DNA from: Alphaproteobacteria bacterium LSUCC0396
Lineage (GTDB): Bacteria; Pseudomonadota; Alphaproteobacteria; Puniceispirillales; Puniceispirillaceae
NCBI GenBank assembly: GCA_041228345.1
Contig: CP166131.1
Span: forward strand, 2,473,001-2,537,000
DNA: 64,000 nucleotides
Direction of reading: 5' to 3'
Shown: in pieces, positions 1 to 64,000 of the stretch
How positions within the stretch are numbered: the stretch's first letter is position 1
Layout of the letters: every line of letters begins with the position of its first letter
Translations under genes and position numbers: made by a program
The notes under the pieces: generated by a model
What the model saw: only the letters and a program-made list of their open reading frames with translations
Told to the model about the DNA's origin: nothing
The model's database searches: none

Positions 1-78
1 TACAAGCGTTTGCGTTCATTCGAGGCGATACTGCAGGGGCAAGATATGCCGCACTGGGAAAATCAGAAAATCGATTAA
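1..78 (+). CDS. C-terminal end of an unidentified protein (partial)
   Basis: The first 26 codons of the window are open in frame 1 and end with TAA at 76-78, so this is the tail of a gene that begins outside the window. The visible residues, YKRLRSFEAILQGQDMPHWE and then NQKID, are too few to name a family. It converges on hldE, and a strong hairpin lies between the two genes, which fits a real gene end here. Confidence 0.45.
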   Translation, partial: YKRLRSFEAILQGQDMPHWENQKID

Positions 79-115
79 TCGGACGGCAACTGTGCAATAT
101 TGATCACTGGAAAAG

Positions 116-148
116 GCGGCGCGCTTGGCAAAGGGCAGGGCGCGCCGC
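116..148. terminator. Hairpin terminator between convergent genes
   Basis: A perfect 9-bp GC stem (GCGGCGCGC at 116-124 pairing with GCGCGCCGC at 140-148) closes a loop of 15 bases. It is followed by CTTTCGTT on plus and by CCTTTTCC when read on minus. It lies between the partial plus-strand gene and minus-strand hldE, so it could end both transcripts. The U tracts are short, so termination strength is uncertain. Confidence 0.6.
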
Positions 149-171
149 TTTCGTTATGTCTTGACCACTCG

Positions 172-1611
172 TTATGTCTTGATCAATTTGCTGGTCGAAT
201 GCCCGTCTAATGTTGGGATGATCACGACCTTGCCGCCGCGTGCTGTCACAATATCGGCGCCAACAACCGCATCTGCTTGATAATCGCCGCCCTTAATGAT
301 GATATCTGGTTGTAGCGTTGCGATCAGATCATACGGCGTATCCTCGTCAAACACTGCTACAGCGTCGACAAAGGGCAATGCGGCAAGAACGGCGCTTCTA
401 ACCTCGGCTGGCTGATGGGGGCGCTCTGTGCCCTTTAGGCGGCGCAAAGACGCATCACCGTTCAACCCGATCACCAGCCTGTCAGCGGTTGTGGCCGCTT
501 TGGCTAATAGATAGATATGACCCGGATGCAATAAATCAAAACAGCCATTGGCAAAGGCGATTTTATCACCACCATCACGCCAGGTCGTGCATTGCGTGGC
601 AATTTCAGGCCAGTCAGTTGCAGGCGGTATACTGCCTAAATGTGCAAGAATCTCACCCGGTGCCACAATCGCGGTTCCGGATTTGCCAACGGCAACTCCG
701 GCGGCATGATTCGCAAGGCGCACCGCATCCTCAAGCGAAGCACCTGCGGCCAGTGCGCCGGCCACGCTTGCTACCACGGTATCACCAGCACCAGACACAT
801 CGAAAATATCACGCGCGCTCGCCGGATCGTGGAACTGGGTTCCATCGGGCTTGCTCAGCATCATGCCGCGCGAACTCAAGGTTGTCAGAACGCTGCCAAA
901 TCCCATATCTTTTGTAAGGTTGCTTGCCGCCTTGCCGATCGCTTCAATCGAGGTTAGCGCGTGTTTTGTGCTGTTTTGCAATTCAGCCAGATTGGGCGTT
1001 AATAAATCAACGCCGGCATAGGCCGAAACATCAGCTCGTTTCGGATCAGCGATGATTGTTTTACCGCTGGCTTTTGCCCCGCTTATGATTTCTGCCAGCA
1101 GTGATAGTGGCAAAGCCCCTTTGGCATAATCGGAGATCACCACCAGATCGGCGCCATCCATTGCAGCCAGCGCGCGGTTTAGAAACTCTTTAGCGGCGGC
1201 GGTATCAATATCATCGGTGATTTCATCATCGACGCGCAGAATCTGCTGGCCGCCAGCACGAAACCGTGTTTTTAGGCTGGTTGGCCTGCTGTCCAGTTCA
1301 ATCGAATCATAAAAAATTGCTGGATGAGCGGCCAATTCACCGGCTAAGTCGGCGCCCGCTGCATCAGTGCCGCAAACGCCAATTAAATGCACCCGCAGCC
1401 CTAATTGCGCCAGATTGCAGGCAACATTGGCAGCGCCCCCCGGCATTTGATGAACGCGGCTTTGACCAAGGACTGGCACTGGTGCTTCGGGCGAAATGCG
1501 TGTTACGGCGCCATCGACAAAACGGTCAAGCATCACGTCACCAAGAACAAGCACTGTTTTGGATTGCATCGCGCAGATAAGCTTTGCAGCGTTGGCAATG
1601 TTAACGTTCAT
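172..1611 (-). CDS. hldE: Bifunctional heptose-7-phosphate kinase / heptose-1-phosphate adenylyltransferase HldE
   Basis: Makes ADP-heptose for the LPS inner core in the cytoplasm. It phosphorylates D-glycero-beta-D-manno-heptose 7-phosphate at C1 and later adenylylates heptose 1-phosphate. The 479 residues show both halves. The PfkB/ribokinase kinase domain covers about 17-315, with the GAGD motif holding the catalytic Asp at 274-277. The nucleotidyltransferase domain covers about 350-479, starting FANGCFDLLHPGH (HPGH at 362-365) and ending near GHSTSK. Length and order match the fused family. It lies 45 nt downstream of glmU on the same strand, so the two envelope-sugar genes may be cotranscribed. 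The last codons are part of an 18-bp tandem duplication reaching past the stop (151-186). Identification is firm. Confidence 0.96.
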   Translation of the reverse strand: MNVNIANAAKLICAMQSKTVLVLGDVMLDRFVDGAVTRISPEAPVPVLGQSRVHQMPGGAANVACNLAQLGLRVHLIGVCGTDAAGADLAGELAAHPAIFYDSIELDSRPTSLKTRFRAGGQQILRVDDEITDDIDTAAAKEFLNRALAAMDGADLVVISDYAKGALPLSLLAEIISGAKASGKTIIADPKRADVSAYAGVDLLTPNLAELQNSTKHALTSIEAIGKAASNLTKDMGFGSVLTTLSSRGMMLSKPDGTQFHDPASARDIFDVSGAGDTVVASVAGALAAGASLEDAVRLANHAAGVAVGKSGTAIVAPGEILAHLGSIPPATDWPEIATQCTTWRDGGDKIAFANGCFDLLHPGHIYLLAKAATTADRLVIGLNGDASLRRLKGTERPHQPAEVRSAVLAALPFVDAVAVFDEDTPYDLIATLQPDIIIKGGDYQADAVVGADIVTARGGKVVIIPTLDGHSTSKLIKT

Positions 1612-1656
1612 ATAATCAAATTCACCTTTACAGTGGCTTATGAGTGGTCTGGACGG

Positions 1657-2985
1657 CTATTGCGGCTCATTACTGCGGATATGGCGATAGCGGGTTGCCG
1701 CATCATGGCGAACATCGAGCGCACTGCGCGTCGTGGCAATGGCGTTGCTGGGAACATCGGCGGTGATGGTACTGCCCGCCCCAATGATAGCGCCGGCGCC
1801 AATGCTGACCGGTGCAACAAGTGCTGTGTTTGAACCAATCGAGGCACCATCACCGATCAGCGTTTTAAATTTTCCAAAGCCATCATAATTACAGGTAATC
1901 GTGCCGGCACCGATATTTGCGTTGGCACCAATTGTCGTGTCGCCGATATAGGTCAGATGATTTGCCTTACTGCCAGCCCCGATATTTACCTTTTTGGTTT
2001 CAACAAAATTACCGATTTTTACACCCTCATCAGCATTGGTGCCGGGACGCAGCCGCGCATAAGGCCCAATGATGCAGCAGGCACCCAACGTCGCGCCTTC
2101 GATATGCGAAAAGGATTTGATTATACTGCCCTCGCCAATGACGCTGCCAGCACCAATCACCACATGCGGCTCGATAATAACATCACGGCCAAAGCTGACA
2201 TCGGCGCTCAGGAACACGGTTTCAGGGGCGTGTAGGGTGACGCCCTGTTCCATAGCTGACGCACGCAGCCGTTTTTGTAAAATGGTCTCGATATGGGCAA
2301 GGTCTTGGCGGCTGTTGACGCCAGCAATTTCGGCCTCATCAGTGGTCCGAAAGGTCACGTTAAGCCCTTGCGCATTGGCATGATGAACGATGTCGGTAAG
2401 GTAAATCTCGCCTTTCGCATTATCCGGAATGACCTTCTCAAGAAGATCAAACAGCAGCGGACAGCGCACCGCCATAACGCCGCCATTCACCAGCGTGACA
2501 GCGCGTTCGGCCTCAGTCGCATCATTATGTTCGACAATCCGGTCAAGCCGATGATTATCTGTTGTTATCAGCCTGCCATAACCGGCCGGATCCGATGCCT
2601 CAAACCCAAGAACCGCAATATCGGCGCCATCAGTAATTGCCGCGGCGAGGCTTGACAGCGTTTGCGCTGTCACCAGCGGTGTGTCGGCAAACATGATTAA
2701 GGCAATGCCGGAAAAACCGTCTAGGGTGCCGCGGGCGGACAGAACAGCGTGACCGGTTCCCATTGGCGGGTCTTGGACACAGCTATCATGACCATCAAGC
2801 CATTTGATAATCGCGTCCGATCCTTTTGGCAGAACGGTGATAATTTGGGTTGCTGATGCCGCTTTGGCTGCGTCAAGAGACCAGGCCAGCATCGGTCTTC
2901 CACCGACTTGATGAAGCGGCTTTGGTAATGAGGAATTAAGGCGTGTGCCTTTTCCAGCAGCAAGAATGATAGCAGCAATTTCCAT
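1657..2985 (-). CDS. glmU: Bifunctional UDP-N-acetylglucosamine pyrophosphorylase / glucosamine-1-phosphate acetyltransferase GlmU
   Basis: Acetylates glucosamine 1-phosphate and uridylylates it to UDP-GlcNAc, the precursor of peptidoglycan and lipid A. The ATG at 2985 gives 442 residues beginning MEIAAIILAAGKGTRL. An in-frame upstream start at 3021 would add 12 poorly conserved residues and is less likely. The uridyltransferase domain covers about 5-230 (LAAGKGTRL at 8-16; GTGHA at 76-80). The left-handed beta-helix acetyltransferase covers about 252-442, with hexapeptide repeats and the NHLTYIGD (342-349) and CNYDG (365-369) active-site stretches. It is divergent from glmS, which makes the substrate precursor, and upstream of hldE. 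Confidence 0.96.
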   Translation of the reverse strand: MEIAAIILAAGKGTRLNSSLPKPLHQVGGRPMLAWSLDAAKAASATQIITVLPKGSDAIIKWLDGHDSCVQDPPMGTGHAVLSARGTLDGFSGIALIMFADTPLVTAQTLSSLAAAITDGADIAVLGFEASDPAGYGRLITTDNHRLDRIVEHNDATEAERAVTLVNGGVMAVRCPLLFDLLEKVIPDNAKGEIYLTDIVHHANAQGLNVTFRTTDEAEIAGVNSRQDLAHIETILQKRLRASAMEQGVTLHAPETVFLSADVSFGRDVIIEPHVVIGAGSVIGEGSIIKSFSHIEGATLGACCIIGPYARLRPGTNADEGVKIGNFVETKKVNIGAGSKANHLTYIGDTTIGANANIGAGTITCNYDGFGKFKTLIGDGASIGSNTALVAPVSIGAGAIIGAGSTITADVPSNAIATTRSALDVRHDAATRYRHIRSNEPQ

Positions 2986-3239
2986 GGCAAATTTATAATC
3001 GCAAATACCGGTTAATGCCAAACATTTGCGTTATCGCTGTCCGCTTTTCCGCTCAAAATCGGAGAAAACACAAAAAAAACCTGTTCCTGCCTTTCAATCC
3101 TGTCAAAATATATCTATCACAATGCGAGAAAAGATCAGATACTAGGCGGTGGTTAAAGCGGTTAACCTCGCAGCATTAACAGGCTGGCGTAACCCTGCGC
3201 CATTTATACCGACGGTGCGATAATGAAAGAGGCGATCTA

Positions 3240-5060
3240 ATGTGCGGAATTGTTGGCGCAGTTGGGCATAAACAATGTAGTGAGGTGCTTCTTGATGCGC
3301 TGAAACGTCTTGAATATCGCGGCTATGACAGTTCGGGCATCGTAACGATTAATGAGGGGGTGATCGCGCTAAAACGTGCGGTTGGCAAACTGGTAAATCT
3401 CGACAAGGCGCTGAGGGCATCGCCGCTGATGGGCGATGTCGGGATTGGTCACACGCGCTGGGCCACCCATGGCGGTGTTTCAACCGAAAATGCGCACCCG
3501 CATGTGGCCGCTGGCCGGGTTGCGATTGTGCATAATGGCATTATTGAAAATCATCGCACCATTCGCAGCCGCCTTGAAGCGGTAGGGTATAAATTTTCCA
3601 GCGATACAGATTCTGAAGTTCTGGCACATTTGTTTGTCGAGGCACTGGATGCCGGGCTTGATCCGGCGGCGGCAACGCGCCAAGTGCTTGCTGAAATTGA
3701 TGGTGCCTATGCGTTTGCAATGATGTCGATCGACCATCCTGATATGCTGATTGTGGCGCGAAATGCCTCGCCACTAGCTCTCGGGATTGGTGATACGGCG
3801 TGTTATGTCGGGTCTGATGCGATTGCGCTATCGCACCTGACGCGCAAAGTTGTTTATCTCAAAGACCATGATTATGCGCTGGTTCGTGCCGATGGCGTGT
3901 CAGTCTATCAGGCTGATGGGGTGCCGGTGAACCGCGAGGCAGTAATTGTCTCGGCAAGCCCGGGTCTGGTCGATAAGGGCGGCTATCGTCATTACATGGA
4001 AAAGGAAATCCATGAACAGCCTGACGCTATTGCCCATTCGCTGGCGGCAATGACGGATGAGTCTGGCAGGTTAACGGCACAGATGAGCGATGATGAGCTG
4101 CGGTCGATTGACGGCATCGTCATGGTTGCGGCTGGCACCAGCCATTACGCATCACAGATTGCCCGCTATTGGATTGAGTCGCTGGCCGGTGTGCCGGTGG
4201 CCTGCGAGGTGGCATCGGAATATCATTATCGCCAACCGGCAACAGCCCCTTTTGATACAGCGATTGCGATTTCCCAATCTGGTGAAAGCCTCGATACAAT
4301 GATGGCGATGCGCCACGCGGCCAAATCTGGGTTGAAAACCATCGGATTGGTGAATGTGCCAGACAGCACGATTGCGCGTGAAGCCGATGCGGTTTTACCG
4401 ACGCGGGCAGGGCCGGAAATTGGTGTTGCCAGCACCAAGGCCTTTACCGCGCAATTAACCGTTTTAATATGTTTTGCGGTGGCGCTAGCCCGGGCCAAGG
4501 GACAGATTGATACCGCCAGAGCTGAGGCTATTCACTCCGAAATTCAGGGTCTGCCCGGGCTGGTTGGCAAGGCGCTCGGACTGTTTGATTCGATCCGTCC
4601 GGTTGCACATCAGTTATCGCAGGCAAAATCGGCGTTGTATTTGGGGCGTGGCGCGCTGTATCCGCTGGCGCTTGAGGGGGCGTTAAAGCTGAAGGAGCTT
4701 AGCTATATTCACGCCGAGGGGTTTGCCTCTGGCGAGATGAAGCATGGCCCGATTGCGCTGATCGAAGACGGCTTGCCAGTCGTTGCGCTACTGGCGGCTG
4801 ATACGGTGATGACAAAGGCCAGCAGCAACCTTCACGAGGCCAGTGCACGCGGCGGCAAAATCATCCTTTTATCCGAGGCGCGGGCTGCCGATGAGGTGGA
4901 TTACGCCAGCGCAGTTGTGACTGTGCCAAGTGTTGACCCGCTATTGGCGCCAATCCTGCTGGCGATACCGGCACAGATTCTGGCCTATTTAACCGCGGTT
5001 GAAAAAGGCACTGATGTCGATCAACCACGCAATCTGGCAAAATCCGTGACAGTGGAATAG
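3240..5060 (+). CDS. glmS: Glutamine-fructose-6-phosphate aminotransferase (isomerizing) GlmS
   Basis: Converts fructose 6-phosphate and glutamine to glucosamine 6-phosphate, the first committed step to UDP-GlcNAc. The 606 residues are normal for the family. The N-terminal class II glutaminase domain begins MCGIVG, with Cys2 as nucleophile and HTRWATHG at 71-78. Two SIS sugar-isomerase domains follow, with GTSHYAS at 299-305 and SQSGES at 345-350, and the C-terminal tail carries the conserved PRNLAKSVTVE. AGAGG about 8 nt before the ATG is a workable ribosome-binding site. The gene is divergent from glmU across a gap of about 250 bp. I see no glmS ribozyme-like element upstream. Confidence 0.97.
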   Translation: MCGIVGAVGHKQCSEVLLDALKRLEYRGYDSSGIVTINEGVIALKRAVGKLVNLDKALRASPLMGDVGIGHTRWATHGGVSTENAHPHVAAGRVAIVHNGIIENHRTIRSRLEAVGYKFSSDTDSEVLAHLFVEALDAGLDPAAATRQVLAEIDGAYAFAMMSIDHPDMLIVARNASPLALGIGDTACYVGSDAIALSHLTRKVVYLKDHDYALVRADGVSVYQADGVPVNREAVIVSASPGLVDKGGYRHYMEKEIHEQPDAIAHSLAAMTDESGRLTAQMSDDELRSIDGIVMVAAGTSHYASQIARYWIESLAGVPVACEVASEYHYRQPATAPFDTAIAISQSGESLDTMMAMRHAAKSGLKTIGLVNVPDSTIAREADAVLPTRAGPEIGVASTKAFTAQLTVLICFAVALARAKGQIDTARAEAIHSEIQGLPGLVGKALGLFDSIRPVAHQLSQAKSALYLGRGALYPLALEGALKLKELSYIHAEGFASGEMKHGPIALIEDGLPVVALLAADTVMTKASSNLHEASARGGKIILLSEARAADEVDYASAVVTVPSVDPLLAPILLAIPAQILAYLTAVEKGTDVDQPRNLAKSVTVE

Positions 5061-5244
5061 TTCCCAGCCTGCCGGCTTGCAGGTTACGCACCGCCTACAG
5101 GGCATGAAATGACGGCTATTTATGTCTTTTCGCTGCTGCAAAAGAAATATATTCTATGGGCACGGTGACAGTATATGCCCGGCTGTGAAACTGGGAAATT
5201 ACAGATAGCCGTTTTCGCAACGCCAATAATGTCAGAAGATTGAA

Positions 5245-5796
5245 ATGAGCGCATACGATACGATGCCAAACGACCTGCCGAGACCCGTTGATGATGGTGC
5301 TTGCGACCATTTGATCGGCACTAAACTTCCAAATATTGATTTAGTCGCAACTGATGGAAGCATTGTGAACTTGTCCGCGCAATCCAGAAAGACTGTTATT
5401 TATTGCTATCCCATGACCGGAAAACCCGGCGTTCCGTTGCCAGACGGTTGGGATGAAATCCCCGGTGCTCGTGGTTGCACGCCGCAGAGCTGTTCATTCA
5501 GAGACCACCATGCTGAATTATCCGCTTTGGGTGCCGATGTTTTTGGCTTGAGCACACAGAATACCGAATATCAGCAAGAGATGGCGGAACGGCTTCACCT
5601 ACCATTTTTGGTTCTAAGCGACGCCAATTTTAAGTTCTGTGAAGCGATGACACTTCCAACTTTTGAGGTTAACGGTGTGCGCTTGTTGAAAAGAGTTACA
5701 ATGATTGCTGATAATAATGAAGTGGTTAGCGTCCATTATCCTGTGTTTCCAAGTGATGGAGACGCCGCATGGGTGATTGAGCAGCTGTCGTATTGA
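5245..5796 (+). CDS. Peroxiredoxin of the AhpC/TSA (BCP/PrxQ-like) type
   Basis: A 183-residue thioredoxin-fold peroxidase, probably reducing peroxides in the cytoplasm. The residues around 53-90 read YCYPMTGKPG, then a loop, then GARGCTPQSCSFRD. This matches the bacterioferritin-comigratory/PrxQ pattern with the peroxidatic Cys at 78 and a candidate resolving Cys at 83. The loop between the PMTGKPG strand and the Cys motif is longer than in classical BCP. It stands alone, with glmS upstream on the same strand and a GNAT gene convergent downstream. The start is ATG at 5245; another Met at residue 7 is possible. The reductant is not evident from context. Confidence 0.8.
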   Translation: MSAYDTMPNDLPRPVDDGACDHLIGTKLPNIDLVATDGSIVNLSAQSRKTVIYCYPMTGKPGVPLPDGWDEIPGARGCTPQSCSFRDHHAELSALGADVFGLSTQNTEYQQEMAERLHLPFLVLSDANFKFCEAMTLPTFEVNGVRLLKRVTMIADNNEVVSVHYPVFPSDGDAAWVIEQLSY

Positions 5797-5828
5797 CATA
5801 AAATGCCGGATCAACGCCCCATCTGGCA

Positions 5829-6275
5829 CTAGCAATCAATGTCCATCTCATACATCGCCCAGTTTGTTTTTGTGGCAATTTTGTCATAAAGCGCGCGGGC
5901 ACGATAATTATCGTCTCGTGTAATCCACCGGATTTTTGCCCATTCCTGTTTTTTGCCAATCGCCTTTAACGCGTCCAATAGCAATTTTGCTGCGTCACTG
6001 CCTCTGTCTTGAGGCCTTACCACCAAATCATCCAGAAACCCCAGATATGCGCCCCTTAACGGGCTTGGCATCGCGCGGTAATGCGCAAGGCCGATCAAAC
6101 AGCCCCTATCCTCTGCCACAATGCCGGTTAATGGGTGGTTTACATCCATCAGCCACGCCCATGTTTTTGCAATGCCATCATCGGTTAGATCTAGGTCGTA
6201 ATGTTCAGCGTAAAAGCGGTAAACATCCAACCAATCATCAAAATCCCTCTCATTCAAAGCGCGAATTAATGTCAT
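5829..6275 (-). CDS. GNAT family N-acetyltransferase
   Basis: A 148-residue protein with the GNAT layout: an N-terminal RALNERDFDDWLDVYRFY helix region, the beta4 strand LGFLDDLVVRPQDRGSDAAK carrying the acetyl-CoA binding loop, and a C-terminal ARALYDKIATKTNW segment typical of the last helix and strand. It probably acetylates a small molecule or an amino group, but the substrate cannot be read from sequence. It is convergent with the peroxiredoxin gene and transcribed away from the repeat-bearing spacer at 6276-6613. Confidence 0.8.
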   Translation of the reverse strand: MTLIRALNERDFDDWLDVYRFYAEHYDLDLTDDGIAKTWAWLMDVNHPLTGIVAEDRGCLIGLAHYRAMPSPLRGAYLGFLDDLVVRPQDRGSDAAKLLLDALKAIGKKQEWAKIRWITRDDNYRARALYDKIATKTNWAMYEMDIDC

Positions 6276-6613
6276 TCTGCGGTCTCCATAAAGTATAGTC
6301 CTTAAAAAAGAATTTCCACGGCCTCAATTTCCACGGCCTCTTGGCCTTTTTATGCTGTTTTACCATTTCTTTAGCCGATTTGTTGAACGATTATTTGGTT
6401 GCCCGCGCAATGTCTGTGTGACGAGGCCAGTGCGACGAGGCCAGTGCGACGAGGCCAGTGCGACGAGGCCAGTGCGACGAGACCAGTGTTTGCGGACGCC
6501 GGAAAGAGGCGTGAATGATTAGCTTAAGCATGGTATAGAGGATAGGATGAAACTATCAATTACATCCCGCGCCCTTTTTTCATGCGCTCATTCCCGATGA
6601 TCAGGTCGTCTCG
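6276..6613. other. 338-bp intergenic region with two short tandem arrays
   Basis: No convincing gene is present. The spacer separates two divergent genes. It holds a perfect 15-bp duplication (AATTTCCACGGCCTC at 6311-6325 and 6326-6340) and a five-copy 14-bp array at 6418-6487. The promoters of both flanking genes must lie here, but I could not identify clear -35/-10 pairs. Confidence 0.6.
6418..6487. repeat. 14-bp tandem array, 5 copies
   Basis: The unit GCGACGAGGCCAGT is repeated head to tail five times. Only the first copy (GTGACGAGGCCAGT) and the last (GCGACGAGACCAGT) differ, by one base each. There are no spacers, so it is not CRISPR. The near-identity of the copies suggests recent slippage expansion. 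Confidence 0.9.
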
Positions 6614-7501
6614 ATGAAAAACAAAGATTGGGCTTTGGTCATATCTCTTGGTGTTTTGTGGGGGATGAGCTTTGTCTTTGTTGAATTGCTTTTGGCCTAT
6701 CTTTGCCCGTTTATGATCGTCTATCTAAGGGTGGCAATTGGGGCGCTGTTCTTGCTGGCTTTTGTTGTGATTAAGCGCGTGCCTTTCGAATTTACGACAA
6801 GAAATATTTTCAACCTGTCTGTCATGGCATTGTTGAACAATGTTATTCCGTTTCTGTTGATCACCGTTGGCCAGCAAACAACAACTGGCGGGCTTGCGTC
6901 CATTTTGAATGCAAATACATCCTTTGTGACGATAATGTTGGCGGCTTTTTTATTGCCGCATGAAACATTAACGCTAAACCGCGTTGTCGGGGCATTGATA
7001 GGCGTTGCGGGTGTTGTGGTGGCAATTGGATATCAGTCTGTTTTCCAAATATATGATGGAACGATTGGGAAATATCTCATTCTATTGGCGACAGTGTCAT
7101 ATGCGTTTGCCGGTATCTGGGGGAAATGGCGGTTGGCGAGCATGCCGCCAATGATTGCGGCAACCGGTATGCTGACGATGAGCGCTGTTATCCTATCGCC
7201 CTATGCTTTCAATTGGCATTTTGATGAATTTGCACTATTGGATTGGCGCCTTATTCAATATTCGGTTGCATTTGCTTTGTTATGTTCGGTGATGGCCTAT
7301 TTTCTCTATTTTAAAATTCTTGAGAGAACAGGCGCTGGAAACCTATTAATCTGCACGATTATTATCCCGCCATCATCAATTCTGGCGAATTCTGTGTTAT
7401 TTGGTGAGACTGTTACCGTCAATGAAGTGGCAGGTTTGCTGATTATCACCATTGGGCTTATTGTTCTGGATGAAAGATTAATAGGTAAAATATTGAAATA
7501 A
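6614..7501 (+). CDS. DMT-superfamily (EamA) transporter
   Basis: An inner-membrane carrier of 295 residues made almost wholly of hydrophobic segments in two tandem EamA repeats (about 5-140 and 150-290), giving the usual ten helices. It begins MKNKDWALVISLGVLWGMSF, a typical first helix. Family members export metabolites or amino acids; the substrate here is unknown. It is preceded by a repeat-rich spacer and followed by an AT-rich gap, and no operon partner is apparent. A second, distinct DMT gene lies at 20653. Confidence 0.88.
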   Translation: MKNKDWALVISLGVLWGMSFVFVELLLAYLCPFMIVYLRVAIGALFLLAFVVIKRVPFEFTTRNIFNLSVMALLNNVIPFLLITVGQQTTTGGLASILNANTSFVTIMLAAFLLPHETLTLNRVVGALIGVAGVVVAIGYQSVFQIYDGTIGKYLILLATVSYAFAGIWGKWRLASMPPMIAATGMLTMSAVILSPYAFNWHFDEFALLDWRLIQYSVAFALLCSVMAYFLYFKILERTGAGNLLICTIIIPPSSILANSVLFGETVTVNEVAGLLIITIGLIVLDERLIGKILK

Positions 7502-7669
7502 ATATAAATTTTTTATAAATGAAAATTTTATTTCCATATGTTAACTAAAAATTAGTTTAAAATTAATAAATAAAATAAAAACAATATTTTGAAAGTAATT
7601 TTTTTGAATCATGATGCCTAACGGGAAATGCCTAAATTACCGTGTATTGACTACTTCAAGGGAGAGGCG

Positions 7670-8212
7670 ATGCCGCGTCAGACGTTAGCCAGTGGCCTTG
7701 ATCCGCAAATTGGCGAGCAATGCCGTATTCTGGTGCTTGGCAGCATGCCCGGAACCCTGTCATTGCGTGCGGTCGAATATTATGCAAATCCCCGCAATTT
7801 ATTCTGGGACTGTGTCGAAACGGCATTTGGGATTGACCGAGATCTGCCCTATCAAGCGCGGCTGTCTGCCCTTTATCGCGTCAATGTCGGCTTGTGGGAT
7901 GTGCTGGCCACCTGCAGCCGCCATGCATCATCTGATGCGACGATACGAGGCGCGCAATGCAATGATTTTGTGCACTTATTGAAAACCCAGCCGCAGATTG
8001 AAAGAATTTGCCTGAATGGCAGTACCGCGTTCAATTACTGGCAGCGGCTTGTGATGCCCAGCTTTGGTGACGCGCCACCAAATACTGGCCTTGGCATAAA
8101 TACTGGCCTCGGCGAAATTGAAATCATCCATCTGCCATCCACATCGCCGGCAAACGCGGGAATGGCGCGCGCGGTCAAGATTGACGCATGGTGCGCCGCC
8201 CTGACCCGTTAA
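7670..8212 (+). CDS. DNA glycosylase of the uracil-DNA-glycosylase superfamily, hypoxanthine-DNA-glycosylase-like
   Basis: Probably excises deaminated purines (deoxyinosine) in base excision repair. From the ATG at 7670 the protein has 180 residues. GGGAGAGG stands just upstream of this start, whereas the in-frame ATG at 7628 has no such site. The early segment RILVLGSMPG (19-28), YYANPRNLFW (37-46) and the late LPSTSPANAG follow the pattern of the hypoxanthine-DNA glycosylase branch (family 6) of the superfamily. The stop codon falls inside the first unit of a 15-bp tandem array that runs on for 155 bp. Substrate preference is inferred from family resemblance only. Confidence 0.78.
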   Translation: MPRQTLASGLDPQIGEQCRILVLGSMPGTLSLRAVEYYANPRNLFWDCVETAFGIDRDLPYQARLSALYRVNVGLWDVLATCSRHASSDATIRGAQCNDFVHLLKTQPQIERICLNGSTAFNYWQRLVMPSFGDAPPNTGLGINTGLGEIEIIHLPSTSPANAGMARAVKIDAWCAALTR

Positions 8213-8367
8213 TATCTGACCCGTTGACACCCGACCCTTTGATACCCGACCCGTTGATACCCGACCCTTTGATACCCGACCCGTTGATACCCGACCCGTT
8301 GATACCCGACCCGTTGATACCCGACTGGTTGATACCCGACTGGTTGATACCCGACCGGTTGAAAATT
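8203..8367. repeat. 15-bp tandem array, 11 units, starting in the glycosylase gene
   Basis: Eleven head-to-tail 15-bp units of the form GACCCGTTGATACCC. Unit 1 contains the last codons and stop of the glycosylase gene (TAA at 8210-8212). Some units are GACCCTTTGATACCC, alternating with the main form; units 9 and 10 are GACTGGTTGATACCC; the last is degenerate. Because 15 is a multiple of 3, both strands stay open and give false repeat ORFs (LIPDP on plus, STGRV-like on minus). Confidence 0.95.
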
Positions 8368-8493
8368 TTGATGCTTTGAGTTGCGGATTAAAAGCTGATA
8401 TCACACAAATGATCTGGGGCGAAAATGACGGTATAAATCTAATCAGATATCGCTGTTCTCGCCGAATGATTATTAATTTCTGGGGTAAGGCTT

Positions 8494-8922
8494 ATGTCTG
8501 AATTGATTATTTCTGATTTTTTGGATGATCAGAGTGAGGCGGTCATCGCGCTGTGGCAGCGTTGCGGCCTAACCCGTAGCTGGAACAATCCGGCGATTGA
8601 TATCATTCGGAAAAACACTGATAAAAACGGAAAATTTCTGGTTGGTCATGTTGCGCACCGCCTGATTGCTTCGGTCATGATTGGCTATGATGGGCATCGC
8701 GGCAGTATCAATTACCTTGCGATTGATCCGGATTATTCTGCGGTTGGTTATGGCAAGGCGATGATGGCCGAAGCAGACCGTTTTTTGATATCAATTGGCT
8801 GTCCAAAAATTAATTTATGCGTCCGGCAAGATAATGACCGTGTGGTGTCGTTTTATCAGCAGCTTGGTTATGCGATTGAGCCTGTTCACTTGCTTGGTAA
8901 GCGGCTGATCAAAGATGATTAG
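8494..8922 (+). CDS. ypeA: GNAT acetyltransferase, YpeA-like
   Basis: 142 residues, closely matching the E. coli YpeA pattern: VIALWQRCGLTRSWNNP near the N terminus, GYDGHRGSINYLAIDP in the middle, the acetyl-CoA loop SAVGYGKAMM, and CPKINLCVRQDNDRVVSFYQ followed by LGYA. The family is an uncharacterised cytoplasmic GNAT, so no substrate is assigned. It is followed after 16 nt by a LysE-type exporter on the same strand, so the two may be cotranscribed. Confidence 0.85.
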   Translation: MSELIISDFLDDQSEAVIALWQRCGLTRSWNNPAIDIIRKNTDKNGKFLVGHVAHRLIASVMIGYDGHRGSINYLAIDPDYSAVGYGKAMMAEADRFLISIGCPKINLCVRQDNDRVVSFYQQLGYAIEPVHLLGKRLIKDD

Positions 8923-8938
8923 CGTGGCAATTAGATAA

Positions 8939-9529
8939 ATGCTTGCATTTTTTAGCCTGCTGGCCTTTGTCGCCTTTATGGTCGGAACGCCCGGGCCTGC
9001 CAATTTGATTGTGATGCTGGCCGGTGTCCGGCAGGGGCTGGGGCGCTGTCTTGGGTTTATCTTGGGCCTTATTGTTGGCAAGATTCTATTGAATCTGTTC
9101 ATCGGTTTCGGGTTTGGTCTTGTGCTTGCCAAAGCGCCGTTTTGGCAGATGCTTTTCAGCTATGTCAGTGCCGGCTATATGATCTGGCTTGCGTTAAAAT
9201 CATGGCCATCAGGTGATGCTAACCTTCATCAAGCCGAGCCTGACGCCCATCATTTTCGGTTCCGAAACGGGATTTTTGTGCATCCGCTCAATCCCAAAGC
9301 GTGGGTTATGTCGGTTTTGGCATGGGGAAAATTTGCCCCAGATCTTGGCGATTTTTCAGTGCAATTGCCCGTTGTCATTCTGACCTTTGCCGCCTGTCAA
9401 TTGGGCTTTCACAGCCTTTGGTGCTGGCTTGGCACGGTTATGGGAAAAAGCCTGCGCAATAATGTTGTGCTAACACGCGCAATGATCATTGCCACAGTTG
9501 TTATCGTTATTATTGCGGTGTTGATTTAG
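8939..9529 (+). CDS. LysE/RhtB family amino-acid exporter
   Basis: A 196-residue inner-membrane protein with about six hydrophobic helices. The family signature lies at the N terminus (VGTPGPANLIVMLAGVRQGL) and the NPKAWVM motif sits mid-protein. Members export amino acids or their derivatives; the exact substrate is unknown. No clear Shine-Dalgarno sequence is seen before the ATG, and the close upstream ypeA-like gene may provide translational coupling. A GC hairpin overlaps the stop codon (9529-9552). Confidence 0.87.
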   Translation: MLAFFSLLAFVAFMVGTPGPANLIVMLAGVRQGLGRCLGFILGLIVGKILLNLFIGFGFGLVLAKAPFWQMLFSYVSAGYMIWLALKSWPSGDANLHQAEPDAHHFRFRNGIFVHPLNPKAWVMSVLAWGKFAPDLGDFSVQLPVVILTFAACQLGFHSLWCWLGTVMGKSLRNNVVLTRAMIIATVVIVIIAVLI

Positions 9530-9552
9530 GGCGGCCCGCAGGAGCACCGCCC
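9529..9552. terminator. Candidate hairpin between lysE-type gene and lptD
   Basis: GGGCGG at 9529-9534 pairs with CCGCCC at 9547-9552 around a 12-base loop, between convergent gene ends. No U tract follows on either strand, so intrinsic termination is only possible, not shown. Confidence 0.3.
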
Positions 9553-9567
9553 CCGGCGCCATTCCGC

Positions 9568-11742
9568 TTAATTCCCGCCGAATGTCGATAATGTCGATAA
9601 TGCCGATTGCGAAATTGCGCCAAGATGTTTGAAGCCTATGACAAAATTCAATTGGTCAACGGCACTGACATCGCGGTCGGCAACGGGATCATGTTTGTAA
9701 TTGATTGTAACATAAAGGCAATCTTGAATGCCGCCATTCCAGCTAAGCGCCGCCGTGCTTTTTTTCCGAACAGTTTTTCCGTAAGACAAATCCCACAATT
9801 GTGTCGCGGCAAACTGCCATCCACCGGCAAAAGATTGACTGTAGGTGGCTGACAATTCTTCGCGGTCGTCATCACTGCTGGAGAAATAGGCTTTGGCGAG
9901 CTGATTATGCGTCACGCTAAGGCGGCCATTGCCAAGATTTGAGGACAGCGACGCCTTCGACTCGTTCAAAGTCAGGTTTTTCGATGATATCCGTCCCGAC
10001 CACCGCAAGTTCAGGCTGTTTGCCGGATTAACCGATAGGCTTGCAACATAGTCTGAATATTTGTCACCCTGATCGGCGTTCAATCCTGCTGAGGCACTAC
10101 CGGAAATCCGGCGGCTAATTCCCAAAAAGCCAGTAACATCACCAAAGAAATTATCGTTCGTTGTTGCGGATACACCAATATCGGCGCGTGTTCCAGGAAG
10201 CGTGAAATCCTTGCCCTGATAACGGTTTAGCAAAAAAAGATTAGCCTCATCAATCCGGTAATCGCCAGCATCACGGTTCGGAATCACCGTGGTGCGATCC
10301 TTTCCGCCAACATAAACCAATTGGGTTTGTGGCTCAAAAATCGCTGTGCGGTTCGCGGTTGTTATCGCGATCGGCAGCCGCCATCCGATCGACAGGGCTG
10401 GTGTTACAAAACTAACCTCACCCAGACGGGTTGTTGCATCTTCAGGCTTTGCGTGAAGGCTGTAATAACTACCCGTTACGTTGGCTTCGTAATTGGCAAC
10501 ACCGACTGGCAGCTTGAAGTCTTCGGATAATTCGAAAACGCCGCTCCAGCGCGCCAGATCATAGCCTTGGTCATTGTCAAGTTGCAGGGCGCTAAGCTCG
10601 GTTCGGAACTGCTGGTTCGCGCGCCATCCTTTTTCAGTTTTTTCATAAAAGATGGCGGGCAGTACAGTTGGTTCATTCACGGTTTTATCGCTATTCACCA
10701 ATGATTGGCGGTCCGACGCTTCGATGTGGTAATAGCGGTTATCGATGGCTCTTTTGACGTCGAGGGTCGATTTCAGCGATATGTCATCATTGAAATCATA
10801 ACGGCGCATAAATGTGTCCTGACTGGCGCGGCGCAGACGCGCCCCAAGGTTCCAGCCATTGCCAATGCGGCTTGCAAAGCTCGCATCGACAGCACCAACA
10901 AACTCGCGGTTCTTCTTATAGGTCTCGACATTTGCCGTATAGACCATGGCATTCAACTCGGCCTTGTCCCAGAGCTTGCGATAGCGCGTTTTGACGCCAA
11001 GCCCGCGATATTGATATTTATAGCCGGTGAATTCTGCGTCACTGGTCTTGTCAATGATCTGGTAATAGGGGATCGACGGGGTCAAACCAAGGTCTGAGCT
11101 TACAACAAAGCTGGGGGTTAAAAAGCCCGAGCGGCGCCTTACCGTCCAGTCGGGGTGCGATAGAAATGGCAGATAACCAACTGGCACATTCATCACATTC
11201 ATGCGCAGGTTGAAATGCGTAATGGTCTGGGTTTTTTCATCACGAACAGACTGGCTGGCCTTAATATCCCATAATGGTCGTTCACCATTTAAAAAATCGC
11301 ATTTACAGGGGGTAAAACGGCTTTTCTCGAAAATACCACGATCGCCAGCAATGCGATCAGCACTGGCTGCAGACAGCCACTCGCCACTGGCAAAATGCGA
11401 GATTATTGTTTCACCAAGAATATGCGTAAATTCGGTATCCAGCTCCATCATTGTGGCGTGAGTGACGGTGCCATCGCCATCGGTATGAATAACATTACCG
11501 CGGGCAATGGCTCTGTTCTGGTCACGGTAATAGGTTACTTCGTCAGCGCGCAAATTGTTATTGGCCTGTTTCAGTTCAACATTGCCGGTGGCAAGCAGGC
11601 TTCCATCATTCTGATTAACAACGACATTATCAGCTTCAAACCCAATTGGCTCATCTGCGGCAACTACAGAATTAGCAGGTAATGATAACGTCAGCGCCAC
11701 CAGCAGACAGCGCATATGAAGACTGTTCGATAAAAACCCCAA
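9568..11742 (-). CDS. lptD: LPS assembly outer-membrane protein LptD
   Basis: The outer-membrane beta-barrel of the Lpt machine, which inserts LPS into the outer leaflet together with LptE. It has 724 residues, with an N-terminal signal peptide (hydrophobic LLVALTLSLPANSVVAA, cleavage near residue 29; Met10 is an alternative start). The periplasmic OstA/LptA-like domain follows at about 30-150 (GFEADNVVVNQNDGSLLATG), then the long barrel domain, with TRYRKLWDKAELNA and many alternating strands. The terminal codons contain a 9-bp triplication. The gene is not beside surA or pdxA, its common neighbours elsewhere. Confidence 0.93.
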   Translation of the reverse strand: MGFLSNSLHMRCLLVALTLSLPANSVVAADEPIGFEADNVVVNQNDGSLLATGNVELKQANNNLRADEVTYYRDQNRAIARGNVIHTDGDGTVTHATMMELDTEFTHILGETIISHFASGEWLSAASADRIAGDRGIFEKSRFTPCKCDFLNGERPLWDIKASQSVRDEKTQTITHFNLRMNVMNVPVGYLPFLSHPDWTVRRRSGFLTPSFVVSSDLGLTPSIPYYQIIDKTSDAEFTGYKYQYRGLGVKTRYRKLWDKAELNAMVYTANVETYKKNREFVGAVDASFASRIGNGWNLGARLRRASQDTFMRRYDFNDDISLKSTLDVKRAIDNRYYHIEASDRQSLVNSDKTVNEPTVLPAIFYEKTEKGWRANQQFRTELSALQLDNDQGYDLARWSGVFELSEDFKLPVGVANYEANVTGSYYSLHAKPEDATTRLGEVSFVTPALSIGWRLPIAITTANRTAIFEPQTQLVYVGGKDRTTVIPNRDAGDYRIDEANLFLLNRYQGKDFTLPGTRADIGVSATTNDNFFGDVTGFLGISRRISGSASAGLNADQGDKYSDYVASLSVNPANSLNLRWSGRISSKNLTLNESKASLSSNLGNGRLSVTHNQLAKAYFSSSDDDREELSATYSQSFAGGWQFAATQLWDLSYGKTVRKKSTAALSWNGGIQDCLYVTINYKHDPVADRDVSAVDQLNFVIGFKHLGAISQSALSTLSTFGGN

Positions 11743-11803
11743 AACACCTTATCCTTTGCCGATCGTTCAGTCGCTTGGCGATGCTCTCTATCGCTAGCCT
11801 GTT

Positions 11804-12964
11804 TTACGCCCTATGTCCATGTAAAGCGGCGTGAATTGCTATATGCCTCAATCCATCAACTCTATTTGCCATCGCTTCGCTGGTAAATGGAAAATCGGCC
11901 CAAGCCTTGGCCTGTAATTCAAGGCGCAGCTTATCATTGGTTAAAAGCTGTTCAAACCCTGCACGAAGGCTGGACACTGACGGCCTATCGATAATCAGCG
12001 CGCGCCCCTCGGCAACTTCGGGGATGCCGCCGCGCCGTGTCGTCAGAACGGCACAGCCCGCTGCCATGGCCTCAACCACCACCTTGCCAAGCGGCTCCTC
12101 CCACAAAGAAGGGCAGGCGGCAATGGCAGCTCTTTCCTGCCAGTCACGAACCGCGTCAATGGGGATAAATCCGGTCATTTCCACCTGATCGCCAAGTGTG
12201 CGCACGGCGGTGGCAACCTTGGCTTCATAGCTGCCAGCCGCGGTCTGCTCAAACCGGCGGGCACCAGCAATGACCAGCCGCCAAGCGGGAAAGGATGGCA
12301 AAATATCGGCGAGTGCTTGAGCGCATTCCAAAATGCCCTTTTCAGGCACCATACGGCCGGCAAGAAAGATAATCGGTTCCTTTTTGGCCGGTGATTTCAG
12401 TCGGCGCGAAACCCCGTTTGGTACAACATTTACCTTGGCGGAAAGTGCATGATCACGATCCAAGCCGTCAAGAAAACAGCGGCGAATATAATCAGAAACA
12501 CAAATAATCTGAACAAGCCCGTTCAACAATGATTCCCGTTCACCACTGGTTTTTGCCCCTTTCATCGTGCGCGGGTCATTGTGAAGATAGAGACTGACCG
12601 GAATGTCCGGGCGTTTTTTAATCAGCTGGCTGGCAACATGACATCGCCCGTGAACTTCAATCAAATCAGGCCTAGGGTGCATTTTTAGCCGATCCAAATA
12701 GGCCGCCGTAAACCCATCATTCTTGCCCAAAAGCCAAGCCATTTTTGGCTTTAAGCCACAAAAATTCACCCCGTCGAAGGGCGCGTCTATCGCGCGACCG
12801 ACCACCCTGATATCATCTTCATTACGGCTTTCTGTCACAAGGTCATGCACAATCGTTGCAACAGCACCGGCATTTGCCGCCGAAAAGGATTCTTTGACAG
12901 GAAGCAAAAGATCGATTTTGAATTTTGATCCCGTCAACAGCGTTGTTCCGTCAGTTTGTGGCAA
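11804..12964 (-). CDS. Glycosyltransferase family 4 (GT-B fold)
   Basis: 386 residues, likely transferring a sugar from a nucleotide donor onto LPS or another surface glycan at the inner face of the membrane. The C-terminal GT1/GT4 domain is clear: IIFLAGRMVPEKGILECAQA, then SLWEEPLGKVVVEAMAAGCA with the E-x7-E donor-binding motif, then RGGIPEVAEG. The N-terminal half has the acceptor-side pattern ending in HGRCHVASQLI and LYLHNDPRTM. It lies between lptD (downstream, same strand) and a divergent GT9 gene, which supports a surface-polysaccharide role. Acceptor and sugar are unknown. Confidence 0.88.
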   Translation of the reverse strand: MPQTDGTTLLTGSKFKIDLLLPVKESFSAANAGAVATIVHDLVTESRNEDDIRVVGRAIDAPFDGVNFCGLKPKMAWLLGKNDGFTAAYLDRLKMHPRPDLIEVHGRCHVASQLIKKRPDIPVSLYLHNDPRTMKGAKTSGERESLLNGLVQIICVSDYIRRCFLDGLDRDHALSAKVNVVPNGVSRRLKSPAKKEPIIFLAGRMVPEKGILECAQALADILPSFPAWRLVIAGARRFEQTAAGSYEAKVATAVRTLGDQVEMTGFIPIDAVRDWQERAAIAACPSLWEEPLGKVVVEAMAAGCAVLTTRRGGIPEVAEGRALIIDRPSVSSLRAGFEQLLTNDKLRLELQAKAWADFPFTSEAMANRVDGLRHIAIHAALHGHRA

Positions 12965-13128
12965 GAAAGGGGTGGGTAGGCTTGCTATATTATTGCATCA
13001 CCGCAAGGACACAATATGTTAGTTGACATGGCGGGATGAAAATATGAACTTCCGCGCAGAAAATTTGCTATTGCGTCAGCAGTGGTAAATTTGACTAGTC
13101 CACGACTTCAACCACTAATGGTCTCTTT

Positions 13129-14115
13129 ATGCCGTCTGATCACACTTTAACACGAATTCTTGTTATCAAGCATGGTGCGCTTGGCGACATTGTTCAGGCG
13201 CTTGATAGTTTTGCTAGTCTGCGTGCGGGCAACCCTGATGCCCATATTGCGCTCATGACGACCCCCGGTTTCGTTTCTTTTGCCGCGATGATGCCGTGGT
13301 TTGATGAGGTGATTGCCGACCCGCGCGCTGGCATTTTTAACCTTGCCGCGTCATGGCGTATTCGCCGCGCCCTTCGCCAAGACTGGTCGATTATGGTTGA
13401 TATGCAGTGCAGTGGTCGAACCAAACGCTATTTTACCCATTTCGTGATGCCTGCAACACGCTGGATTGGCACGGCGCCCGGCTGTTCGGATCGGCTGCCC
13501 GATTTTACGGGCGTCAATAACCGTGACCGTATGATGAAAACTGCGGAAATTGCCGGCGGTATTGCCAAAAATGCTGATATGGATTGGCTTATGGGTGATG
13601 CGGCAAGTGCCGGCACGCCATTATTGTTTACGCCATCGTTTGCCGATTGCGAGTTTCCCCACGCTGGTCGCTATGCCGTTCTTGTACCGGGTTGCTCGTT
13701 GGCAAAGCCGCAAAAGCGCTGGCCTGCGGAACGGTTTGCTGAACTTGCAAATGCGTTACTTGCCCGCAATCTAGCGGTTCTGCTGGTCGGCACAGATGAT
13801 GATCGTACTGCGGTTGATGCGGTGCTGGCGGTGGCGGCAGATGCGGTTGATCTATGCGGAAAAACCAATCTGGTCACGCTGGCGCAATTATTAAGCGGCG
13901 CTGCATTCGTTATCGGTAATGATACAGGCCCGATGTTCCTTGCAGCGAAAACCGGCGCGCCGAGCCTGATGTTGATGGGGCCAGATACCGATCCATCAAT
14001 GTCGGCCCCAACCGGCCGCACCGCAACCTGGCTGCAAGCAAGCCCGATTGCCCATATTACCGCCAAAGCCGCACTTGATGCGCTTGAAAAGCTGGGTCTT
14101 GAACCGGCCGCTTAA
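13129..14115 (+). CDS. Glycosyltransferase family 9 (heptosyltransferase-like)
   Basis: 328 residues with the GT9 layout: the N-terminal ILVIKHGALGDIVQALDSFA strand-loop, a central PGCSLAKPQKRWPAERFAEL segment typical of ADP-heptose transferases, and the C-terminal FVIGNDTGPMFLAAKTGAPS donor site. It probably adds heptose or a related sugar to LPS, consistent with hldE, GT4 and lptD in the same window. Its stop codon overlaps that of the convergent DUF924 gene by four bases (TTAA, 14112-14115). Whether it is WaaC, WaaF or another GT9 cannot be decided. Confidence 0.88.
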   Translation: MPSDHTLTRILVIKHGALGDIVQALDSFASLRAGNPDAHIALMTTPGFVSFAAMMPWFDEVIADPRAGIFNLAASWRIRRALRQDWSIMVDMQCSGRTKRYFTHFVMPATRWIGTAPGCSDRLPDFTGVNNRDRMMKTAEIAGGIAKNADMDWLMGDAASAGTPLLFTPSFADCEFPHAGRYAVLVPGCSLAKPQKRWPAERFAELANALLARNLAVLLVGTDDDRTAVDAVLAVAADAVDLCGKTNLVTLAQLLSGAAFVIGNDTGPMFLAAKTGAPSLMLMGPDTDPSMSAPTGRTATWLQASPIAHITAKAALDALEKLGLEPAA

Positions 14116-14663
14116 AAGGATGAGCCGGGCTGGCTTAAAAACATCTCTTCCTCGGCGCTGCTTGGCCGGCCAAGCCATGCGTTGCGATGCGGAAATCGCC
14201 CGAACCGGGCAATGATATCGCGATGTTTAAGCGCATAATCATGGGTCATTTTTGACGTATAACCCTCAAATAACGGTAATGATGCGTCTTGAATGCCGAT
14301 ATCCTCGCTATGCATCATTGGCATAAGCATGAATTGGCACCGTACCGCCTGACCCGGCTCAAGATATTGCCGTTCAACACAACGTAGACTTAGCGCAAGC
14401 GCCATTTCATCGCCGGAAAATGCGCGCGCAGAATTGCGAAAGATATTCCGGGTAAATTGGTCAAGCAGCAGGATCAAGGCAAGACAACCATCGGCGTCAT
14501 TTGCCCAATGATCGAGACGCCCAGCAAGCGCCTCTCGCACCGCTTTGCCAAACCTGCTCTCAAGCAGGGCGTCAAAATCATCGTCTTTTTTAAACCAGAA
14601 TTCGGGCGAAGTTTCGACAAACCAGAAATGCAAAATGTCCTGCGGCGTTGGTGTCTTGGGCAT
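14112..14663 (-). CDS. DUF924 family protein
   Basis: 183 residues matching the DUF924 pattern: DILHFWFVETSPEFWFKKDD at the N terminus, LALILLLDQFTRNIFRNSAR in the middle, then LMPMMHSEDIGIQ and RFPHRNAWLGR toward the end. The family is a soluble helical protein resembling a TPR-like fold and has no agreed function. It converges on and overlaps the GT9 gene by four bases, and the D-2-hydroxyacid dehydrogenase gene ends 33 nt upstream on the same strand, so those two may be cotranscribed. Confidence 0.85.
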   Translation of the reverse strand: MPKTPTPQDILHFWFVETSPEFWFKKDDDFDALLESRFGKAVREALAGRLDHWANDADGCLALILLLDQFTRNIFRNSARAFSGDEMALALSLRCVERQYLEPGQAVRCQFMLMPMMHSEDIGIQDASLPLFEGYTSKMTHDYALKHRDIIARFGRFPHRNAWLGRPSSAEEEMFLSQPGSSF

Positions 14664-14696
14664 GACCTAGGCCTCTTTGCCGATGTGGTGGTATGA

Positions 14697-16139
14697 TTAG
14701 ATAACCTTACCCGGATTCATCAAATTTTTTGGATCTAAAGCGGCTTTAATTGATTTCATCGTATTTATGATAGCGGGACTTTTGACCTTGGCTAGTTGAT
14801 CGCGCTTTACTTGCCCAATGCCGTGTTCGGCGCTGATAGATCCGCCATATTTGGTGACATTGCCGTAAAGCAGTTCAAGCAGTTGCGGCGTCTTTGCGTC
14901 AAAATCGGGATCACCACCGGCCGCTTGAACAAGGTTAAAGTGCAAATTTCCATCACCAATATGACCATAGCCGCAAATACGGATTTTCGGATCAATCGCC
15001 TTTACGCCGGCAACCATATCCGCATAAAAGGCCGATAATGCTGATTGCGGTAATGCCACATCCGAGCGCATGACCTTGCCAGCACGCTTGTGCGATTCTG
15101 GTGATTGTTCGCGCACATCCCATAAGGCATCGCGCTGAGCGTCGCTATTTGCGATGGTGGCGTCAATCACGAGGCCATCTTCAAAGGCGGTTGCCAGCAC
15201 GGTTTCCATAATGCTGCGGATTGGCGAGCTGCCATTACCGTCGACCTCATTATCAGCCGGGTTGGTGCTGCCGATTTCCATAAGCACATTCATCGGGCCA
15301 ATTGTTGCCAGTGGACACTGGATATTTGGGAACGACTCAAACAGAACATGCAGAATATCAGCCGGAATCAATTCAAAGGCCTCAACCATACCGCCTGATG
15401 CGGCCTGCACGCGGTGCAGCAATTTGACCGCCGCATCAACATCACGCACCTCGGCAAAGGCGGTGCTAAGCGCGACGGGTTTTGGAAATAACCGCATCGT
15501 TGCCGCGGTTATGACGCCAAGCGTGCCTTCTGATCCTACAAACAGGTTTTTAAGGTCATAACCGGTATTGTCTTTTCTGAGGCCGCTGAGCATTTTCAGC
15601 ACCTCGCCGCCCATCAGCACCACTTCAAGGCCAAGGGTAAGCGCCCGCGTAGTACCATAACGAACCACGTTTAGCCCGCCTGCATTGGTGCCAAGATTAC
15701 CGCCAATCGTGCAACTGCCTTTGGCTGCTAGGTTCAGCGGAAAATAGAGACCAGCCTCATCGGCAACATCCTGCAGATTTTGCAAGATACACCCAGCCTC
15801 GACTGTCATCGACATATTCTGCGTGTCGAGTTCGCGCACCTTATTCATCCGCCGCAGCGATAGCAAAATTGTATTGCCGCTTTCATCTGGTGTCGCCCCG
15901 CCCATAAAGCCGGTATTGCCGCCTTGCGGCACGACAATGATATTATGTTTATCGGCATAGGCCATGATTGCCGAGACCTGCTGGGTTGTTTTGGGCAAAA
16001 CCACCGCATGCGCCGCGCCGTGAAAACGGCTGTGCCAATCAGACAGATAGCTGGCCGTATCATCGCGCTCTTGCAACACTGCCTTTTCGCCAACAAGGGC
16101 AATCAGATCATCAATGATATTGGGTTTACGGTCGTCCAT
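14697..16139 (-). CDS. FAD-linked D-2-hydroxyacid (D-lactate/D-2-hydroxyglutarate-type) dehydrogenase
   Basis: An FAD-dependent oxidase of the GlcD/D2HGDH family. The PP-loop FAD-binding domain has VVPQGGNTGFMGGATP and CTIGGNLGTNAGGLNVVRYG. The C-terminal FAD-oxidase domain has GYGHIGDGNLHFN and SAEHGIGQVKRD, with conserved metal and substrate residues. The ATG at 16139 gives 480 residues; an in-frame GTG at 16148 adds three and sits too close to the AGGAA sequence. The family oxidises D-lactate, glycolate or D-2-hydroxyglutarate and passes electrons to an acceptor; the substrate cannot be chosen here. No glcE or glcF partner is adjacent, which argues against a glycolate oxidase complex. Confidence 0.9.
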   Translation of the reverse strand: MDDRKPNIIDDLIALVGEKAVLQERDDTASYLSDWHSRFHGAAHAVVLPKTTQQVSAIMAYADKHNIIVVPQGGNTGFMGGATPDESGNTILLSLRRMNKVRELDTQNMSMTVEAGCILQNLQDVADEAGLYFPLNLAAKGSCTIGGNLGTNAGGLNVVRYGTTRALTLGLEVVLMGGEVLKMLSGLRKDNTGYDLKNLFVGSEGTLGVITAATMRLFPKPVALSTAFAEVRDVDAAVKLLHRVQAASGGMVEAFELIPADILHVLFESFPNIQCPLATIGPMNVLMEIGSTNPADNEVDGNGSSPIRSIMETVLATAFEDGLVIDATIANSDAQRDALWDVREQSPESHKRAGKVMRSDVALPQSALSAFYADMVAGVKAIDPKIRICGYGHIGDGNLHFNLVQAAGGDPDFDAKTPQLLELLYGNVTKYGGSISAEHGIGQVKRDQLAKVKSPAIINTMKSIKAALDPKNLMNPGKVI

Positions 16140-16354
16140 GTGCGGCACACTTCCTGTTTTGGTCTGTTGATATCGGCACTTGCCTTCGGCGGGGTAACGC
16201 GGCCATCTAAAAACCAGTTCTCACCGGATGAGACCGCCTTGGCATTTCATGTAATATTTATAGATATCTGCAAAGATCAATGCAAATGCTGAAACATGCA
16301 AGAAAAAGGATCAGGGACTGGTTACGCCAATGGCGAGACGTTTTTGCCCGTTTC

Positions 16355-16396
16355 GCCGATAAACTGCTGCCGATAAACTGCTGCTGATAAATTGCG
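16355..16396. repeat. 14-bp tandem repeat, 3 copies
   Basis: GCCGATAAACTGCT is repeated at 16355-16368 and 16369-16382, with a third diverged copy at 16383-16396. The array ends three bases short of the Sua5 stop codon, just downstream of that gene. Confidence 0.75.
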
Positions 16397-16398
16397 CC

Positions 16399-17373
16399 CT
16401 AGCGCGGCGCGGCGGCGCGGCGGAGCCGGTCATTAATCGCCTCGCCAAGACCGTCAACCGGAATAGGCGCAATGGCAATTGTTTCTGCATTCACCGCATC
16501 AGCTGCATGAAGCATCGAAAACAAATTGGCAGCCGCCTCGATCAGATCGCCTGAGGGGCTGAGGTTTAACCCCAGCTTTCCAGCGCCTTGAACAGTGCCA
16601 AAGCCAATTAGTTCCTCGTTCCCGTCTCGGCTTTTTGCCATCAGGCGCACCGATGAATTTGGTGCGTAATGGCTGGCAAGCTGTCCCGGGGCAAGGGGGT
16701 TTTCATCATTCCCGAGTGGGGCGGCAATGTCGATTTCCGGGTCACAACCTGCGGCGGTCAATGCAGCAGCCAGCGCATCACGCGTAACGCCGCCTGGGCG
16801 CAGCAGCAGCGCGCGCGCGCCGGTACAATCCACAATAGTGGATTCGAGACCATTTTCGCACGCCCCCCCGTCAAGTACCAGTTCCACCTTTCCATCAAGC
16901 CCTTTGACAACATGCTCGGCGCGGCTGGGGCTGATCTGGCCGGACGGGTTGGCGCTAGGGGCGGCAACCGGCTTGGCAAACGCTGTTAGTAACCGTCGCG
17001 CGCCGTCATGCGCAGGTACCCGAATACCCAGCCTGTCCAGCCCAGCCGTTGTCAGCATGGCAACCGGACAATCACTGCTGCGTTGCAGAATAAGGGTTAA
17101 GGGGCCGGGCCAGAATGCCGCGGCAAGTGCAGCAGCAATCGGTGTCTTTTGCCCAAGCGCAAACGCGGCCTCGGCGGTGGCAACATGGCTGATTAGCGGG
17201 TTAAAGGCAGGGCGTTGTTTGGCCGAGAAAATCCGCGCCACTGCCGCCGCGTCCGTGGCATCAGCACCAAGCCCGTAAACCGTCTCGGTTGGAAAGGCAA
17301 CAAGCTGGCCTTTCTGCAATAACGCCGCGGCGTCGGCAATGCTCTGATTTGAAATGGCAAGACAAACTGTCAT
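16399..17373 (-). CDS. L-threonylcarbamoyladenylate synthase (Sua5/YciO/YrdC type)
   Basis: Makes threonylcarbamoyl-AMP from threonine, bicarbonate and ATP, the first step of t6A37 modification of ANN-decoding tRNAs. It has 324 residues. The YrdC domain covers about 10-200 (LVAFPTETVYGLGADATD, then SAKQRPAFNPLISHV). A linker and a C-terminal Sua5 domain follow (GQLASHYAPNSSVRL, where the linker covers the active site). The length marks it as the two-domain Sua5 type, not the short TsaC. GC-rich low-complexity codons close the gene. It stands alone, and the SRAP gene is divergent upstream. Confidence 0.92.
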   Translation of the reverse strand: MTVCLAISNQSIADAAALLQKGQLVAFPTETVYGLGADATDAAAVARIFSAKQRPAFNPLISHVATAEAAFALGQKTPIAAALAAAFWPGPLTLILQRSSDCPVAMLTTAGLDRLGIRVPAHDGARRLLTAFAKPVAAPSANPSGQISPSRAEHVVKGLDGKVELVLDGGACENGLESTIVDCTGARALLLRPGGVTRDALAAALTAAGCDPEIDIAAPLGNDENPLAPGQLASHYAPNSSVRLMAKSRDGNEELIGFGTVQGAGKLGLNLSPSGDLIEAAANLFSMLHAADAVNAETIAIAPIPVDGLGEAINDRLRRAAAPR

Positions 17374-17580
17374 AGTGCTAAATCATCATTCTGGTAAGGT
17401 TTTTCATATCCGGCTGGTGCGAACTGACGTGCTTGATCGCCGTTTCTGCTATCCAGTGATACAACATCATTGTTCACTCGCCTAGTCGTCTGTTTCGCGT
17501 TACTCTTAATCGCACTCGGCCGGTCAGGCCAAAAGATTTCCAATCAAGGCTTAGAATTTAGATCAAGGGTTTGTTAGATC

Positions 17581-18249
17581 ATGTGCGGACGCTTTACCAG
17601 CACGGCCACAACTGATGAATTGATGCGCCGCTTTGGTGTTACAATTACGCAGAATTTGCGCCCGCGCTGGAATGTTGCGCCCAGTCAAAGCAGCCTAGTT
17701 CTCATTCGTGAGGGGCTGCATACGCAGGCAATAAACGCCGCATGGGGACTGCCGCCGGCCGCAAAGGGAAACAGTTTTCTCATTAATGCGCGGATGGAAA
17801 CATTGCGTGAAAAGCCAACCTTTCAAGACGCGTTTTCGCTGTCGCGCTGTGTTATTGTGGCAAGCGGCTGGTATGAATGGTCAGCCCCGAAAACGCCGTG
17901 GCATATCCAGCTTTTGGATGGCGGGGTTATGGCGATGGCAGGGTTACTGTTTCGCCAGTCCGCGCAAACCCGATTTGTGATTGTAACGAGTGCTGCCGAT
18001 GGTGAGCTCGCACAAATCCATCATCGTCAGCCGCTTGTGCTAGATACCGAGGCCGAGGCTGCATGGCTTGGCGGATCGGCTGATAAGGCTGCCGCTTGCT
18101 GCAAGGCCGCGCCCGCCAGCTGGTTTAACTGGTACCGGGTCAGCCCTGATGTTGGCAAAACGACGCGTGATCATCCGCAGCTTGTGACGCCGCTTGAGGG
18201 CGATGCGCTGTTACCGGCCGTACCAGATCAGGGCGATCTGTTCAGCTAA
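17581..18249 (+). CDS. yedK: SRAP family protein (YedK/HMCES), abasic-site DNA-protein crosslinking
   Basis: Forms a covalent thiazolidine link between its N-terminal cysteine and abasic sites in single-stranded DNA, shielding them during replication. It has 222 residues and begins MCGRFTSTAT, so Cys2 is exposed after Met removal. Other family active-site positions are present: Asn69 in INARMET, Glu99 in WYEW and His147 in IHHRQP. It converges with an AlkA-type glycosylase gene and their stop codons overlap by four bases (18246-18249), pairing an abasic-site maker with an abasic-site protector. Coregulation is not shown, since they are on opposite strands. Confidence 0.92.
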   Translation: MCGRFTSTATTDELMRRFGVTITQNLRPRWNVAPSQSSLVLIREGLHTQAINAAWGLPPAAKGNSFLINARMETLREKPTFQDAFSLSRCVIVASGWYEWSAPKTPWHIQLLDGGVMAMAGLLFRQSAQTRFVIVTSAADGELAQIHHRQPLVLDTEAEAAWLGGSADKAAACCKAAPASWFNWYRVSPDVGKTTRDHPQLVTPLEGDALLPAVPDQGDLFS

Positions 18250-18890
18250 ATCTCGTCGATCGTCGCCTTTCGCACCAGAATGCCGTAAATATGCCAAAGC
18301 ATCAGCGCGCCAGCACCGCGATAAGGGCGCCACGCGTCACCGCGGCGCTCCAGCTCTTTGCCGTCTGGCCGCGTATTCAGGGATTTTAGGCGCTTCATAC
18401 CCTCTTGTAGGGCCAGATCATTAGCCGGCCATGCATCCATATCGCCAAGTGCAAAAAGGCGATAATTGTCAGCTGTCCAAGCGCCAATACCGCGAATTTC
18501 AACAAGCCGTTTTTGCACATCTTCACCGTTCATTGTCGCTAGGTTGGAAAGGTCAAGGCGGTTTGATTGAATTTCATCGGCAATCCCAATCAGATATTCC
18601 GCTTTGCGGCGCGACAGGCCAAATGGCATTAAATCATCGGGCTGTTTTGCGGCGATGATCGGCGCGGTGCTGTGGTTTTGATCACACATGCGGTTCCAGA
18701 TCGCGCTGGCGGCGGCGCGTGAAATCTGTTGGCCGATAATCGAACGCGCCAACGTCTCGAAACTAGCGGGGAGCGAGCGATCTGGCGGCGGGCCGTATTG
18801 CGCCAGCGCGGCAGCAATGTCGGGGTCAATTGCGGCAAGCCGGTCAAGTGCGCCGCCCGGGGCGAGAAGTTTTTGTTGCATGATTGTCAT
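18246..18890 (-). CDS. DNA-3-methyladenine glycosylase II (AlkA-like)
   Basis: Removes alkylated bases from DNA in base excision repair. It has 214 residues in the HhH-GPD superfamily: LARSIIGQQISRAAASAIWN toward the N terminus, the helix-hairpin-helix LVEIRGIGAWTADNY, and the catalytic Asp region AWPANDLALQEG. It lacks the N-terminal extra domain of E. coli AlkA, as is common for shorter members. The start at 18890 begins MTIMQQK; Met4 is an alternative. Confidence 0.9.
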   Translation of the reverse strand: MTIMQQKLLAPGGALDRLAAIDPDIAAALAQYGPPPDRSLPASFETLARSIIGQQISRAAASAIWNRMCDQNHSTAPIIAAKQPDDLMPFGLSRRKAEYLIGIADEIQSNRLDLSNLATMNGEDVQKRLVEIRGIGAWTADNYRLFALGDMDAWPANDLALQEGMKRLKSLNTRPDGKELERRGDAWRPYRGAGALMLWHIYGILVRKATIDEI

Positions 18891-19132
18891 GAAAAAACCC
18901 TAACAGGCTTTAGAAAGCCGTGCCAGTGATTGACGCTATAGCCTCAGCTTTCGTCACATAAGAGCAAATATGGGCCAAAACGTTCATATCAATAAGCAGA
19001 TCGAAATGCAGATCGAAATATATGGATAAACTCTGGTGGATAAATTCTGGCGGGTAAAAAGAGTTGATTTGTCAGCTGTTTACCATGTTAGAGTGAGGTC
19101 AAACGAGACTGTCTAGCAAAAGGAGAGATGAC

Positions 19133-19795
19133 ATGATTGTGTGGGATTTTCCTTTGCGCATGTTTCATTGGTGCCTGTTTATTTGTGTTGTTGGCGCAAT
19201 TATTTCGGCGAAGGCCGAAGTTCTTTGGGTACATGAACGCTTTGGTTTGGCGGTCCTGGGGTTGGTGAGTTTTCGCATTTTCTGGGGTTTTATTGGTGGC
19301 CATTATGCACGGTTCAGCCAGTTCCTTGCCGCGCCCAAAACCGCGTTGCAGGGGCTGAAGGGGGTATTTCGGCCTGATCCAGTGGAAAAGGCCGGGCATA
19401 GCGCGCTTGGCAGCTATGCAGTGCTGGCCTTGCTTGGTATCCCGCTTTTCATGGCGGTAAGTGGCACCATGTCGAATGATGATGTTTTATTTGAAGGCCC
19501 ACTTGCGCATCTGGTGCCAAATGGCACCGATAATGCCACCTCGGCGCATCATTTTGGCGAGAAATTTCTGTTTATCATTATATTTTTACATCTCGCCGCG
19601 ATTTTGATCTATAAATTCAAGAAAAAGCGTAATTTGACGATGGCGATGGTTAAAGGAACGACCAGCCTGAAAGGCGATCAACCGGCAATTGATGGGCGGA
19701 TTTCAGGCCAGCATACTGCCTTTGGCATTTTGTTGATGCTGGCCTTTGTTGTCGCGGCACAAGCGATTAGCCTGCTGCGGCCGTCGTTATTCTAG
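19133..19795 (+). CDS. Cytochrome b561 family protein
   Basis: An inner-membrane b-type cytochrome of 220 residues with four main hydrophobic helices and haem-ligand His candidates in PLRMFHWCLF, FIGGHYARF, SAHHFGEKF and IIFLHLAAI. It resembles the hydrogenase-type/CybB group that carries electrons between quinol or dehydrogenases and periplasmic acceptors. AAAGGAGAG before the ATG is a strong ribosome-binding site. A cytochrome c' gene lies just downstream but on the opposite strand. The two protein types are often paired, so a functional link is plausible though not an operon. Confidence 0.88.
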   Translation: MIVWDFPLRMFHWCLFICVVGAIISAKAEVLWVHERFGLAVLGLVSFRIFWGFIGGHYARFSQFLAAPKTALQGLKGVFRPDPVEKAGHSALGSYAVLALLGIPLFMAVSGTMSNDDVLFEGPLAHLVPNGTDNATSAHHFGEKFLFIIIFLHLAAILIYKFKKKRNLTMAMVKGTTSLKGDQPAIDGRISGQHTAFGILLMLAFVVAAQAISLLRPSLF

Positions 19796-19882
19796 GCGCA
19801 CCGCGGGTATGGGGTGAGCTTTTTCCACAGTATTTCAGTGGTGATCTGTTGCATAATATCTAGCAGGATCAAGCGGTCGGGT

Positions 19883-20374
19883 TTAATCTTTGAAATCTGA
19901 ATGACAGGCTTTGCAGCTTGCCCCCAGCGTTTTTAGACCTGCCACCATTGCTGCGGGATCACCTGTTTGCGCCGCGTTTACCAGCGCTGTCGCGGCAGTT
20001 TCATTCGCCTTGGCCCGCGCCTTGAATGTGTCAAAGTTAAACCAAATTTCGGCGCGAGCTTTGGTATCGCCCCCGTCGCTGCCTTCGGGGAAATGGCTGG
20101 GAATTTTTGCCGCCCAACTGGCAATGCCACCAGCAAGTTTGCCCACCGTTTCCCTGTCACCGGCACCGATGGCGGCGGCAATGGCCTTCATCGACTGGGC
20201 ATTGGCTTTGAATCCCGCCTTGCGGTCTTCGATGATGTCGGCCTTGGCGGTAATAATGGTGCCAAAACCCGTGGTCATCATGCAAAAGAGCAATAGCGCA
20301 ACGCCGCGAGATACGGCACGCGGTATGGCAAATATTTCTGTATTCAATCGTCTATTGATTGGCGGCGTAATCAT
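19883..20374 (-). CDS. Cytochrome c' (class II c-type cytochrome)
   Basis: A periplasmic four-helix-bundle cytochrome. The ATG at 20374 is preceded by AGGAG and gives 163 residues; an ORF start at 20413 lacks this. A basic N terminus and the hydrophobic stretch VALLLFCMMTTGFGTIITAKA form a signal peptide. The mature part has the family helices, and the haem site CKACH sits at 154-158 near the C terminus, as is diagnostic for class II. Likely roles are binding NO or small ligands, or electron transfer. It is convergent with the cytochrome b561 gene. Confidence 0.92.
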   Translation of the reverse strand: MITPPINRRLNTEIFAIPRAVSRGVALLLFCMMTTGFGTIITAKADIIEDRKAGFKANAQSMKAIAAAIGAGDRETVGKLAGGIASWAAKIPSHFPEGSDGGDTKARAEIWFNFDTFKARAKANETAATALVNAAQTGDPAAMVAGLKTLGASCKACHSDFKD

Positions 20375-20652
20375 GAGATTGGCTCCTAAAACGGTGCAGT
20401 AAAGATGTATCATACCTCAAAATAATTAGAGATGCCGAAAAGAAAAGATGTGCATGTGAACAAATTGCGATAGCATCGGTTTTGTCCTCAGGTGAATTTA
20501 CGGTGATTTGTGCAATGATCTGCAATTTGCATAATCCCTAGTCTAGGTGATCCACATAATTCCTAGTCTGGAGTGCCCAGTCTAGAGCACCCAAAGGCCG
20601 AATTATCTAAAGGTCGCATGATCAGAATTCTAAAGGTGAGGGGGGCAACAGA

Positions 20653-21552
20653 GTGTCAGGTTTGATACCTCGATCTTTAGTCGGCGTTCTTTTAAGCCTT
20701 TGTTCCGTGATTTTTGGTGTGCTGACAGGGGTTTTGGTCAAACAGCTAGGGCCCGATATCAATATCGTAACGATGCTGTTTTATCGGTTTTTGTTCTCAT
20801 TGCCGATCTTATTCTTGTTTGCGATCTATCTGCGAGGATGGCAGTTTTTGCAGATAAACCAACGCAAAACCCTGTTTTTCCGTAGCATCCTTGGCTGTTG
20901 CGGGATTGCTTTCTGGTTTTTGTCAGTGCGCTCGATGCCGCTTGGCATGGCAACGGCGCTGTTTCAAAGCTCGGTGATCTTTATCACATTGCTATCGCCT
21001 CTCTTGCTCGGCGAGAAAGTCGGCATTTACCGCTGGACGGCGGTTGTTGCAGGTTTGACTGGTGTTGTTATTATTACCGACCCTTTGTCGGGGAATATGT
21101 CATGGTATGCGCTTTATGGCATCGGGGCGGCATTAACCGGTGCCTGTCTTTCATTGCTGCTGCGCCAACTCGGCAAGGGTGATGCGCCGGCATCGGTTGC
21201 GGCTTGGTATAATCTGGCTGGATTTGGCGTGTTGACCAGTATTGTCACAATCCTGCCCGATCAATTGCAAGCCATTAGCCAAACGGTTTTGATTGATCTG
21301 GTGTTTATTGGGGTAATCGGGTCTGCCTTGCAGATTGTGATGACAACCGCCTATCGACATTCTGATGCGGTGGTGGTGGCATCGATGCGGTATCTGCAGA
21401 TGCCAATATCAGGTGTTGTTGGCTATTTTCTATTTGCCGAAGTGATGTCGGCAACTGAAATTATTGGTGCCTTGGTTATTATTGGCAGCTGTCTTGTGAT
21501 TGCGTGGCGTGAACTCGTGCGCTCACGCGAGGTGAACCAGCCGGGTATTTAG
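20653..21552 (+). CDS. DMT-superfamily (EamA) transporter, GTG start
   Basis: A ten-helix inner-membrane carrier of 299 residues with two EamA repeats (about 10-140 and 155-290). It begins at GTG, supported by GGTGAGGGGG just upstream. Motifs such as LFYRFLFSLPILFLF and YRHSDAVVVASMRYLQMPIS are typical of the drug/metabolite group. The substrate is unknown. A 25-bp imperfect duplication (20530-20579) lies in the upstream spacer. Confidence 0.88.
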   Translation: MSGLIPRSLVGVLLSLCSVIFGVLTGVLVKQLGPDINIVTMLFYRFLFSLPILFLFAIYLRGWQFLQINQRKTLFFRSILGCCGIAFWFLSVRSMPLGMATALFQSSVIFITLLSPLLLGEKVGIYRWTAVVAGLTGVVIITDPLSGNMSWYALYGIGAALTGACLSLLLRQLGKGDAPASVAAWYNLAGFGVLTSIVTILPDQLQAISQTVLIDLVFIGVIGSALQIVMTTAYRHSDAVVVASMRYLQMPISGVVGYFLFAEVMSATEIIGALVIIGSCLVIAWRELVRSREVNQPGI

Positions 21553-21711
21553 GTTGCGAACGAGTGCTATGTTGTCAGGCGGGGCTTTTATGCAGCCGGG
21601 ATTTTATGCGCGGGGACTTGTTCTTTTCGCCAAATCCCAGTAAACCCGCCGAGTGGAATTTGGCATCTGCCAATCTGCTATTTTTTGACGATTATTTTTG
21701 GAACTGAACCG

Positions 21712-22230
21712 ATGGCCGAGCAAACCGTACTGATCCGTATCATGGGCGAAAGCGATATTGTTGACGTTACCATGCGTAAAGCCACTGCAAGTCACGCATT
21801 GCTGATGGGGCTGGACGCGGCTGACCGGATCAATTTGCTAGGTCACTGGATGGATCAGGATCGCGGCGCGGCGCTGGCTGAGGATCAAAATCATCTCGAT
21901 GCGATGACAGAGATTGCCAGCGGTATTTTGGCGGAAAGTCCCCTTGGCGCCCAGCTGGAGGCCGGCGCTAATTTCGTGTTATTGACCCTGCTTCGGGAAA
22001 AATGGCCGGTCGGATCAAAAGCCAAATTCAAAATTATTGCTGATCGCGTCAAGGCTGATCATACCTATTTGGCGCATCCTTGTGCGGCAGTAAAGCTGGA
22101 TGATCTGACCGACCTCGACGCAGTAAAGCAAGAAGAAACCCGCCAATTGTCGAAGTCACTTGCGTTTTACAAGGCAAACCGCCGGCGTTTTGCCAATAGC
22201 AGTGCAGTTCAAGGCCTTATCAAAGGCTAG
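21712..22230 (+). CDS. Hypothetical protein, helical, no family recognised
   Basis: From the ATG at 21712 the protein has 173 residues; the upstream in-frame codons (from 21685) look untranslated. I do not recognise a family. It is soluble and mostly helical, with no signal peptide, membrane helix or cysteine cluster. It begins MAEQTVLIRIMGESDIVDVT and ends with a basic stretch (FYKANRRRFANSSAVQ). Codon use and composition match the neighbours, so it looks like a native gene. It converges on the acetoacetyl-CoA synthetase gene. Confidence 0.65.
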   Translation: MAEQTVLIRIMGESDIVDVTMRKATASHALLMGLDAADRINLLGHWMDQDRGAALAEDQNHLDAMTEIASGILAESPLGAQLEAGANFVLLTLLREKWPVGSKAKFKIIADRVKADHTYLAHPCAAVKLDDLTDLDAVKQEETRQLSKSLAFYKANRRRFANSSAVQGLIKG

Positions 22231-22258
22231 AGATATGGGCGGCGAGGGGCTGCCCGGA

Positions 22259-24295
22259 TCAGCCCTTGAGTTCAGCTAAATCTTTAAAAAAGGCAAGGGC
22301 TTCGGCATTGGCCAAGGCGTCGGTGTTTTTGACCGCACGCCCATGGATTATATCACGGACCGCCAGCTCGGTTATTTTGCCGGACCTTGTGCGCGGAATA
22401 TCGGGAACAGCGATGATTACTGCTGGAACATGACGTGGGGTTGCGCCGGCGCGGACAGCAGCTGAAATCCGCTGTTTTAAATCATTATCAAGCTGGGCGT
22501 CATCGGCCATCCGCACGAACAGGATAACACGAACATCATTATCCCAGTTCTGTCCGATAACCAAGGCCTCGACAATCTCATCAAACGCCTCGACTTGCCG
22601 GTAAATCTCGGCAGTGCCAATCCGCACGCCGCCCGGATTTAACGTCGCGTCCGAGCGGCCATGAATGATCATCCCGCCACGCGGTGTCATGGTTGCCCAA
22701 TCGCCATGTCGCCAAACCCCGGTAAAATGCTCAAAATAGGCCGATTTATATTTGCTGCCATCTGGATCATTCCAGAATTTTACCGGCATTGATGGAAACG
22801 GCGCGGTGCAGCATAGCTCTCCCTGCTGGCCGGTGATACTGTCGCCATTATCATCCAGAACGTCGGTTTTCATGCCGAGGCCACGGGTCTGTATTTCACC
22901 GGCAAAAACTGGCAAAACCGGACAGCCGAGGACAAAGCACGATACAATATCGGTACCACCTGAAATTGAACATAGCTGAATCTCGGGCTTGATCTTTTGA
23001 TAGACGAAGGCAAAGCCGTCTGATGAGAGCGGCGATCCGGTCGATAATAATGTTCGCAATGTATCAAGGCGTACGGCGTCACGGGGGGAATAGCCAGCCT
23101 TTCGCACGGCATCGATATATTTTGCTGATGTTCCAAAGACTGCGATATTTTCAACCTCGGCCAATTCCCACAGACGCTGCGGCCCGGGGTGAAAAGGATT
23201 GCCTTCAAACAGAATGATTTTAGCCTTTAAGGCCAATGCCGATACCAGCCAGTTCCACATCATCCAGCCACAGGTGGTGAAGTAGAACATCGCATCACCA
23301 GCGCCAAGATTGCCATGCAGGCGATGTTCCTTGATATGCTGAATAAGGGTGCCGCCAACCCCATGAACAATACATTTTGGCGCACCGGTTGTGCCGCTTG
23401 AATAGAGAATATAGAGAGGGTCATTAAAGCCGATACGGTGAAATTTTGTCACCGGCGTTGCGGTGCGTATGGCGTCGGGGAAACAAACCGCATTTGGGAT
23501 ATGGCTGCAATCGCGTGCTTTATCGAGATAGGGCAGGATCAAAACGGCCTCAAGCGTTGGCAGTCTGGCGGCAAGGTCGGCAATCAACGCCATCCGATCA
23601 ATCGGCTTGCCAGCATAGAGATAGCCATCACAAGCCATCAGTAATTTCGGCTCAATCTGGCCAAAGCGATCAACGGCACCGGTCAACCCAAAATCGGGTG
23701 AACAGCTTGAATAGACCGCACCAAGGGTCGCCGCGGCCAGCATGGTAATCACCGCTTCTGCCGTATTTGGCGTGTAGGCGGCAACACGGTCACCCTGCCC
23801 AATGCCGTTTGATTGCATCCAGCCAGCCAATGCCATCACCTGCTGTTTCAATTCGGCGCGGCTTAATATCGCGTGGCGACCATCCTCGCCATGCGCACTA
23901 ATGGCAGGCCGATCATCAGCCTCAGCCAATAGATTTTCAGCAAAGTTGATTTTGGCATCAGGAAAGAACTGCGCACCGGGCATGGCTGTCTCATTGATCA
24001 GCTGGCGGGATCCCATCTCGCCGATAATGCCGTGCCATTGCCAAATTCCTTGCCAGAAATCTGGCATTTTATCGACTGACCACTGCCACATCGCTTGAAA
24101 ATCGCCGTTCCAGTCAAAGCCATAATTGGCCGCGATAAACCGCCCAAAATCCTGCAATTGTGCGGCGTCAACATCTGCTGCTGTCGGCTGCCATAGGCAG
24201 GTGCCTGCAAGATTGTCAGGATTAGCATCCAGCCCGGCGGCACGGCCAGTTTCGAGGGTTTTGGAATGTGATGCTGGTGGCGATGGATCTGACAT
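22259..24295 (-). CDS. Acetoacetyl-CoA synthetase (acetoacetate-CoA ligase)
   Basis: Activates acetoacetate with ATP and CoA, feeding ketone bodies or polyhydroxybutyrate breakdown products into acetyl-CoA. The ATG at 24295 gives 678 residues; the ORF extends 32 codons upstream with non-conserved sequence. The adenylate-forming motifs are clear: LYSSGTTGAPKCIVHG (A3), the A8 region HGRSDATLNPGGVRIG, and the C-terminal catalytic Lys in TRSGKITELAV. The acetoacetyl-CoA synthetase group is supported by the N-terminal FIAANYGFDWNGDFQAMWQW segment and SISGGTDIVSCFVLGCP. Confidence 0.93.
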   Translation of the reverse strand: MSDPSPPASHSKTLETGRAAGLDANPDNLAGTCLWQPTAADVDAAQLQDFGRFIAANYGFDWNGDFQAMWQWSVDKMPDFWQGIWQWHGIIGEMGSRQLINETAMPGAQFFPDAKINFAENLLAEADDRPAISAHGEDGRHAILSRAELKQQVMALAGWMQSNGIGQGDRVAAYTPNTAEAVITMLAAATLGAVYSSCSPDFGLTGAVDRFGQIEPKLLMACDGYLYAGKPIDRMALIADLAARLPTLEAVLILPYLDKARDCSHIPNAVCFPDAIRTATPVTKFHRIGFNDPLYILYSSGTTGAPKCIVHGVGGTLIQHIKEHRLHGNLGAGDAMFYFTTCGWMMWNWLVSALALKAKIILFEGNPFHPGPQRLWELAEVENIAVFGTSAKYIDAVRKAGYSPRDAVRLDTLRTLLSTGSPLSSDGFAFVYQKIKPEIQLCSISGGTDIVSCFVLGCPVLPVFAGEIQTRGLGMKTDVLDDNGDSITGQQGELCCTAPFPSMPVKFWNDPDGSKYKSAYFEHFTGVWRHGDWATMTPRGGMIIHGRSDATLNPGGVRIGTAEIYRQVEAFDEIVEALVIGQNWDNDVRVILFVRMADDAQLDNDLKQRISAAVRAGATPRHVPAVIIAVPDIPRTRSGKITELAVRDIIHGRAVKNTDALANAEALAFFKDLAELKG

Positions 24296-25040
24296 GAATA
24301 TGGCCCGAATGAAAAGCGTGCTGTTGCGAGGGTTAATCTTATCTTTAACCTGATCTAATTTTTCACAGGCCCGACCGTGCGGGCGGTTCAAGCTTATCGT
24401 GGTGCGTTGGATGGTGCAATGAGTGCAAATGGCCGTAGGGTGATTGGGAGGTGATTGGGAGGTGATTGGAAGGTGATTGGAAGGTGATTGGGAGGTGATT
24501 GTGGGGTGGAGACGTCATAGAGTTGCGAATACCATAAATCTATTGTTGTTTTGCCAGCATTTATCACGGCGCACGCCGCCGAAATTCACGTGTCTAACGA
24601 AACAAGTCGGCAATCTATGATTGTTTTTGTGTAATTTTGGCTGGGCAAGCCGGCGGGCATAGCGGGCGACGGTTTTGACCCGCATCAAGGCCCCTCAATT
24701 ATCAAGGCCTCTCAATTATCATCAAATGAACGGGGCTTTCGCAAACGGAGTCCAGCAATGTGAGTCTGTCGGGGCTGCAATATGCCTGTCGTGATATCGC
24801 CGTTATCGGTGCGCGTCCAGTTCTGGTGCTGATCCAAATGGATTGTTTCTCCGTATAATAGAAAAAACTTCAGGATACTGATAATAGTTAATAATTAGTT
24901 AAGATATGATAACATCAACGATGTGTTAGGTATTATTTCTGCTGTTTGTGATTGCGTTTGAAAATTGGATTTTCCGCGGCGCATTGCCGTTACCGTTGGT
25001 ACCAGCTTGCACATTATTTTGTACCGGAGTTTAACTCAAA
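24296..25040. other. 745-bp region without a recognisable gene
   Basis: The longest stretch without a confident gene. It holds a hairpin GCCCG-ACCGTG-CGGGC near 24372, an 11-bp tandem array at 24439-24501, a short duplication of TCAAGGCC(C/T)CTCAATTATC near 24685-24722, and an AT-rich part with TATAAT at 24854-24859 that could be a -10 element for the orphan gene at 25041. Short open frames here lack ribosome-binding sites or family resemblance. It may be a decayed gene or host a small RNA; neither is shown. Confidence 0.5.
24439..24501. repeat. 11-bp tandem array, about 5.7 copies
   Basis: The unit GGTGATTGGGA is repeated head to tail five full times with a partial sixth copy; two units end GGAA in place of GGGA. 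It lies upstream of the acetoacetyl-CoA synthetase gene. There are no spacers between units. Confidence 0.9.
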
Positions 25041-25496
25041 ATGCGTCCCTACAAGAAATCACATATTCGCCAGATCATGTCGGGCCTTATGAAAACCAAA
25101 CATCATTTGCTGGATACTTACATCGTCGAGCTTGCCGCAAGCCGCTGGATGATGCCGGTTAATGAACGTTCAATTATCCAGATCGAATTGTTGCATCACC
25201 GAGATCAGGCGCTGTTATCCAGCACTGTTGCGCGTGATGGCAGTGGCCCGTTAAAAGCGTCGTTCCTGACGATGTTGCTGCTTGAGGATACGATTGCGCA
25301 TGCGCAGCGCCCGTTTGGTATCTGTTCCGGTGCGGCAACAATAACGTTGCACCGGTTTCTTGATATTGCGGCGATTACCGATGATCAGATGGCCGTTGCC
25401 ATATCGAATTTCGCCAGCCTGAATGATGTCGTCTTTGCCGATTATGTGGCATTGCCAACGGCTGAACCGCGAGATGGCGAACGCTATAGCATCTAA
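25041..25496 (+). CDS. Hypothetical protein, no family recognised
   Basis: 151 residues beginning MRPYKKSHIRQIMSGLMKTK. No family is recognised. The N-terminal third is basic and helical, and the middle (RDGSGPLKASFLTMLLLEDT) could be part of a helical DNA-binding fold, but no motif is firm enough to call. It has no signal peptide or membrane helix. A TATAAT box about 180 bp upstream may belong to it. It is preceded by the 745-bp gene-free stretch and followed by glutathione reductase on the same strand. Confidence 0.5.
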   Translation: MRPYKKSHIRQIMSGLMKTKHHLLDTYIVELAASRWMMPVNERSIIQIELLHHRDQALLSSTVARDGSGPLKASFLTMLLLEDTIAHAQRPFGICSGAATITLHRFLDIAAITDDQMAVAISNFASLNDVVFADYVALPTAEPRDGERYSI

Positions 25497-25670
25497 CGGC
25501 TTGCTGACGTGCCAAACCAATGGATAATGTCACGCCTGCAATAGTTATGCGGCGATGTTGGGAATCATCTTGAACTTGGTTGTTGAATGCGCGACAAGGG
25601 GTGGGGGCACTATACCGCACCGAAATGCGAGCGATAGCCCACGGCAAGCGATGTGCAAAGGCGATGGATA

Positions 25671-27044
25671 ATGGCAGCTTCACCAGCAAATTTTGATTAT
25701 GATCTGATCGTTATCGGCGCTGGATCGGGTGGTGTGCGCGCTGGCCGGATTGCGGCCGGGCATGGCGCCAATGTTGCGGTAATCGAGGGGGATCGGCCGG
25801 GTGGCACTTGTGTCATTCGCGGTTGTGTTCCGAAAAAACTTTTGATGTATGGATCCAGCTTTTCCGCCGATGCTGAGGATGCGCGTGGATTTGGCTGGAA
25901 AATTGATGGTCTGTCGCATGATTGGGCGGCATTGATTGCCGCAAAGGACGCTGAAATTGCCCGTTTGGAGGGCATATACCGTTCGTTGCTGAAGAATGCT
26001 GGTGCGACCCTGATCGAGGGCTGGGGGCGCGTTACGGGCCCCAATGAGGTGACGGTTGGCGATAAGGTTTTGCGGGCGGGTAAAATTTTGATTGCCGTCG
26101 GTGGCACGCCGCAATTCATTGATGTGCCGGGTATGGAGGCGCACGCAATAAGCTCTAATGAAGCGCTGGATTTACCAGTCCTTCCAAAAGAGATTGCGAT
26201 TTATGGCAGTGGCTATATCGCGCTGGAATTTGCCGGTATTTTTAACGGTCTTGGGGCGCGTACTCATCTGATTTACCGCAGTGATTTGCCGCTTCGTGGA
26301 TTTGACGATGATGTTCGTGCGCATATTGCTGCCGCGTTACATGATCGAGGGGTTATCCTCCATCCACAAAACACCATCGAACGCGTTACCGCCGAGGATG
26401 GCCGCAAGCAAGCCTGTCTAAAGGATGGCAGCAGGCTGGAGGTTGACGCGGTTATGGCGGCGACTGGCCGCAGACCAAACACGGCCGGCCTTGGGTTGGA
26501 GGATGTTGGTGTGGCGCTGGGCAGACAGGGTGAAATCATTGTTAATGATATGTCGCAAACCAATGTGCCAAGCCTTTATGCGATCGGTGATGTCACTAAC
26601 CGGATTAATCTGACACCAGTTGCGATTGCCGAAGGCCACGCTTTTGCTGACAGTGAATTTGGTAATCTTACCCGCAAGGCTGATCACACAAATGTGGCAT
26701 CAGCAGTGTTCAGCCAGCCGCCCATCGCGTCTGTTGGACTGTCAGAAGCCGACGCAGAACAGCGCTTTGGCAAGCTACGGGTGTTTGAAAGTCAGTTCAG
26801 GGCGATGAAAAACACCCTTTCTGGCCGCGGCGAAAAAACCTATATGAAACTGATTGTCGACGCGGCGAGTGACCGGGTTGTCGGGGTGCATATGATGGGG
26901 CCGGATTGCGGTGAAATCATGCAAGGGATTGGTATTGCGGTAAAGATGGGCGCAACCAAAGCGGACTTTGACGCAACCATTGGCATCCATCCGACCGCGG
27001 CCGAGGAATTTGTGACGATGCGTACAGCACGGCAAGATGGATAG
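25671..27044 (+). CDS. gor: Glutathione-disulfide reductase
   Basis: An NADPH-dependent flavoprotein keeping glutathione reduced in the cytoplasm. The ATG at 25671 gives 457 residues; the 25653 start adds MQRRWI with no support. The FAD-binding site is DLIVIGAGSGGVRAGRIAA, and the redox-active disulfide is GGTCVIRGCVPKK with Cys47 and Cys52. The NADPH-binding fold is IAIYGSGYIALEFAGIFNGL, and the C-terminal GIHPTAAEE carries the active-site His/Glu pair. The longer CVIRGC motif separates glutathione reductase from lipoamide dehydrogenase. The stop codon lies within a 12-bp tandem duplication. Confidence 0.93.
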   Translation: MAASPANFDYDLIVIGAGSGGVRAGRIAAGHGANVAVIEGDRPGGTCVIRGCVPKKLLMYGSSFSADAEDARGFGWKIDGLSHDWAALIAAKDAEIARLEGIYRSLLKNAGATLIEGWGRVTGPNEVTVGDKVLRAGKILIAVGGTPQFIDVPGMEAHAISSNEALDLPVLPKEIAIYGSGYIALEFAGIFNGLGARTHLIYRSDLPLRGFDDDVRAHIAAALHDRGVILHPQNTIERVTAEDGRKQACLKDGSRLEVDAVMAATGRRPNTAGLGLEDVGVALGRQGEIIVNDMSQTNVPSLYAIGDVTNRINLTPVAIAEGHAFADSEFGNLTRKADHTNVASAVFSQPPIASVGLSEADAEQRFGKLRVFESQFRAMKNTLSGRGEKTYMKLIVDAASDRVVGVHMMGPDCGEIMQGIGIAVKMGATKADFDATIGIHPTAAEEFVTMRTARQDG

Positions 27045-27204
27045 CCAGATGGGTAGCCAGACAATTTGTCGCCTATGTTGACACCGCAATAAAACTTGAA
27101 AAAACAACGAAAATCCGTGATATTGGCCTATAATTTTAACTGCAGGCGTTGAGCGGTATTGCCGCGATGCCGGTAGCTTCACTCTTAACGAGGATGATAG
27201 GGAA

Positions 27205-28584
27205 ATGACTTGGCAACCAAATAGCTGGCGCGGCCTTCCAATAAAGCAGGTGCCGGACTATCCTGATCTTGACCGGCTGACTGCTGTCGAGAAGATCATT
27301 TCAGGTCGTCCGCCACTGGTATTTGCCGGTGAAGCGCAGAGCCTGCGTGATCGTCTGGGTGCCGTATCGCGCGGTGAGGCGTTCTTGCTGCAGGGCGGTG
27401 ATTGCGCCGAGAGCTTTGCTGAATTTTCAGCGAATAATATCCGTGACAGCTTTAAGGTCATGTTGCAAATGGCGGTTGTGCTGACCTATGGCGCCTCAAT
27501 GCCGGTTATCAAGATCGGCCGGATGGCAGGCCAGTTTGCCAAGCCGCGCTCGGCGCCAACCGAAGTGATTGATGGGGTTGAGCTGCCAAGCTATCGCGGC
27601 GATATGATCAATGGGCCTGCCTTTACCGAAGATGAACGCACGCCCGATCCACGTCGGTTGTTACGCGTTTATGAACAATCAGCCGCAACGTTGAACCTGC
27701 TTCGTGCCTTTGCGCAAGGCGGGCTTGCTGATCTGACCAAGGTGCATAGCTGGGTTGCTGATTTCCTGAAAGATACGCCACAAACGCAGCGTTTTGAGGC
27801 ACTTGCCGAACGTATCGAGGAAAGCCTGAATTTCATGAAGGCGTGCGGTGTCACCGCGCAGACGGCGCGGCCGCTTGCCGAAACCGAGCTTTACACCAGC
27901 CATGAAGCGTTGCTGCTTGGGTTTGAAGAGGCGATGACCCGCCGTGATACAATCACCGACGAGCAGGGCTGGTATGATACATCGGCGCATATGCTGTGGA
28001 TTGGCGATCGTACGCGCCAGCCCGATGGGGCGCATGTCGAATATATGCGCGGTATTGCCAACCCGATTGGCCTGAAATGTGGGCCAAGTCTCGACCCGGA
28101 CGAGTTATTGCACCTTATTGATATCCTGAACCCGAATAATCAAGCGGGCAGGCTGACTCTGATCGTGCGGATGGGCGCAGAGAAGGTGCGTTCAGGCTTG
28201 CCGCCATTATTGCGCGCGGTAAAGGCGCATGGCGCCAATGTCGTGTGGTGCTGTGATCCGATGCATGGCAACACCATCAAGGCCAGCAGCGGTTACAAAA
28301 CCCGCCGCGTTGATGATGTAATGGCTGAGGTCACCGGCTTTTTTGATGCGCATGACGAGATCGGCACCTATCCGGGCGGCGTGCATTTTGAAATGACCGG
28401 ACAGAATGTGACCGAATGTGTTGGCGGCGTTATTGATGTAACCGAGGCCAACCTCGGTGACCGCTATCATACGCATTGTGATCCGCGTCTTAACGGGGCA
28501 CAGGCGCTTGAGCTTGCGTTTCTTCTTGCTGATTTGCTAAAGCGTCGGCGCGGCGTCCCCTCATTTATGTCAAAGGCGGTTTAG
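27205..28584 (+). CDS. Class II (plant-type) DAHP synthase
   Basis: 3-deoxy-7-phosphoheptulonate synthase condenses PEP and erythrose 4-phosphate, the entry to aromatic amino-acid synthesis. The 459 residues match the class II type: [59 protein letters not shown] and [15 protein letters not shown], with the metal-binding Cys, His, Glu and Asp positions. Class II enzymes are usual in alphaproteobacteria. It begins a long same-strand run that continues into NAD and aminoacyl-tRNA genes; the 74-nt gap before the next gene leaves cotranscription possible. Confidence 0.95.
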
Positions 28585-28658
28585 GGTCAAAAGTTCCGCA
28601 AAAGATGCGCCGCAATGCGCGTTGGGGGCATTGATCTTTTTTTACACAAGGTAGACTG

Positions 28659-29795
28659 ATGGCAAAATTTGCGAGCAGCGGGCCGACGCCGGAAACCCAG
28701 CCGAGCCTGACCGATGCCTATTTCAAACATACCCGCAATATCGTTCGGGCGAACGGCGATTGTGAGGTCACCTATGCGGTATTTATGCGCCGGCCAGTGA
28801 CCTTTGCAGGCCGACTGGCAATTGAATGGATTACGGCAATGGCGGCGGCACGCGGTGCCAGTTTGAACATCGAACAGCTGTATGTTGAAGGTGCATGGAT
28901 CGGTGCGGGTGAGCCGATGTGCTATATCACCGGGCCGTTTTCGGTACTTGTTGATCTTGAAACGATTTTCCTGCAACGCTTGGGGCCGGCCTGTGTCGCG
29001 GCCTATAACGCCTATAATATGTGCATGGAATTGCCAAAGGTTGCGTTTTTGGCGATGGATGCACGTCATTGCGCTGGCAGCGAGATGGCGGAGCTGATGG
29101 CCTATGGTGCGTCGGTAGGAGCAGCCAAGGCGCGCGCCAAGGCAAATGCAGTCGGATTTGTTGGTTGTGCGACCGACGCAACAGCGCATTTTTTTGGTCA
29201 GGAAAAGGGCGTTGGTACGATGCCGCACGCGCTGATCGGATATGCCGGTTCAACAGTTCGTGCAGCCGAAATGTTCCATCAAACAATTCCTGACGCGCCT
29301 TTGACTGTGCTGGTTGATTATTTTGGTCAGGAGATTACCGACGGATTGGCGGTTGCTGAGCATTTTCGTGAATTGAGCGATGCCGGCACCCTCTCGCTGC
29401 GCATTGATACGCATGGTGGCCGTTATGTCGAAGGACTTGATACCCAGTCATCCTATGCGGTTCTTGAGCGTAATGTACCGCAGGCCTTGCGTGGTTATCG
29501 TACCGAGGATGAGCTTCGGCTATTGCTTGGCACGGGCGTTAGCGCGGCAGCCGTTTGGCATATGCGTGAACAGCTTGACGAGCATGGGTTCAACAAGGTG
29601 AAAATTGTTGCGTCCAGTGGATTTGGCCCAGATAAATGTCGCGTTTTTGGCCTTGCAAATGCGCCGGTTGATAAAATTGGCACCGGATCATTTCTGCCGC
29701 AAATTTGGTCGCAGACATATGCGACAGCGGATATTGTCGCCTATGATGGCGTGCCACGGGTAAAGACGGGTCGTGAGTTTCTTCTTCGTAAGTAA
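28659..29795 (+). CDS. Nicotinate phosphoribosyltransferase-family protein
   Basis: Probably converts nicotinate and PRPP to nicotinate mononucleotide in NAD salvage. The 378 residues carry family stretches such as PSLTDAYFKHTRNIV, EGAWIGAGEPMCYITGP, DARHCAGSEMAELMAYGASV, GTMPHALIGYAG and VDYFGQEITDGL. It is a little shorter than E. coli PncB. It is followed 15 nt later by NAD synthetase, so the pair covers the first and last steps of nicotinate-to-NAD salvage. A relaxed relative acting on another pyridine base cannot be excluded. Confidence 0.88.
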   Translation: MAKFASSGPTPETQPSLTDAYFKHTRNIVRANGDCEVTYAVFMRRPVTFAGRLAIEWITAMAAARGASLNIEQLYVEGAWIGAGEPMCYITGPFSVLVDLETIFLQRLGPACVAAYNAYNMCMELPKVAFLAMDARHCAGSEMAELMAYGASVGAAKARAKANAVGFVGCATDATAHFFGQEKGVGTMPHALIGYAGSTVRAAEMFHQTIPDAPLTVLVDYFGQEITDGLAVAEHFRELSDAGTLSLRIDTHGGRYVEGLDTQSSYAVLERNVPQALRGYRTEDELRLLLGTGVSAAAVWHMREQLDEHGFNKVKIVASSGFGPDKCRVFGLANAPVDKIGTGSFLPQIWSQTYATADIVAYDGVPRVKTGREFLLRK

Positions 29796-29810
29796 AGGGT
29801 CTATTATCCA

Positions 29811-31472
29811 ATGACAAAGCCGGTTCTTATCGCGCTGGCGCAGATGAATGCGCATCTTGGCAAGGTAAATGCTAATGTTAGCCGCCTTGCTGAGGCCCGC
29901 GCCAAATCAGCGCTACAAGGTGCTGAAATCATCGTGACGCCTGAAATGTTTTTGTCGGGCTATCCTTGCGATGACCTAGTGCTGCGCAATGATTTTATGG
30001 CTGATGTCGCCGCTGGTATTGATCAGTTGACAGAGCTGACGTCGGATGGCGGGCCGGCGATTGTGGTTGGGGCGCCTGCTGCCATTGATGGTGCCATTTA
30101 CAATTCGGTCTTTGTGCTTGATGGCGGCAAACAGCTTGCCAGATTGGACAAGGTGAATCTGCCCAACTACGGCGTGTTCGATGATAAGCGCAACTTTACC
30201 GCAGGTCAGATGCCCGGCCCGGCGATGCTGCGCGGGTTGAAAATCGGGTTTCCGATCTGTGAGGATATCTGGGAGCCGAATGTAGCTGAATGTCTCGAGG
30301 AGTCCGGGGCTGATCTGATTATCGCGATTAATGCCTCGCCGTTTGATATCAGTAAACCAGAACGCCGGATGTCGACGATTGTTGCGCGCACGGTCGAAAC
30401 TGGCCTGCCGGTCGCTTATGTAAATATGGTTGGTGGGCAGGATGAGCTGGTCTATGACGGCAGCTCTTTTGCCATTAATGCTGGCGGCAAGCTCGCGTGT
30501 CATTTGCCTAGTTTTTCTGAGTCTATCGTGGTGATTTCGGCGCAGAAAACCGCCGGAATGGTGGCATTGACTGGCCAGATCACCCCGCCTGACAGTGATC
30601 TGACCGCGCTTTACCGCGGTTTGTGCCTTGGGCTGCGCGATTACGTTCATAAAAACGGCTTTCCCGGCGTTTTGCTGGGATTGTCGGGGGGCATTGACTC
30701 GGCTTTGGTGGCGGCACTTGCGGTTGATGCGCTTGGTGCAGAGGCAGTTCATGCGGTGATGATGCCGTCGGCCTTTACCAGTCAGGAAAGCCTTGATGAT
30801 GCTGCTGAAATGGCGGCGGCGCTTGGTATACGGCTAGATACCATTGCGATTACACCGGCGGTAGATGCGCTTGGCACGATGTTGGCTGACCAGTTTGCCG
30901 GCACCGCGCCTAATGTTGCCGAGGAAAATATCCAGTCGCGGCTGCGCGGTTTGATTTTGATGGGCATTTCCAACAAACATGGTGCGATGGTGCTGGCGAC
31001 GGGTAATAAATCTGAATATGCCGCAGGCTATTCAACGCTATATGGCGATATGTGTGGCGGTTATGCGCCGCTGAAGGATGTTTGGAAGGTCGATGTTTTC
31101 CGTTTGTGTGAATGGCGTAACCGGCATTTGCCGCGCGGTGCGGCAGGCCCAGAAGGTTTGGTCATCCCCCAAGCGATCATTGATAAGCCGCCATCAGCAG
31201 AACTGCGCCCCGATCAAAAGGATACGGACTCGCTGCCACCCTACGACCAGCTGGACGCGATTATGGCCGCGTTGTGCGAGGAAATGGCTGATATCGAAAC
31301 AATCGTTGCACGCGGATATAACCGTGATGATGTTACCCAAGCAAGCCAGCTATTATTCCGTGCTGAATATAAGCGGTTTCAGGCGGCTCCCGGGCCAAAG
31401 ATGACGCCGGTTGCTTTTGGCCGTGATCGCCGTCTGCCCTTGACCTCTGGCTTTAATCCGATAAAACGCTAA
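29811..31472 (+). CDS. nadE: Glutamine-dependent NAD+ synthetase NadE
   Basis: Amidates nicotinic acid adenine dinucleotide to NAD+, using glutamine-derived ammonia and ATP. It has 553 residues in two domains. The N-terminal nitrilase-type glutaminase has its Glu in VTPEMFLSGYPCDDLVLRND, Lys in RLDKVNLPNYGVFDD and Cys in FPICEDIWEP. The C-terminal NAD synthase has the PP-loop LLGLSGGIDSALVAALAVDA and GNKSEYAAGYSTLYGDMCGG. It lies 15 nt after the nicotinate phosphoribosyltransferase gene. Confidence 0.96.
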   Translation: MTKPVLIALAQMNAHLGKVNANVSRLAEARAKSALQGAEIIVTPEMFLSGYPCDDLVLRNDFMADVAAGIDQLTELTSDGGPAIVVGAPAAIDGAIYNSVFVLDGGKQLARLDKVNLPNYGVFDDKRNFTAGQMPGPAMLRGLKIGFPICEDIWEPNVAECLEESGADLIIAINASPFDISKPERRMSTIVARTVETGLPVAYVNMVGGQDELVYDGSSFAINAGGKLACHLPSFSESIVVISAQKTAGMVALTGQITPPDSDLTALYRGLCLGLRDYVHKNGFPGVLLGLSGGIDSALVAALAVDALGAEAVHAVMMPSAFTSQESLDDAAEMAAALGIRLDTIAITPAVDALGTMLADQFAGTAPNVAEENIQSRLRGLILMGISNKHGAMVLATGNKSEYAAGYSTLYGDMCGGYAPLKDVWKVDVFRLCEWRNRHLPRGAAGPEGLVIPQAIIDKPPSAELRPDQKDTDSLPPYDQLDAIMAALCEEMADIETIVARGYNRDDVTQASQLLFRAEYKRFQAAPGPKMTPVAFGRDRRLPLTSGFNPIKR

Positions 31473-31550
31473 GGCGCGTGGATATGATTTTGGCCGCGGG
31501 CGAAACCAACGCTGAAAGATACCGGCCTTGAGCCAAAAAGGAGTCGTTTG

Positions 31551-32891
31551 ATGACTGCAATTAAAGTCCGCTTTGCCCCTAGCCCCACTGGGCGGCTGCA
31601 TGTTGGTAATTTACGGACAGCGTTGGTGAATTACCTGTTTGCGCGCAAAACTGGTGGTCAGTTTATGCTGCGGATTGACGACACTGACACCGAGAGGTCG
31701 AGTGCGGCGTTCGAGGCTGATATCAGAGCCGATCTTGAATGGATGGGCATGGGCTGGGACTGTGAGGACCGCCAATCGCTTCGCCTTGAGCGTTATGATG
31801 CGGCGCTAGCCACGCTGATTGCGGCTGGGCGGGCTTATGCCTGTTATGAGACGCCTGAGGAATTGTCGCTAAAGCGTAAAGCACAGCTATCGGCTGGCAG
31901 GCCGCCGGTTTATGACCGCACAGGCCTGAAGCTAAGCGATGATGAAAAAGCCAAATTTGAGGCACAAGGCCGGCGTCCGCATTGGCGGTTTTTGCTGAAT
32001 GATGCCGAGGTCAGCTGGCACGATATGGTGCGGGGTGATGTCGCCTATCATATGTCTAGCCTGTCCGATCCGGTTTTAATGCGTGAAGATGGGCGGGTGA
32101 TCTATACGATGGCCTCGGTGGTTGATGATATTGATCATGGCATTACGCATATTCTGCGCGGCGAGGATCATGTGACGAATTCAGCGGCACAGATTCAGCT
32201 TTTCGAAGCGCTGGGTGCGAACGCCCCAACGATGGGTCATCTTGCGCTACTGGCTGGTGCTGACGGCGAGGGATTGTCAAAACGCCTTGGCAGCATGTCG
32301 ATTGGTGAATTGCGGCAGAGCGAGATTGAGCCAGCGGCGATTGCTAGCGTTCTTGCCCGTATCGGCACCGCAGATCCGGTCGAGGCAAAGCTCGACATGG
32401 CACAGATCATTGCCGGTTTTGACATCACCCGGTTTGGCCGTGCTACAGCCAAATTCGATCCGGCCGAATTACAGAAAATCAATGCGCAGATTATTCAGGA
32501 AATGCCGTTTGAATTGGTCACTGCGCGCCTCGAAGAAATCGGCGTAAAGGGCGATGCACTATTCTGGGAAACAGTGCGTGGCAATATCATGAACCTTGGC
32601 GAGGCAAAAATCTGGTGGGATATCTGTACTGGTGAAATAACGCCGATCATTGATGCGAACAACGTTACCAATGCAGCTGCTGCGCTGTTGCCGCAAGGTG
32701 ATCTTGATGCCTCGATATGGAAAGGGTGGACAACTGCCATCGCGGCCGAAACCGGGGTAAAGGGCAAGGGGCTTTTCATGCCGTTGCGGCTGGCGCTAAC
32801 CGGGGTTGAGGCTGGCCCTGAGCTGGCGCCTTTGCTGGGTCTAATAGGCCGTGAGCGCGTGTTAAAGCGCCTGCAAGGGGTGGCCGCATGA
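31551..32891 (+). CDS. gltX: Glutamate-tRNA ligase GltX
   Basis: Charges tRNA-Glu, and in alphaproteobacteria often tRNA-Gln for later transamidation. AAAAGGAG precedes the ATG at 31551, giving 446 residues; the TTG one codon earlier is unneeded. The class I HIGH-type motif is PSPTGRLHVGN (10-20) and the KMSKS-type motif is GLSKRLG near 242-248. DVAYHMSSLSDPVLMREDGR and VDDIDHGITHILRGEDH are family stretches. Its final ATGA overlaps the start of cysS, indicating translational coupling. Many alphaproteobacteria carry two gltX genes; whether this is the discriminating or non-discriminating copy is unknown. Confidence 0.95.
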   Translation: MTAIKVRFAPSPTGRLHVGNLRTALVNYLFARKTGGQFMLRIDDTDTERSSAAFEADIRADLEWMGMGWDCEDRQSLRLERYDAALATLIAAGRAYACYETPEELSLKRKAQLSAGRPPVYDRTGLKLSDDEKAKFEAQGRRPHWRFLLNDAEVSWHDMVRGDVAYHMSSLSDPVLMREDGRVIYTMASVVDDIDHGITHILRGEDHVTNSAAQIQLFEALGANAPTMGHLALLAGADGEGLSKRLGSMSIGELRQSEIEPAAIASVLARIGTADPVEAKLDMAQIIAGFDITRFGRATAKFDPAELQKINAQIIQEMPFELVTARLEEIGVKGDALFWETVRGNIMNLGEAKIWWDICTGEITPIIDANNVTNAAAALLPQGDLDASIWKGWTTAIAAETGVKGKGLFMPLRLALTGVEAGPELAPLLGLIGRERVLKRLQGVAA

Positions 32892-34261
32892 CGGTGCTGA
32901 GACTGCATAATACGCTGACACGCAAAAAGGAAGATTTTGTTCCGATTGATCCTGATCATGTGCGTGTCTATGCTTGCGGCCCAACGGTTTATGGCCGTAT
33001 CCATGTCGGCAATGCACGTCCGATCGTGGTGTTTGATGTTTTGGTCCGGCTGTTACGCCTGCGTCACTCAAAAGTAACCTATGTTCGCAATATCACCGAT
33101 GTTGACGACAAGATTAATGTCAGGGCTAGTGAACGCGGCATTCAGATTGACGAGCTATGCGCCGAAACGATTGAGACTTTTCATCAAGATACTGCCCGCC
33201 TTAGTGCGCTGGCACCTGACATTGAACCGCGCGCAACGCATCATATTGCTGAGATGCAGGCGATGATCACGACCCTGATCGAAAAGGGTCATGCCTATGA
33301 GGCCGATGGTCACGTGCTGTTTCAGGTTTCGACCATGGATCATTATGGGGCGCTGTCCAAGCGGTCGATGGATGATATGATTGCCGGTGCAAGGGTTGAG
33401 GTTGCCCCCTATAAGCGTGAGCCTGCGGATTTTATTCTGTGGAAGCCAAGCAGTGATGATCAACCCGGATGGGACAGCCCGTGGGGGCGTGGCCGTCCCG
33501 GCTGGCATATCGAATGTTCGGCGATGGCAAAGACCTATCTTGGTGAGGTCTTTGATATTCACGCTGGTGGACTTGATCTGATTTTTCCGCATCATGAAAA
33601 TGAAATCGCGCAAAGCTGTTGTGCGCATGATCAGCCTAAAATGGCGCATTACTGGCTGCATAACGGTTTTGTGACGATGAATGACGAAAAAATGTCAAAA
33701 TCGTTGGGGAATATCATTTCAGTCACCGACGCTGCCGACCAGTATCGCGGTGAAACATTGCGTGCGGCTTTGTTGTCGGCGCATTATCGCGCCCCACTGG
33801 ATCTGTCGGATAGTGCGATGCGTGATGCACGCAACGGCCTTGACCGTCTGTATCGTGCGGTTGGCGATATTGTTTTTGACGCTGACAAGATTGACGCCGG
33901 ATTTACCGATTGTTTGCTTGATGATTTAAACACGCCCGCGGCAATTGCCCGGCTGCATGAACTTGCGCGTCTCGCAAATAAGGGTGATACGTCAGCCGCG
34001 ATCGCATTGAAGGCCAGCGCATCAGTGCTCGGGCTTTTGCAACAAGACGCTGAAAGCTGGGCAAAGGCGGGCGATGCAGCAACTGATGCGGCAACTGCTG
34101 ACGGGATGGATGACGCGGCGATTGATGCGTTGATCGAGGCGCGGAAACAGGCGCGCGCAAATCGTGATTTTGCCAAGGCAGATGAAATTCGCGATCAACT
34201 GACCGACGCTGGTATAATTCTTGAAGATAGTGCCGATGGAACGGTTTGGCGGCGACGATAG
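32888..34261 (+). CDS. cysS: Cysteine-tRNA ligase CysS
   Basis: Charges tRNA-Cys. The 457 residues show the class I signatures: YACGPTVYGRIHVGNARP, with zinc ligand Cys30 and HVGN at 39-42; WHIECSAMAK and DLIFPHHENEIAQS, which complete the zinc site; and EKMSKSLGN. It starts in the ATGA overlap with gltX. The C-terminal anticodon-binding part contains an alanine/aspartate-rich stretch (AGDAATDAATADGMDDAAID), slightly more repetitive than usual. Confidence 0.96.
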   Translation: MTVLRLHNTLTRKKEDFVPIDPDHVRVYACGPTVYGRIHVGNARPIVVFDVLVRLLRLRHSKVTYVRNITDVDDKINVRASERGIQIDELCAETIETFHQDTARLSALAPDIEPRATHHIAEMQAMITTLIEKGHAYEADGHVLFQVSTMDHYGALSKRSMDDMIAGARVEVAPYKREPADFILWKPSSDDQPGWDSPWGRGRPGWHIECSAMAKTYLGEVFDIHAGGLDLIFPHHENEIAQSCCAHDQPKMAHYWLHNGFVTMNDEKMSKSLGNIISVTDAADQYRGETLRAALLSAHYRAPLDLSDSAMRDARNGLDRLYRAVGDIVFDADKIDAGFTDCLLDDLNTPAAIARLHELARLANKGDTSAAIALKASASVLGLLQQDAESWAKAGDAATDAATADGMDDAAIDALIEARKQARANRDFAKADEIRDQLTDAGIILEDSADGTVWRRR

Positions 34262-34356
34262 TAATGATTAAGCAATTTTGTTAAACCGAAGTCACAAAAC
34301 CAAACAAATATGCGGTAATCGCGGCATTGTTTGGCACAGGCGGTGGGAGAATATCA

Positions 34357-35973
34357 ATGGGTAGCGATAAGATATGGCTGTTTGACACCACATTACGTGA
34401 TGGTGGGCAAACCCGCGGCGTTGATTTTTCACGTGCGGACAAGGTTGCTATCGCGCAGGCTCTAGATGACATCGGGATTAATTATATCGAGGCTGGCTGG
34501 CCGGGGGCAAACCCAACCGATGATGCCTTTTTCGCCAAGCCCCCATCGCTGAAAAAGGCCAAGCTTGTTGCCTTTGGCATGACGCGGCGCGGCGGGCGCA
34601 GTACCGCCAATGATCCCGGGCTAAGCGCGGTGATTGATGCCGAGGCTGATGCCGCGTGCCTTGTTGGAAAAACGTGGGATTTTCATGTCAAAACCGCGTT
34701 AAATACGACGCTGGATGAAAATTTGGAAATGATCCGGCAATCATTAATCGCTGCCGCTGATCGTGGCCGTGAGCCAATATTTGATTGCGAGCATTTTTTC
34801 GACGGCTATAAAAATAACCCGGATTTTGCGCTTGATTGCATCCGCGCGGCACAGGAAGGTGGCGCAACATGGGTGGTCTTGTGCGATACGAACGGCGGCA
34901 CGCTTCCTGATGAAGTGTTTGAAATTGTCAGTGCAGTCCACAAAAAAATGCCAGACGTTCGACTTGGTATTCATTGCCATAATGATGCCGGTGTTGCGGT
35001 GGCAAATTCACTGGCGGCAATCGCGGCTGGTGCGCGTCAAGTGCAGGGCACGATCAACGGCCTTGGCGAGCGTTGCGGCAACGCCAACCTGATCACCCTG
35101 ATCCCGACATTGGTGCTAAAGACTGACTATGAAACCAGCATCTCCGAGGCCAGCTTGCCAAAGCTGATGGGGCTGTCACGGTTTCTTGATGACCGGTTGA
35201 ACCGTACGCCTGATGCGCACGCGCCTTATGTCGGGGCGGCGGCATTCGCCCATAAGGGCGGTCTGCACGCCTCAGCAGCGCAAAAGGATCCGCGTACCTA
35301 TGAGCATGTGCCGCCGGAAAAAGTCGGTAATGAGAGGCATTATCTTGTGTCCGATCAGGCTGGTCGTTCAAATATGCTGGCGCGGTTTGCCGAGTTCAAT
35401 ATTGAAATTGACCCCAAGGATAAACGGCTGGATACGCTGATTAGCGTGGTGAAAGCCAAGGAGTTCGAGGGCTGGTCGTTTGATTCTGCCGAAGCCAGCT
35501 TTGAGTTGTTGGCGCGCCAGATGCTGGGCGAGGTTCCGGAATATTTCCGCATTGGCCGGTTTCGCGTGATGGATGAACGCAGGTTCAATGCGCGCGGTGA
35601 ATTGGTCGTTGAGTCCGAGGCGACAACAACAATTTTTGTTGGTGATGAATGTTTCCATGAGGCCGCCGTTGGTAATGGCCCGGTGAATGCAGTTGATACA
35701 GCGATGCGCAAAGCGCTGGTGGCAGCTTATCCATCCTTGGCCGATGTTGAGCTGGTCGATTATAAGGTGCGTATTCTCGATGCGGCCGAAGGCTCTGGAA
35801 CGGGTGCGATTACCCGGGTGATGATCGAATTTTGCGTCCCTGATGGTACCGTGTGGCGCACTGTTGGATTGTCGACGAATATCATTGATGCGTCGGTTGC
35901 CGCGCTTGGCGATGGCATGATTTGGAAATTGCAGCATGATCAGATCGCTGGCCCAAAGCCAAAAATAAAATGA
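34357..35973 (+). CDS. cimA: (R)-citramalate synthase CimA
   Basis: Condenses pyruvate and acetyl-CoA to (R)-citramalate, a threonine-independent route to 2-ketobutyrate and isoleucine. The ATG at 34357 follows GGTGGGAGA and gives 538 residues. The TIM-barrel catalytic part begins FDTTLRDGGQTRGVDFS (DTTLRDG at 10-16), with the metal-binding GIHCHNDAGVAVANS and TINGLGERCGNANL. A C-terminal LeuA dimer/regulatory domain follows. The GQTRGVDFS context and length fit CimA better than 2-isopropylmalate synthase. It overlaps trmJ by ATGA. Confidence 0.9.
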   Translation: MGSDKIWLFDTTLRDGGQTRGVDFSRADKVAIAQALDDIGINYIEAGWPGANPTDDAFFAKPPSLKKAKLVAFGMTRRGGRSTANDPGLSAVIDAEADAACLVGKTWDFHVKTALNTTLDENLEMIRQSLIAAADRGREPIFDCEHFFDGYKNNPDFALDCIRAAQEGGATWVVLCDTNGGTLPDEVFEIVSAVHKKMPDVRLGIHCHNDAGVAVANSLAAIAAGARQVQGTINGLGERCGNANLITLIPTLVLKTDYETSISEASLPKLMGLSRFLDDRLNRTPDAHAPYVGAAAFAHKGGLHASAAQKDPRTYEHVPPEKVGNERHYLVSDQAGRSNMLARFAEFNIEIDPKDKRLDTLISVVKAKEFEGWSFDSAEASFELLARQMLGEVPEYFRIGRFRVMDERRFNARGELVVESEATTTIFVGDECFHEAAVGNGPVNAVDTAMRKALVAAYPSLADVELVDYKVRILDAAEGSGTGAITRVMIEFCVPDGTVWRTVGLSTNIIDASVAALGDGMIWKLQHDQIAGPKPKIK

Positions 35974-36779
35974 TGACGTTACCAACGGCGCCAATCGTCA
36001 TTTTGGCGCGTCCTCAAATGGGCGAAAATATCGGCGCTGCGGCGCGTGCCATGATGAATTGCGGCCTCTCTGAGCTGCGGCTTGTTGCGCCGCGTGATGG
36101 GTGGCCGAATCCGGCAGCGTTACCGATGGCTGCAGGTGGTAGCCAGATTATTGAAAATGCGCGTGTTTTTGACAGTCTGGCCGCGGCGGCGCATGACGTG
36201 TCCTTGATGCTGGCAGCAAGCGCGAGGCGGCGTGACCTTCCGATTAAAAGTACTAATCCACGCGCTGCGGCGGCGATGATGCTGGCGCATGACCGGAATA
36301 ACGCCACACATCCTGATCAATCACCAACCGGCCGGACGGCGATGCTATTTGGGCCAGAGGCATCTGGGCTGGATAATGATGAGGTGGTTCTGGCGGATGT
36401 TCTGGTGACAGCGCCGCTAAACCCGTCATATCCGTCGCTTAATCTTGCGCAGGCAGTTTTGCTAATGGCCTGGGAATGGCGGATGGCAGCGCATCTAGAG
36501 GCGGTGGCGGGAGCCGAAAATACGGTCGGGCAAGCCGGACATATGCCGCGCCCTGTTCAGGAATTACCCGACGCGCGGCAGGCATCGGTTAAAGAGCGCG
36601 ATTTTTTCTTTCAGCGGCTTGAAAATGCGCTGGATGATGGCGGGTTCTTTACCGCCCCTGATATAAGTAATGTGGTAAAGCGGAACCTGCGGGCTTTATT
36701 TACCCGTGCCGGCCTTTCGGCGCAGGAAATCAGCACGCTTCATGGGGTGATTCAAGCGTTGACGCGAAAGCGGCGATAA
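35970..36779 (+). CDS. trmJ: tRNA (cytidine/uridine-32-2'-O-)-methyltransferase TrmJ
   Basis: A SPOUT-class RNA methyltransferase, probably modifying position 32 of tRNA anticodon loops. It has 269 residues: VILARPQMGENIGAAARAMM at the N terminus (motif 1), TAMLFGPEASGLDNDEV (motif 2), then PLNPSYPSLNLAQAVLLMAW (motif 3), the last two forming the SAM-binding knot. A C-terminal helical extension follows, as in TrmJ. It starts within the cimA stop (ATGA) and precedes rpsD. Confidence 0.92.
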   Translation: MMTLPTAPIVILARPQMGENIGAAARAMMNCGLSELRLVAPRDGWPNPAALPMAAGGSQIIENARVFDSLAAAAHDVSLMLAASARRRDLPIKSTNPRAAAAMMLAHDRNNATHPDQSPTGRTAMLFGPEASGLDNDEVVLADVLVTAPLNPSYPSLNLAQAVLLMAWEWRMAAHLEAVAGAENTVGQAGHMPRPVQELPDARQASVKERDFFFQRLENALDDGGFFTAPDISNVVKRNLRALFTRAGLSAQEISTLHGVIQALTRKRR

Positions 36780-36794
36780 CCACAGCGAAATTCG

Positions 36795-36821
36795 TTGACA
36801 AACCGCGGAAAACCCCATAGT
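36795..36821 (+). promoter_or_regulatory. Candidate rpsD promoter
   Basis: TTGACA at 36795-36800 is followed by CATAGTTT from 36816. This resembles alphaproteobacterial housekeeping promoters of ribosomal and tRNA genes, although the spacer of 15 bases to CATAGT is short (17 to TAGTTT). It lies 120-145 bp before the rpsD start, after the trmJ stop. Confidence 0.4.
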
Positions 36822-36939
36822 TTGCCGCAAATTCTCGGGAAAGTGGATTGCACCAGCGGGGTGTGATGCCGGTCAAGATAGCAAATAATTGCGCTATTGC
36901 GACCCTACCGGGACAACAACGGAACAAAAGGAGCCAAAA

Positions 36940-37566
36940 ATGGCAAAATCCGATCATAAGCGGCATTCCGCGAAACATAAAATTGACCGCCGTCTTGGTG
37001 TAAACCTATGGGGTCGTCCAAAATCTCCTGTAAATTCACGCGAATATGGCCCGGGCCAGCATGGTCAGCGCCGCAAAAAGCCAACTGACTTTGGTGTTCA
37101 GTTGATGGCCAAGCAAAAGCTTAAAGGCTATTACGGCAATATCGGTGAAAAGCAGTTCAAAAAATATTATGCCGAGGCTGTGCGCCGCCGCGGTGATACA
37201 GGCCAGAACCTGATCGGTATTCTTGAATGCCGTCTTGATGCTGTTCTGTATCGCTCGAAAATGGTTCCAACCGTTTTTGCCGCGCGCCAGACCATCAACC
37301 ACGGCCATGTTTTGGTAAATGGCAAGCGTTGTAACATTGCGTCAGTCATGTTGAAGCCGGGCGATGTGATCAGCCTGAAAGACAAGGCAAAGAACATCCC
37401 AGCGGTTCTTGATGCGATTGCGTCAGTCGAGCGTGATGTTCCTGAATATGTCGATGCTGACCATGGAAAATTCTCGGCAACTTTCTTGCGGGTGCCAGCG
37501 CTGGATGAGGTGCCTTACCCAGTTCAGATGGAACCAAATCTGGTGGTCGAATATTACTCACGTTAA
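36940..37566 (+). CDS. rpsD: 30S ribosomal protein S4
   Basis: A 16S rRNA-binding primary assembly protein of the small subunit. The ATG at 36940 follows AAAAGGAG, giving 208 residues beginning [20 protein letters not shown]; the longer ORF from 36889 is not supported. The N-terminal S4 domain has [20 protein letters not shown]. The S4 RNA-binding motif is [20 protein letters not shown] followed by [14 protein letters not shown]. It is followed by a strong terminator at 37611-37637, so it probably forms its own unit. Confidence 0.97.
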
Positions 37567-37610
37567 TCACTGAGGGTGGCAAACAGCCGTTCGAGCCAGA
37601 TCAAATTCAA

Positions 37611-37637
37611 AAAGGCGGTACGCAAGGTGCCGCCTTT
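37611..37637 (+). terminator. Intrinsic terminator after rpsD
   Basis: AAAGGCGGTAC (37611-37621) pairs with GTGCCGCCTTT (37627-37637), an 11-bp stem with one G-U pair around a five-base GCAAG loop. It is followed by GTTTGTGCCGTCTTTTTT. It lies 45 bp past the rpsD stop. Confidence 0.78.
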
Positions 37638-37778
37638 GTTTGTGCCGTCTTTTTTGGTGCACCCTTTTGGATGCCTCCCTTTTTGATGCCAAAGTCGGCA
37701 ACCGCTTATCACCCCTATTAAAATCTATTTAAGTGCGTTTATCATAACCCAATATTCACGAGTGATATGGAGGTCTTG

Positions 37779-38156
37779 ATGACTGATGGCGGTGGCAATG
37801 CAGATAGCGACTGGCCGGAACGCTATTTTGCGGTGATTTTTACGAGTCAGCGCAGCCTCAGCGGCGACGATATCTATGAAATTGCGGCCAACAGGATGGT
37901 GACTTTGGCGCAGCAACAGCCGGGGTTTCTTGGGGTTGAGTCGGTTCGTGCCGATGACGGGATCGGGATTACCGTATCTTATTGGACGGATCGCGATGCG
38001 ATTAGCCAATGGCGCCATAATGCCGAACATATGGCAACCCAAGCGATGGGGCGTCAGGAATTTTATGATTGGTACCGGATACGCATCGCCGAGGTCGTTT
38101 CCGAACGGGCGTTTTTGTCCGATAATATTGTTCAAGGCCAGCCCGCCAGCGATTAG
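37779..38156 (+). CDS. Antibiotic biosynthesis monooxygenase (ABM) domain protein
   Basis: A small dimeric ferredoxin-like fold protein of the ABM superfamily. The ATG at 37779 follows TGGAGG with good spacing and gives 125 residues; the ATG at 37767 precedes this site. Typical stretches are YFAVIFTSQRS, MVTLAQQQPGFLGVESVRAD and VSYWTDRDAISQWRHNAEHM, followed by YDWYRIRIAEV. The family includes monooxygenases and haem-degrading or purely structural members; the activity here is unknown. Confidence 0.82.
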   Translation: MTDGGGNADSDWPERYFAVIFTSQRSLSGDDIYEIAANRMVTLAQQQPGFLGVESVRADDGIGITVSYWTDRDAISQWRHNAEHMATQAMGRQEFYDWYRIRIAEVVSERAFLSDNIVQGQPASD

Positions 38157-38203
38157 GCAGCGATGCCTAAATCTGCCAGCGGAGTGGATATTTGGATCGG
38201 CAC

Positions 38204-38542
38204 TTAGCTTGGGCGGGCGTCAATGCCATGTGTCTGGAACATTTCGGTCAGTTCGCCAGTTTCATACATCTCACGAATGATGTCGCAGCCGCCAACAAAC
38301 TCACCTTTTACATAAAGCTGGGGAATCGTTGGCCAGTCTGAATAGGCCTTGATACCTTCGCGAATATTATCATCTTCAAGGACGTTGATACCGCGAAATT
38401 TCACGCCAAGATGTGATAGCACACCGACAACAGCGGCAGAAAATCCGCATTGTGGAAAAACCGGAGTGCCTTTCATGAAAAGCACGACCTGCTCGCTGGC
38501 AATTTCATTATCAATGCGGGTCTTGAGTGCATCATCCAACAT
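38204..38542 (-). CDS. grxD: Monothiol glutaredoxin Grx4 family
   Basis: A [2Fe-2S] carrier bound as a dimer with glutathione or as a heterodimer with BolA. It has 112 residues: VVLFMKGTPVFPQCGFSAAV holds the CGFS active site, followed by TIPQLYVKGEFVGGCDI for glutathione binding. It lies 47 nt downstream of the bolA gene, the conserved alphaproteobacterial pairing, and at the end of the purine block. Confidence 0.95.
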   Translation of the reverse strand: MLDDALKTRIDNEIASEQVVLFMKGTPVFPQCGFSAAVVGVLSHLGVKFRGINVLEDDNIREGIKAYSDWPTIPQLYVKGEFVGGCDIIREMYETGELTEMFQTHGIDARPS

Positions 38543-38589
38543 AATTCTGCTCCTAAAACTGGGGGTTATGCCCTGTTGGCCTTCGGGGG

Positions 38590-38826
38590 TTATTCTTGTG
38601 GTGCCGATGTTTGCAGGGCCAGTGCGTGTAGCTCGCCGCCCATGCGCCCACCAAGTGCCTTATAAACCATTTGGTGCTGCTGAACGCGGTTTTTGCCAGC
38701 AAAGGCAGCCGAGATCACATTACAGGCGTAATGGTCGCCATCACCGCGTAAATCTTCAATAGTTATGGTGGCATCAGGGAAGGCGGCACTGATCAAAGCT
38801 TCTATTTCGCTTGCTGCCATTGCCAT
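38590..38826 (-). CDS. BolA family protein
   Basis: 78 residues with the BolA fold: ALISAAFPDATITIEDLRGD and HYACNVISAAFAGKNRVQQH, ending in VYKALGGRMGGELHALAL. The RVQQHQMVY loop holds the conserved His that helps ligate an Fe-S cluster with GrxD. AAGGAG eight bases before the ATG at 38826 fixes the start. It sits between purL and grxD on the same strand, so the BolA-Grx pair may be cotranscribed with the pur genes. Confidence 0.93.
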   Translation of the reverse strand: MAMAASEIEALISAAFPDATITIEDLRGDGDHYACNVISAAFAGKNRVQQHQMVYKALGGRMGGELHALALQTSAPQE

Positions 38827-38902
38827 AATCGCTGCTCCTTATTTCCGCCGTTTGGCTCATCGCCGTTTGGTTACCTATATTATGGCTGTTGCCTGATTGT
38901 GC

Positions 38903-41113
38903 CTAGCCCGCCATCAATGCAGGGATAGTCGCTTCAAAGACAACACCCAACTCACTAACTGATATGGCATCGCTGGCACCGAATTTCAATTCACCGCTAG
39001 CCGAAACCTTACCAATCTTTGTGATTTCAACGCCAGCATCTTTTGCGGCTGAAATTAATGCTGAATGATTGGCCGTGGTCACGACAAACCGCGCCTGATC
39101 TTCACCAAAGGCCCAGCCATGCAGCTGGCCCGCCTGCGGCACCGTGATATCAGCCCCAAAACTGGACCGGATTGCCATTTCGGCAATGGCAACGGCAAGG
39201 CCGCCATCGCTGATGTCATGCGCCGCGCTGATGCTGCCGCCCAAAATCTGTTCACGGACAAAGCTGCCATTTTTTAACTCAGCATCTAGATTAACCGGCG
39301 GCGGTGCGTAAATCGCTTGGTCGCCGTGCAGTTGCTGATAAACCGAGGCACCGAGCCAGCCGTCATTCACAATGTCGCTTTGACCAACAACGAAAATATC
39401 CTCACCGTCGGCAACAAACCTGTTACCGGCGGCATGGTCAACATCTTCGATCACACCAACCATGCCAATCACCGGACAGGGCTGAATTGCGTTGCCATCG
39501 GTTTCGTTATAAAGCGACACATTGCCCGAAACCACAGGGGTATCCAGATGGCGCGCAGCTTCACCCATGCCAAGCACCGACTCGACAAGCTGGGTCATGA
39601 TTTCCGGCTTTTCAGGATTGCCAAAGTTCAGATTATTAGTGATCGCAAGCGGGGTTGCACCAATCGCTGAAAGGTTACGATAGGCCTCGGCAACCGCCTG
39701 TGCGCCGCCGGTTTTCGGATCAGCTTCAACATAGCGTGGGGTACAGTCGGTACTCATTGCAAGGCCGCGCTTGCTGCCATGCACCCTGATTAAGGCCGCA
39801 TCGCCGCCCGGGCCCGCAACTGTATCGGCCATCACCTGACTGTCATACTGCTCATAGATCCAGCGGCGACTTGCAAGATTAACATCGCCAAGCAGTGATT
39901 TCAGCACCGTGGAAATTGGCGCATCACTGGCAATATCTGCGCTCGGCAGCTGCACGCGCACCGGTGCATCGCCATACGGGCGATCATATTCAGGCGCGTC
40001 ATCAACCAGCGGGCCAATCGGAATATCACAAGCAGTGCCGCCATCTTTTAAAAGGATCAGGCGGCCCGTTTCGGTAACCCGCCCAATCGGCATGAAATCG
40101 AGATCCCATTTGTTGAAAATCGCCCGTGCCGTCTCTGTGGCATCAGGCCTTAGCACCATCAGCATCCGTTCTTGCGACTCTGACAGCATCAGCTCATAAG
40201 CCGACATATCTTCTTCGCGTGCGGGCACAAGATCAAGATCAATCTCCATGCCAAGACCGCCCTTTGACGCCATCTCAACCGATGATGATGTCAGACCAGC
40301 AGCGCCCATATCTTGAATGGATAATACCGAGTCCGATGCCATCAGCTCAAGACAGGCCTCCATCAGCAATTTGCCGGTGAACGGATCACCAACTTGAACG
40401 GTCGGGCGCTTGCTTTCGGTTTCGTCAGAAAATTCGGCTGATGCCATCGTTGCGCCATGAATGCCATCACGGCCAGTCTTGGCGCCAACATAAATCACCG
40501 GATTGCCCGGGCCGGTCGCTGCTGAACGGAAAATACGGTCGCTATTGGCGAGGCCAACCGCCATCGCATTGACCAGAATATTACCATTATAGGATTTGTC
40601 GAAATTGACCTCGCCGCCAACAGTGGGAATGCCAATGCAATTGCCATAGCCGCCGATGCCAGACACAACACCGCCAACAAGATGTCGGGTCTTCACGTGG
40701 CTGGCCTCGCCAAAACGTAACGCATTCAGCAATGCAACCGGACGTGCGCCCATCGTGAACACATCGCGTAAAATCCCGCCAACGCCCGTTGCCGCGCCCT
40801 GATAAGGCTCGATAAAGGATGGGTGATTATGGCTTTCAATTTTGAAAATAGCGGCCAGCCCGTCACCGATATCAACCGCCCCCGCATTCTCGCCCGGCCC
40901 CTCGATCACTTGCGGGCCGTCAATCGGCAGGGTCTTTAACCATTTCTTCGACGATTTATACGAGCAATGTTCCGACCACATGGCCGAGAATATTCCAAGC
41001 TCACAAAGATTTGGCGTCCGGCCAAGGCGCTGATTAATCAACGCCCACTCATCACGCGAAAGCCCCATTGCGGCGGCATTTTCAAAAGTCATTACATCGG
41101 ATGCTGCGTTCAT
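38903..41113 (-). CDS. purL: Phosphoribosylformylglycinamidine synthase subunit PurL
   Basis: The catalytic subunit of FGAM synthase: FGAR + ATP + ammonia gives FGAM, with ammonia from PurQ and PurS as bridge. The 736 residues match the small-type PurL. Signatures are [75 protein letters not shown] and [15 protein letters not shown]. Its ATG overlaps the purQ stop (TCAT on plus), implying coupling. Confidence 0.97.
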
Positions 41114-41814
41114 GATACCAGCGCCTCAAGTGATTTTAACAGGAATGTGGCGCCGTCAGTGCCGCCATGCAATTTTGACATGGCGCGTTCGGGGTGTGGC
41201 ATCATGCCAAGAACGCGGCCATTGTTTGATAGAACGCCGGCGATATCGCGCGATGCACCATTCGGGTTTGCCGGACCAACCGCGTCGCCGTTTACATAGC
41301 GGAACGCAACCTGACCATTGCCCTCAAGCCGGTCAAGCTCGTCATCATCAGCAAAATAATTACCCTCATTATGCGCCACAGGGATGGTCAAATCCTCGCC
41401 CATGGCAAGGCCAGCGGTAAAGGGGGACGACAGCGTTTCACATAGCTGCAACCGTACATTGCGGCAGGTAAACTTTAATCCCGCATTGCGAATCAGAACC
41501 CCGGGAACCATGCCGGTTTCGGTTAGGACCTGAAAGCCGTTGCAAATCCCCATCACAGCCCCGCCGCGTGCCGCATGGTCAAGCACCGCATTCATAATGG
41601 GTGAGCGCCCAGCAAGCGCACCGCAGCGCAAATAATCGCCAAAAGAAAAGCCGCCGGGGATAATCACCAGATCGGCTGGATCCAGCGAGGCTTCTTTGTG
41701 CCAGACAAGGGCAGGGCGGCGAGAGGTCAATTGTTCAATGGCAACCATCATATCCCGATCACAATTCGATCCCGGGAAAATGATGATGGTAACGCGTAAG
41801 GCTGAGAGGGTCAT
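41110..41814 (-). CDS. purQ: Phosphoribosylformylglycinamidine synthase glutaminase subunit PurQ
   Basis: A class I glutamine amidotransferase supplying ammonia to PurL. The ATG at 41814 gives 234 residues beginning [20 protein letters not shown]; the longer ORF to 41901 would overlap purS. The catalytic Cys is in [15 protein letters not shown], and the His/Glu pair is in MPHPERAMS. The SNCDRDM opening is typical. It overlaps purL by four bases and follows purS by 49 nt. Confidence 0.96.
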
Positions 41815-41863
41815 GGTCTGTTTCGCATTATTGTTTAGGGGTGACGATTGACGCGATTGGCGT

Positions 41864-42112
41864 CTATTCTTCGTCGGGAATATCGATTGAATAATCCTCA
41901 ATCACTGTGTTCGATAGTAATGTCTCGCACATACGGGCAACACGCTGGCGAAGCCGCGCCGGATCAGTCTCGTCAATCTCCAGCAAAATCTGTTTGCCAA
42001 CCCGCACGTCACTCACCTCGTTAAAGCCAAGATCATTAAGCGAATGCGAGATTGCCCGTCCTTGCGGATCAAGAACGCCCTCTTTTAGTGATATATTTAC
42101 AATGGCTTGCAT
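41864..42112 (-). CDS. purS: Phosphoribosylformylglycinamidine synthase subunit PurS
   Basis: A small bridging subunit of FGAM synthase, 82 residues. VNISLKEGVLDPQGRAISHS and LGFNEVSDVRVGKQILLEID are the family signature. It lies between purC and purQ, in the canonical order for organisms that use the three-part PurLQS enzyme. Confidence 0.96.
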   Translation of the reverse strand: MQAIVNISLKEGVLDPQGRAISHSLNDLGFNEVSDVRVGKQILLEIDETDPARLRQRVARMCETLLSNTVIEDYSIDIPDEE

Positions 42113-42162
42113 CTTTATGCCCTTTATAGTTGTGTCGTCTGGATGGTGCTATCACCATTTAA

Positions 42163-42897
42163 TTAATCGGTTTGTGGCACCTTCACACCGAGGCGCCGCG
42201 CAATTTCCTGATAGGCTTCGACCAGCCCACCAAGATCACGGCGAAACCTGTCCTTATCCATCTTTTCGTTGGTCTCTGCATCCCAGAGGCGACAATTATC
42301 GGGGCTGATTTCATCAGCAAGCATGATCTCGATACCATCATCGGTCTCGTAGCGACCAAATTCTAGCTTGAAGTCAATCAGCCGAACGCCGATGCCGAGG
42401 AATAATCCGGTTAGAAAATCATTAATTCGCAATGTGTCTTCGACGATGATTTCCAACTCTTCCGGCGTTGCCCAGCCAAAGGTAAAGATATGTTCGGGGG
42501 CGATAATTGGGTCACCCAGCTTGTCATCCTTCAAACAGAACTCAACAAGCGTGTTATTCAGCATCGAGCCTTCTTCAAGCCCAAGCCGCGGGCAGATTGA
42601 ACCGGCTGCTACATTTCGTACAACCACCTCAACTGGAATGATTTCCAGTTTGCGGATAAGCTGTTCACGGTCGCTAATCCGGCTGATGAAATGGTTAGGA
42701 ATACCCAGTTCAGCAACCGCCAGCATAATATGCTCGCTGATATAGTTATTCAGTATCCCCTTGCCGGTGATGACGTCTTTCTTCTGTGCATTAAATGCGG
42801 TGGCATCATCTTTAAAATGCTGAATTAAGGTGCCAGCCTCCGGCCCGTCAAAAATAACCTTGGCCTTGCCTTCATAAAGCGGTTTTTTACTTGTCAT
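42163..42897 (-). CDS. purC: SAICAR synthetase PurC
   Basis: Joins CAIR and aspartate to form SAICAR in purine synthesis. The 244 residues include [60 protein letters not shown] and the metal/substrate stretch [13 protein letters not shown]...[14 protein letters not shown]. It lies 50 nt upstream of purS and 46 nt downstream of purB. The small DUF1476 gene often found between purB and purC in other alphaproteobacteria is absent. Confidence 0.97.
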
Positions 42898-42943
42898 GGT
42901 TTAAAATCCCAGTGGTGGCCAGTTTACGGCCAGATTTTGAAAA

Positions 42944-44236
42944 CTAGCCGAATACCCGTTCAAAGATCGTATCAACATGGCGGAAATGCTGGTCAAGGTC
43001 GAAAAGCGCATCTAGCTCGCTACTGCTCAAATTCGCTGCAACATCCGTGTCGGCTTTCAATTTATCGAGATAGCTGCCGCCTTCTGCCCAGATTTTCATC
43101 GCATTGCGCTGAACATATACATAGGCATCTTCACGGCTGACCCCTTTTTGGGTCAGTGCCAGCAAAACCTGCTGCGAGTGCACAAGACCGCCCAGTTTAT
43201 CAAGATTGGCCTGCATTGCCTCAGGATAGATCAACAGATTCTCGATAACGCCGGCAAGACGGTGCAGGGCAAAATCAAGCCCGATTGTGGCATCGGGGCC
43301 AAACACCCGCTCAACTGATGAATGCGAAATATCGCGCTCATGCCACAGCGCGACATTTTCCAAAGCTGGCACCACGGCGGCGCGAACAATGCGGGCGATG
43401 CCGGTCAAATTCTCGGTTAAAACCGGGTTACGCTTGTGCGGCATGGCAGATGAGCCCTTTTGCCCAGCCGAGAAAAACTCCTCGGCTTCACGCACTTCAG
43501 TGCGCTGCAAGTGCCGAATTTCTGTTGCCAGCCGTTCAACCGAGCTTGCCACCACACCCAAGGTCGCAAAAAACATCGCATGACGATCGCGCGGGATCAC
43601 TTGCGTTGAGACCGGCTCAATCGTCAGCCCCATTTTTTCGGCAACATGTGCCTCAACCGCCGGATCGATATGTGCAAAAGTTCCAACCGCACCGGATATC
43701 GCGCAGGTAGCAATTTCCTGCCGCGCGGCCACCATACGGTCACGGCAACGCTTAAACTCGGCATAAAAGCCAGCCAGCTTTAGACCAAAGGTTACCGGTT
43801 CGGCATGAATGCCGTGACTGCGGCCAATGGTTGGTGTGCGTTTATGCTCAAAGGCGCGTGTTTTCAGCCCGGCAAGCAAACGGTCAATGCCACCGATTAA
43901 CAGGTCGGCGGCGCGCGCCATCTGTACCGATAATGTGGTGTCGAGAACATCCGATGAGGTCATGCCCTGATGCACAAAGCGGGCATCTTCGCCGATATAT
44001 TCTGCCAGATTGGTCAGAAATGCGATCACATCATGTTTGGTTTCGCGCTCAATCTCGTTGATTCGATCAATGTCAAAAGCGCCTTTTTCCCAGACGACAG
44101 CCGCAGCCGATGCAGGAATTACGCCCAAATTTGCCTGTGCGTCACAGGCATGTGCTTCGATTTCAAACCAAATCTGGAACTTGCTTTCCTCAGACCAGAT
44201 TGCGCTCATTTCTGGCCGGGAATATCGCGGGATCAT
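42944..44236 (-). CDS. purB: Adenylosuccinate lyase PurB
   Basis: Cleaves fumarate from SAICAR and from adenylosuccinate. The ATG at 44236 gives 430 residues beginning MIPRYSRPEMSAIWSEESKF; the ORF start at 44314 adds non-conserved residues. The family signature GSSAMPHKRNPVLTENL, the TSSDVLDTTLSVQMARAADL stretch and GRSHGIHAEPVTFGLKLAG are intact. It heads the minus-strand pur block. Confidence 0.96.
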   Translation of the reverse strand: MIPRYSRPEMSAIWSEESKFQIWFEIEAHACDAQANLGVIPASAAAVVWEKGAFDIDRINEIERETKHDVIAFLTNLAEYIGEDARFVHQGMTSSDVLDTTLSVQMARAADLLIGGIDRLLAGLKTRAFEHKRTPTIGRSHGIHAEPVTFGLKLAGFYAEFKRCRDRMVAARQEIATCAISGAVGTFAHIDPAVEAHVAEKMGLTIEPVSTQVIPRDRHAMFFATLGVVASSVERLATEIRHLQRTEVREAEEFFSAGQKGSSAMPHKRNPVLTENLTGIARIVRAAVVPALENVALWHERDISHSSVERVFGPDATIGLDFALHRLAGVIENLLIYPEAMQANLDKLGGLVHSQQVLLALTQKGVSREDAYVYVQRNAMKIWAEGGSYLDKLKADTDVAANLSSSELDALFDLDQHFRHVDTIFERVFG

Positions 44237-44342
44237 ACTTCTAATACCTTTTGCGTTAAATGGAGCTTGGGTATAGCATTGGGATGGGTAAAAAGCCAGC
44301 GCATAACTAGTCATTGTGGCTATTTTGGTAAGGGGTATCTAT

Positions 44343-44534
44343 ATGCTGATTCGCCGTTTTGTTGTTGCTGCATTGATGCGCGCCGCGCGCAATCCAGACG
44401 TGCAAAAAAAGGCCGGCGAAATGGCAGGAAAAGCCCTTGATGCGGCCCGTCCATCGTTATTGCGCGCCAGCCGCAAAGCCGGCGAGCTTACCCGCAAGGC
44501 CGCTGCCAAGCTGCGTGACGACGCCGAGCGATAA
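44343..44534 (+). CDS. Small basic hypothetical protein
   Basis: From the ATG at 44343, with TAAGGGG upstream, this encodes 63 residues. A hydrophobic, basic start (MLIRRFVVAALMRAARNPDV) is followed by a Lys/Ala/Arg-rich amphipathic helix (RASRKAGELTRKAAAKLRDD). No family is recognised. Its last 78 bases are antisense to the extended 3' end of radC, so one of the two reading frames may be non-functional there. It might be a small membrane- or nucleic-acid-associated protein; this is speculation. Confidence 0.5.
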   Translation: MLIRRFVVAALMRAARNPDVQKKAGEMAGKALDAARPSLLRASRKAGELTRKAAAKLRDDAER

Positions 44535-45320
44535 CGCCAGTTCTTTATATCTTTGGTGTATTTCTGGTGCATCTCTGTTGCATATTGGTGCATCTGTGGA
44601 AAGTTCCTGGAGATGGCCGAGGCTTTTCAGGCTAACACAATTTATACCGGCAACGATCAAATGATCATGCAATGTAATCCCCATCACCGCCAACGCCTTG
44701 TCGATATCCTTTGTTACCGAGATGTCGGCGCGTGACGGTTGGGTTTCGCCGCCCGGATGATTGTGAACAATGATCACCGCATGGGCAAAGTGCTGAAGGG
44801 CAAGATTGACAATTTCGCGCGGGTAAACCGACGTCTGGTTCACCGTGCCGCGTGAAATAGTTTCATCGGCAATCAGCGGGTTCTGGCTATCAAGCAGTAA
44901 CAGCATCACATATTCGATCGGCTGATGCGCCAATTTATTGATACAGTAATCCTGCACATCCATCCAATGCGTTAAAACCGGTTTCCCTTTGATCCGTGAG
45001 TGGCTGATTCGAAGGCCGGTTGTCTCGGCAACCTTAAGCGCGGCAATTGCCGCATCGCCCATATCCTTTACTGCCCGCAACTCGGTCGGCGTCGCCCTTA
45101 GTACCGCTGGCAGGCTTATGAATATCTTGACGAGCCGCTTTGCCAAAGGCTTGGTGTCGCCACGTGGAGCGCCCGCATAAAGCAGCATTTCTAGAATTTC
45201 CAAATCGGTCAGGGCAGTGCCGCCCTTTTCCAAAAGCTTTTGCCGCATACGGGCACGGTGCCCCTTAGTATCATGCGATGCTAGCGCGGGTGGCTTGGGC
45301 GGGTCTGAAGGTTTGGACAT
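44457..45320 (-). CDS. radC: RadC/UPF0758 family JAMM-domain protein
   Basis: 287 residues from the ATG at 45320; the earlier TTG at 45326 is unnecessary. The N-terminal helix-hairpin-helix region has GTALTDLEILEMLLYAGAPR. The JAMM/MPN metalloprotease-like domain has the metal ligands in VIIVHNHPGGETQPSRADIS (H-x-H...D). The usual family end lies near NCVSLKSLGHL. Here about 45 more residues follow, with a repeated DAP(I/E) pattern (DAPICNRDAPEIHQRY), antisense to a small plus-strand gene. The historical DNA-repair role is doubtful and the molecular function is unknown. It follows map on the same strand, a common alphaproteobacterial order. Confidence 0.88.
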   Translation of the reverse strand: MSKPSDPPKPPALASHDTKGHRARMRQKLLEKGGTALTDLEILEMLLYAGAPRGDTKPLAKRLVKIFISLPAVLRATPTELRAVKDMGDAAIAALKVAETTGLRISHSRIKGKPVLTHWMDVQDYCINKLAHQPIEYVMLLLLDSQNPLIADETISRGTVNQTSVYPREIVNLALQHFAHAVIIVHNHPGGETQPSRADISVTKDIDKALAVMGITLHDHLIVAGINCVSLKSLGHLQELSTDAPICNRDAPEIHQRYKELALSLGVVTQLGSGLAGKLAGFAAGAQ

Positions 45321-45395
45321 AGCCAAACAGATAACCCATTAGGGTTAAAATTGGGTTAATTGCCCGTTAAAGGGGGGTGCAGCTTGCCGATTTTG

Positions 45396-46187
45396 TTAGC
45401 TAGCATAGGGCGGCAACGTCAGCCCAGCAGGTGATCTTGTGAATATTTCGGCGTCGCCTTCGGTAATGCCGATCGAATGTTCAAACTGTGCCGACAGGCT
45501 TTTGTCTCGTGTAACCGCTGTCCACCCATCATTTAGAATTTTGGTCTCGGCGCGGCCAGCATTGATCATAGGTTCGATGGTAAAGATCATCCCCGGTTCA
45601 AGCACCATGCCGCTGCCAGCCTCGCCATAATGCAACACGGTCGGGGCTGTGTGAAACACCTGTCCAAGGCCATGTCCGGTAAAGTCACGAACCACCGAAT
45701 AGCGGCATGATTCGGCGTAGGATTGAATGGCATGACCAATATCGCCAAGCGTGTTTCCGGCTTTGGCCACGGCAATGCCGCGCATCAGGCATTCATAAGT
45801 TACCTCGGTAAGGCGTTGGGCTTTGATTGATGGCTCGCCAACATAAAACATGCGTGAGGTATCGCCGTACCAGCTGTCCAATATCACGGTGATGTCGATG
45901 TTCAGAATATCGCCGTCACGCAATGTTTTTGGCCCGGGAATTCCGTGGCAAACAACATGATTAAGCGAGATGCAGGTCGATTTCGGAAAGCCCTTGTAAT
46001 TCAGCGGGGCAGGCGAGGCGCCATGTGCCAGAATATAATCATGGCAAAGCTTGTCCAGATGTTCGGTGCTAGCGCCGGCGATCACGTGCGGGGTAATCAT
46101 GTCCAATACCTCGGCGGCAAGGCGGCCTGCTTTATGCATGCCAGCAAAGCCTTCGGCACCATGTCGGATCACTGTATCGCTTCGCAT
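45396..46187 (-). CDS. map: Type I methionine aminopeptidase
   Basis: Removes the N-terminal Met from nascent proteins. 263 residues with the pita-bread metal ligands visible in LNIDITVILDSWYGDTSRMF (two Asp), FTGHGLGQVFHTAPTVLHYG (His), MIFTIEPMINAGR (Glu) and SAQFEHSIGIT (Glu). AGGGGT five bases before the ATG is the ribosome-binding site. This segment is tandemly duplicated upstream (TACCCCTATGG on plus at 46191-46201 and 46204-46214), giving two potential ribosome-binding sequences. Confidence 0.96.
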   Translation of the reverse strand: MRSDTVIRHGAEGFAGMHKAGRLAAEVLDMITPHVIAGASTEHLDKLCHDYILAHGASPAPLNYKGFPKSTCISLNHVVCHGIPGPKTLRDGDILNIDITVILDSWYGDTSRMFYVGEPSIKAQRLTEVTYECLMRGIAVAKAGNTLGDIGHAIQSYAESCRYSVVRDFTGHGLGQVFHTAPTVLHYGEAGSGMVLEPGMIFTIEPMINAGRAETKILNDGWTAVTRDKSLSAQFEHSIGITEGDAEIFTRSPAGLTLPPYAS

Positions 46188-46424
46188 TTTTACCCCTATG
46201 GAATACCCCTATGGGTGGTCGTCTTCGTCGTGCGGACAGGCGCTAACGTTATTCTTCACTAGTGTGATGCCGCTGGAATAGCATATTTTGTCTGGCGCGA
46301 AACCTATAAACTGCAATAAACACCGGATGAGCGGTCTCGGCCGCATCAAGTTATTTGACACATCGCGCATATTTGACCAAAGTCCCATCTTTGATTTTTG
46401 TCCCTAAATTCAAGGTTTCCGATC

Positions 46425-47204
46425 ATGACATCTTCGCCGAATCCTACCGCCGCCATAATTGTTATTGGCGATGAAATCCTGTCGGGTCGCACCAAGGATA
46501 AAAATATTGGCTGGCTGGCTGAACAGCTTGGCGCGCAGGGCATCCAGCTTTGTGAGGCGCGGGTGATTGCCGACAAGAAACAGGTGATCATCGACACGGT
46601 GCAAACATTGTCAAAAGCCTATGATCTGGTGTTTACCAGCGGCGGTATTGGGCCGACGCATGATGATATCACGACTGATGCGGTGGCGGCTGCCTTTGGC
46701 GTGCCGGTTATTCGTCACCCCGAGGCTGAACGCCGGCTCATCCTGCATTATGCCAATACCGACCTTGAATTTAATGCAGCACGCCAGAAAATGGCGGATA
46801 TTCCAGATAATGCTGTGTTGATTGATAATCCGCTATCGGCGGCACCTGGCTATATCATCGACAATGTTCACGTGCTTCCCGGAGTGCCAACGATCTTGCA
46901 AGCCATGTTTGAAGGGCTGAAACCACGTTTGCCGGGCGGTATTGTGATGACGCGGATTACGGTTCAATGTTCGACCGGCGAGGGTAATATCGCCACAATA
47001 TTGTCAGATGTCGAGGCAAGCCATGACGGGGTTAGTGTTGGCAGCTACCCATGGATGAAGCCGGGAAATTTTGGCACCGCAGTTGTTGTTAGCGGCCTTG
47101 ATGCCGAGATTACCACAGCTGCAGCAAAGGCAGTCGAAGCCGGTGTGCGGGCGTTTGGCGCCGCGGCAAATATCGTCAATGCCGATGGCACGTTGCAGGA
47201 CTGA
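46425..47204 (+). CDS. CinA-type molybdopterin-binding domain protein
   Basis: 259 residues from the ATG at 46425, beginning MTSSPNPTAAIIVIGDEILS. It has the MoCF/MogA-like fold of the CinA N-terminal half (COG1058): GDEILSGRTKDKNIGWLAEQ and DLVFTSGGIGPTHDDITTDA, then VHVLPGVPTILQAMFEG. It has no C-terminal nicotinamide-nucleotide amidase domain, as is usual in this stand-alone alphaproteobacterial form. It may have ADP-ribose pyrophosphatase or pterin-related activity; the precise role is unknown. It converges with the rhomboid gene (31-nt gap). Confidence 0.88.
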   Translation: MTSSPNPTAAIIVIGDEILSGRTKDKNIGWLAEQLGAQGIQLCEARVIADKKQVIIDTVQTLSKAYDLVFTSGGIGPTHDDITTDAVAAAFGVPVIRHPEAERRLILHYANTDLEFNAARQKMADIPDNAVLIDNPLSAAPGYIIDNVHVLPGVPTILQAMFEGLKPRLPGGIVMTRITVQCSTGEGNIATILSDVEASHDGVSVGSYPWMKPGNFGTAVVVSGLDAEITTAAAKAVEAGVRAFGAAANIVNADGTLQD

Positions 47205-47235
47205 ACCGAACAATGTTTGGCATCCCCTGATGCCT

Positions 47236-48081
47236 TTAACCCCAGGGTCCCTTTGGCCGTGTTGGCTTTGTCGACGGAATTGACGTGCGTGTTGTCTGGC
47301 CGGCATTGCGCTGAAATCTTTTGCGAGCGTCTCGCTTCATCTCATCAAAACTTATCGGCTGACCTGACCATGTTTTCGGTGGCTGGCCGCGATCAAACAG
47401 CGATATATGGCGCTTTTTGAAAAGCGGAACCAGCACAAGACCGGCAATAAAACCGCCAATATGCGCCATATAGGCAACACCGCCACCATCCCCGCTAAGG
47501 GCCTGTGGCGCCGCGGCAAATTGCAGGCCAATCCAGCCACCAAGCACCAGCCATGCTGGCAGATTTATAAAGCGGAAAAAGACGATGATAATCACCAGAC
47601 AGCGTACCGCGGCCTTTGGGTGTAAAACAAGATAGGCGCCAAGCACCCCAGCAATCGCCCCCGATGCACCAACCATGGGAATGGGCGAAGACGGGTCGAT
47701 CAGGCCTTGTGACAAGGCAGCGATCAGACCGCACAGACAATAAAAGACGATGAAACGTCCGCGACCCATCGCCTCTTCAACATTATCGCCAAAAATCCAC
47801 AAATACAGCATATTGCCGCCAAGGTGTAGCCAGCCACCATGTAGAAACATCGAGGTAAAGATTGTCGCCCAGCTCGGAACAATGATCATTTCGGCCGGAA
47901 GTGTATCGCCCTTGAAAACGATCGTGGGAACAAAGCCCAATTGATACAGCGCCAACCGTGCAGCCACCTCGTCAAGCGACTGCTGCCAGAAAAAGATGGC
48001 AACACAGGCGGCGATGATTAGCCAGACGATAAAGGGCCGTCGGCCAGTTGCATTTTCATCAAAAAGTGGGAAGAAAAACAT
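47236..48081 (-). CDS. Rhomboid family intramembrane serine protease
   Basis: 281 residues with about six membrane helices. It has the nucleophile Ser in PMVGASGAIAGVLGAYLVLH (GxSG) and the catalytic His in YMAHIGGFIAGLVLVPLFKK. LHGGWLHLGGNMLYLWIFGD is the conserved L1/helix 2 stretch. The C-terminal cytoplasmic tail of about 50 residues is basic. It cleaves transmembrane substrates; targets are unknown. Strong family match. Confidence 0.93.
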   Translation of the reverse strand: MFFFPLFDENATGRRPFIVWLIIAACVAIFFWQQSLDEVAARLALYQLGFVPTIVFKGDTLPAEMIIVPSWATIFTSMFLHGGWLHLGGNMLYLWIFGDNVEEAMGRGRFIVFYCLCGLIAALSQGLIDPSSPIPMVGASGAIAGVLGAYLVLHPKAAVRCLVIIIVFFRFINLPAWLVLGGWIGLQFAAAPQALSGDGGGVAYMAHIGGFIAGLVLVPLFKKRHISLFDRGQPPKTWSGQPISFDEMKRDARKRFQRNAGQTTRTSIPSTKPTRPKGPWG

Positions 48082-48252
48082 AAATATGTCCGCATGTGAT
48101 CATTACCAGCAACCTACCCCGCCTTGAGCGGATCAGCAAATAACTTTGAAGAAAGGCTTTTATCGGCATTATTGTTTGTCAAAAAAGGTCGCAAGGTCAC
48201 AATTTTGCCAGAAATCAAGCAAACCCCAACAGCATCAAAAGGAGAGAATTAA

Positions 48253-49509
48253 ATGAACATCAAACGAAGCCGTTCCAGCGAGGTTTCGCCCGGACAGCCG
48301 AAGATATTCAGGCGATCCATGATGAAGCGAGCGATTATGCGGTCGCTGGTGGGGCTGATGATTTTCCTGTCTTCTTGGGCTGTTTCATCTGTCATGGCTG
48401 CCACAATTGTAACGCTGGATAATGGCGTGGAGGTGCGGTTCAAAGACGGTCAGTTTGATGCAAAATCATTTAATATGCGGGTAAATTCTGTTGAGTTTTA
48501 CAACGACGGCAAGCTTTTTGCGTTGGCTGATACGATGCAACTGGAAGTCGAACCGCACGCCGATGGCAAGCACTTGATTGTTAAGGATTCTGAGATGACC
48601 GGCTTTGTTCTGCCGGATAAGGGGCTAGAGTTTGGCAAAGTTGTTTTGCGCAATTTGATGATCAAGGACAAAGGTAATTTATTTGCTGCTGATTTCGACC
48701 GGCTGGCAGATAGTTTGATGGATAATGCCTATATCGGGCTGTTTGATTTTTTGGTCAGGCATGATGAAGCGATTGGTTTTGATGCTTATGTCCATGCGGT
48801 TGAAATTTCACCAGTGAGGCTGAAGGCCTTGCCGAACGGTGACATTTACTACAGCGAATTGGGGCTTCGTGGGGCGATGGATCTAACGCGGCGTGATGAT
48901 AATAGCCAGACGAAGTCACTTAGTCAGAACGACATGATCGGCTATGCAGCTTTACAAAAACTGAACTTTGACAAGATTAAACTCGCCTTTGATATCCAGC
49001 ATAAAATGTCTGAAGATGGTGTTTCGCTCTATTTAGAAAGCACAGGAAATTTGGATATAGAACAGCAATTTGTTAGCGGTTTTAATCTGGCTATGCAGAT
49101 GCCGCTGGCATCCTTTTATAAGATGGAAAACGCAGCCGAGCTTGAAGGTGAGGAGGCTTTCTTTGCTTTGTTGCAATCCGATGCGGCGCTTGCCAATTTC
49201 AGTTTTGATATTCGTGATCGTGGATTGCTTGGCAAAGTGATGGCAATCATTGCCGAAGAACGGGCACAATCGGTCGATGCGGCGCGTGCTGAAATCAGTT
49301 TGATGCTAGACCAAGCCATGCGTGAGGCACTGCCGGCAGAGGGTGCAAAACTTGCCATGGCAATTGATCATTTCTTGCGTCAAGGTGGAAAATTGCGTAT
49401 TGCAATGACGCCGGATGAGCCGTTGCCGCTGATCAGCCTTGGCGGTTTTCTGATTGCCCCTGATCTTATGGTCAGAACGAGCAATATCACCACCCAACGG
49501 CTGGATTAG
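48253..49509 (+). CDS. Exported hypothetical protein
   Basis: 418 residues, no family recognised. AAGGAGAG before the ATG at 48253 supports the long start, giving an unusual charged N-region of about 22 residues. A signal peptide follows (SLVGLMIFLSSWAVSSVMAA, cleavage near residue 49). The mature part looks mixed alpha/beta and acidic, with no cysteines, ending TSNITTQRLD. It could be a periplasmic or lipid-interacting protein like the DUF945/YdgA or AsmA groups, but the resemblance is only impressionistic. It stands alone upstream of apt. Confidence 0.7.
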   Translation: MNIKRSRSSEVSPGQPKIFRRSMMKRAIMRSLVGLMIFLSSWAVSSVMAATIVTLDNGVEVRFKDGQFDAKSFNMRVNSVEFYNDGKLFALADTMQLEVEPHADGKHLIVKDSEMTGFVLPDKGLEFGKVVLRNLMIKDKGNLFAADFDRLADSLMDNAYIGLFDFLVRHDEAIGFDAYVHAVEISPVRLKALPNGDIYYSELGLRGAMDLTRRDDNSQTKSLSQNDMIGYAALQKLNFDKIKLAFDIQHKMSEDGVSLYLESTGNLDIEQQFVSGFNLAMQMPLASFYKMENAAELEGEEAFFALLQSDAALANFSFDIRDRGLLGKVMAIIAEERAQSVDAARAEISLMLDQAMREALPAEGAKLAMAIDHFLRQGGKLRIAMTPDEPLPLISLGGFLIAPDLMVRTSNITTQRLD

Positions 49510-49615
49510 CGCGCGGTAAATCAGGTTTATAGTGCGCAGAGACGCGATATAAATCCGCGAGAAGTAACGTGTGATCAGGTAAAAGCGACTAGAGTCGGTG
49601 TTAGGGAGGTTTTGG

Positions 49616-50146
49616 GTGTCGAGCGGGTTGATTGATTTTGGCGAATATATCGCCAGCTATCCAGATTTTCCAAAGCCCGGAATCCTGTTTCGTGATATCA
49701 GCCCGCTATTAGCATCGGCTGCGGGCATGAACCACGCTATCGACCAGTTTGCCGCACAATTATCGGCATTTGATATTGGCCTGATTGCCGGCATTGAGTC
49801 GCGCGGGTTTTTGTTTTCAACATTGTTGGCATCACGGCTGAACATCGGCTCAATGATGGTGCGCAAACCGGGAAAATTGCCGGGCAAACTGGTGCGTGCC
49901 GGTTATGATTTGGAATATGGAACTGCCGAATTAACCATCCAGCAAGATGCGCCGGTAAAGGGGCGTCAGCTGTTGTTAATTGACGATTTGCTTGCCACCG
50001 GGGGAACCATGATTGCGGCGAAATCATTGCTTGAGTCCTGCGGCGCGATAGTGCCCGCCTGCGCCGTTGTGATTGAGCTGGCTGCTCTTGGCGGACGGGC
50101 GCGTTTAAACGCGCCTCTAATCGCGCTCAAGAGCTATGATGACTAG
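49616..50146 (+). CDS. apt: Adenine phosphoribosyltransferase
   Basis: Salvages adenine with PRPP to AMP. GGGAGG followed by six bases points to the GTG at 49616, giving 176 residues (an ORF from 49598 would place the site inside the gene). The signature FPKPGILFRDISPLLA, IAGIESRGFLFSTLLA and the PRPP-binding LLLIDDLLATGGTMIA are intact. It overlaps the downstream nucleosidase gene by 8-11 bases, linking adenine release and reuse. Confidence 0.95.
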   Translation: MSSGLIDFGEYIASYPDFPKPGILFRDISPLLASAAGMNHAIDQFAAQLSAFDIGLIAGIESRGFLFSTLLASRLNIGSMMVRKPGKLPGKLVRAGYDLEYGTAELTIQQDAPVKGRQLLLIDDLLATGGTMIAAKSLLESCGAIVPACAVVIELAALGGRARLNAPLIALKSYDD

Positions 50147-50708
50147 ATTTAATCCGCAAACAACGCTGCTTGTGGTGGCTTTGGAAAATGAGCTTCCGCG
50201 TGCAATGGCGGCGGGGTGGAACATTGTTTATACTGGCGTTGGTAAAATTAATGCGGCCATGACATTGTGTGATGCGATTGCGAAATATCAACCGCAACAG
50301 GTGGTAAATTACGGCAGTGCCGGCGCGCTTCGTCCCGGCCTTAGCGGCTTGCATATCGTAACCCGTTTCCTGCAGCGTGATATGGATGTACGGGCGCTGG
50401 GGTTTGCGCTTGGTCAAACGCCCTTTGAAGATGATATCGAAATCAGCACCAAGGGTGAGGGATTAAGCTGTAGCTCCGGTGATCAATTTGTCAGCGCGCC
50501 GCCCGAAATCGCCAGTGACCTTGTTGACATGGAAGCTTATGCACTGGCCAAGATTTGCCGGCAAAAGGCCATTGATTTTCATTGTTTCAAGTTTATTTCA
50601 GATAATGCAGATGGTGACGCTGCTGGGGATTGGAGTCAGCACCTAGCCACTGGTGCCAAGCTGTTTGCGGCTGAAATCCTCGATAAATCACCGACCAAAA
50701 CCGCTTAA
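50136..50708 (+). CDS. Nucleoside phosphorylase / MTA-SAH nucleosidase-like protein
   Basis: Probably hydrolyses methylthioadenosine or S-adenosylhomocysteine, releasing adenine for the overlapping apt product. 190 residues, shorter than the about 230 of E. coli Mtn, but the key residues are visible: Glu in VVALENELP, the GSAGAL loop, the ribose-binding VDMEAYALAK, and the catalytic Asp in FISDNADGDA. Start is one of the adjacent ATGs at 50136 or 50139, inside the end of apt. Confidence 0.85.
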   Translation: MMTRFNPQTTLLVVALENELPRAMAAGWNIVYTGVGKINAAMTLCDAIAKYQPQQVVNYGSAGALRPGLSGLHIVTRFLQRDMDVRALGFALGQTPFEDDIEISTKGEGLSCSSGDQFVSAPPEIASDLVDMEAYALAKICRQKAIDFHCFKFISDNADGDAAGDWSQHLATGAKLFAAEILDKSPTKTA

Positions 50709-50932
50709 TAATTAACCAGCAACCGGTTTCGGTTAATGGCCCGCCGCTTGGCCCAATTGATCCTTGATTGACAGGATTGCAGGTTTTTGAAAGGCTAGTT
50801 GCGCTGGCTTTGCCATGGGGTGCGTTGCTGCGGGTGCGTAAAATAGGGGCAAGGCAAGCAGGTTATTGATCGTTAATGGTGATAAGTAATTGATATGGTT
50901 ACCAGCTAGGTCAATCTTGGGAGGAGGCTGTA

Positions 50933-51799
50933 ATACTCGAAAATGCTGAAATCGTGCCATTGACTGGGGCGCTTGGCGCTGAGGTTAATGATGTGCAACT
51001 TGCCGATCTTGTAAAGCGTAATGACCGCAGCAATGCTGATGCGCTTGGTCGAATGCTGGTGAAGAATAAGGTGCTGGTGTTTCGTGATCAGCACCCTGAC
51101 CCTCAAACGCATGTCGAAGTTGCAAAATTGCTGGGTGAATTAGCGCCGGCCGTGCCGATGTATCCAAAGGTGGCTGGATTTGAGGATATTATTATTATCC
51201 GCAATGATGATGATAATCCGCCCGAAAATGAGGTTTGGCACGCAGATATGACCTATCGCGAGGTGCCAATTTTTGCTGCCGTACTGCATGGGGTTCATGT
51301 TCCCCCTGTTGGTGGTGACACTCTATGGGTTGATATGGTCGCGGTCGCCAAGGGCCTGTCAGAGCCAATGCGCCAGTTCCTGCGAGGGCTGACATCGCGC
51401 CACACGATCGAAAAAGGCTTTTCGTTTGTTACCGAGAACGGACAGGATGATCGCGCTGCCGAGCTGGCTAAAACCATAGGTAAACATAACCGAACCAATC
51501 ACCCCGTTATGCGTGTTCATCCGGTAACGGGCGAGGAAACATTATTTGTCAACGCGGCCTTTACCGAAGCGATAAATGAGCTGACCGCCGCCGAGTCTGA
51601 TGCGATGCTTCGCCATCTCTATAGTCATATTGATAATCCGCGCTATCAGATGCGGGTGAAATGGCGTCCGGGAACGGTTGTTATGTGGGATAATTGGGCA
51701 ACGCAGCATTTTGCCTGCGGGGATCATTATCCGTCATTCCGCGAAGTACAGCGGGTGACGGTAAGGGCGCCGCACCATGAGAGCTTTGCCGCAAACTAG
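50933..51799 (+). CDS. TauD/TfdA family Fe(II)/2-oxoglutarate dioxygenase (start uncertain)
   Basis: An alpha-ketoglutarate-dependent hydroxylase, perhaps acting on a sulfonate, ester or similar substrate. The iron ligands are clear: VWHADMTYREVP (H-x-D) and the distal His in NWATQHFACGDHY, with the 2-oxoglutarate Arg near REVQRVTVR. GTHx-type stretches such as PVTGEETLFVNAAFTEAINE are present. From the first conventional start (GTG, 50954) the protein has 281 residues but begins at PLTGALGAEV, losing the usual I-x-P lead-in. GGGAGGAGG at about 50919-50927 points to an ATA codon at 50933 that would restore it. I give 50933 as the more likely start, with low certainty. The substrate is unknown. 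Confidence 0.72.
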   Translation: MLENAEIVPLTGALGAEVNDVQLADLVKRNDRSNADALGRMLVKNKVLVFRDQHPDPQTHVEVAKLLGELAPAVPMYPKVAGFEDIIIIRNDDDNPPENEVWHADMTYREVPIFAAVLHGVHVPPVGGDTLWVDMVAVAKGLSEPMRQFLRGLTSRHTIEKGFSFVTENGQDDRAAELAKTIGKHNRTNHPVMRVHPVTGEETLFVNAAFTEAINELTAAESDAMLRHLYSHIDNPRYQMRVKWRPGTVVMWDNWATQHFACGDHYPSFREVQRVTVRAPHHESFAAN

Positions 51800-51809
51800 A
51801 TACCGGCGG

Positions 51810-51830
51810 GACGTGATCACCGGTCACGTC
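51810..51830 (+). terminator. Candidate hairpin after the TauD-type gene
   Basis: GACGTGA (51810-51816) pairs perfectly with TCACGTC (51824-51830) around a 7-base loop, 11 bp past the stop codon. No U tract follows, so function as a terminator is only possible. Confidence 0.3.
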
Positions 51831-51918
51831 TGACATTAATATACGGATGTCTAGGGTTCTATAACATACTGATATTACTTGAGGTCAGTAGTGACTGGTG
51901 CTTGGGGGATGCGTCTTT

Positions 51919-52018
51919 GTCTCCCCGCCCGCACCATTCGCTGTAACACTTTATGTGTAACTGATTGAAATGCTTCACTTCATGTGTCTGCATGATGATT
52001 GGTGTGCAACAGAATGAG
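51919..52018 (+). repeat. Left 100-bp inverted repeat of the island (tRNA-Leu 3' end plus integrase leader)
   Basis: This is the reverse complement of 54427-54526, matching at 97 of 100 positions. Reading on plus it starts with 18 bases identical to the tRNA-Leu(UAA) 3' end including CCA. It continues through the 82 bases that lie between the tRNA and the integrase, and ends in the integrase start codon and the next two bases (ATGAG). Here no tRNA 5' half and no integrase follow. Confidence 0.9.
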
Positions 52019-52041
52019 TTTCCTCCTTGGAAAGAAATTCA

Positions 52042-52079
52042 ACACAAGGAACAACAAAAAACACAAGGAACAACAAAAA
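52042..52079. repeat. 19-bp perfect tandem duplication inside the island
   Basis: ACACAAGGAACAACAAAAA occurs twice in tandem (52042-52060 and 52061-52079), 23 bp inside the left inverted repeat. It could be a binding site array for an excisionase or regulator, or a simple slippage product. Confidence 0.75.
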
Positions 52080-52146
52080 ACGATGTCGAAAAGTATATAT
52101 ATTTAATGTTAGCGCTTTGTGATCAACATTGCTCTAAAAATATGTG

Positions 52147-52446
52147 ATGTATGAAATAATCAGAATCATTGCTAGTTCACAACTCAAGATATTCCTATCA
52201 AATGGATATTCTTTAGAGCTTCTATTTTTTTTGGCACGTAATGATGGTCGTTACTCAATATCAGAAACCTATGCTTTACTTGCATCGCCTAAACCTCAAA
52301 AACCTTCTTTTGACAAATTCATTCAACGCTTGTTGGCGGCCAATTTTATTCATACAACAACGGGCCCTGACAAAAGAAAAAAATCCTTGTCTTTGTCAGA
52401 CGAAACAAAAGCATGCATGGCAACACTAAAGATTAATTCCTTTTAA
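52147..52446 (+). CDS. Winged-helix (MarR-like) small protein
   Basis: 99 residues from the ATG at 52147 (a GTG at 52144 is also in frame). It has a winged-helix look: a leading helix SLELLFFLARNDGRYSISET, a recognition-helix region KPSFDKFIQRLLAANFIHTT, and a wing with RKKSLSLSDETKACMAT. It fits small MarR-type regulators without the flanking dimerisation helices. AT-rich codons differ from the flanking genes. It is the first gene of the island trio. No clear Shine-Dalgarno sequence is seen. DNA binding is inferred, not shown. Confidence 0.55.
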   Translation: MYEIIRIIASSQLKIFLSNGYSLELLFFLARNDGRYSISETYALLASPKPQKPSFDKFIQRLLAANFIHTTTGPDKRKKSLSLSDETKACMATLKINSF

Positions 52447-52482
52447 ACTAACATTTAAATTGTAACCTTGGATCTAAGAAAC

Positions 52483-53070
52483 ATGAATTTGATACGCAGC
52501 CTTTCTCAACACTGGATTGGCATTTCGATGCTTGCTTATATTTTTGCACTTATAATCCAGCAGCACCTTATATTTCCGTTGGAAATTAGGCTCACGAGTG
52601 AGAATGCTGCTCTTGCTAGCTTTCTTTTCTTCCCTCATGCAGTGCGTGTCTTGAGTGCATGGTTGCTCGGACCAAAGTCGCTGATAGCTATGGTTCCAGT
52701 CGCTATTGGACTCTCCTTGATAAGCGATACAATGCCTCACACAGAGTATGAATTTCTTGCGCATACTATAATGCCCACTTTTTCAGCTTGCTCTGCAGTA
52801 ATGGCATTTGAATTCATGCGGTTTTGCAAGATAGATGCTTATCCAAAAGATATTGGTGTAATCAGCTGGCGAACTGTCCTGTTTGGGGGGGTGTTTGCCT
52901 CAATTATAAACTCATTAGGCTCTTCTTGGTTAAAGTCTGGTCTTTTTGCACCAAGTGAATTAATGGAAGTAATTATCAGGTTTATTGTTGGTGACACTTT
53001 AGGTCTGTTGTTTGGTATGCTAGTTATTATGTTAATATTTAGACAACTTCGACAAATTGCGCAGGCCTAA
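52483..53070 (+). CDS. Island multipass membrane protein, family not recognised
   Basis: 195 residues from the ATG at 52483 (TTG at 52468 is an alternative). It has five to six hydrophobic segments: about 10-32, 42-64, 66-84, 90-112, 128-150 and 160-187. The loop FFPHAVRVLSAWLLGPKS after helix 2 looks conserved and may be the functional part; it recalls, without matching, the sensory MASE domains. AT-rich codons mark it as acquired. It stands between two small winged-helix genes in the same direction (36 nt after the first, 11 nt before the second), suggesting one transcript. Function unknown. Confidence 0.6.
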   Translation: MNLIRSLSQHWIGISMLAYIFALIIQQHLIFPLEIRLTSENAALASFLFFPHAVRVLSAWLLGPKSLIAMVPVAIGLSLISDTMPHTEYEFLAHTIMPTFSACSAVMAFEFMRFCKIDAYPKDIGVISWRTVLFGGVFASIINSLGSSWLKSGLFAPSELMEVIIRFIVGDTLGLLFGMLVIMLIFRQLRQIAQA

Positions 53071-53081
53071 GGGGGAAACCG

Positions 53082-53366
53082 ATGTCAAATCGCAAAGTGT
53101 TTGCAGACCTCTTAAAGGTCACACAATCAATGGAAACAGATTTAGGTTTGAGTGCGCTGACACAAACTGACAAGCAAGTTCTTGCTTCTGTAGTTTTGAT
53201 AACTGAAGATGGCAAAAGAGATGCCTTACTTGATGATATCAGGACCCATAGCTTGGTCGATACAATACCAACGCCTTCTTTATATAGGTCACTTAAAACC
53301 CTCATTCAAAAAGGCTTGGTTCAGAAGGTTGGCTCCGAAAGGTCGGGGATTTATCGTCTGGCTTAA
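53082..53366 (+). CDS. Winged-helix small protein
   Basis: 94 residues beginning MSNRKVFADLLKVTQSMETD. It has a compact winged helix: LTQTDKQVLASVVLITEDGK, then TPSLYRSLKTLIQKGLVQKV (recognition helix) and the wing GSERSGIYRLA. AGGGGGAAACCG precedes the ATG, 11 nt after the membrane protein gene. It is probably a DNA-binding regulator tied to the membrane protein. It ends four bases before the decayed integrase remnant on the other strand. Confidence 0.6.
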   Translation: MSNRKVFADLLKVTQSMETDLGLSALTQTDKQVLASVVLITEDGKRDALLDDIRTHSLVDTIPTPSLYRSLKTLIQKGLVQKVGSERSGIYRLA

Positions 53367-53370
53367 ATAG

Positions 53371-54431
53371 CTAGTGTGTTATCCGTTTCATCCACTTCTC
53401 CAAGACATTCAATGGATACCCATTCCCATATCCATGCCCTATGCCAGATGTCTTCCAGCCTCCTATGGCATCCACGATGTCACTAGGACACTCTACTGCT
53501 CTTAACCTATCTCTGAGGCTATGCCTGAAGCTATGTATGACACAGTTATCAGGCACATATTGATGCAGCCACTTGTTCAATCCACCACTAGCTGAGTTAG
53601 CTTTGCAGCTTCTTTCATCGCAGTATCGTGGAAAGGCAAAGATACTATCATTATTGGCATCTAAAAGGCGTTTAGAAGCCCAAAGAGCTTCTTTAGTAAG
53701 AGGTATGAGTCTTTGGCTGCCTTTAGTCTTAAGACTCCTCCACGGATGTGGTTTGAGGTCTATATGAGGAATAGGTTCATCAAGTTTGATATCCTCTTTC
53801 AATAGACCAGCTGCTTCACCCAATCTCATGCCAGTGTCACTGATAAGAGCAATAAGCCATCGCATCTCATCGTCTATGTCTTTGCAAAGGCATTAGAACA
53901 ATCAAATCCTTCTTCTGAGATAGCTAGATTTATAATGGCTCTAACAGAGGCAAAGACACGCTTAACTGTCTTAATACCCATGCCTTGCCCAATGCACCAA
54001 TCACGGAACTGAGCAGCTTCATTGGATGAATATGAGGATATGGGTCTATCGCCAAGCAACTTAGTTACATAGCCAGTATTACGATTGGCTGTTCTTATGA
54101 ACACCTTGTCCTTACCCACGCCTTTCAGCCGAAGGTATAACTCACAGGCTTCTGATAGACGTAAAGTATCATTTACATGGGTATCACTTGATTTGACCAC
54201 TTGAATGGCTGGTATATCCATGTTCTGAAGCCTTAAACCCAGCCATTAGTCCTCAAGGCGTTGGTTTATGGACTTGCTTGCACGAACAGCAGCAGAGGCT
54301 GATTTCGTCTTTAGACTGAAACACAGCCTTTTAACATTATAGTAGGAGGTTAAGTCGTAAGGCACACGCCTCACATAATAGTAAACACCATCACGATAAA
54401 GCAAGTGATTCGCTTCACATTTGTTTCTCAT
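53371..54431 (-). pseudogene. Tyrosine-recombinase integrase, inactivated by a nonsense codon and a frameshift
   Basis: A site-specific integrase reading away from tRNA-Leu, now in three pieces. Piece 1 (54431-54246) begins MRNKCEANHLLYRDGVYYYV, an N-terminal arm-binding type region, and ends at an in-frame TAA (54248-54246). Piece 2 (54221-53874) continues the same frame with the core-binding domain (KTVKRVFASVRAIINLAISE). Piece 3 (53865-53371) is shifted by one and has the catalytic domain: Arg in TGMRLGEAAGL, Lys in SLKTKGSQRLIPL, HxxR-type HSFRHSLRDRLR, then GGWKTSG and the Tyr in YGNGYPL. The frames rejoin as NAFAK-DIDDEMRWL if one A is restored in GCAAAGAC near 53885. The island is likely stranded unless sequence errors explain both breaks. 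Confidence 0.88.
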
Positions 54432-54526
54432 TCTGTTGCACACCAATCATCATGCAGACACATGAAGTGAGTCATTTCAATCAGTTACACATAAAGTGTT
54501 ACAGAGAATGGTGCGGGCGGGGAGAC
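54427..54526 (-). repeat. Right 100-bp inverted repeat of the island
   Basis: The partner of 51919-52018, three mismatches in 100. It contains the last 18 bases of tRNA-Leu(UAA) including CCA, the 77-bp leader between tRNA and integrase, and the integrase start ATGAG. Because it is inverted relative to its partner, recombination between the two would flip the 2408 bp between them and not excise them. Confidence 0.9.
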
Positions 54527-54593
54527 TCGAACTCCCACGGCCTAAGGCCCACGGATTTTAAGTCCGTTATGTCTACCATTCCATCACGCCCGC
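54509..54593 (-). tRNA. tRNA-Leu (anticodon UAA)
   Basis: An 85-nt class II tRNA with encoded CCA. The acceptor GCGGGCG (54593-54587) pairs with CGCCCGC (54519-54513), followed by A and CCA (54512-54509). The anticodon stem ACGGA/TCCGT encloses loop CTTAAAA with anticodon TAA (54560-54558). A long variable arm (GGGCCTTAGGCC) and the T arm GGGAG-TTCGAGT-CTCCC are present. Its 3' end is the integration target of the island and remains intact. Confidence 0.97.
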
Positions 54594-54683
54594 GTGGCTG
54601 GTACGTATCAGGTGATAGCCCAGCTAATCCGATGATGCAAAAGGAAAGCTTGCTTTAGTGGCAAAAAAAATACTGTTTCTGAT

Positions 54684-55307
54684 CTAGGTATGAAATGGCG
54701 GCGTTGTGGTAATCGCGCGCAAAAAGCTGGCGGCTGATGACCGCGCCGAAAACAGCCAGAAACAGGGCGCACCATCATCAGTGTCGGGGCGGCGCGTAAT
54801 GATTACACCAAGATGTTCCATCATTGTTCGGGCGGTGGTGCCAATCGGCATCGCAGCCGCGCTGCAATCAATTGGACAAATTCTCTCGAGAATCTGGCGT
54901 GCCTCTATCCCGCTTAGCGCCAAGACAGCCCATGAGTCCGATTGATCAGTCATTGCAAGATGGGGTTTCGTATTTTTACCCAATAAACCAATCGCCGCGT
55001 CTAGCGGATCGCTTTGATTATCGTCAAACACCAAAAACCACTGATTATGCGCGCTTGGCATGATGAAACAGCGGCCCTTGCCAGTTCGCTCGAGCGCCAT
55101 TGTTGCCGAGGGTGTGCCGGCGTTAAACAGCTTGGCAATGGCAGATTTAAAACTGGTCTCACCGCCCATAAGCGGGGCAACTGACACGATTGAAAGGTCG
55201 GTAATTTCGATGAGGCTGACGCCATCGGTAATGGCATGATGTCCCCCAAGCGGGCTTTGTGCCGTCAGGGAAAATGACGAATTGACTGCCGGATCAGACT
55301 TAGCCAT
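54684..55307 (-). CDS. soxG: Sarcosine oxidase gamma subunit
   Basis: A small subunit of heterotetrameric sarcosine oxidase. The ATG at 55307 gives 207 residues beginning MAKSDPAVNSSFSLTAQSPL; the longer ORF to 55448 would lie deep in soxA. The fold resembles part of the GcvT/SoxG group: GRCFIMPSAHNQWFLVFDD and DQSDSWAVLALSGIEARQIL. It overlaps the soxA stop by eight bases, so it is translationally coupled. It is last in the soxBDAG order. Confidence 0.9.
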   Translation of the reverse strand: MAKSDPAVNSSFSLTAQSPLGGHHAITDGVSLIEITDLSIVSVAPLMGGETSFKSAIAKLFNAGTPSATMALERTGKGRCFIMPSAHNQWFLVFDDNQSDPLDAAIGLLGKNTKPHLAMTDQSDSWAVLALSGIEARQILERICPIDCSAAAMPIGTTARTMMEHLGVIITRRPDTDDGAPCFWLFSARSSAASFLRAITTTPPFHT

Positions 55308-58257
55308 GTAGCCGTGCTCCTTCCGGATCAATAAAATGCGGGCTGCATAATTCGACCCTGATATCCTGATTGCCAAGCAAATCCACGGCCCTGACGATAT
55401 CACCATGACGGCTGCTGCCACGCCGGATATAGCCAAGGCCAATGGCACATTTAAGGTGCGGCGAATGGGCGACCGATGTTACCCATCCTTGATCATTTTC
55501 GGCGGTGCAACTAGCATCTAGCGCAATGAAATGGGCGCCTGCGGTCAGCCGGTTATTCACGTCAACCGGTTTTAGGCCAACCAGCTCATAATCATCATCA
55601 CGAACCAGTTCAGGGCGGCGGCTCAACACAAGGCCAATCGAGTCCTTGCTTTGCGACACCATCCGGCCAAGCCCCATTTGACGCGCCGTTGTCTGGCCGT
55701 TCAATTCATTGCCAGCAACATGGCCTTTTTCAACCCGCATGACGCCAAGCGCCTCAGTGCCGTAAGCGGTAACCCCAAATTCTTTACCTTCTGTCATTAA
55801 CGCCCGCATCATCATGTCACCATAGCGGGCAGGAACAGCAATTTCATAGGCAAGCTCGCCCGAAAAAGAGATGCGGAAAAGGCGCGCTTTAATCCCCCCG
55901 CAAACGCGTATCTCGCCGCAAGCCATAAACGGAAATGCCGCGTTCGAGATATCGACGCCCTTATCCACCAGCTTTTCCAATAATTGCCGCGACTTTGGCC
56001 CAGCAACCGCATATTGCGCATATTGCTCGGTCACCGAGATTAGCTGTACATCCAACTCAGGCCACAAGCATTGATGGGCAAATTCAAGGTGCCTGAAAAC
56101 ACCAACGGCGTTGGCTGTCGTCGTCGTCATCAAATAATGGGTTTCACCAAGCCGTGCCGTGGTGCCATCATCCATTACCATGCCATCTTCACGAAGCATC
56201 AGGCCATAGCGGGTCTTGCCAATTGGCAATTTTGCAAAGCCGTTTGCATAAACATGGTTCAAGAAAGCGCCAGCGTCACGGCCCTGAATATCAATCTTGC
56301 CAAGCGTCGTCACATCGCAAACGCCAACGCCAGCACGCGTGGCAAGAACTTCACGGTCAACTGATTGCCGCCATTCGGTCTCACCAGCTTTCGGGTACCA
56401 TTGGGCGCGAAGCCAGGCCCCGGTTTCGACAAAAACAGCCCCCTGTTCGCGCGCCCATTTATGCGATGGGGTAAGGCGAGTTGGGCGGAAATGTTTGCCG
56501 CGGCTGCGTCCGGCAAAGGCGGCGATTGGCACGGGTGTATAGGGAGGGCGGAATATTGTTGTCCCAGTTTCAGCAATTGTCTTGCCCGAAATATCGGCCA
56601 GAATCGCGAGGCCGGGTATATTTGCAATCTTGCCCTGATCGGTGGCCATGCCAAGCGTGGTATAGCGTTTAAGATGTTCAACCGCGCGAAATCCTTCTTT
56701 ATGCGAGAGTTTAATATCCTTTACCGAAACATCGTTCTGGAAATCGACAAACGCCTTTTTAGTGCTGGTTTTAACGTACCAGAATGGCTGAATTGCAAAG
56801 GCTTCGTCGGTGGCGCGCGGCGGTTTGATGCTGGCCGGTTTGCGGCCAAGGCTACGCGCGGCCTGCTGCCCCGCCTTCACCCCGGCCTTAAGACACGCAT
56901 CAAGGGTCATCACGCCTTTGGCGGCTCCGGTTACAATCATGCCGTCTGGCATAATACCGCCCGGAACAAACCCGGCAATTGCGTCCTGCCAAACCGGTTT
57001 GCCGCGTTGATGACAGGTCAGATGAACATTTGGTGACCAGCCACCGGAAACTGCCAAGCAATCAGCCGGAATATGGGTGCCGTTATTTAATTGAACGCTG
57101 TTAAGGCCAAGTCTGCCGCTGGTGTTAGTAACATATCCGCCAAGCAATGTTGGCACGCCCTTGGGCGGGGTATGTGATATGTCACTGCGGCTATCAACAA
57201 TTGCGGTTACTTCAACACCGGCGGCGTGCAGATCTTCGGCAGTTGACCAGCCATCATCATTATTGGTGAAAATCGCCACACGCTTTCCGGGCGCGACACC
57301 AAACCGGTTTACATAGCTGCGCACGGCACCAGCCAGCATAACGCCCGGCCGGTCATTATTGCTAAAGGCAATAGGCCGTTCATTCGATCCAGCTGCCAGA
57401 ACACAGCGCTGGCTGCGGATATGCCAGAAAATCTGCCGAACGCTGTCGTTGGCATTATGCTCATTCACCCGCTCCAATGCGCCATAGCCCCCATGGTCGA
57501 ACGCACCAAAAACGGTTGTTTTGGACAGGATACGCACATGATCCATCGATGCTAGCTGGGCAAGAATTGAGGCGGCAAAGGCGGCGCCTTCCATATCGTC
57601 TATTTGCTGGCGTTCGGCATTAAGCCTGCCACCAAGGCGAAAATCCTCATCCGCCAGAATAACCCGAAGCCCCGATTGGGCCGCGGCGAGTGCGGCCATT
57701 AACCCGCTTGGCCCACTGCCAATGACCAGCACATCGCAATGAAGATAGCCTTTGTCATAATTGTCGGGGTCGGCGCGGCCGGACAGGCTGCCAAGACCAG
57801 CCGCTTTCCGGATGATCGGCTCGTATAGCTTTTCCCAAAATGCGGCAGGCCACATGAAGGTTTTGTAATAAAAACCGGCACCAAGTAACGGCGATAAAAA
57901 ATCATTTATCGCCATAAAATCAAATGACAATAAGCCCATTTTTGTCTGACTTTTGGCGCTCATCCCGTCAATTAGTTCAGCAGTCGTGGCGCGGCAATTG
58001 GGATCTTGATACGCACCATCACCGATTGTTACCAGCGCGTTTGGCTCTTCTGATCCGGCTGTCAAAATACCGCGTGGCCGGTGATATTTAAAACTGCGCC
58101 CGACGAGGCGAACATTATTCGCCAATAACGCCGAGGCAAGCGTATCACCTGCAAAGCCGGTATAATGCTGTCCATCAAAGCGAAAGCCTAGCGGCTGGCT
58201 GCGATCAATAAGCCCGCCCGCGATCCGGTTTTTTTGCGAAAGGCTTGCCGCACTCAT
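55300..58257 (-). CDS. soxA: Sarcosine oxidase alpha subunit
   Basis: The large subunit, 985 residues, typical of the family. The N-terminal ferredoxin-like domain has FRFDGQHYTGFAGDTLASAL and FKYHRPRGILTAGSEEPNAL. The NAD-binding domain has CDVLVIGSGPSGLMAALAAA, with a second dinucleotide site near APGKRVAIFTNNDDGW. The C-terminal aminomethyltransferase-like folate domain (about 600-985, GVCDVTTLGKIDIQGRDAGA) passes formaldehyde to tetrahydrofolate as 5,10-methylene-THF. It overlaps soxD by four bases and soxG by eight. Confidence 0.95.
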   Translation of the reverse strand: MSAASLSQKNRIAGGLIDRSQPLGFRFDGQHYTGFAGDTLASALLANNVRLVGRSFKYHRPRGILTAGSEEPNALVTIGDGAYQDPNCRATTAELIDGMSAKSQTKMGLLSFDFMAINDFLSPLLGAGFYYKTFMWPAAFWEKLYEPIIRKAAGLGSLSGRADPDNYDKGYLHCDVLVIGSGPSGLMAALAAAQSGLRVILADEDFRLGGRLNAERQQIDDMEGAAFAASILAQLASMDHVRILSKTTVFGAFDHGGYGALERVNEHNANDSVRQIFWHIRSQRCVLAAGSNERPIAFSNNDRPGVMLAGAVRSYVNRFGVAPGKRVAIFTNNDDGWSTAEDLHAAGVEVTAIVDSRSDISHTPPKGVPTLLGGYVTNTSGRLGLNSVQLNNGTHIPADCLAVSGGWSPNVHLTCHQRGKPVWQDAIAGFVPGGIMPDGMIVTGAAKGVMTLDACLKAGVKAGQQAARSLGRKPASIKPPRATDEAFAIQPFWYVKTSTKKAFVDFQNDVSVKDIKLSHKEGFRAVEHLKRYTTLGMATDQGKIANIPGLAILADISGKTIAETGTTIFRPPYTPVPIAAFAGRSRGKHFRPTRLTPSHKWAREQGAVFVETGAWLRAQWYPKAGETEWRQSVDREVLATRAGVGVCDVTTLGKIDIQGRDAGAFLNHVYANGFAKLPIGKTRYGLMLREDGMVMDDGTTARLGETHYLMTTTTANAVGVFRHLEFAHQCLWPELDVQLISVTEQYAQYAVAGPKSRQLLEKLVDKGVDISNAAFPFMACGEIRVCGGIKARLFRISFSGELAYEIAVPARYGDMMMRALMTEGKEFGVTAYGTEALGVMRVEKGHVAGNELNGQTTARQMGLGRMVSQSKDSIGLVLSRRPELVRDDDYELVGLKPVDVNNRLTAGAHFIALDASCTAENDQGWVTSVAHSPHLKCAIGLGYIRRGSSRHGDIVRAVDLLGNQDIRVELCSPHFIDPEGARLHG

Positions 58258-58622
58258 GCGCCTTTTCCTTTGGCTTTAACCGTCTTTGTAGCAGCTTTTT
58301 TTGCGCCGGCTTTTTTTGCAGGTTTTTTAGGGGCGGCCGAATCAGATTTGGCAGCTTTGGCGACATCGCTGGCAATCGCGACATCAATCACCGCATGGGT
58401 TCGCGTGTCACGGGTAACGACCAGCCATGAACGGTCGCCCTGTTCATGAAACCATAATTCACGATGCAGCCCAGCCGGATTATCGCGAAGGTAGAGATAG
58501 GTATAAAAGGCATTGTCGGCGTCATCAGCCTGCCAGTCCGGCCGGTTGATCAGGCTGGCATCACCTAGAATGGTAAACTCGCTAGCGTCGCGCGGGCCAA
58601 GATGGGGATGGTTGATAATCAT
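58254..58622 (-). CDS. soxD: Sarcosine oxidase delta subunit, cysteine-free variant with basic tail
   Basis: 122 residues, versus about 90-105 for typical SoxD. In characterised enzymes this subunit binds zinc through Cys in CPxCGPR and a later His/Cys pair. Here the start reads IINHPHLGPRDASEFTILGD, and the later site reads HRELWFHEQGDRSW with Asp where Cys is usual. The protein contains no cysteine at all, so canonical zinc binding is impossible. From about residue 88 a Lys/Ala/Pro tail (PKKPAKKAGAKKAATKT) ends the protein. Position between soxB and soxA and the RDTRTH segment make the identity secure. Confidence 0.9.
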   Translation of the reverse strand: MIINHPHLGPRDASEFTILGDASLINRPDWQADDADNAFYTYLYLRDNPAGLHRELWFHEQGDRSWLVVTRDTRTHAVIDVAIASDVAKAAKSDSAAPKKPAKKAGAKKAATKTVKAKGKGA

Positions 58623-58650
58623 TTGTTTTAATCAATCCTCAAAATCTTGG

Positions 58651-59901
58651 TTAATGCAGATTTGGCTGGGCACCAGCCCCGCGTTCATCAATCATCGCGC
58701 CCCGCTGAAACCGGTCGAGGCGCAGTTTGGTGGCAACCTTATGCGGCGCATCATTTGCAAGAAGATGCGCAAAACACAGGCCAGATGCAGGGGTCGCCTT
58801 GAAACCGCCATAGCACCAGCCAGCGTTCAGATATAATTGATCAATCGGGGTTTTATCGATAATTGGCGATCCGTCCATCGACATATCCATGATGCCGCCC
58901 CAATTGCGCAAAAGCCGTGCACGACCAATCATCGGCATGATTGCCATGCCGCCTTCGCAAACATCTTCGAAAACCGGTAAATTGCCGCGTTGGGCATAGC
59001 TGTTATAGCCGTCAATATCACCGCCGAAGACAAGTCCGCCCTTGTCTGACTGACTGATGTAGAAATGACCAGCGCCAAAAGTGATCACACCCGGGATTAC
59101 TGGCTTTAGCCCCTCGCTAACAAAGGCTTGCAATACATGGCTTTCAATCGGCAGGCGCAACCCAGCTTTGGCCATAACACGGCTGGTTGACCCAGCAACA
59201 GCAACCCCAACTTTACCGGCGCGAATTGTGCCGCGGCTGGTTTCAACGCCACTGCAGACCCCATCCTTAATCAGAAAATCTGTAACATCACAATTCTGGA
59301 TGATGTCGACACCGCGCTGATCAGCGCCGCGCGCATAACCCCATGCCACCGCGTCATGTCGGGCGGTTCCAGCCCGTTTTTGCAGCAGGCCACCCATGAT
59401 CGGAAAGCGGGCATTTTCATAATCTAGAAACGGACAAAGTGCGCGCAATTGGTCTTGGTTTAACAGCTCGGCATCGGCCCCATGAAGCCGCATGGCATTA
59501 CCGCGCCGAACATAGGCATCGCGCTGGGCGTCTGAATGATAGAGATTAATGATGCCGCGCTGTGACATCATGACATTGTAATTGAGATCCTGCTCAAGCC
59601 CTTCCCAGAGTTTGAGTGATTTCTCGTAAAACGGTTCATTCCCATCCAGCAGGTAGTTCGATCTGACAATTGTCGTGTTACGACCGATATTGCCAGACCC
59701 AATCCAACCTTTTTCCAGCACTGCGATATTCTTGATACCATAGCGGCTGGCGAGGTAATACGCCGTAGCAAGCCCATGACCGCCACCGCCAACAATAATG
59801 ATGTCGTAATGATGTTTCGGTTCGGGGTCGCGCCAAACCGGTTTCCAGTCTCGATTGCCTGTCAATGCTTGATTGATTAATGACCAGAGTGAGTAACGCA
59901 T
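58651..59901 (-). CDS. soxB: Sarcosine oxidase beta subunit
   Basis: The catalytic flavoprotein subunit oxidising sarcosine to glycine and formaldehyde. 416 residues with the DAO-type FAD fold: DIIIVGGGGHGLATAYYLAS near residue 33, ENARFPIMGGLLQKRAGTAR, and the C-terminal LYLNAGWCYGGFKATPASGL flavin-contact stretch. It is first in the operon, 28 nt before soxD. Heterotetrameric enzymes also carry covalent FMN at the alpha/beta interface. Confidence 0.95.
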   Translation of the reverse strand: MRYSLWSLINQALTGNRDWKPVWRDPEPKHHYDIIIVGGGGHGLATAYYLASRYGIKNIAVLEKGWIGSGNIGRNTTIVRSNYLLDGNEPFYEKSLKLWEGLEQDLNYNVMMSQRGIINLYHSDAQRDAYVRRGNAMRLHGADAELLNQDQLRALCPFLDYENARFPIMGGLLQKRAGTARHDAVAWGYARGADQRGVDIIQNCDVTDFLIKDGVCSGVETSRGTIRAGKVGVAVAGSTSRVMAKAGLRLPIESHVLQAFVSEGLKPVIPGVITFGAGHFYISQSDKGGLVFGGDIDGYNSYAQRGNLPVFEDVCEGGMAIMPMIGRARLLRNWGGIMDMSMDGSPIIDKTPIDQLYLNAGWCYGGFKATPASGLCFAHLLANDAPHKVATKLRLDRFQRGAMIDERGAGAQPNLH

Positions 59902-60081
59902 TCATGTCCCAGCGTTGAAGTATCGTATGATTACTCCTCAATGTGGCAAAGTTTACACCAAAGAAAAAGGCCTTTTTACTGATAAAATTCGACGGCTGCA
60001 CTGGCTGACAAAAAAGCCTTTCAGGGCGACATTAAATGGCGTGATAGCGTCGCCCAAGGAACGGGGCGTCGGCTGGTTATG

Positions 60082-60099
60082 ACCCGCTTTCTTGCGGGT
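60082..60099 (+). terminator. Short hairpin before the CWC-type gene
   Basis: ACCCGC (60082-60087) pairs with GCGGGT (60094-60099) around a 6-base loop, followed by TGCTCTT. It lies in the spacer upstream of the cysteine-rich gene. It may be a terminator, an attenuator or part of a leader. Confidence 0.3.
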
Positions 60100-60122
60100 T
60101 GCTCTTGCCAGTTAAATATTGG

Positions 60123-60383
60123 ATGCTAGCCCGGCAATCTAGGGATGCGGAGATTTTTTTGGAAAAATTGACCTGTGAGCATTGTGGCACATTGTTCAAT
60201 TGTGGCGCGCCACCGGGAAAGGATCATTGCTGGTGCATGGATCTGCCCAATATGCGTGGCGGCTTTGATCTTGCTGGAAGCTGTGTTTGTCCCGATTGTC
60301 TGACATTGGGACGCGCCAAAATTTTGATGAAATCACGCCGGGTCAAAAAGCGCCAGCGTGCGGCTTCGGCATTACGCAAATAA
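60123..60383 (+). CDS. Cysteine-rich CWC-family small protein
   Basis: Encodes 86 residues from the ATG at 60123, or 74 from a TTG at 60159 that has GGAG seven bases upstream; the true start is unsettled. The cysteine pattern LTCEHCGTLFNCGAPPGKDH then CWC...GSCVCPDC matches the cysteine-rich CWC family, which probably binds zinc. The tail is strongly basic (KSRRVKKRQRAASALRK). Family function is unknown. Confidence 0.78.
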   Translation: MLARQSRDAEIFLEKLTCEHCGTLFNCGAPPGKDHCWCMDLPNMRGGFDLAGSCVCPDCLTLGRAKILMKSRRVKKRQRAASALRK

Positions 60384-60429
60384 CTGCCCATTGGTAGCGG
60401 CCATAAGTGGCGGCCATTATTAGCGGTCA

Positions 60430-61152
60430 TTATTGCATCTGTTTTTTATACCCGCCAAGGATTGAAAAGCGCCGCAGAAAGCTGGCCGCTGCCTCGTCAG
60501 GCGATTGTGGGCGCAGCCTTATATTGGCAGGTGTGCCAGCAGGTTTAATGAAAATCTTTGCGGCCTCGCTCTCGGCAAAGCCGGCAAGCTGGGTTGCCTC
60601 CAGCCATGCGGCCATACGGTCGGCGCGTTTAATCGTGCGTTGTACCGTTTCGGGCAGGCTTGCTGGCAGGCCAAAGCGGATATTAACGGCCCGATCAAGC
60701 CCGGATTCGATGTCGCGGTAAATACCGCCAAGGACGTGTTTAAACGGCGTTATCATGTCGCCGATCACATATTCCGGTGCGTCATGCAGTAATGCGGCTA
60801 GGTACCATTTCTGGTCTAGTTTTGGCGCATTTGCGCGCACCAGCCGTTCAACCAAAACACAATGCTGGGCAACTGAAAAACTGTGTTTGCCGCGGGTTTG
60901 TCCGTTCCAACGGCTGACCCGTGCTAGCCCGTACGCAATGTCCTCGATTTCGATATCCAGTGGTGACGGGTTTAAAATATCGAGGCGCCGACCGCTTAGC
61001 ATCCGTTGCCATGCGCGGTGCGTGATATCGCCTTTAATTAGCGTTGCCAAAGGTTTCCGGACTTGCTTTTTAAGTGATCTGCCGCCTGACTTGCCTGCCG
61101 ATTTGCCCCCTGTTTTGATAGCTGATGATCGGGGTGAGGCAGGCTTTTGCAT
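60430..61152 (-). CDS. HD-domain phosphohydrolase, YfbR-like
   Basis: 240 residues. A basic, glycine/lysine-rich N-terminal extension of about 35 residues is followed by the HD domain: GKHSFSVAQHCVLVERLV (first His) and LAALLHDAPEYVIGDMITPF (the His-Asp pair), then LDRAVNIRFGLPASLPETVQ. It resembles alphaproteobacterial YfbR-type 5'-deoxynucleotidases, which dephosphorylate deoxynucleoside monophosphates. Activity is inferred. The start at 61152 lacks a strong ribosome-binding site, so the basic extension may be partly untranslated. Confidence 0.85.
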   Translation of the reverse strand: MQKPASPRSSAIKTGGKSAGKSGGRSLKKQVRKPLATLIKGDITHRAWQRMLSGRRLDILNPSPLDIEIEDIAYGLARVSRWNGQTRGKHSFSVAQHCVLVERLVRANAPKLDQKWYLAALLHDAPEYVIGDMITPFKHVLGGIYRDIESGLDRAVNIRFGLPASLPETVQRTIKRADRMAAWLEATQLAGFAESEAAKIFIKPAGTPANIRLRPQSPDEAAASFLRRFSILGGYKKQMQ

Positions 61153-61394
61153 GACAGAAGATCCAAATGATTTAATGGTGGAAAAGATCGAACTAGCCGG
61201 ATTTAACGATGATCCGGCTCACCAATTTGCCAAGACTTGACCAAAGTTTCAAGCAAGCAGACCTTGGCAAAGGCGATCTGTTATCGGTGATCGTCAGCAT
61301 TGCCGATCATTGCTTGGCGTTTGGGCATCATTGTTGTATCTAGAACCGTTAGTGGTACCGGTATGGCATCATGATCATGGCAAGGATTGCCCGC

Positions 61395-62093
61395 ATGGAT
61401 TTTTTTGAAACACAAGAACGCTATCGCCGCCGGGAAATGCGCGGCTGGTTGGTGCTGTTTGTGCGTATTGCCTTGATTGTCGGTGCATTGTGGTTTGGCT
61501 GGCTGTGGGGACAGGCCGAGCAATCTAGCTTGCAGGCCGAAGCCGATCTGGTGATTTATGAAAATAATGTGCGCATTACCGAACTCAGCACCCACGTTCA
61601 AAATCTACAACTTGAACTGGCAAAAACTAGGGCGGATGGTACGGCGAAATCGATCACTGGCGACGATAATGTGCCGTTGCGTCGGGTAATCGCCAGAAAA
61701 ATAGCCACTGGTGTGACGTCAGAGCAGATTACGTCATCTATTCAGTCTCTTGGAAAACCGGCAAATTGCCGCGAGGTGGCGCGCAACGACGTTGCAGTTG
61801 CAACACCGCTTTATGCCGGGCCGGAATCCAAACTCACACTGTTTGGTGGCGGGCTGAATTTGTCGGTTGAGGGCAGCGCCGGAAAACAGGCACAGCGTGA
61901 TACACCATGGTTTGATCCGACGTTACCGGTCAGTGTTCGACACGTGTTTCTTGGGGGGCAGAAAACCATCAGCGGGTCATTGCCGTTGAATGCAATCATC
62001 CCAACCGAAGACTGGATTTTGAAACTGCGTTATGAGAAAGCTGGCATTCTTGGCTATGTGACAGCAATTGTTTCAAGCTGCACATTGCGGTAA
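61395..62093 (+). CDS. Inner-membrane-anchored hypothetical protein with coiled coil
   Basis: 232 residues from the ATG at 61395 (AAGG nine bases upstream); longer starts at 61371 and 61377 are possible. A short cytoplasmic basic N terminus (FFETQERYRRREMRG) precedes one membrane helix (LIVGALWFGWLWG). A coiled-coil-like stretch follows (EADLVIYENNVRITELSTHV and beyond). The C-terminal periplasmic-looking domain is beta-rich with two cysteines (NCREV and SSCTLR) that could form a disulfide. No family recognised. Confidence 0.68.
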   Translation: MDFFETQERYRRREMRGWLVLFVRIALIVGALWFGWLWGQAEQSSLQAEADLVIYENNVRITELSTHVQNLQLELAKTRADGTAKSITGDDNVPLRRVIARKIATGVTSEQITSSIQSLGKPANCREVARNDVAVATPLYAGPESKLTLFGGGLNLSVEGSAGKQAQRDTPWFDPTLPVSVRHVFLGGQKTISGSLPLNAIIPTEDWILKLRYEKAGILGYVTAIVSSCTLR

Positions 62094-62157
62094 ATTAACG
62101 ATCATTCAAAAACTAGCGCCAGATTAATTGCTTCCAGAATAAGTGCCTGTTGTACGG

Positions 62158-62778
62158 CTAGGTTTTTTCGGGGCGTGCCATCGCAAAAACATCGGTTACC
62201 CGGGCGTAATCCATATAGCCAAGCCGAGCAAGTGGCTGATAGCGCGTGACATCAACCTTGCCATCAATGATCACATCATCGGCGATATGAATACCGGTAA
62301 TGATCCCAATTACCATGACGCCAGCATCATTATCCTCTGGCTTTGGCAGTTCAATCACCTTCCATAATTTGCATTCAAGCGCCGCCGGCGAGGCGGCAAC
62401 ACGCGGCACCGTCACGCTATGGCAATCGGCCATATCCAGCCCTGCAGCGGTAAATTCATTCTGGCCGTAAGGCAGCCCTTCTGAGGTGATGTTCATCGCA
62501 TCACCAAGGTCCGAGCTGACGATATTAACGACAAATTCCTCGGTCTCGATCACATTGCGAAGCGAGTCCTTATGCTGTCCGTTCCCCGATGGTGCGCTGC
62601 TGAACATCACCATTGGTGGGAGTTCGGAAATGGCATTGAAATAGCTGTAGGGTGCTAGGTTAACGCTGCCGTCTTTGCCACGGCTGGAAATCCAGCCAAT
62701 TGGACGCGGCGATACAATCGCTTTAAGGGGGCTAAATGAAAGGCCTGCTTCTTTATGCAATCCGGGGCGAAAATACAT
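62158..62778 (-). CDS. Flavin reductase-like / FMN-binding split-barrel protein
   Basis: 206 residues from the ATG at 62778, supported by GGAG eight bases upstream; the 62838 ORF start is not. It begins MYFRPGLHKEAGLSFSPLKA and holds VSPRPIGWISSRGKDGSVNL, then APYSYFNAIS and PPMVMFSSAPSGNGQHKDSL, the FMN-binding pattern of the flavin reductase/DIM6-NTAB group. VIDGKVDVTRYQPLARLGYM closes the domain. It probably reduces or binds flavin; physiological partner unknown. Confidence 0.87.
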   Translation of the reverse strand: MYFRPGLHKEAGLSFSPLKAIVSPRPIGWISSRGKDGSVNLAPYSYFNAISELPPMVMFSSAPSGNGQHKDSLRNVIETEEFVVNIVSSDLGDAMNITSEGLPYGQNEFTAAGLDMADCHSVTVPRVAASPAALECKLWKVIELPKPEDNDAGVMVIGIITGIHIADDVIIDGKVDVTRYQPLARLGYMDYARVTDVFAMARPEKT

Positions 62779-62862
62779 GACGCTAACTCCTGAACATGGT
62801 CGCGAGATGTTATAATCCTCTTTGCCCGAATTCGACAAGCTGTAATACCAGATATCCCGCGC

Positions 62863-63042
62863 CTAAGACGGCGTTGTTTCACCCTTGAAACGCATGGTGC
62901 AAGCGCCAGTAAAAATCTGCGTGAAAAGCGATTCTTTGCATAATGTCCAGCTTGGTGCTGGCTTGCCCTCAGAGTCGCGCCAAATCATCGAAATCGACAA
63001 TACCGCCATCAACGCCAGCAATATCCACATTGTTCGGCTCAT
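62863..63042 (-). CDS. Small single-span membrane protein (59 residues)
   Basis: An ORF of 59 codons, read on minus from the ATG at 63042 to TAG at 62863. It begins MSRTMWILLALMAVLSISMI, a clear membrane or signal-anchor helix, followed by WRDSEGKPAPSWTLCKESLF and two or more cysteines. AGAGG six bases before the ATG is a good ribosome-binding site. It lies 24 nt after the YcgN-like gene on the same strand, so they may be cotranscribed. Family unknown. Confidence 0.6.
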   Translation of the reverse strand: MSRTMWILLALMAVLSISMIWRDSEGKPAPSWTLCKESLFTQIFTGACTMRFKGETTPS

Positions 63043-63066
63043 GACTTGCCTCTTCTGTTTTTCCGG

Positions 63067-63504
63067 TTACCAGATCGTTATATGGTCAGGCAGATCATCT
63101 TCGTCAACCGCGCTTTCCGGTGTCACGCGTCCGGCGACCGAGTGACCGGCCAGAATAGCACTGTCGGGGTTGCCGGTGATAAGCGGGTGCCAGTCGGGCA
63201 GATCCTTGTTCTCATAGATCAAACGGTAAGCACAGCTTTTCGGCATCCAGCTTAGTATTCCCAGATTATCAGGCGTCAGCATAACGCAATCTGGAACAAA
63301 TGATTTGCGCTTTTCATAGCTGCTGCATCTAGCGGTTTTGCAATCGAGCAATTTACAGCTCACATCGGTATAATGCACCTCGCCAGTATCAACATCTTCA
63401 AGCTTTAAGACACAGCATTTCCCACAGCCATCACACAAAGATTCCCACTGGTCTTTGTCTAGCTTTTCGAGCGGGATGGTTTTCCAGAACGGGTTTTTTG
63501 GCAC
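63067..63504 (-). CDS. YcgN/YkgJ-family cysteine-cluster protein (UPF0260)
   Basis: 145 residues with the family's ordered cysteines: QWESLCDGCGKCCVLKLEDV, then VSCKLLDCKTARCSSYEKRK, FVPDCVMLTP and MPKSCAYRLIYE. They probably bind zinc or iron. It begins MPKNPFWKTIPLEKLDKDQW, the usual family start, so the start at 63504 is well supported even though it lies 46 bases inside the 3' end of the CFA-synthase gene. Confidence 0.93.
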   Translation of the reverse strand: MPKNPFWKTIPLEKLDKDQWESLCDGCGKCCVLKLEDVDTGEVHYTDVSCKLLDCKTARCSSYEKRKSFVPDCVMLTPDNLGILSWMPKSCAYRLIYENKDLPDWHPLITGNPDSAILAGHSVAGRVTPESAVDEDDLPDHITIW

Positions 63505-64000
63505 AATCTTATCCGATATTGATTTTCATCTCGGCTGATATACCGCCTTGTCAAAGGCACAGCGTTGTGATCATGGGCCAACTGGATCTGAAATACCATA
63601 CCATCCTGACAGCGAAAGAAATATTCACAGCCAGCAAGATAAAATTCCCATATACGGATAAAGCGCTCGTCATACTCCTCGCGAACCGCGGCGATATTTG
63701 CCCGAAAACCGCGACGCCAATGCCGCAATGTTTCCGCATAATGGCCACGCATGATTTCAATATCGAGAATCTTTAACCCTTGCCGGCCAGCGGCCCGGGT
63801 CATTTGTTCGAGCGATGGCAGATAGCCGCCCGGAAAGATATATTTATTCAGCCAGCGATTACAACGCCTTGCCGTTTGGTGAACCCCGATAGAATGCACC
63901 AGCGCAACGCCATTTGGCGCTAAAAGTCGCGCGATGCTTGCAAAATAGCTGTTGAAATGACGCTCGCCAACATGCTCAAGAATCCCGACCGATACGATGC
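63459..64000 (-). CDS. Cyclopropane-fatty-acyl-phospholipid synthase family methyltransferase (5' end outside the window)
   Basis: The C-terminal 180 codons are visible. Reading in from the window edge, GILEHVGERHFNSYFASIAR is the SAM-methyltransferase stretch, followed by LLAPNGVALVHSIGVHQ and NKYIFPGGYLPSLEQMTRAA, then WEFYLAGCEYFFRCQDGMVF near the end, all typical of CFA synthase. These enzymes methylenate unsaturated acyl chains in membrane lipids. After VPLTRRYI the protein has an unusual tail of about 25 basic residues that overlaps the YcgN-like gene by 46 bases. Confidence 0.88.
   Translation of the reverse strand, partial: IVSVGILEHVGERHFNSYFASIARLLAPNGVALVHSIGVHQTARRCNRWLNKYIFPGGYLPSLEQMTRAAGRQGLKILDIEIMRGHYAETLRHWRRGFRANIAAVREEYDERFIRIWEFYLAGCEYFFRCQDGMVFQIQLAHDHNAVPLTRRYISRDENQYRIRLCQKTRSGKPSRSKS

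What the first reader, a model, noticed from the sequence alone, without database searches (positions are those of the whole stretch)
51919..54526. Small island at tRNA-Leu bounded by 100-bp inverted copies of the tRNA 3' end and integrase leader
The sequence shows two 100-bp repeats in opposite orientation, 97/100 identical. Each contains the last 18 bases of tRNA-Leu(UAA) plus the leader up to the integrase start codon. Tyrosine-recombinase islands normally leave direct att repeats so that they can excise. An inverted pair would instead lead to inversion of the 2408-bp interior by integrase or RecA. It may therefore be an invertible cassette, or the scar of two head-to-head insertions. The visibly lower GC between the repeats supports acquisition.
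Basis: partly seen in the sequence, partly recalled or inferred. Interest (0 to 1): 0.75.

Follow-up and report, generated by a model that had tools for sequence, protein, structure and literature searches.

The report
Integrase gene between inverted attachment sites
The inverted repeat beside this tRNA gene is not a one-off scar: it is the worn copy of a recurring design in which a mobile element carries its chromosome-docking site twice, in opposite directions, around its integrase gene, so that the gene could be flipped as well as moved.

Summary
In detail: 51919-52018 and 54427-54526 are 97/100 inverted repeats, each the last 18 nt of tRNA-Leu(UAA) plus the integrase leader. It is not a chance scar. 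The same genome has such elements at tRNA-Arg, tRNA-Phe and tRNA-Thr. Of 109 loci of one DUF6538 tyrosine-recombinase clade, 80 carry an inverted copy downstream of the integrase; 0 of 40 P4-type integrases do. An ordinary direct attR was also found in 7 of 36 tRNA-flanked loci with the inverted copy and in Ruegeria TM1040. In five of six such elements, and in TM1040, the inverted copy is followed by a duplicate of the attR arm (188-1148 bp, 95-100%). So at least these elements have attL, a direct attR and an inverted attR-like site. attL x inverted site would flip the integrase module; 49 loci have the integrase beside the tRNA, one (a MAG) has it flipped, 30 could not be assigned. I infer integrase-driven inversion with a strongly favoured ground state; this is not proven. 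The window's copy has a broken integrase, no convincing direct attR, and a left end that looks like a hybrid made inside the 18-nt site.

The parts
54509..54593 (-). tRNA-Leu(UAA), integration target; its last 18 nt (54509-54526) are the attachment core t
54427..54526 (-). right arm (attL side): t plus integrase leader L, ending two bases past the integrase ATG
   Evidence: sequence
51919..52018 (+). left arm: inverted copy of t and leader (t' 51919-51936, L' 51937-52018), 97/100
51843..51887 (+). 45-bp box outside t', 96% identical to the box of the tRNA-Arg element of the same genome; part of outer arm B'
51800..51918 (+). outer arm region B' between TauD stop and t'; identical over 119 nt in a same-species genome, where a different leader follows t'
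53371..54446 (-). integrase pseudogene (DUF6538 / SAM-like / Phage_integrase) in three ORFs 54246-54446, 53874-54221, 53371-53865
53082..53366 (+). cargo: winged-helix protein (94 aa), weak TrmB/HTH similarity below the curated cut-offs
52468..53070 (+). cargo: predicted membrane protein (200 aa, judged by eye), no Pfam family above its cut-off; 64% identical to the one in the tRNA-Arg element
52144..52446 (+). cargo: small ORF (100 aa) behind L', no family found
50954..51799 (+). TauD-family dioxygenase; taken as chromosomal neighbour, not cargo (follows the nucleosidase gene in a relative too)

Best explanation
The island is a decayed member of a family of tRNA-targeting integrative elements whose tyrosine recombinase (a DUF6538 clade) is enclosed by two inverted copies of its own attachment region. 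SHOWN by sequence, in the relatives where both ends were found: the order is tRNA-t-L-P-int(-cargo)-L'-t'-B'-(more cargo)-B-t, where t is usually 14-18 nt of the tRNA 3' end, L the leader, P a pair of arm-type repeats at the integrase start, and B an outer arm, with like repeats starting 99-129 bp from t in 35 of 56 loci. So there are attL (t-L-P), an ordinary direct attR (B-t) and a second attR-like site (B'-t'-L') in inverted orientation. INFERRED: attL x direct attR excises the element; attL x inverted site flips the integrase module, leaving an attB-like site at the tRNA and an attP inside. Flipping and unflipping would then follow the directionality of excision and integration, so integrase alone would hold the usual state (integrase next to the tRNA) and the flipped state would be rare and depend on an excision factor. 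In the window the integrase is broken, the direct attR is missing or unrecognisable, and the left junction looks like a hybrid formed at t'.
For: Recurrence: inverted copy in 80 of 109 loci, 52 of 68 with at least 1.5 kb downstream, against 0 of 40 P4-type integrases, 0 of 37 with that much sequence (Fisher p 6e-16, nominal because loci are related) and 0 of 18 distant DUF6538 integrases, 9 of them behind a tRNA. The arm holds 13-18 nt of the tRNA 3' end in 41 of 49 tRNA-flanked loci, over 17 tRNA kinds. Direct copy of 14-21 nt in seven loci that also have the inverted one (L068, L107, L113, L118, L129, own L039; L242). B' matches B before the direct copy at 95-100% over 188-317 bp in five of six elements; Ruegeria TM1040: 85 bp plus 1148 bp at 100%, with a duplicated BRO gene. 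Paired repeats shared by P and B' in 35 of 56 loci against 1 of 56 in a window farther out. Flipped module L111 against HIMB30 L113 at homologous tRNA-Phe loci. Trait on both sides of the midpoint root of the integrase tree. L and L' more alike within elements than between sisters in 14 of 20 chosen pairs. Hybrid left junction at t' in the window.
Against: The flip is seen once, in a MAG contig where a 98-bp inverted repeat invites misassembly; 49 loci are unflipped, 30 inverted-repeat loci could not be assigned. A direct copy was found in only 7 of 36 tRNA-flanked inverted-copy loci with at least 1.5 kb downstream (two of the 36 repeat loci of the other set); loci with about 9-10 kb downstream and none include L084, L090, L115, L127, L130, L239, L241, L243 and L244. 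29 of 109 loci show no inverted copy (16 of them with at least 1.5 kb downstream). L118 has no B' match beyond t, and in L107 B and B' differ next to t. In 3 of the 35 loci with a P match (L077, L089, own L039) the inverted copy covers the matched P stretch, so the internal site could be a full attP there. E1 itself shows no P-B' match (score 5) and no good direct attR. Integrase activity, an excision factor and a circle were not shown. A crossover inside t does not explain why L and L' stay alike.
Confidence: 0.55

Rival explanations
1. The inverted copy is not used for inversion. It is a duplicated leader that gives the inward-facing cargo genes the same promoter and translation signals as int, and gene conversion keeps the copies alike; t' is a hitch-hiker.
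For: In several elements L' lies before an inward-facing gene (window ORF 52144; a DUF1330-like gene in L040, read by eye; the membrane gene in L005). Concerted evolution. 49:1 orientation bias.
Against: In L068, L072, L073, L081, L108 and L129 the inverted copy begins 6-12 bp after the end of the integrase match, and in TM1040 one base after the stop codon, so there is no gene for L' to drive. The copy includes t' and, where checked, B' up to 1148 bp, far beyond a leader.
Confidence: 0.22
2. Passive structure: inverted duplications left by earlier tandem or opposite insertions, inverted now and then by RecA, with no role for the integrase (includes the first reader's two head-to-head insertions).
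For: Tandem arrays with several modules exist (own L039, L037; G002 C22). RecA could act on repeats of 1.2 kb.
Against: The same arrangement, starting 13-18 nt inside the tRNA in 41 of 49 loci, recurs in 80 of 109 loci over 17 tRNA kinds and with diverged leaders; 0 of 40 integrases of another clade show it, 17 of them behind a tRNA with at least 1.5 kb held; the trait spans the clade's tree.
Confidence: 0.12
3. The inverted copies let single-stranded element DNA fold so that t pairs with t', giving a double-stranded attachment core, as in CTXphi.
For: L-t and L'-t' are near-perfect complements (median 98% over a median of 85.5 nt), which a stem would require. [quoted passage not shown]
Against: The loop between the arms is at least the integrase gene (about 1.2 kb), and in 32 of the 35 loci with a P match that site lies partly or wholly outside the stem. 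No single-stranded stage is known; no relative was found among 50,697 phage records at E 1e-30 or by one pattern scan of viral contigs. Direct attR and arm-type sites fit double-stranded integration.
Confidence: 0.05
4. Assembly or amplification artefact (MDA inversion chimeras, collapsed repeats).
For: Many loci are single-cell genomes or MAGs; eight contigs end inside an arm (L058, L059, L062, L067, L087, L099, L106, L114).
Against: Present in genomes held as one contig: the window's own, G019, G025, in a complete Ruegeria TM1040 replicon and in records whose titles name a strain and no MAG (HIMB30, BAL199, IMCC1909, Pseudooceanicola HF7).
Confidence: 0.02

Closest known systems
Ordinary tRNA-targeting tyrosine-recombinase genomic islands (P4-like, DUF4102 integrases)
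   Same: Integrase beside the tRNA, tRNA 3' end as core, direct attR at the far end in some relatives, arm-type repeats
   Different: A second, inverted att region encloses the integrase; 0 of 40 P4-type loci have it
Yeast 2-micron plasmid FLP/FRT (recalled; PMC3212892 passages mention FLP of the plasmid only)
   Same: Predicted circle has two inverted repeats holding the recombinase's own site, dividing it into two unique parts, one with the recombinase gene (TM1040: int ORF alone)
   Different: Integrates at tRNA genes with direct attR; unrelated recombinase lineage (recalled); replication or amplification not shown
CTXphi attP (PMC4439123, passages)
   Same: Complementary att arms within one element (that CTXphi has two inverted sites is recalled)
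   Different: CTXphi uses host XerC/D at dif and a hairpin of single-stranded DNA; here the element has its own integrase and the arms are about 1.2 kb or more apart
Strand-biased circularizing integrative elements and Tn554 (PMC10214605, passages)
   Same: Tyrosine-recombinase integrative elements; their end motifs form imperfect inverted repeats
   Different: SEs carry intA and intB and a 6-bp spacer, and 'tRNA' does not occur in that paper's text; here there is one integrase at a tRNA and long inverted att regions
Tycheposons (original paper not held; seen only through PMC10872708, passages)
   Same: Tyrosine recombinase at a tRNA gene in aquatic streamlined bacteria, variable cargo
   Different: No inverted att architecture mentioned in the passages seen; membership not tested

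Membership tests
tRNA-targeting tyrosine-recombinase integrative element | Tyrosine recombinase gene next to a tRNA 3' end | tested here: met
   broken gene in the window, intact relatives in the same genome
tRNA-targeting tyrosine-recombinase integrative element | Direct copy of the tRNA 3' end at the far end | tested here: inconclusive
   Absent in the window at up to 3 mismatches, possibly decayed; present in 9 of 45 tRNA-flanked relatives with at least 1.5 kb downstream, 7 of them with the inverted copy, and in TM1040
tRNA-targeting tyrosine-recombinase integrative element | Excision as a circle | not testable with these tools
   needs DNA or reads
Inverted-att DUF6538 integrase clade described here | Integrase at least about 44% identical to the A1 set | tested here: met
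   window pieces 85-90% identical to the intact integrase at 554 kb of the same genome
Inverted-att DUF6538 integrase clade described here | Inverted copy of t plus leader downstream of int | tested here: met
   80 of 109 loci
Inverted-att DUF6538 integrase clade described here | Typical, not used as defining (35 of 56 members): paired repeats in B' matching P | tested here: not met
   E1 score 5; its B' resembles the tRNA-Arg element instead
2-micron / FLP-type inverting circle | Two long inverted repeats holding the recombinase site, dividing a circle | tested here: inconclusive
   Inferred for the excised TM1040 element; circle not observed
2-micron / FLP-type inverting circle | Recombinase-driven inversion and copy-number amplification | not testable with these tools
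   one flipped MAG contig only
CTXphi-like single-stranded attP | Site formed by a hairpin of single-stranded DNA and used by host XerC/D | tested here: not met
   own integrase beside the site, arms separated by at least the integrase gene
Tycheposon | Recombinase type and module set as defined by its authors | not tested
   defining paper not held

The most novel reading that the evidence does not exclude
These are bacterial integrative elements that work like the yeast 2-micron plasmid: after excision the circle carries two long inverted repeats (about 1.2 kb, 100% identical in TM1040) that hold the integrase's own site and split it into an integrase half and a cargo half. Integrase inversion during replication would turn bidirectional replication into double rolling-circle amplification, and in the chromosome the same sites flip the integrase module or exchange cassettes between strains.
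Probability: 0.2. Interest if true: 0.9.

Novelty: new variant of a known kind. Interest (0 to 1): 0.76.

Why it matters
Integrases at tRNA genes are taken to work with two direct att sites. A clade with a third, inverted site would add a second reaction (inversion, cassette exchange, perhaps amplification) to one enzyme. It could explain the tandem mosaics and cargo turnover seen in these marine genomes, and it would give integrase directionality a visible readout in genome data. Ruegeria sp. TM1040 (complete record here; that it is a cultured laboratory strain is recalled) makes the idea directly testable.

Tried and rejected
Chance: rejected. TauD as cargo: rejected, because TauD follows the nucleosidase gene in G003 too and remains as fragments there in G004, G007 and G010, with no tRNA in the stretches fetched. 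Direct attR of E1: only a weak match next to the TauD stop, judged by eye; not claimed. Decayed direct att of the tRNA-Arg element (GCGCGC.ATTT at the outer end of B'): plausible by eye, not counted. tRNA-Leu(UAA) loci without room for an integrase: two relatives (L207, L208), but with a different left neighbour, so the attB of E1 could not be drawn base by base. Rfam on 50800-55000: only the tRNA and one sub-threshold hit; nothing for the 45-bp box. Relatives in viral contigs (none by one pattern scan) and phage records (none at E 1e-30). The trait is not general for DUF6538: 0 of 18 distant members among 20 chosen from the listed matches. The ten literature searches returned no paper that I recognised as describing an integrase enclosed by inverted att regions; I judged this from listings (one search listed 25 of 41) and from passages of five papers, and the tycheposon paper is not held. 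No structure prediction was run.

Limits of the counts. The 80 GTDB loci are the best 80 of 158 hits, not a random sample, and include near-copies (e.g. L083-L090, L107/L108). Three loci that occurred in both sets (L248, L253, L257) were dropped before the count but are still in the counts; one of them (L248) is still in the 56, where its twin L100 is counted too. A looser first test (E 0.01) gave 61 of 80, the stricter one 55 of 80. In one search a locus whose best inverted hit exceeds 150 nt was not counted as state A (by these include L074 and L088). For GTDB loci 'after the integrase' is measured from the end of the tblastn match, not the stop codon. E1 and the Leu(GAG) copy were left out of the tree. 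The direct-att score of the controls (0 of 17) says little, because P4-type islands may exceed the 9 kb fetched.
Full report
WHAT WAS CLAIMED AND WHETHER IT IS THERE. The two arms are real: 51919-52018 and 54427-54526, 97% complementary over 100 nt, 2408 nt apart. tRNA-Leu(UAA) lies at 54509-54593 on the minus strand. Its last 18 nt begin the right arm and recur exactly, inverted, at 51919-51936; these are the only two matches in 64 kb at up to 3 mismatches, with 0.04 expected by chance. The rest of each arm is the integrase leader, ending two bases beyond the integrase ATG. The island (GC 0.36-0.45) is AT-richer than the near flanks (0.49-0.56), though GC falls to 0.45-0.47 again at 48.0-49.5 kb. 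The integrase (DUF6538, SAM-like and Phage_integrase domains, the middle one below its cut-off) is broken into three ORFs (stops counted). Cargo inside the arms: a 100-aa ORF, a 200-aa predicted membrane protein (my reading of the sequence) and a 94-aa winged-helix protein.

A SECOND COPY IN THE SAME GENOME. Searching the window's own genome (one contig, 2.59 Mb) with the left end found a 45-bp box outside the left arm at 96% identity elsewhere. There, at tRNA-Arg(ACG), lies a related element with an intact 383-aa integrase, the same membrane and winged-helix genes, and its own inverted arms: 81 nt, 98%, beginning with 14 nt of that tRNA. Its leader is a different sequence, so the inverted arrangement, not the sequence, is what is shared. 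Further integrases of the family in this genome show the same at tRNA-Phe and tRNA-Thr and at sites without a recognised tRNA; of nine examined, the one at tRNA-Leu(GAG) does not, and the one at tRNA-Gly only weakly (82%, 57 nt).

HOW GENERAL IT IS. One uniform test asked for an inverted copy of the integrase leader downstream (blastn minus strand, E at most 1e-8). It is met in 55 of 80, 17 of 20 and 8 of 9 (own genome), and in 0 of 40 P4-type DUF4102 integrases treated alike, 17 of which lie behind a tRNA with at least 1.5 kb of downstream sequence. After dropping three loci present in both sets and adding three more (TM1040, L361, L363) the count is 80 of 109, or 52 of 68 with at least 1.5 kb of downstream sequence. 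Against 0 of 37 controls of that length, Fisher p is 6e-16; relatedness makes that figure nominal. Of 20 chosen integrases found by the DUF6538 domain alone, the 18 that are distant from the family do not show it and the two with 44-49% identity do. In a tree of 102 integrases the trait lies on both sides of the midpoint root and the 15 rows without it are scattered; I read this as ancestral, with loss or decay.

ANATOMY. In 49 loci with an intact tRNA behind the first arm, the arm holds 13-18 nt of the tRNA 3' end in 41; the other values are 1, 21, 22, 23 and 27. A direct far copy starting at about the same point was found in 9 of 45 tRNA-flanked loci with at least 1.5 kb downstream. Seven of the nine also have the inverted copy: L068, L107, L113, L118, L129, own L039 and L242. 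That is 7 of 36 tRNA-flanked inverted-copy loci; in the other 29 the far end may lie beyond the stretch held, or be decayed, or be absent. In five of the six elements compared, the sequence beyond t' is a copy of the sequence before the direct one: 317, 188, 248, 316 and 197 bp at 95-100%. In L107 the stretch next to t has diverged, and L118 matches only in t. A separate scan found a second outer-arm copy downstream in 13 loci at E at most 1e-10, one of them only 30 bp. Paired direct repeats of 8-9 bp, as expected of arm-type integrase sites (general knowledge), occur at the integrase start (P) and again starting 99-129 bp outside t'. 35 of 56 loci reach score 11 there, against 1 of 56 in a window farther out. 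Of those 35, my reading of the list is that the inverted copy ends before P in 16, inside P in 16 and beyond the matched stretch in 3 (L077, L089, own L039) (L248 and L100 are the same record). So in the fully seen cases an integrated element has attL (tRNA-t-L-P), a direct attR (B-t) and an attR-like site in inverted orientation (L'-t'-B'), mostly without a complete P.

THE CLEANEST EXAMPLE. On the 821,788-bp megaplasmid of Ruegeria sp. TM1040 (the one hit in 72,556 plasmid records at E 1e-40; regions), tRNA-Phe is followed by a family integrase. Positions here are in the reverse complement of locus L379: 85 bp (1631-1715) return inverted at 2889-2973, one base after the stop codon, at 100%. 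From t' outward, 1148 bp (2957-4104) recur inverted at 13253-14400 at 100%, so that t is again present in direct orientation at the far end. A BRO gene with the same protein accession sits in both copies, and genes of a type I restriction-modification system lie between them. In the inferred circle, two inverted units of about 1.2 kb would enclose the integrase ORF on one side and 9 kb of cargo on the other.

DOES IT FLIP? Forty-nine loci have the integrase next to the tRNA. One, L111 (a gammaproteobacterial MAG contig), has the tRNA-Phe body beyond the second arm and B beyond the first. The other 30 inverted-copy loci could not be assigned (cut contigs, tandem sites, truncated or unrecognised tRNAs). 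Against HIMB30 (L113), the integrase of L111 aligns at 89% over 1178 bp, its B-t-L block aligns inverted at 97% over 207 bp, and the chromosome with the tRNA aligns inverted at 87% over 471 bp. That is a flip at a homologous locus, though an assembler can invert a segment between 98-bp repeats. The bias has a ready explanation from integrase directionality (general knowledge of lambda-type systems, inference here): attL x inverted attR is an excisive reaction needing an excision factor, and its product pair (attB-like plus attP) is what integrase alone converts back.

WHAT HAPPENED IN THE WINDOW. A same-species genome (G052) has the identical 119-nt B' and a t' differing by one base, but then a different leader, which matches the tRNA-Arg element of the window's genome (91-96% over 47-55 nt), followed by other cargo. 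The window's leader matches another set (L070, L071, L080, L102, L132), while its B' matched only G052 and the tRNA-Arg element among the loci searched. The two ancestries meet at the 18-nt t'. I infer recombination at t', by deletion between like-oriented t' sites or by cassette exchange, and hence that t' is or was an active site. Caution: G052 is a 260-contig assembly whose tRNA-Leu contig shows an odd deletion. TauD is taken as ancestral chromosome: it follows the nucleosidase gene in G003 and, as fragments, in G004, G007 and G010. Two relatives (L207, L208) have tRNA-Leu(UAA) between the nucleosidase gene and the sarcosine-oxidase genes with about 0.8-0.9 kb between nucleosidase and tRNA, which a SOUL-like gene (judged by eye) largely fills.

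WHY THE COPIES STAY ALIKE. In 20 chosen sister pairs, L and L' of one element are 97% alike on average, the same segments of sister elements 89%; both within-element values exceed both between-element values in 14 of 20. A crossover inside t does not copy L onto L', so homologous recombination or gene conversion, or re-duplication at each move, must also act. This is the least explained part.

CARGO. Some elements carry replication-like genes: L129 has a protein matching phage DNA primase and origin-binding families (E 1e-21 and 1e-15), L068 a weak DNA-polymerase match (E 4e-4). That leaves room for the 2-micron-like amplification reading, which is untested.

KNOWN OR NEW. The literature searches gave no description that I recognised (listings, plus passages of five papers). 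The original tycheposon paper is not held. I file the family as a new variant of tRNA-targeting integrative elements, and the window's island as a decayed member.

Noticed in passing
window 52041-52078: 19-bp unit AACACAAGGAACAACAAAA repeated twice head to tail just inside the left arm.
   Followed up: no
window 52468-53366; L042 9393-10218; L044-L054: The membrane-protein and winged-helix gene pair also occurs in this genome and in relatives at places where the integrase search found no family integrase (L052 has one about 5.5 kb away), so the cargo may come from, or feed into, a chromosomal gene pair.
   Followed up: partly
L037 (own genome 540-558 kb): Several family integrases close together; one intact element (O_37a) has a 398-bp inverted outer-arm pair around two EamA-like transporter genes (transporter identity judged by eye).
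   Followed up: partly
L006 around 5705-5795 (own genome 1645704): Leader-like sequence (72% to the window's leader) with no integrase-length ORF listed within 1.5 kb: possibly a further decayed copy.
   Followed up: no
L238 (G019) and L250 (G002): Family integrases with a direct repeat close behind and no inverted copy: 41 bp at +1936 and 18 bp at +75; possible loss variants or minimal elements.
   Followed up: no
L096 and L097: Two contigs share several staggered, overlapping 80-95% matches downstream of the integrase, suggesting a tandem repeat array.
   Followed up: no
L199 (G052 contig C3): tRNA-Leu(UAA) contig of a same-species genome lacks t and part of the leader; possibly an assembly fault at the inverted repeat.
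   Followed up: partly
L040 6817-7106; L107 13071-13361: DUF1330 gene as cargo in more than one element (L107; the L040 copy read by eye; DNA match between them).
   Followed up: no
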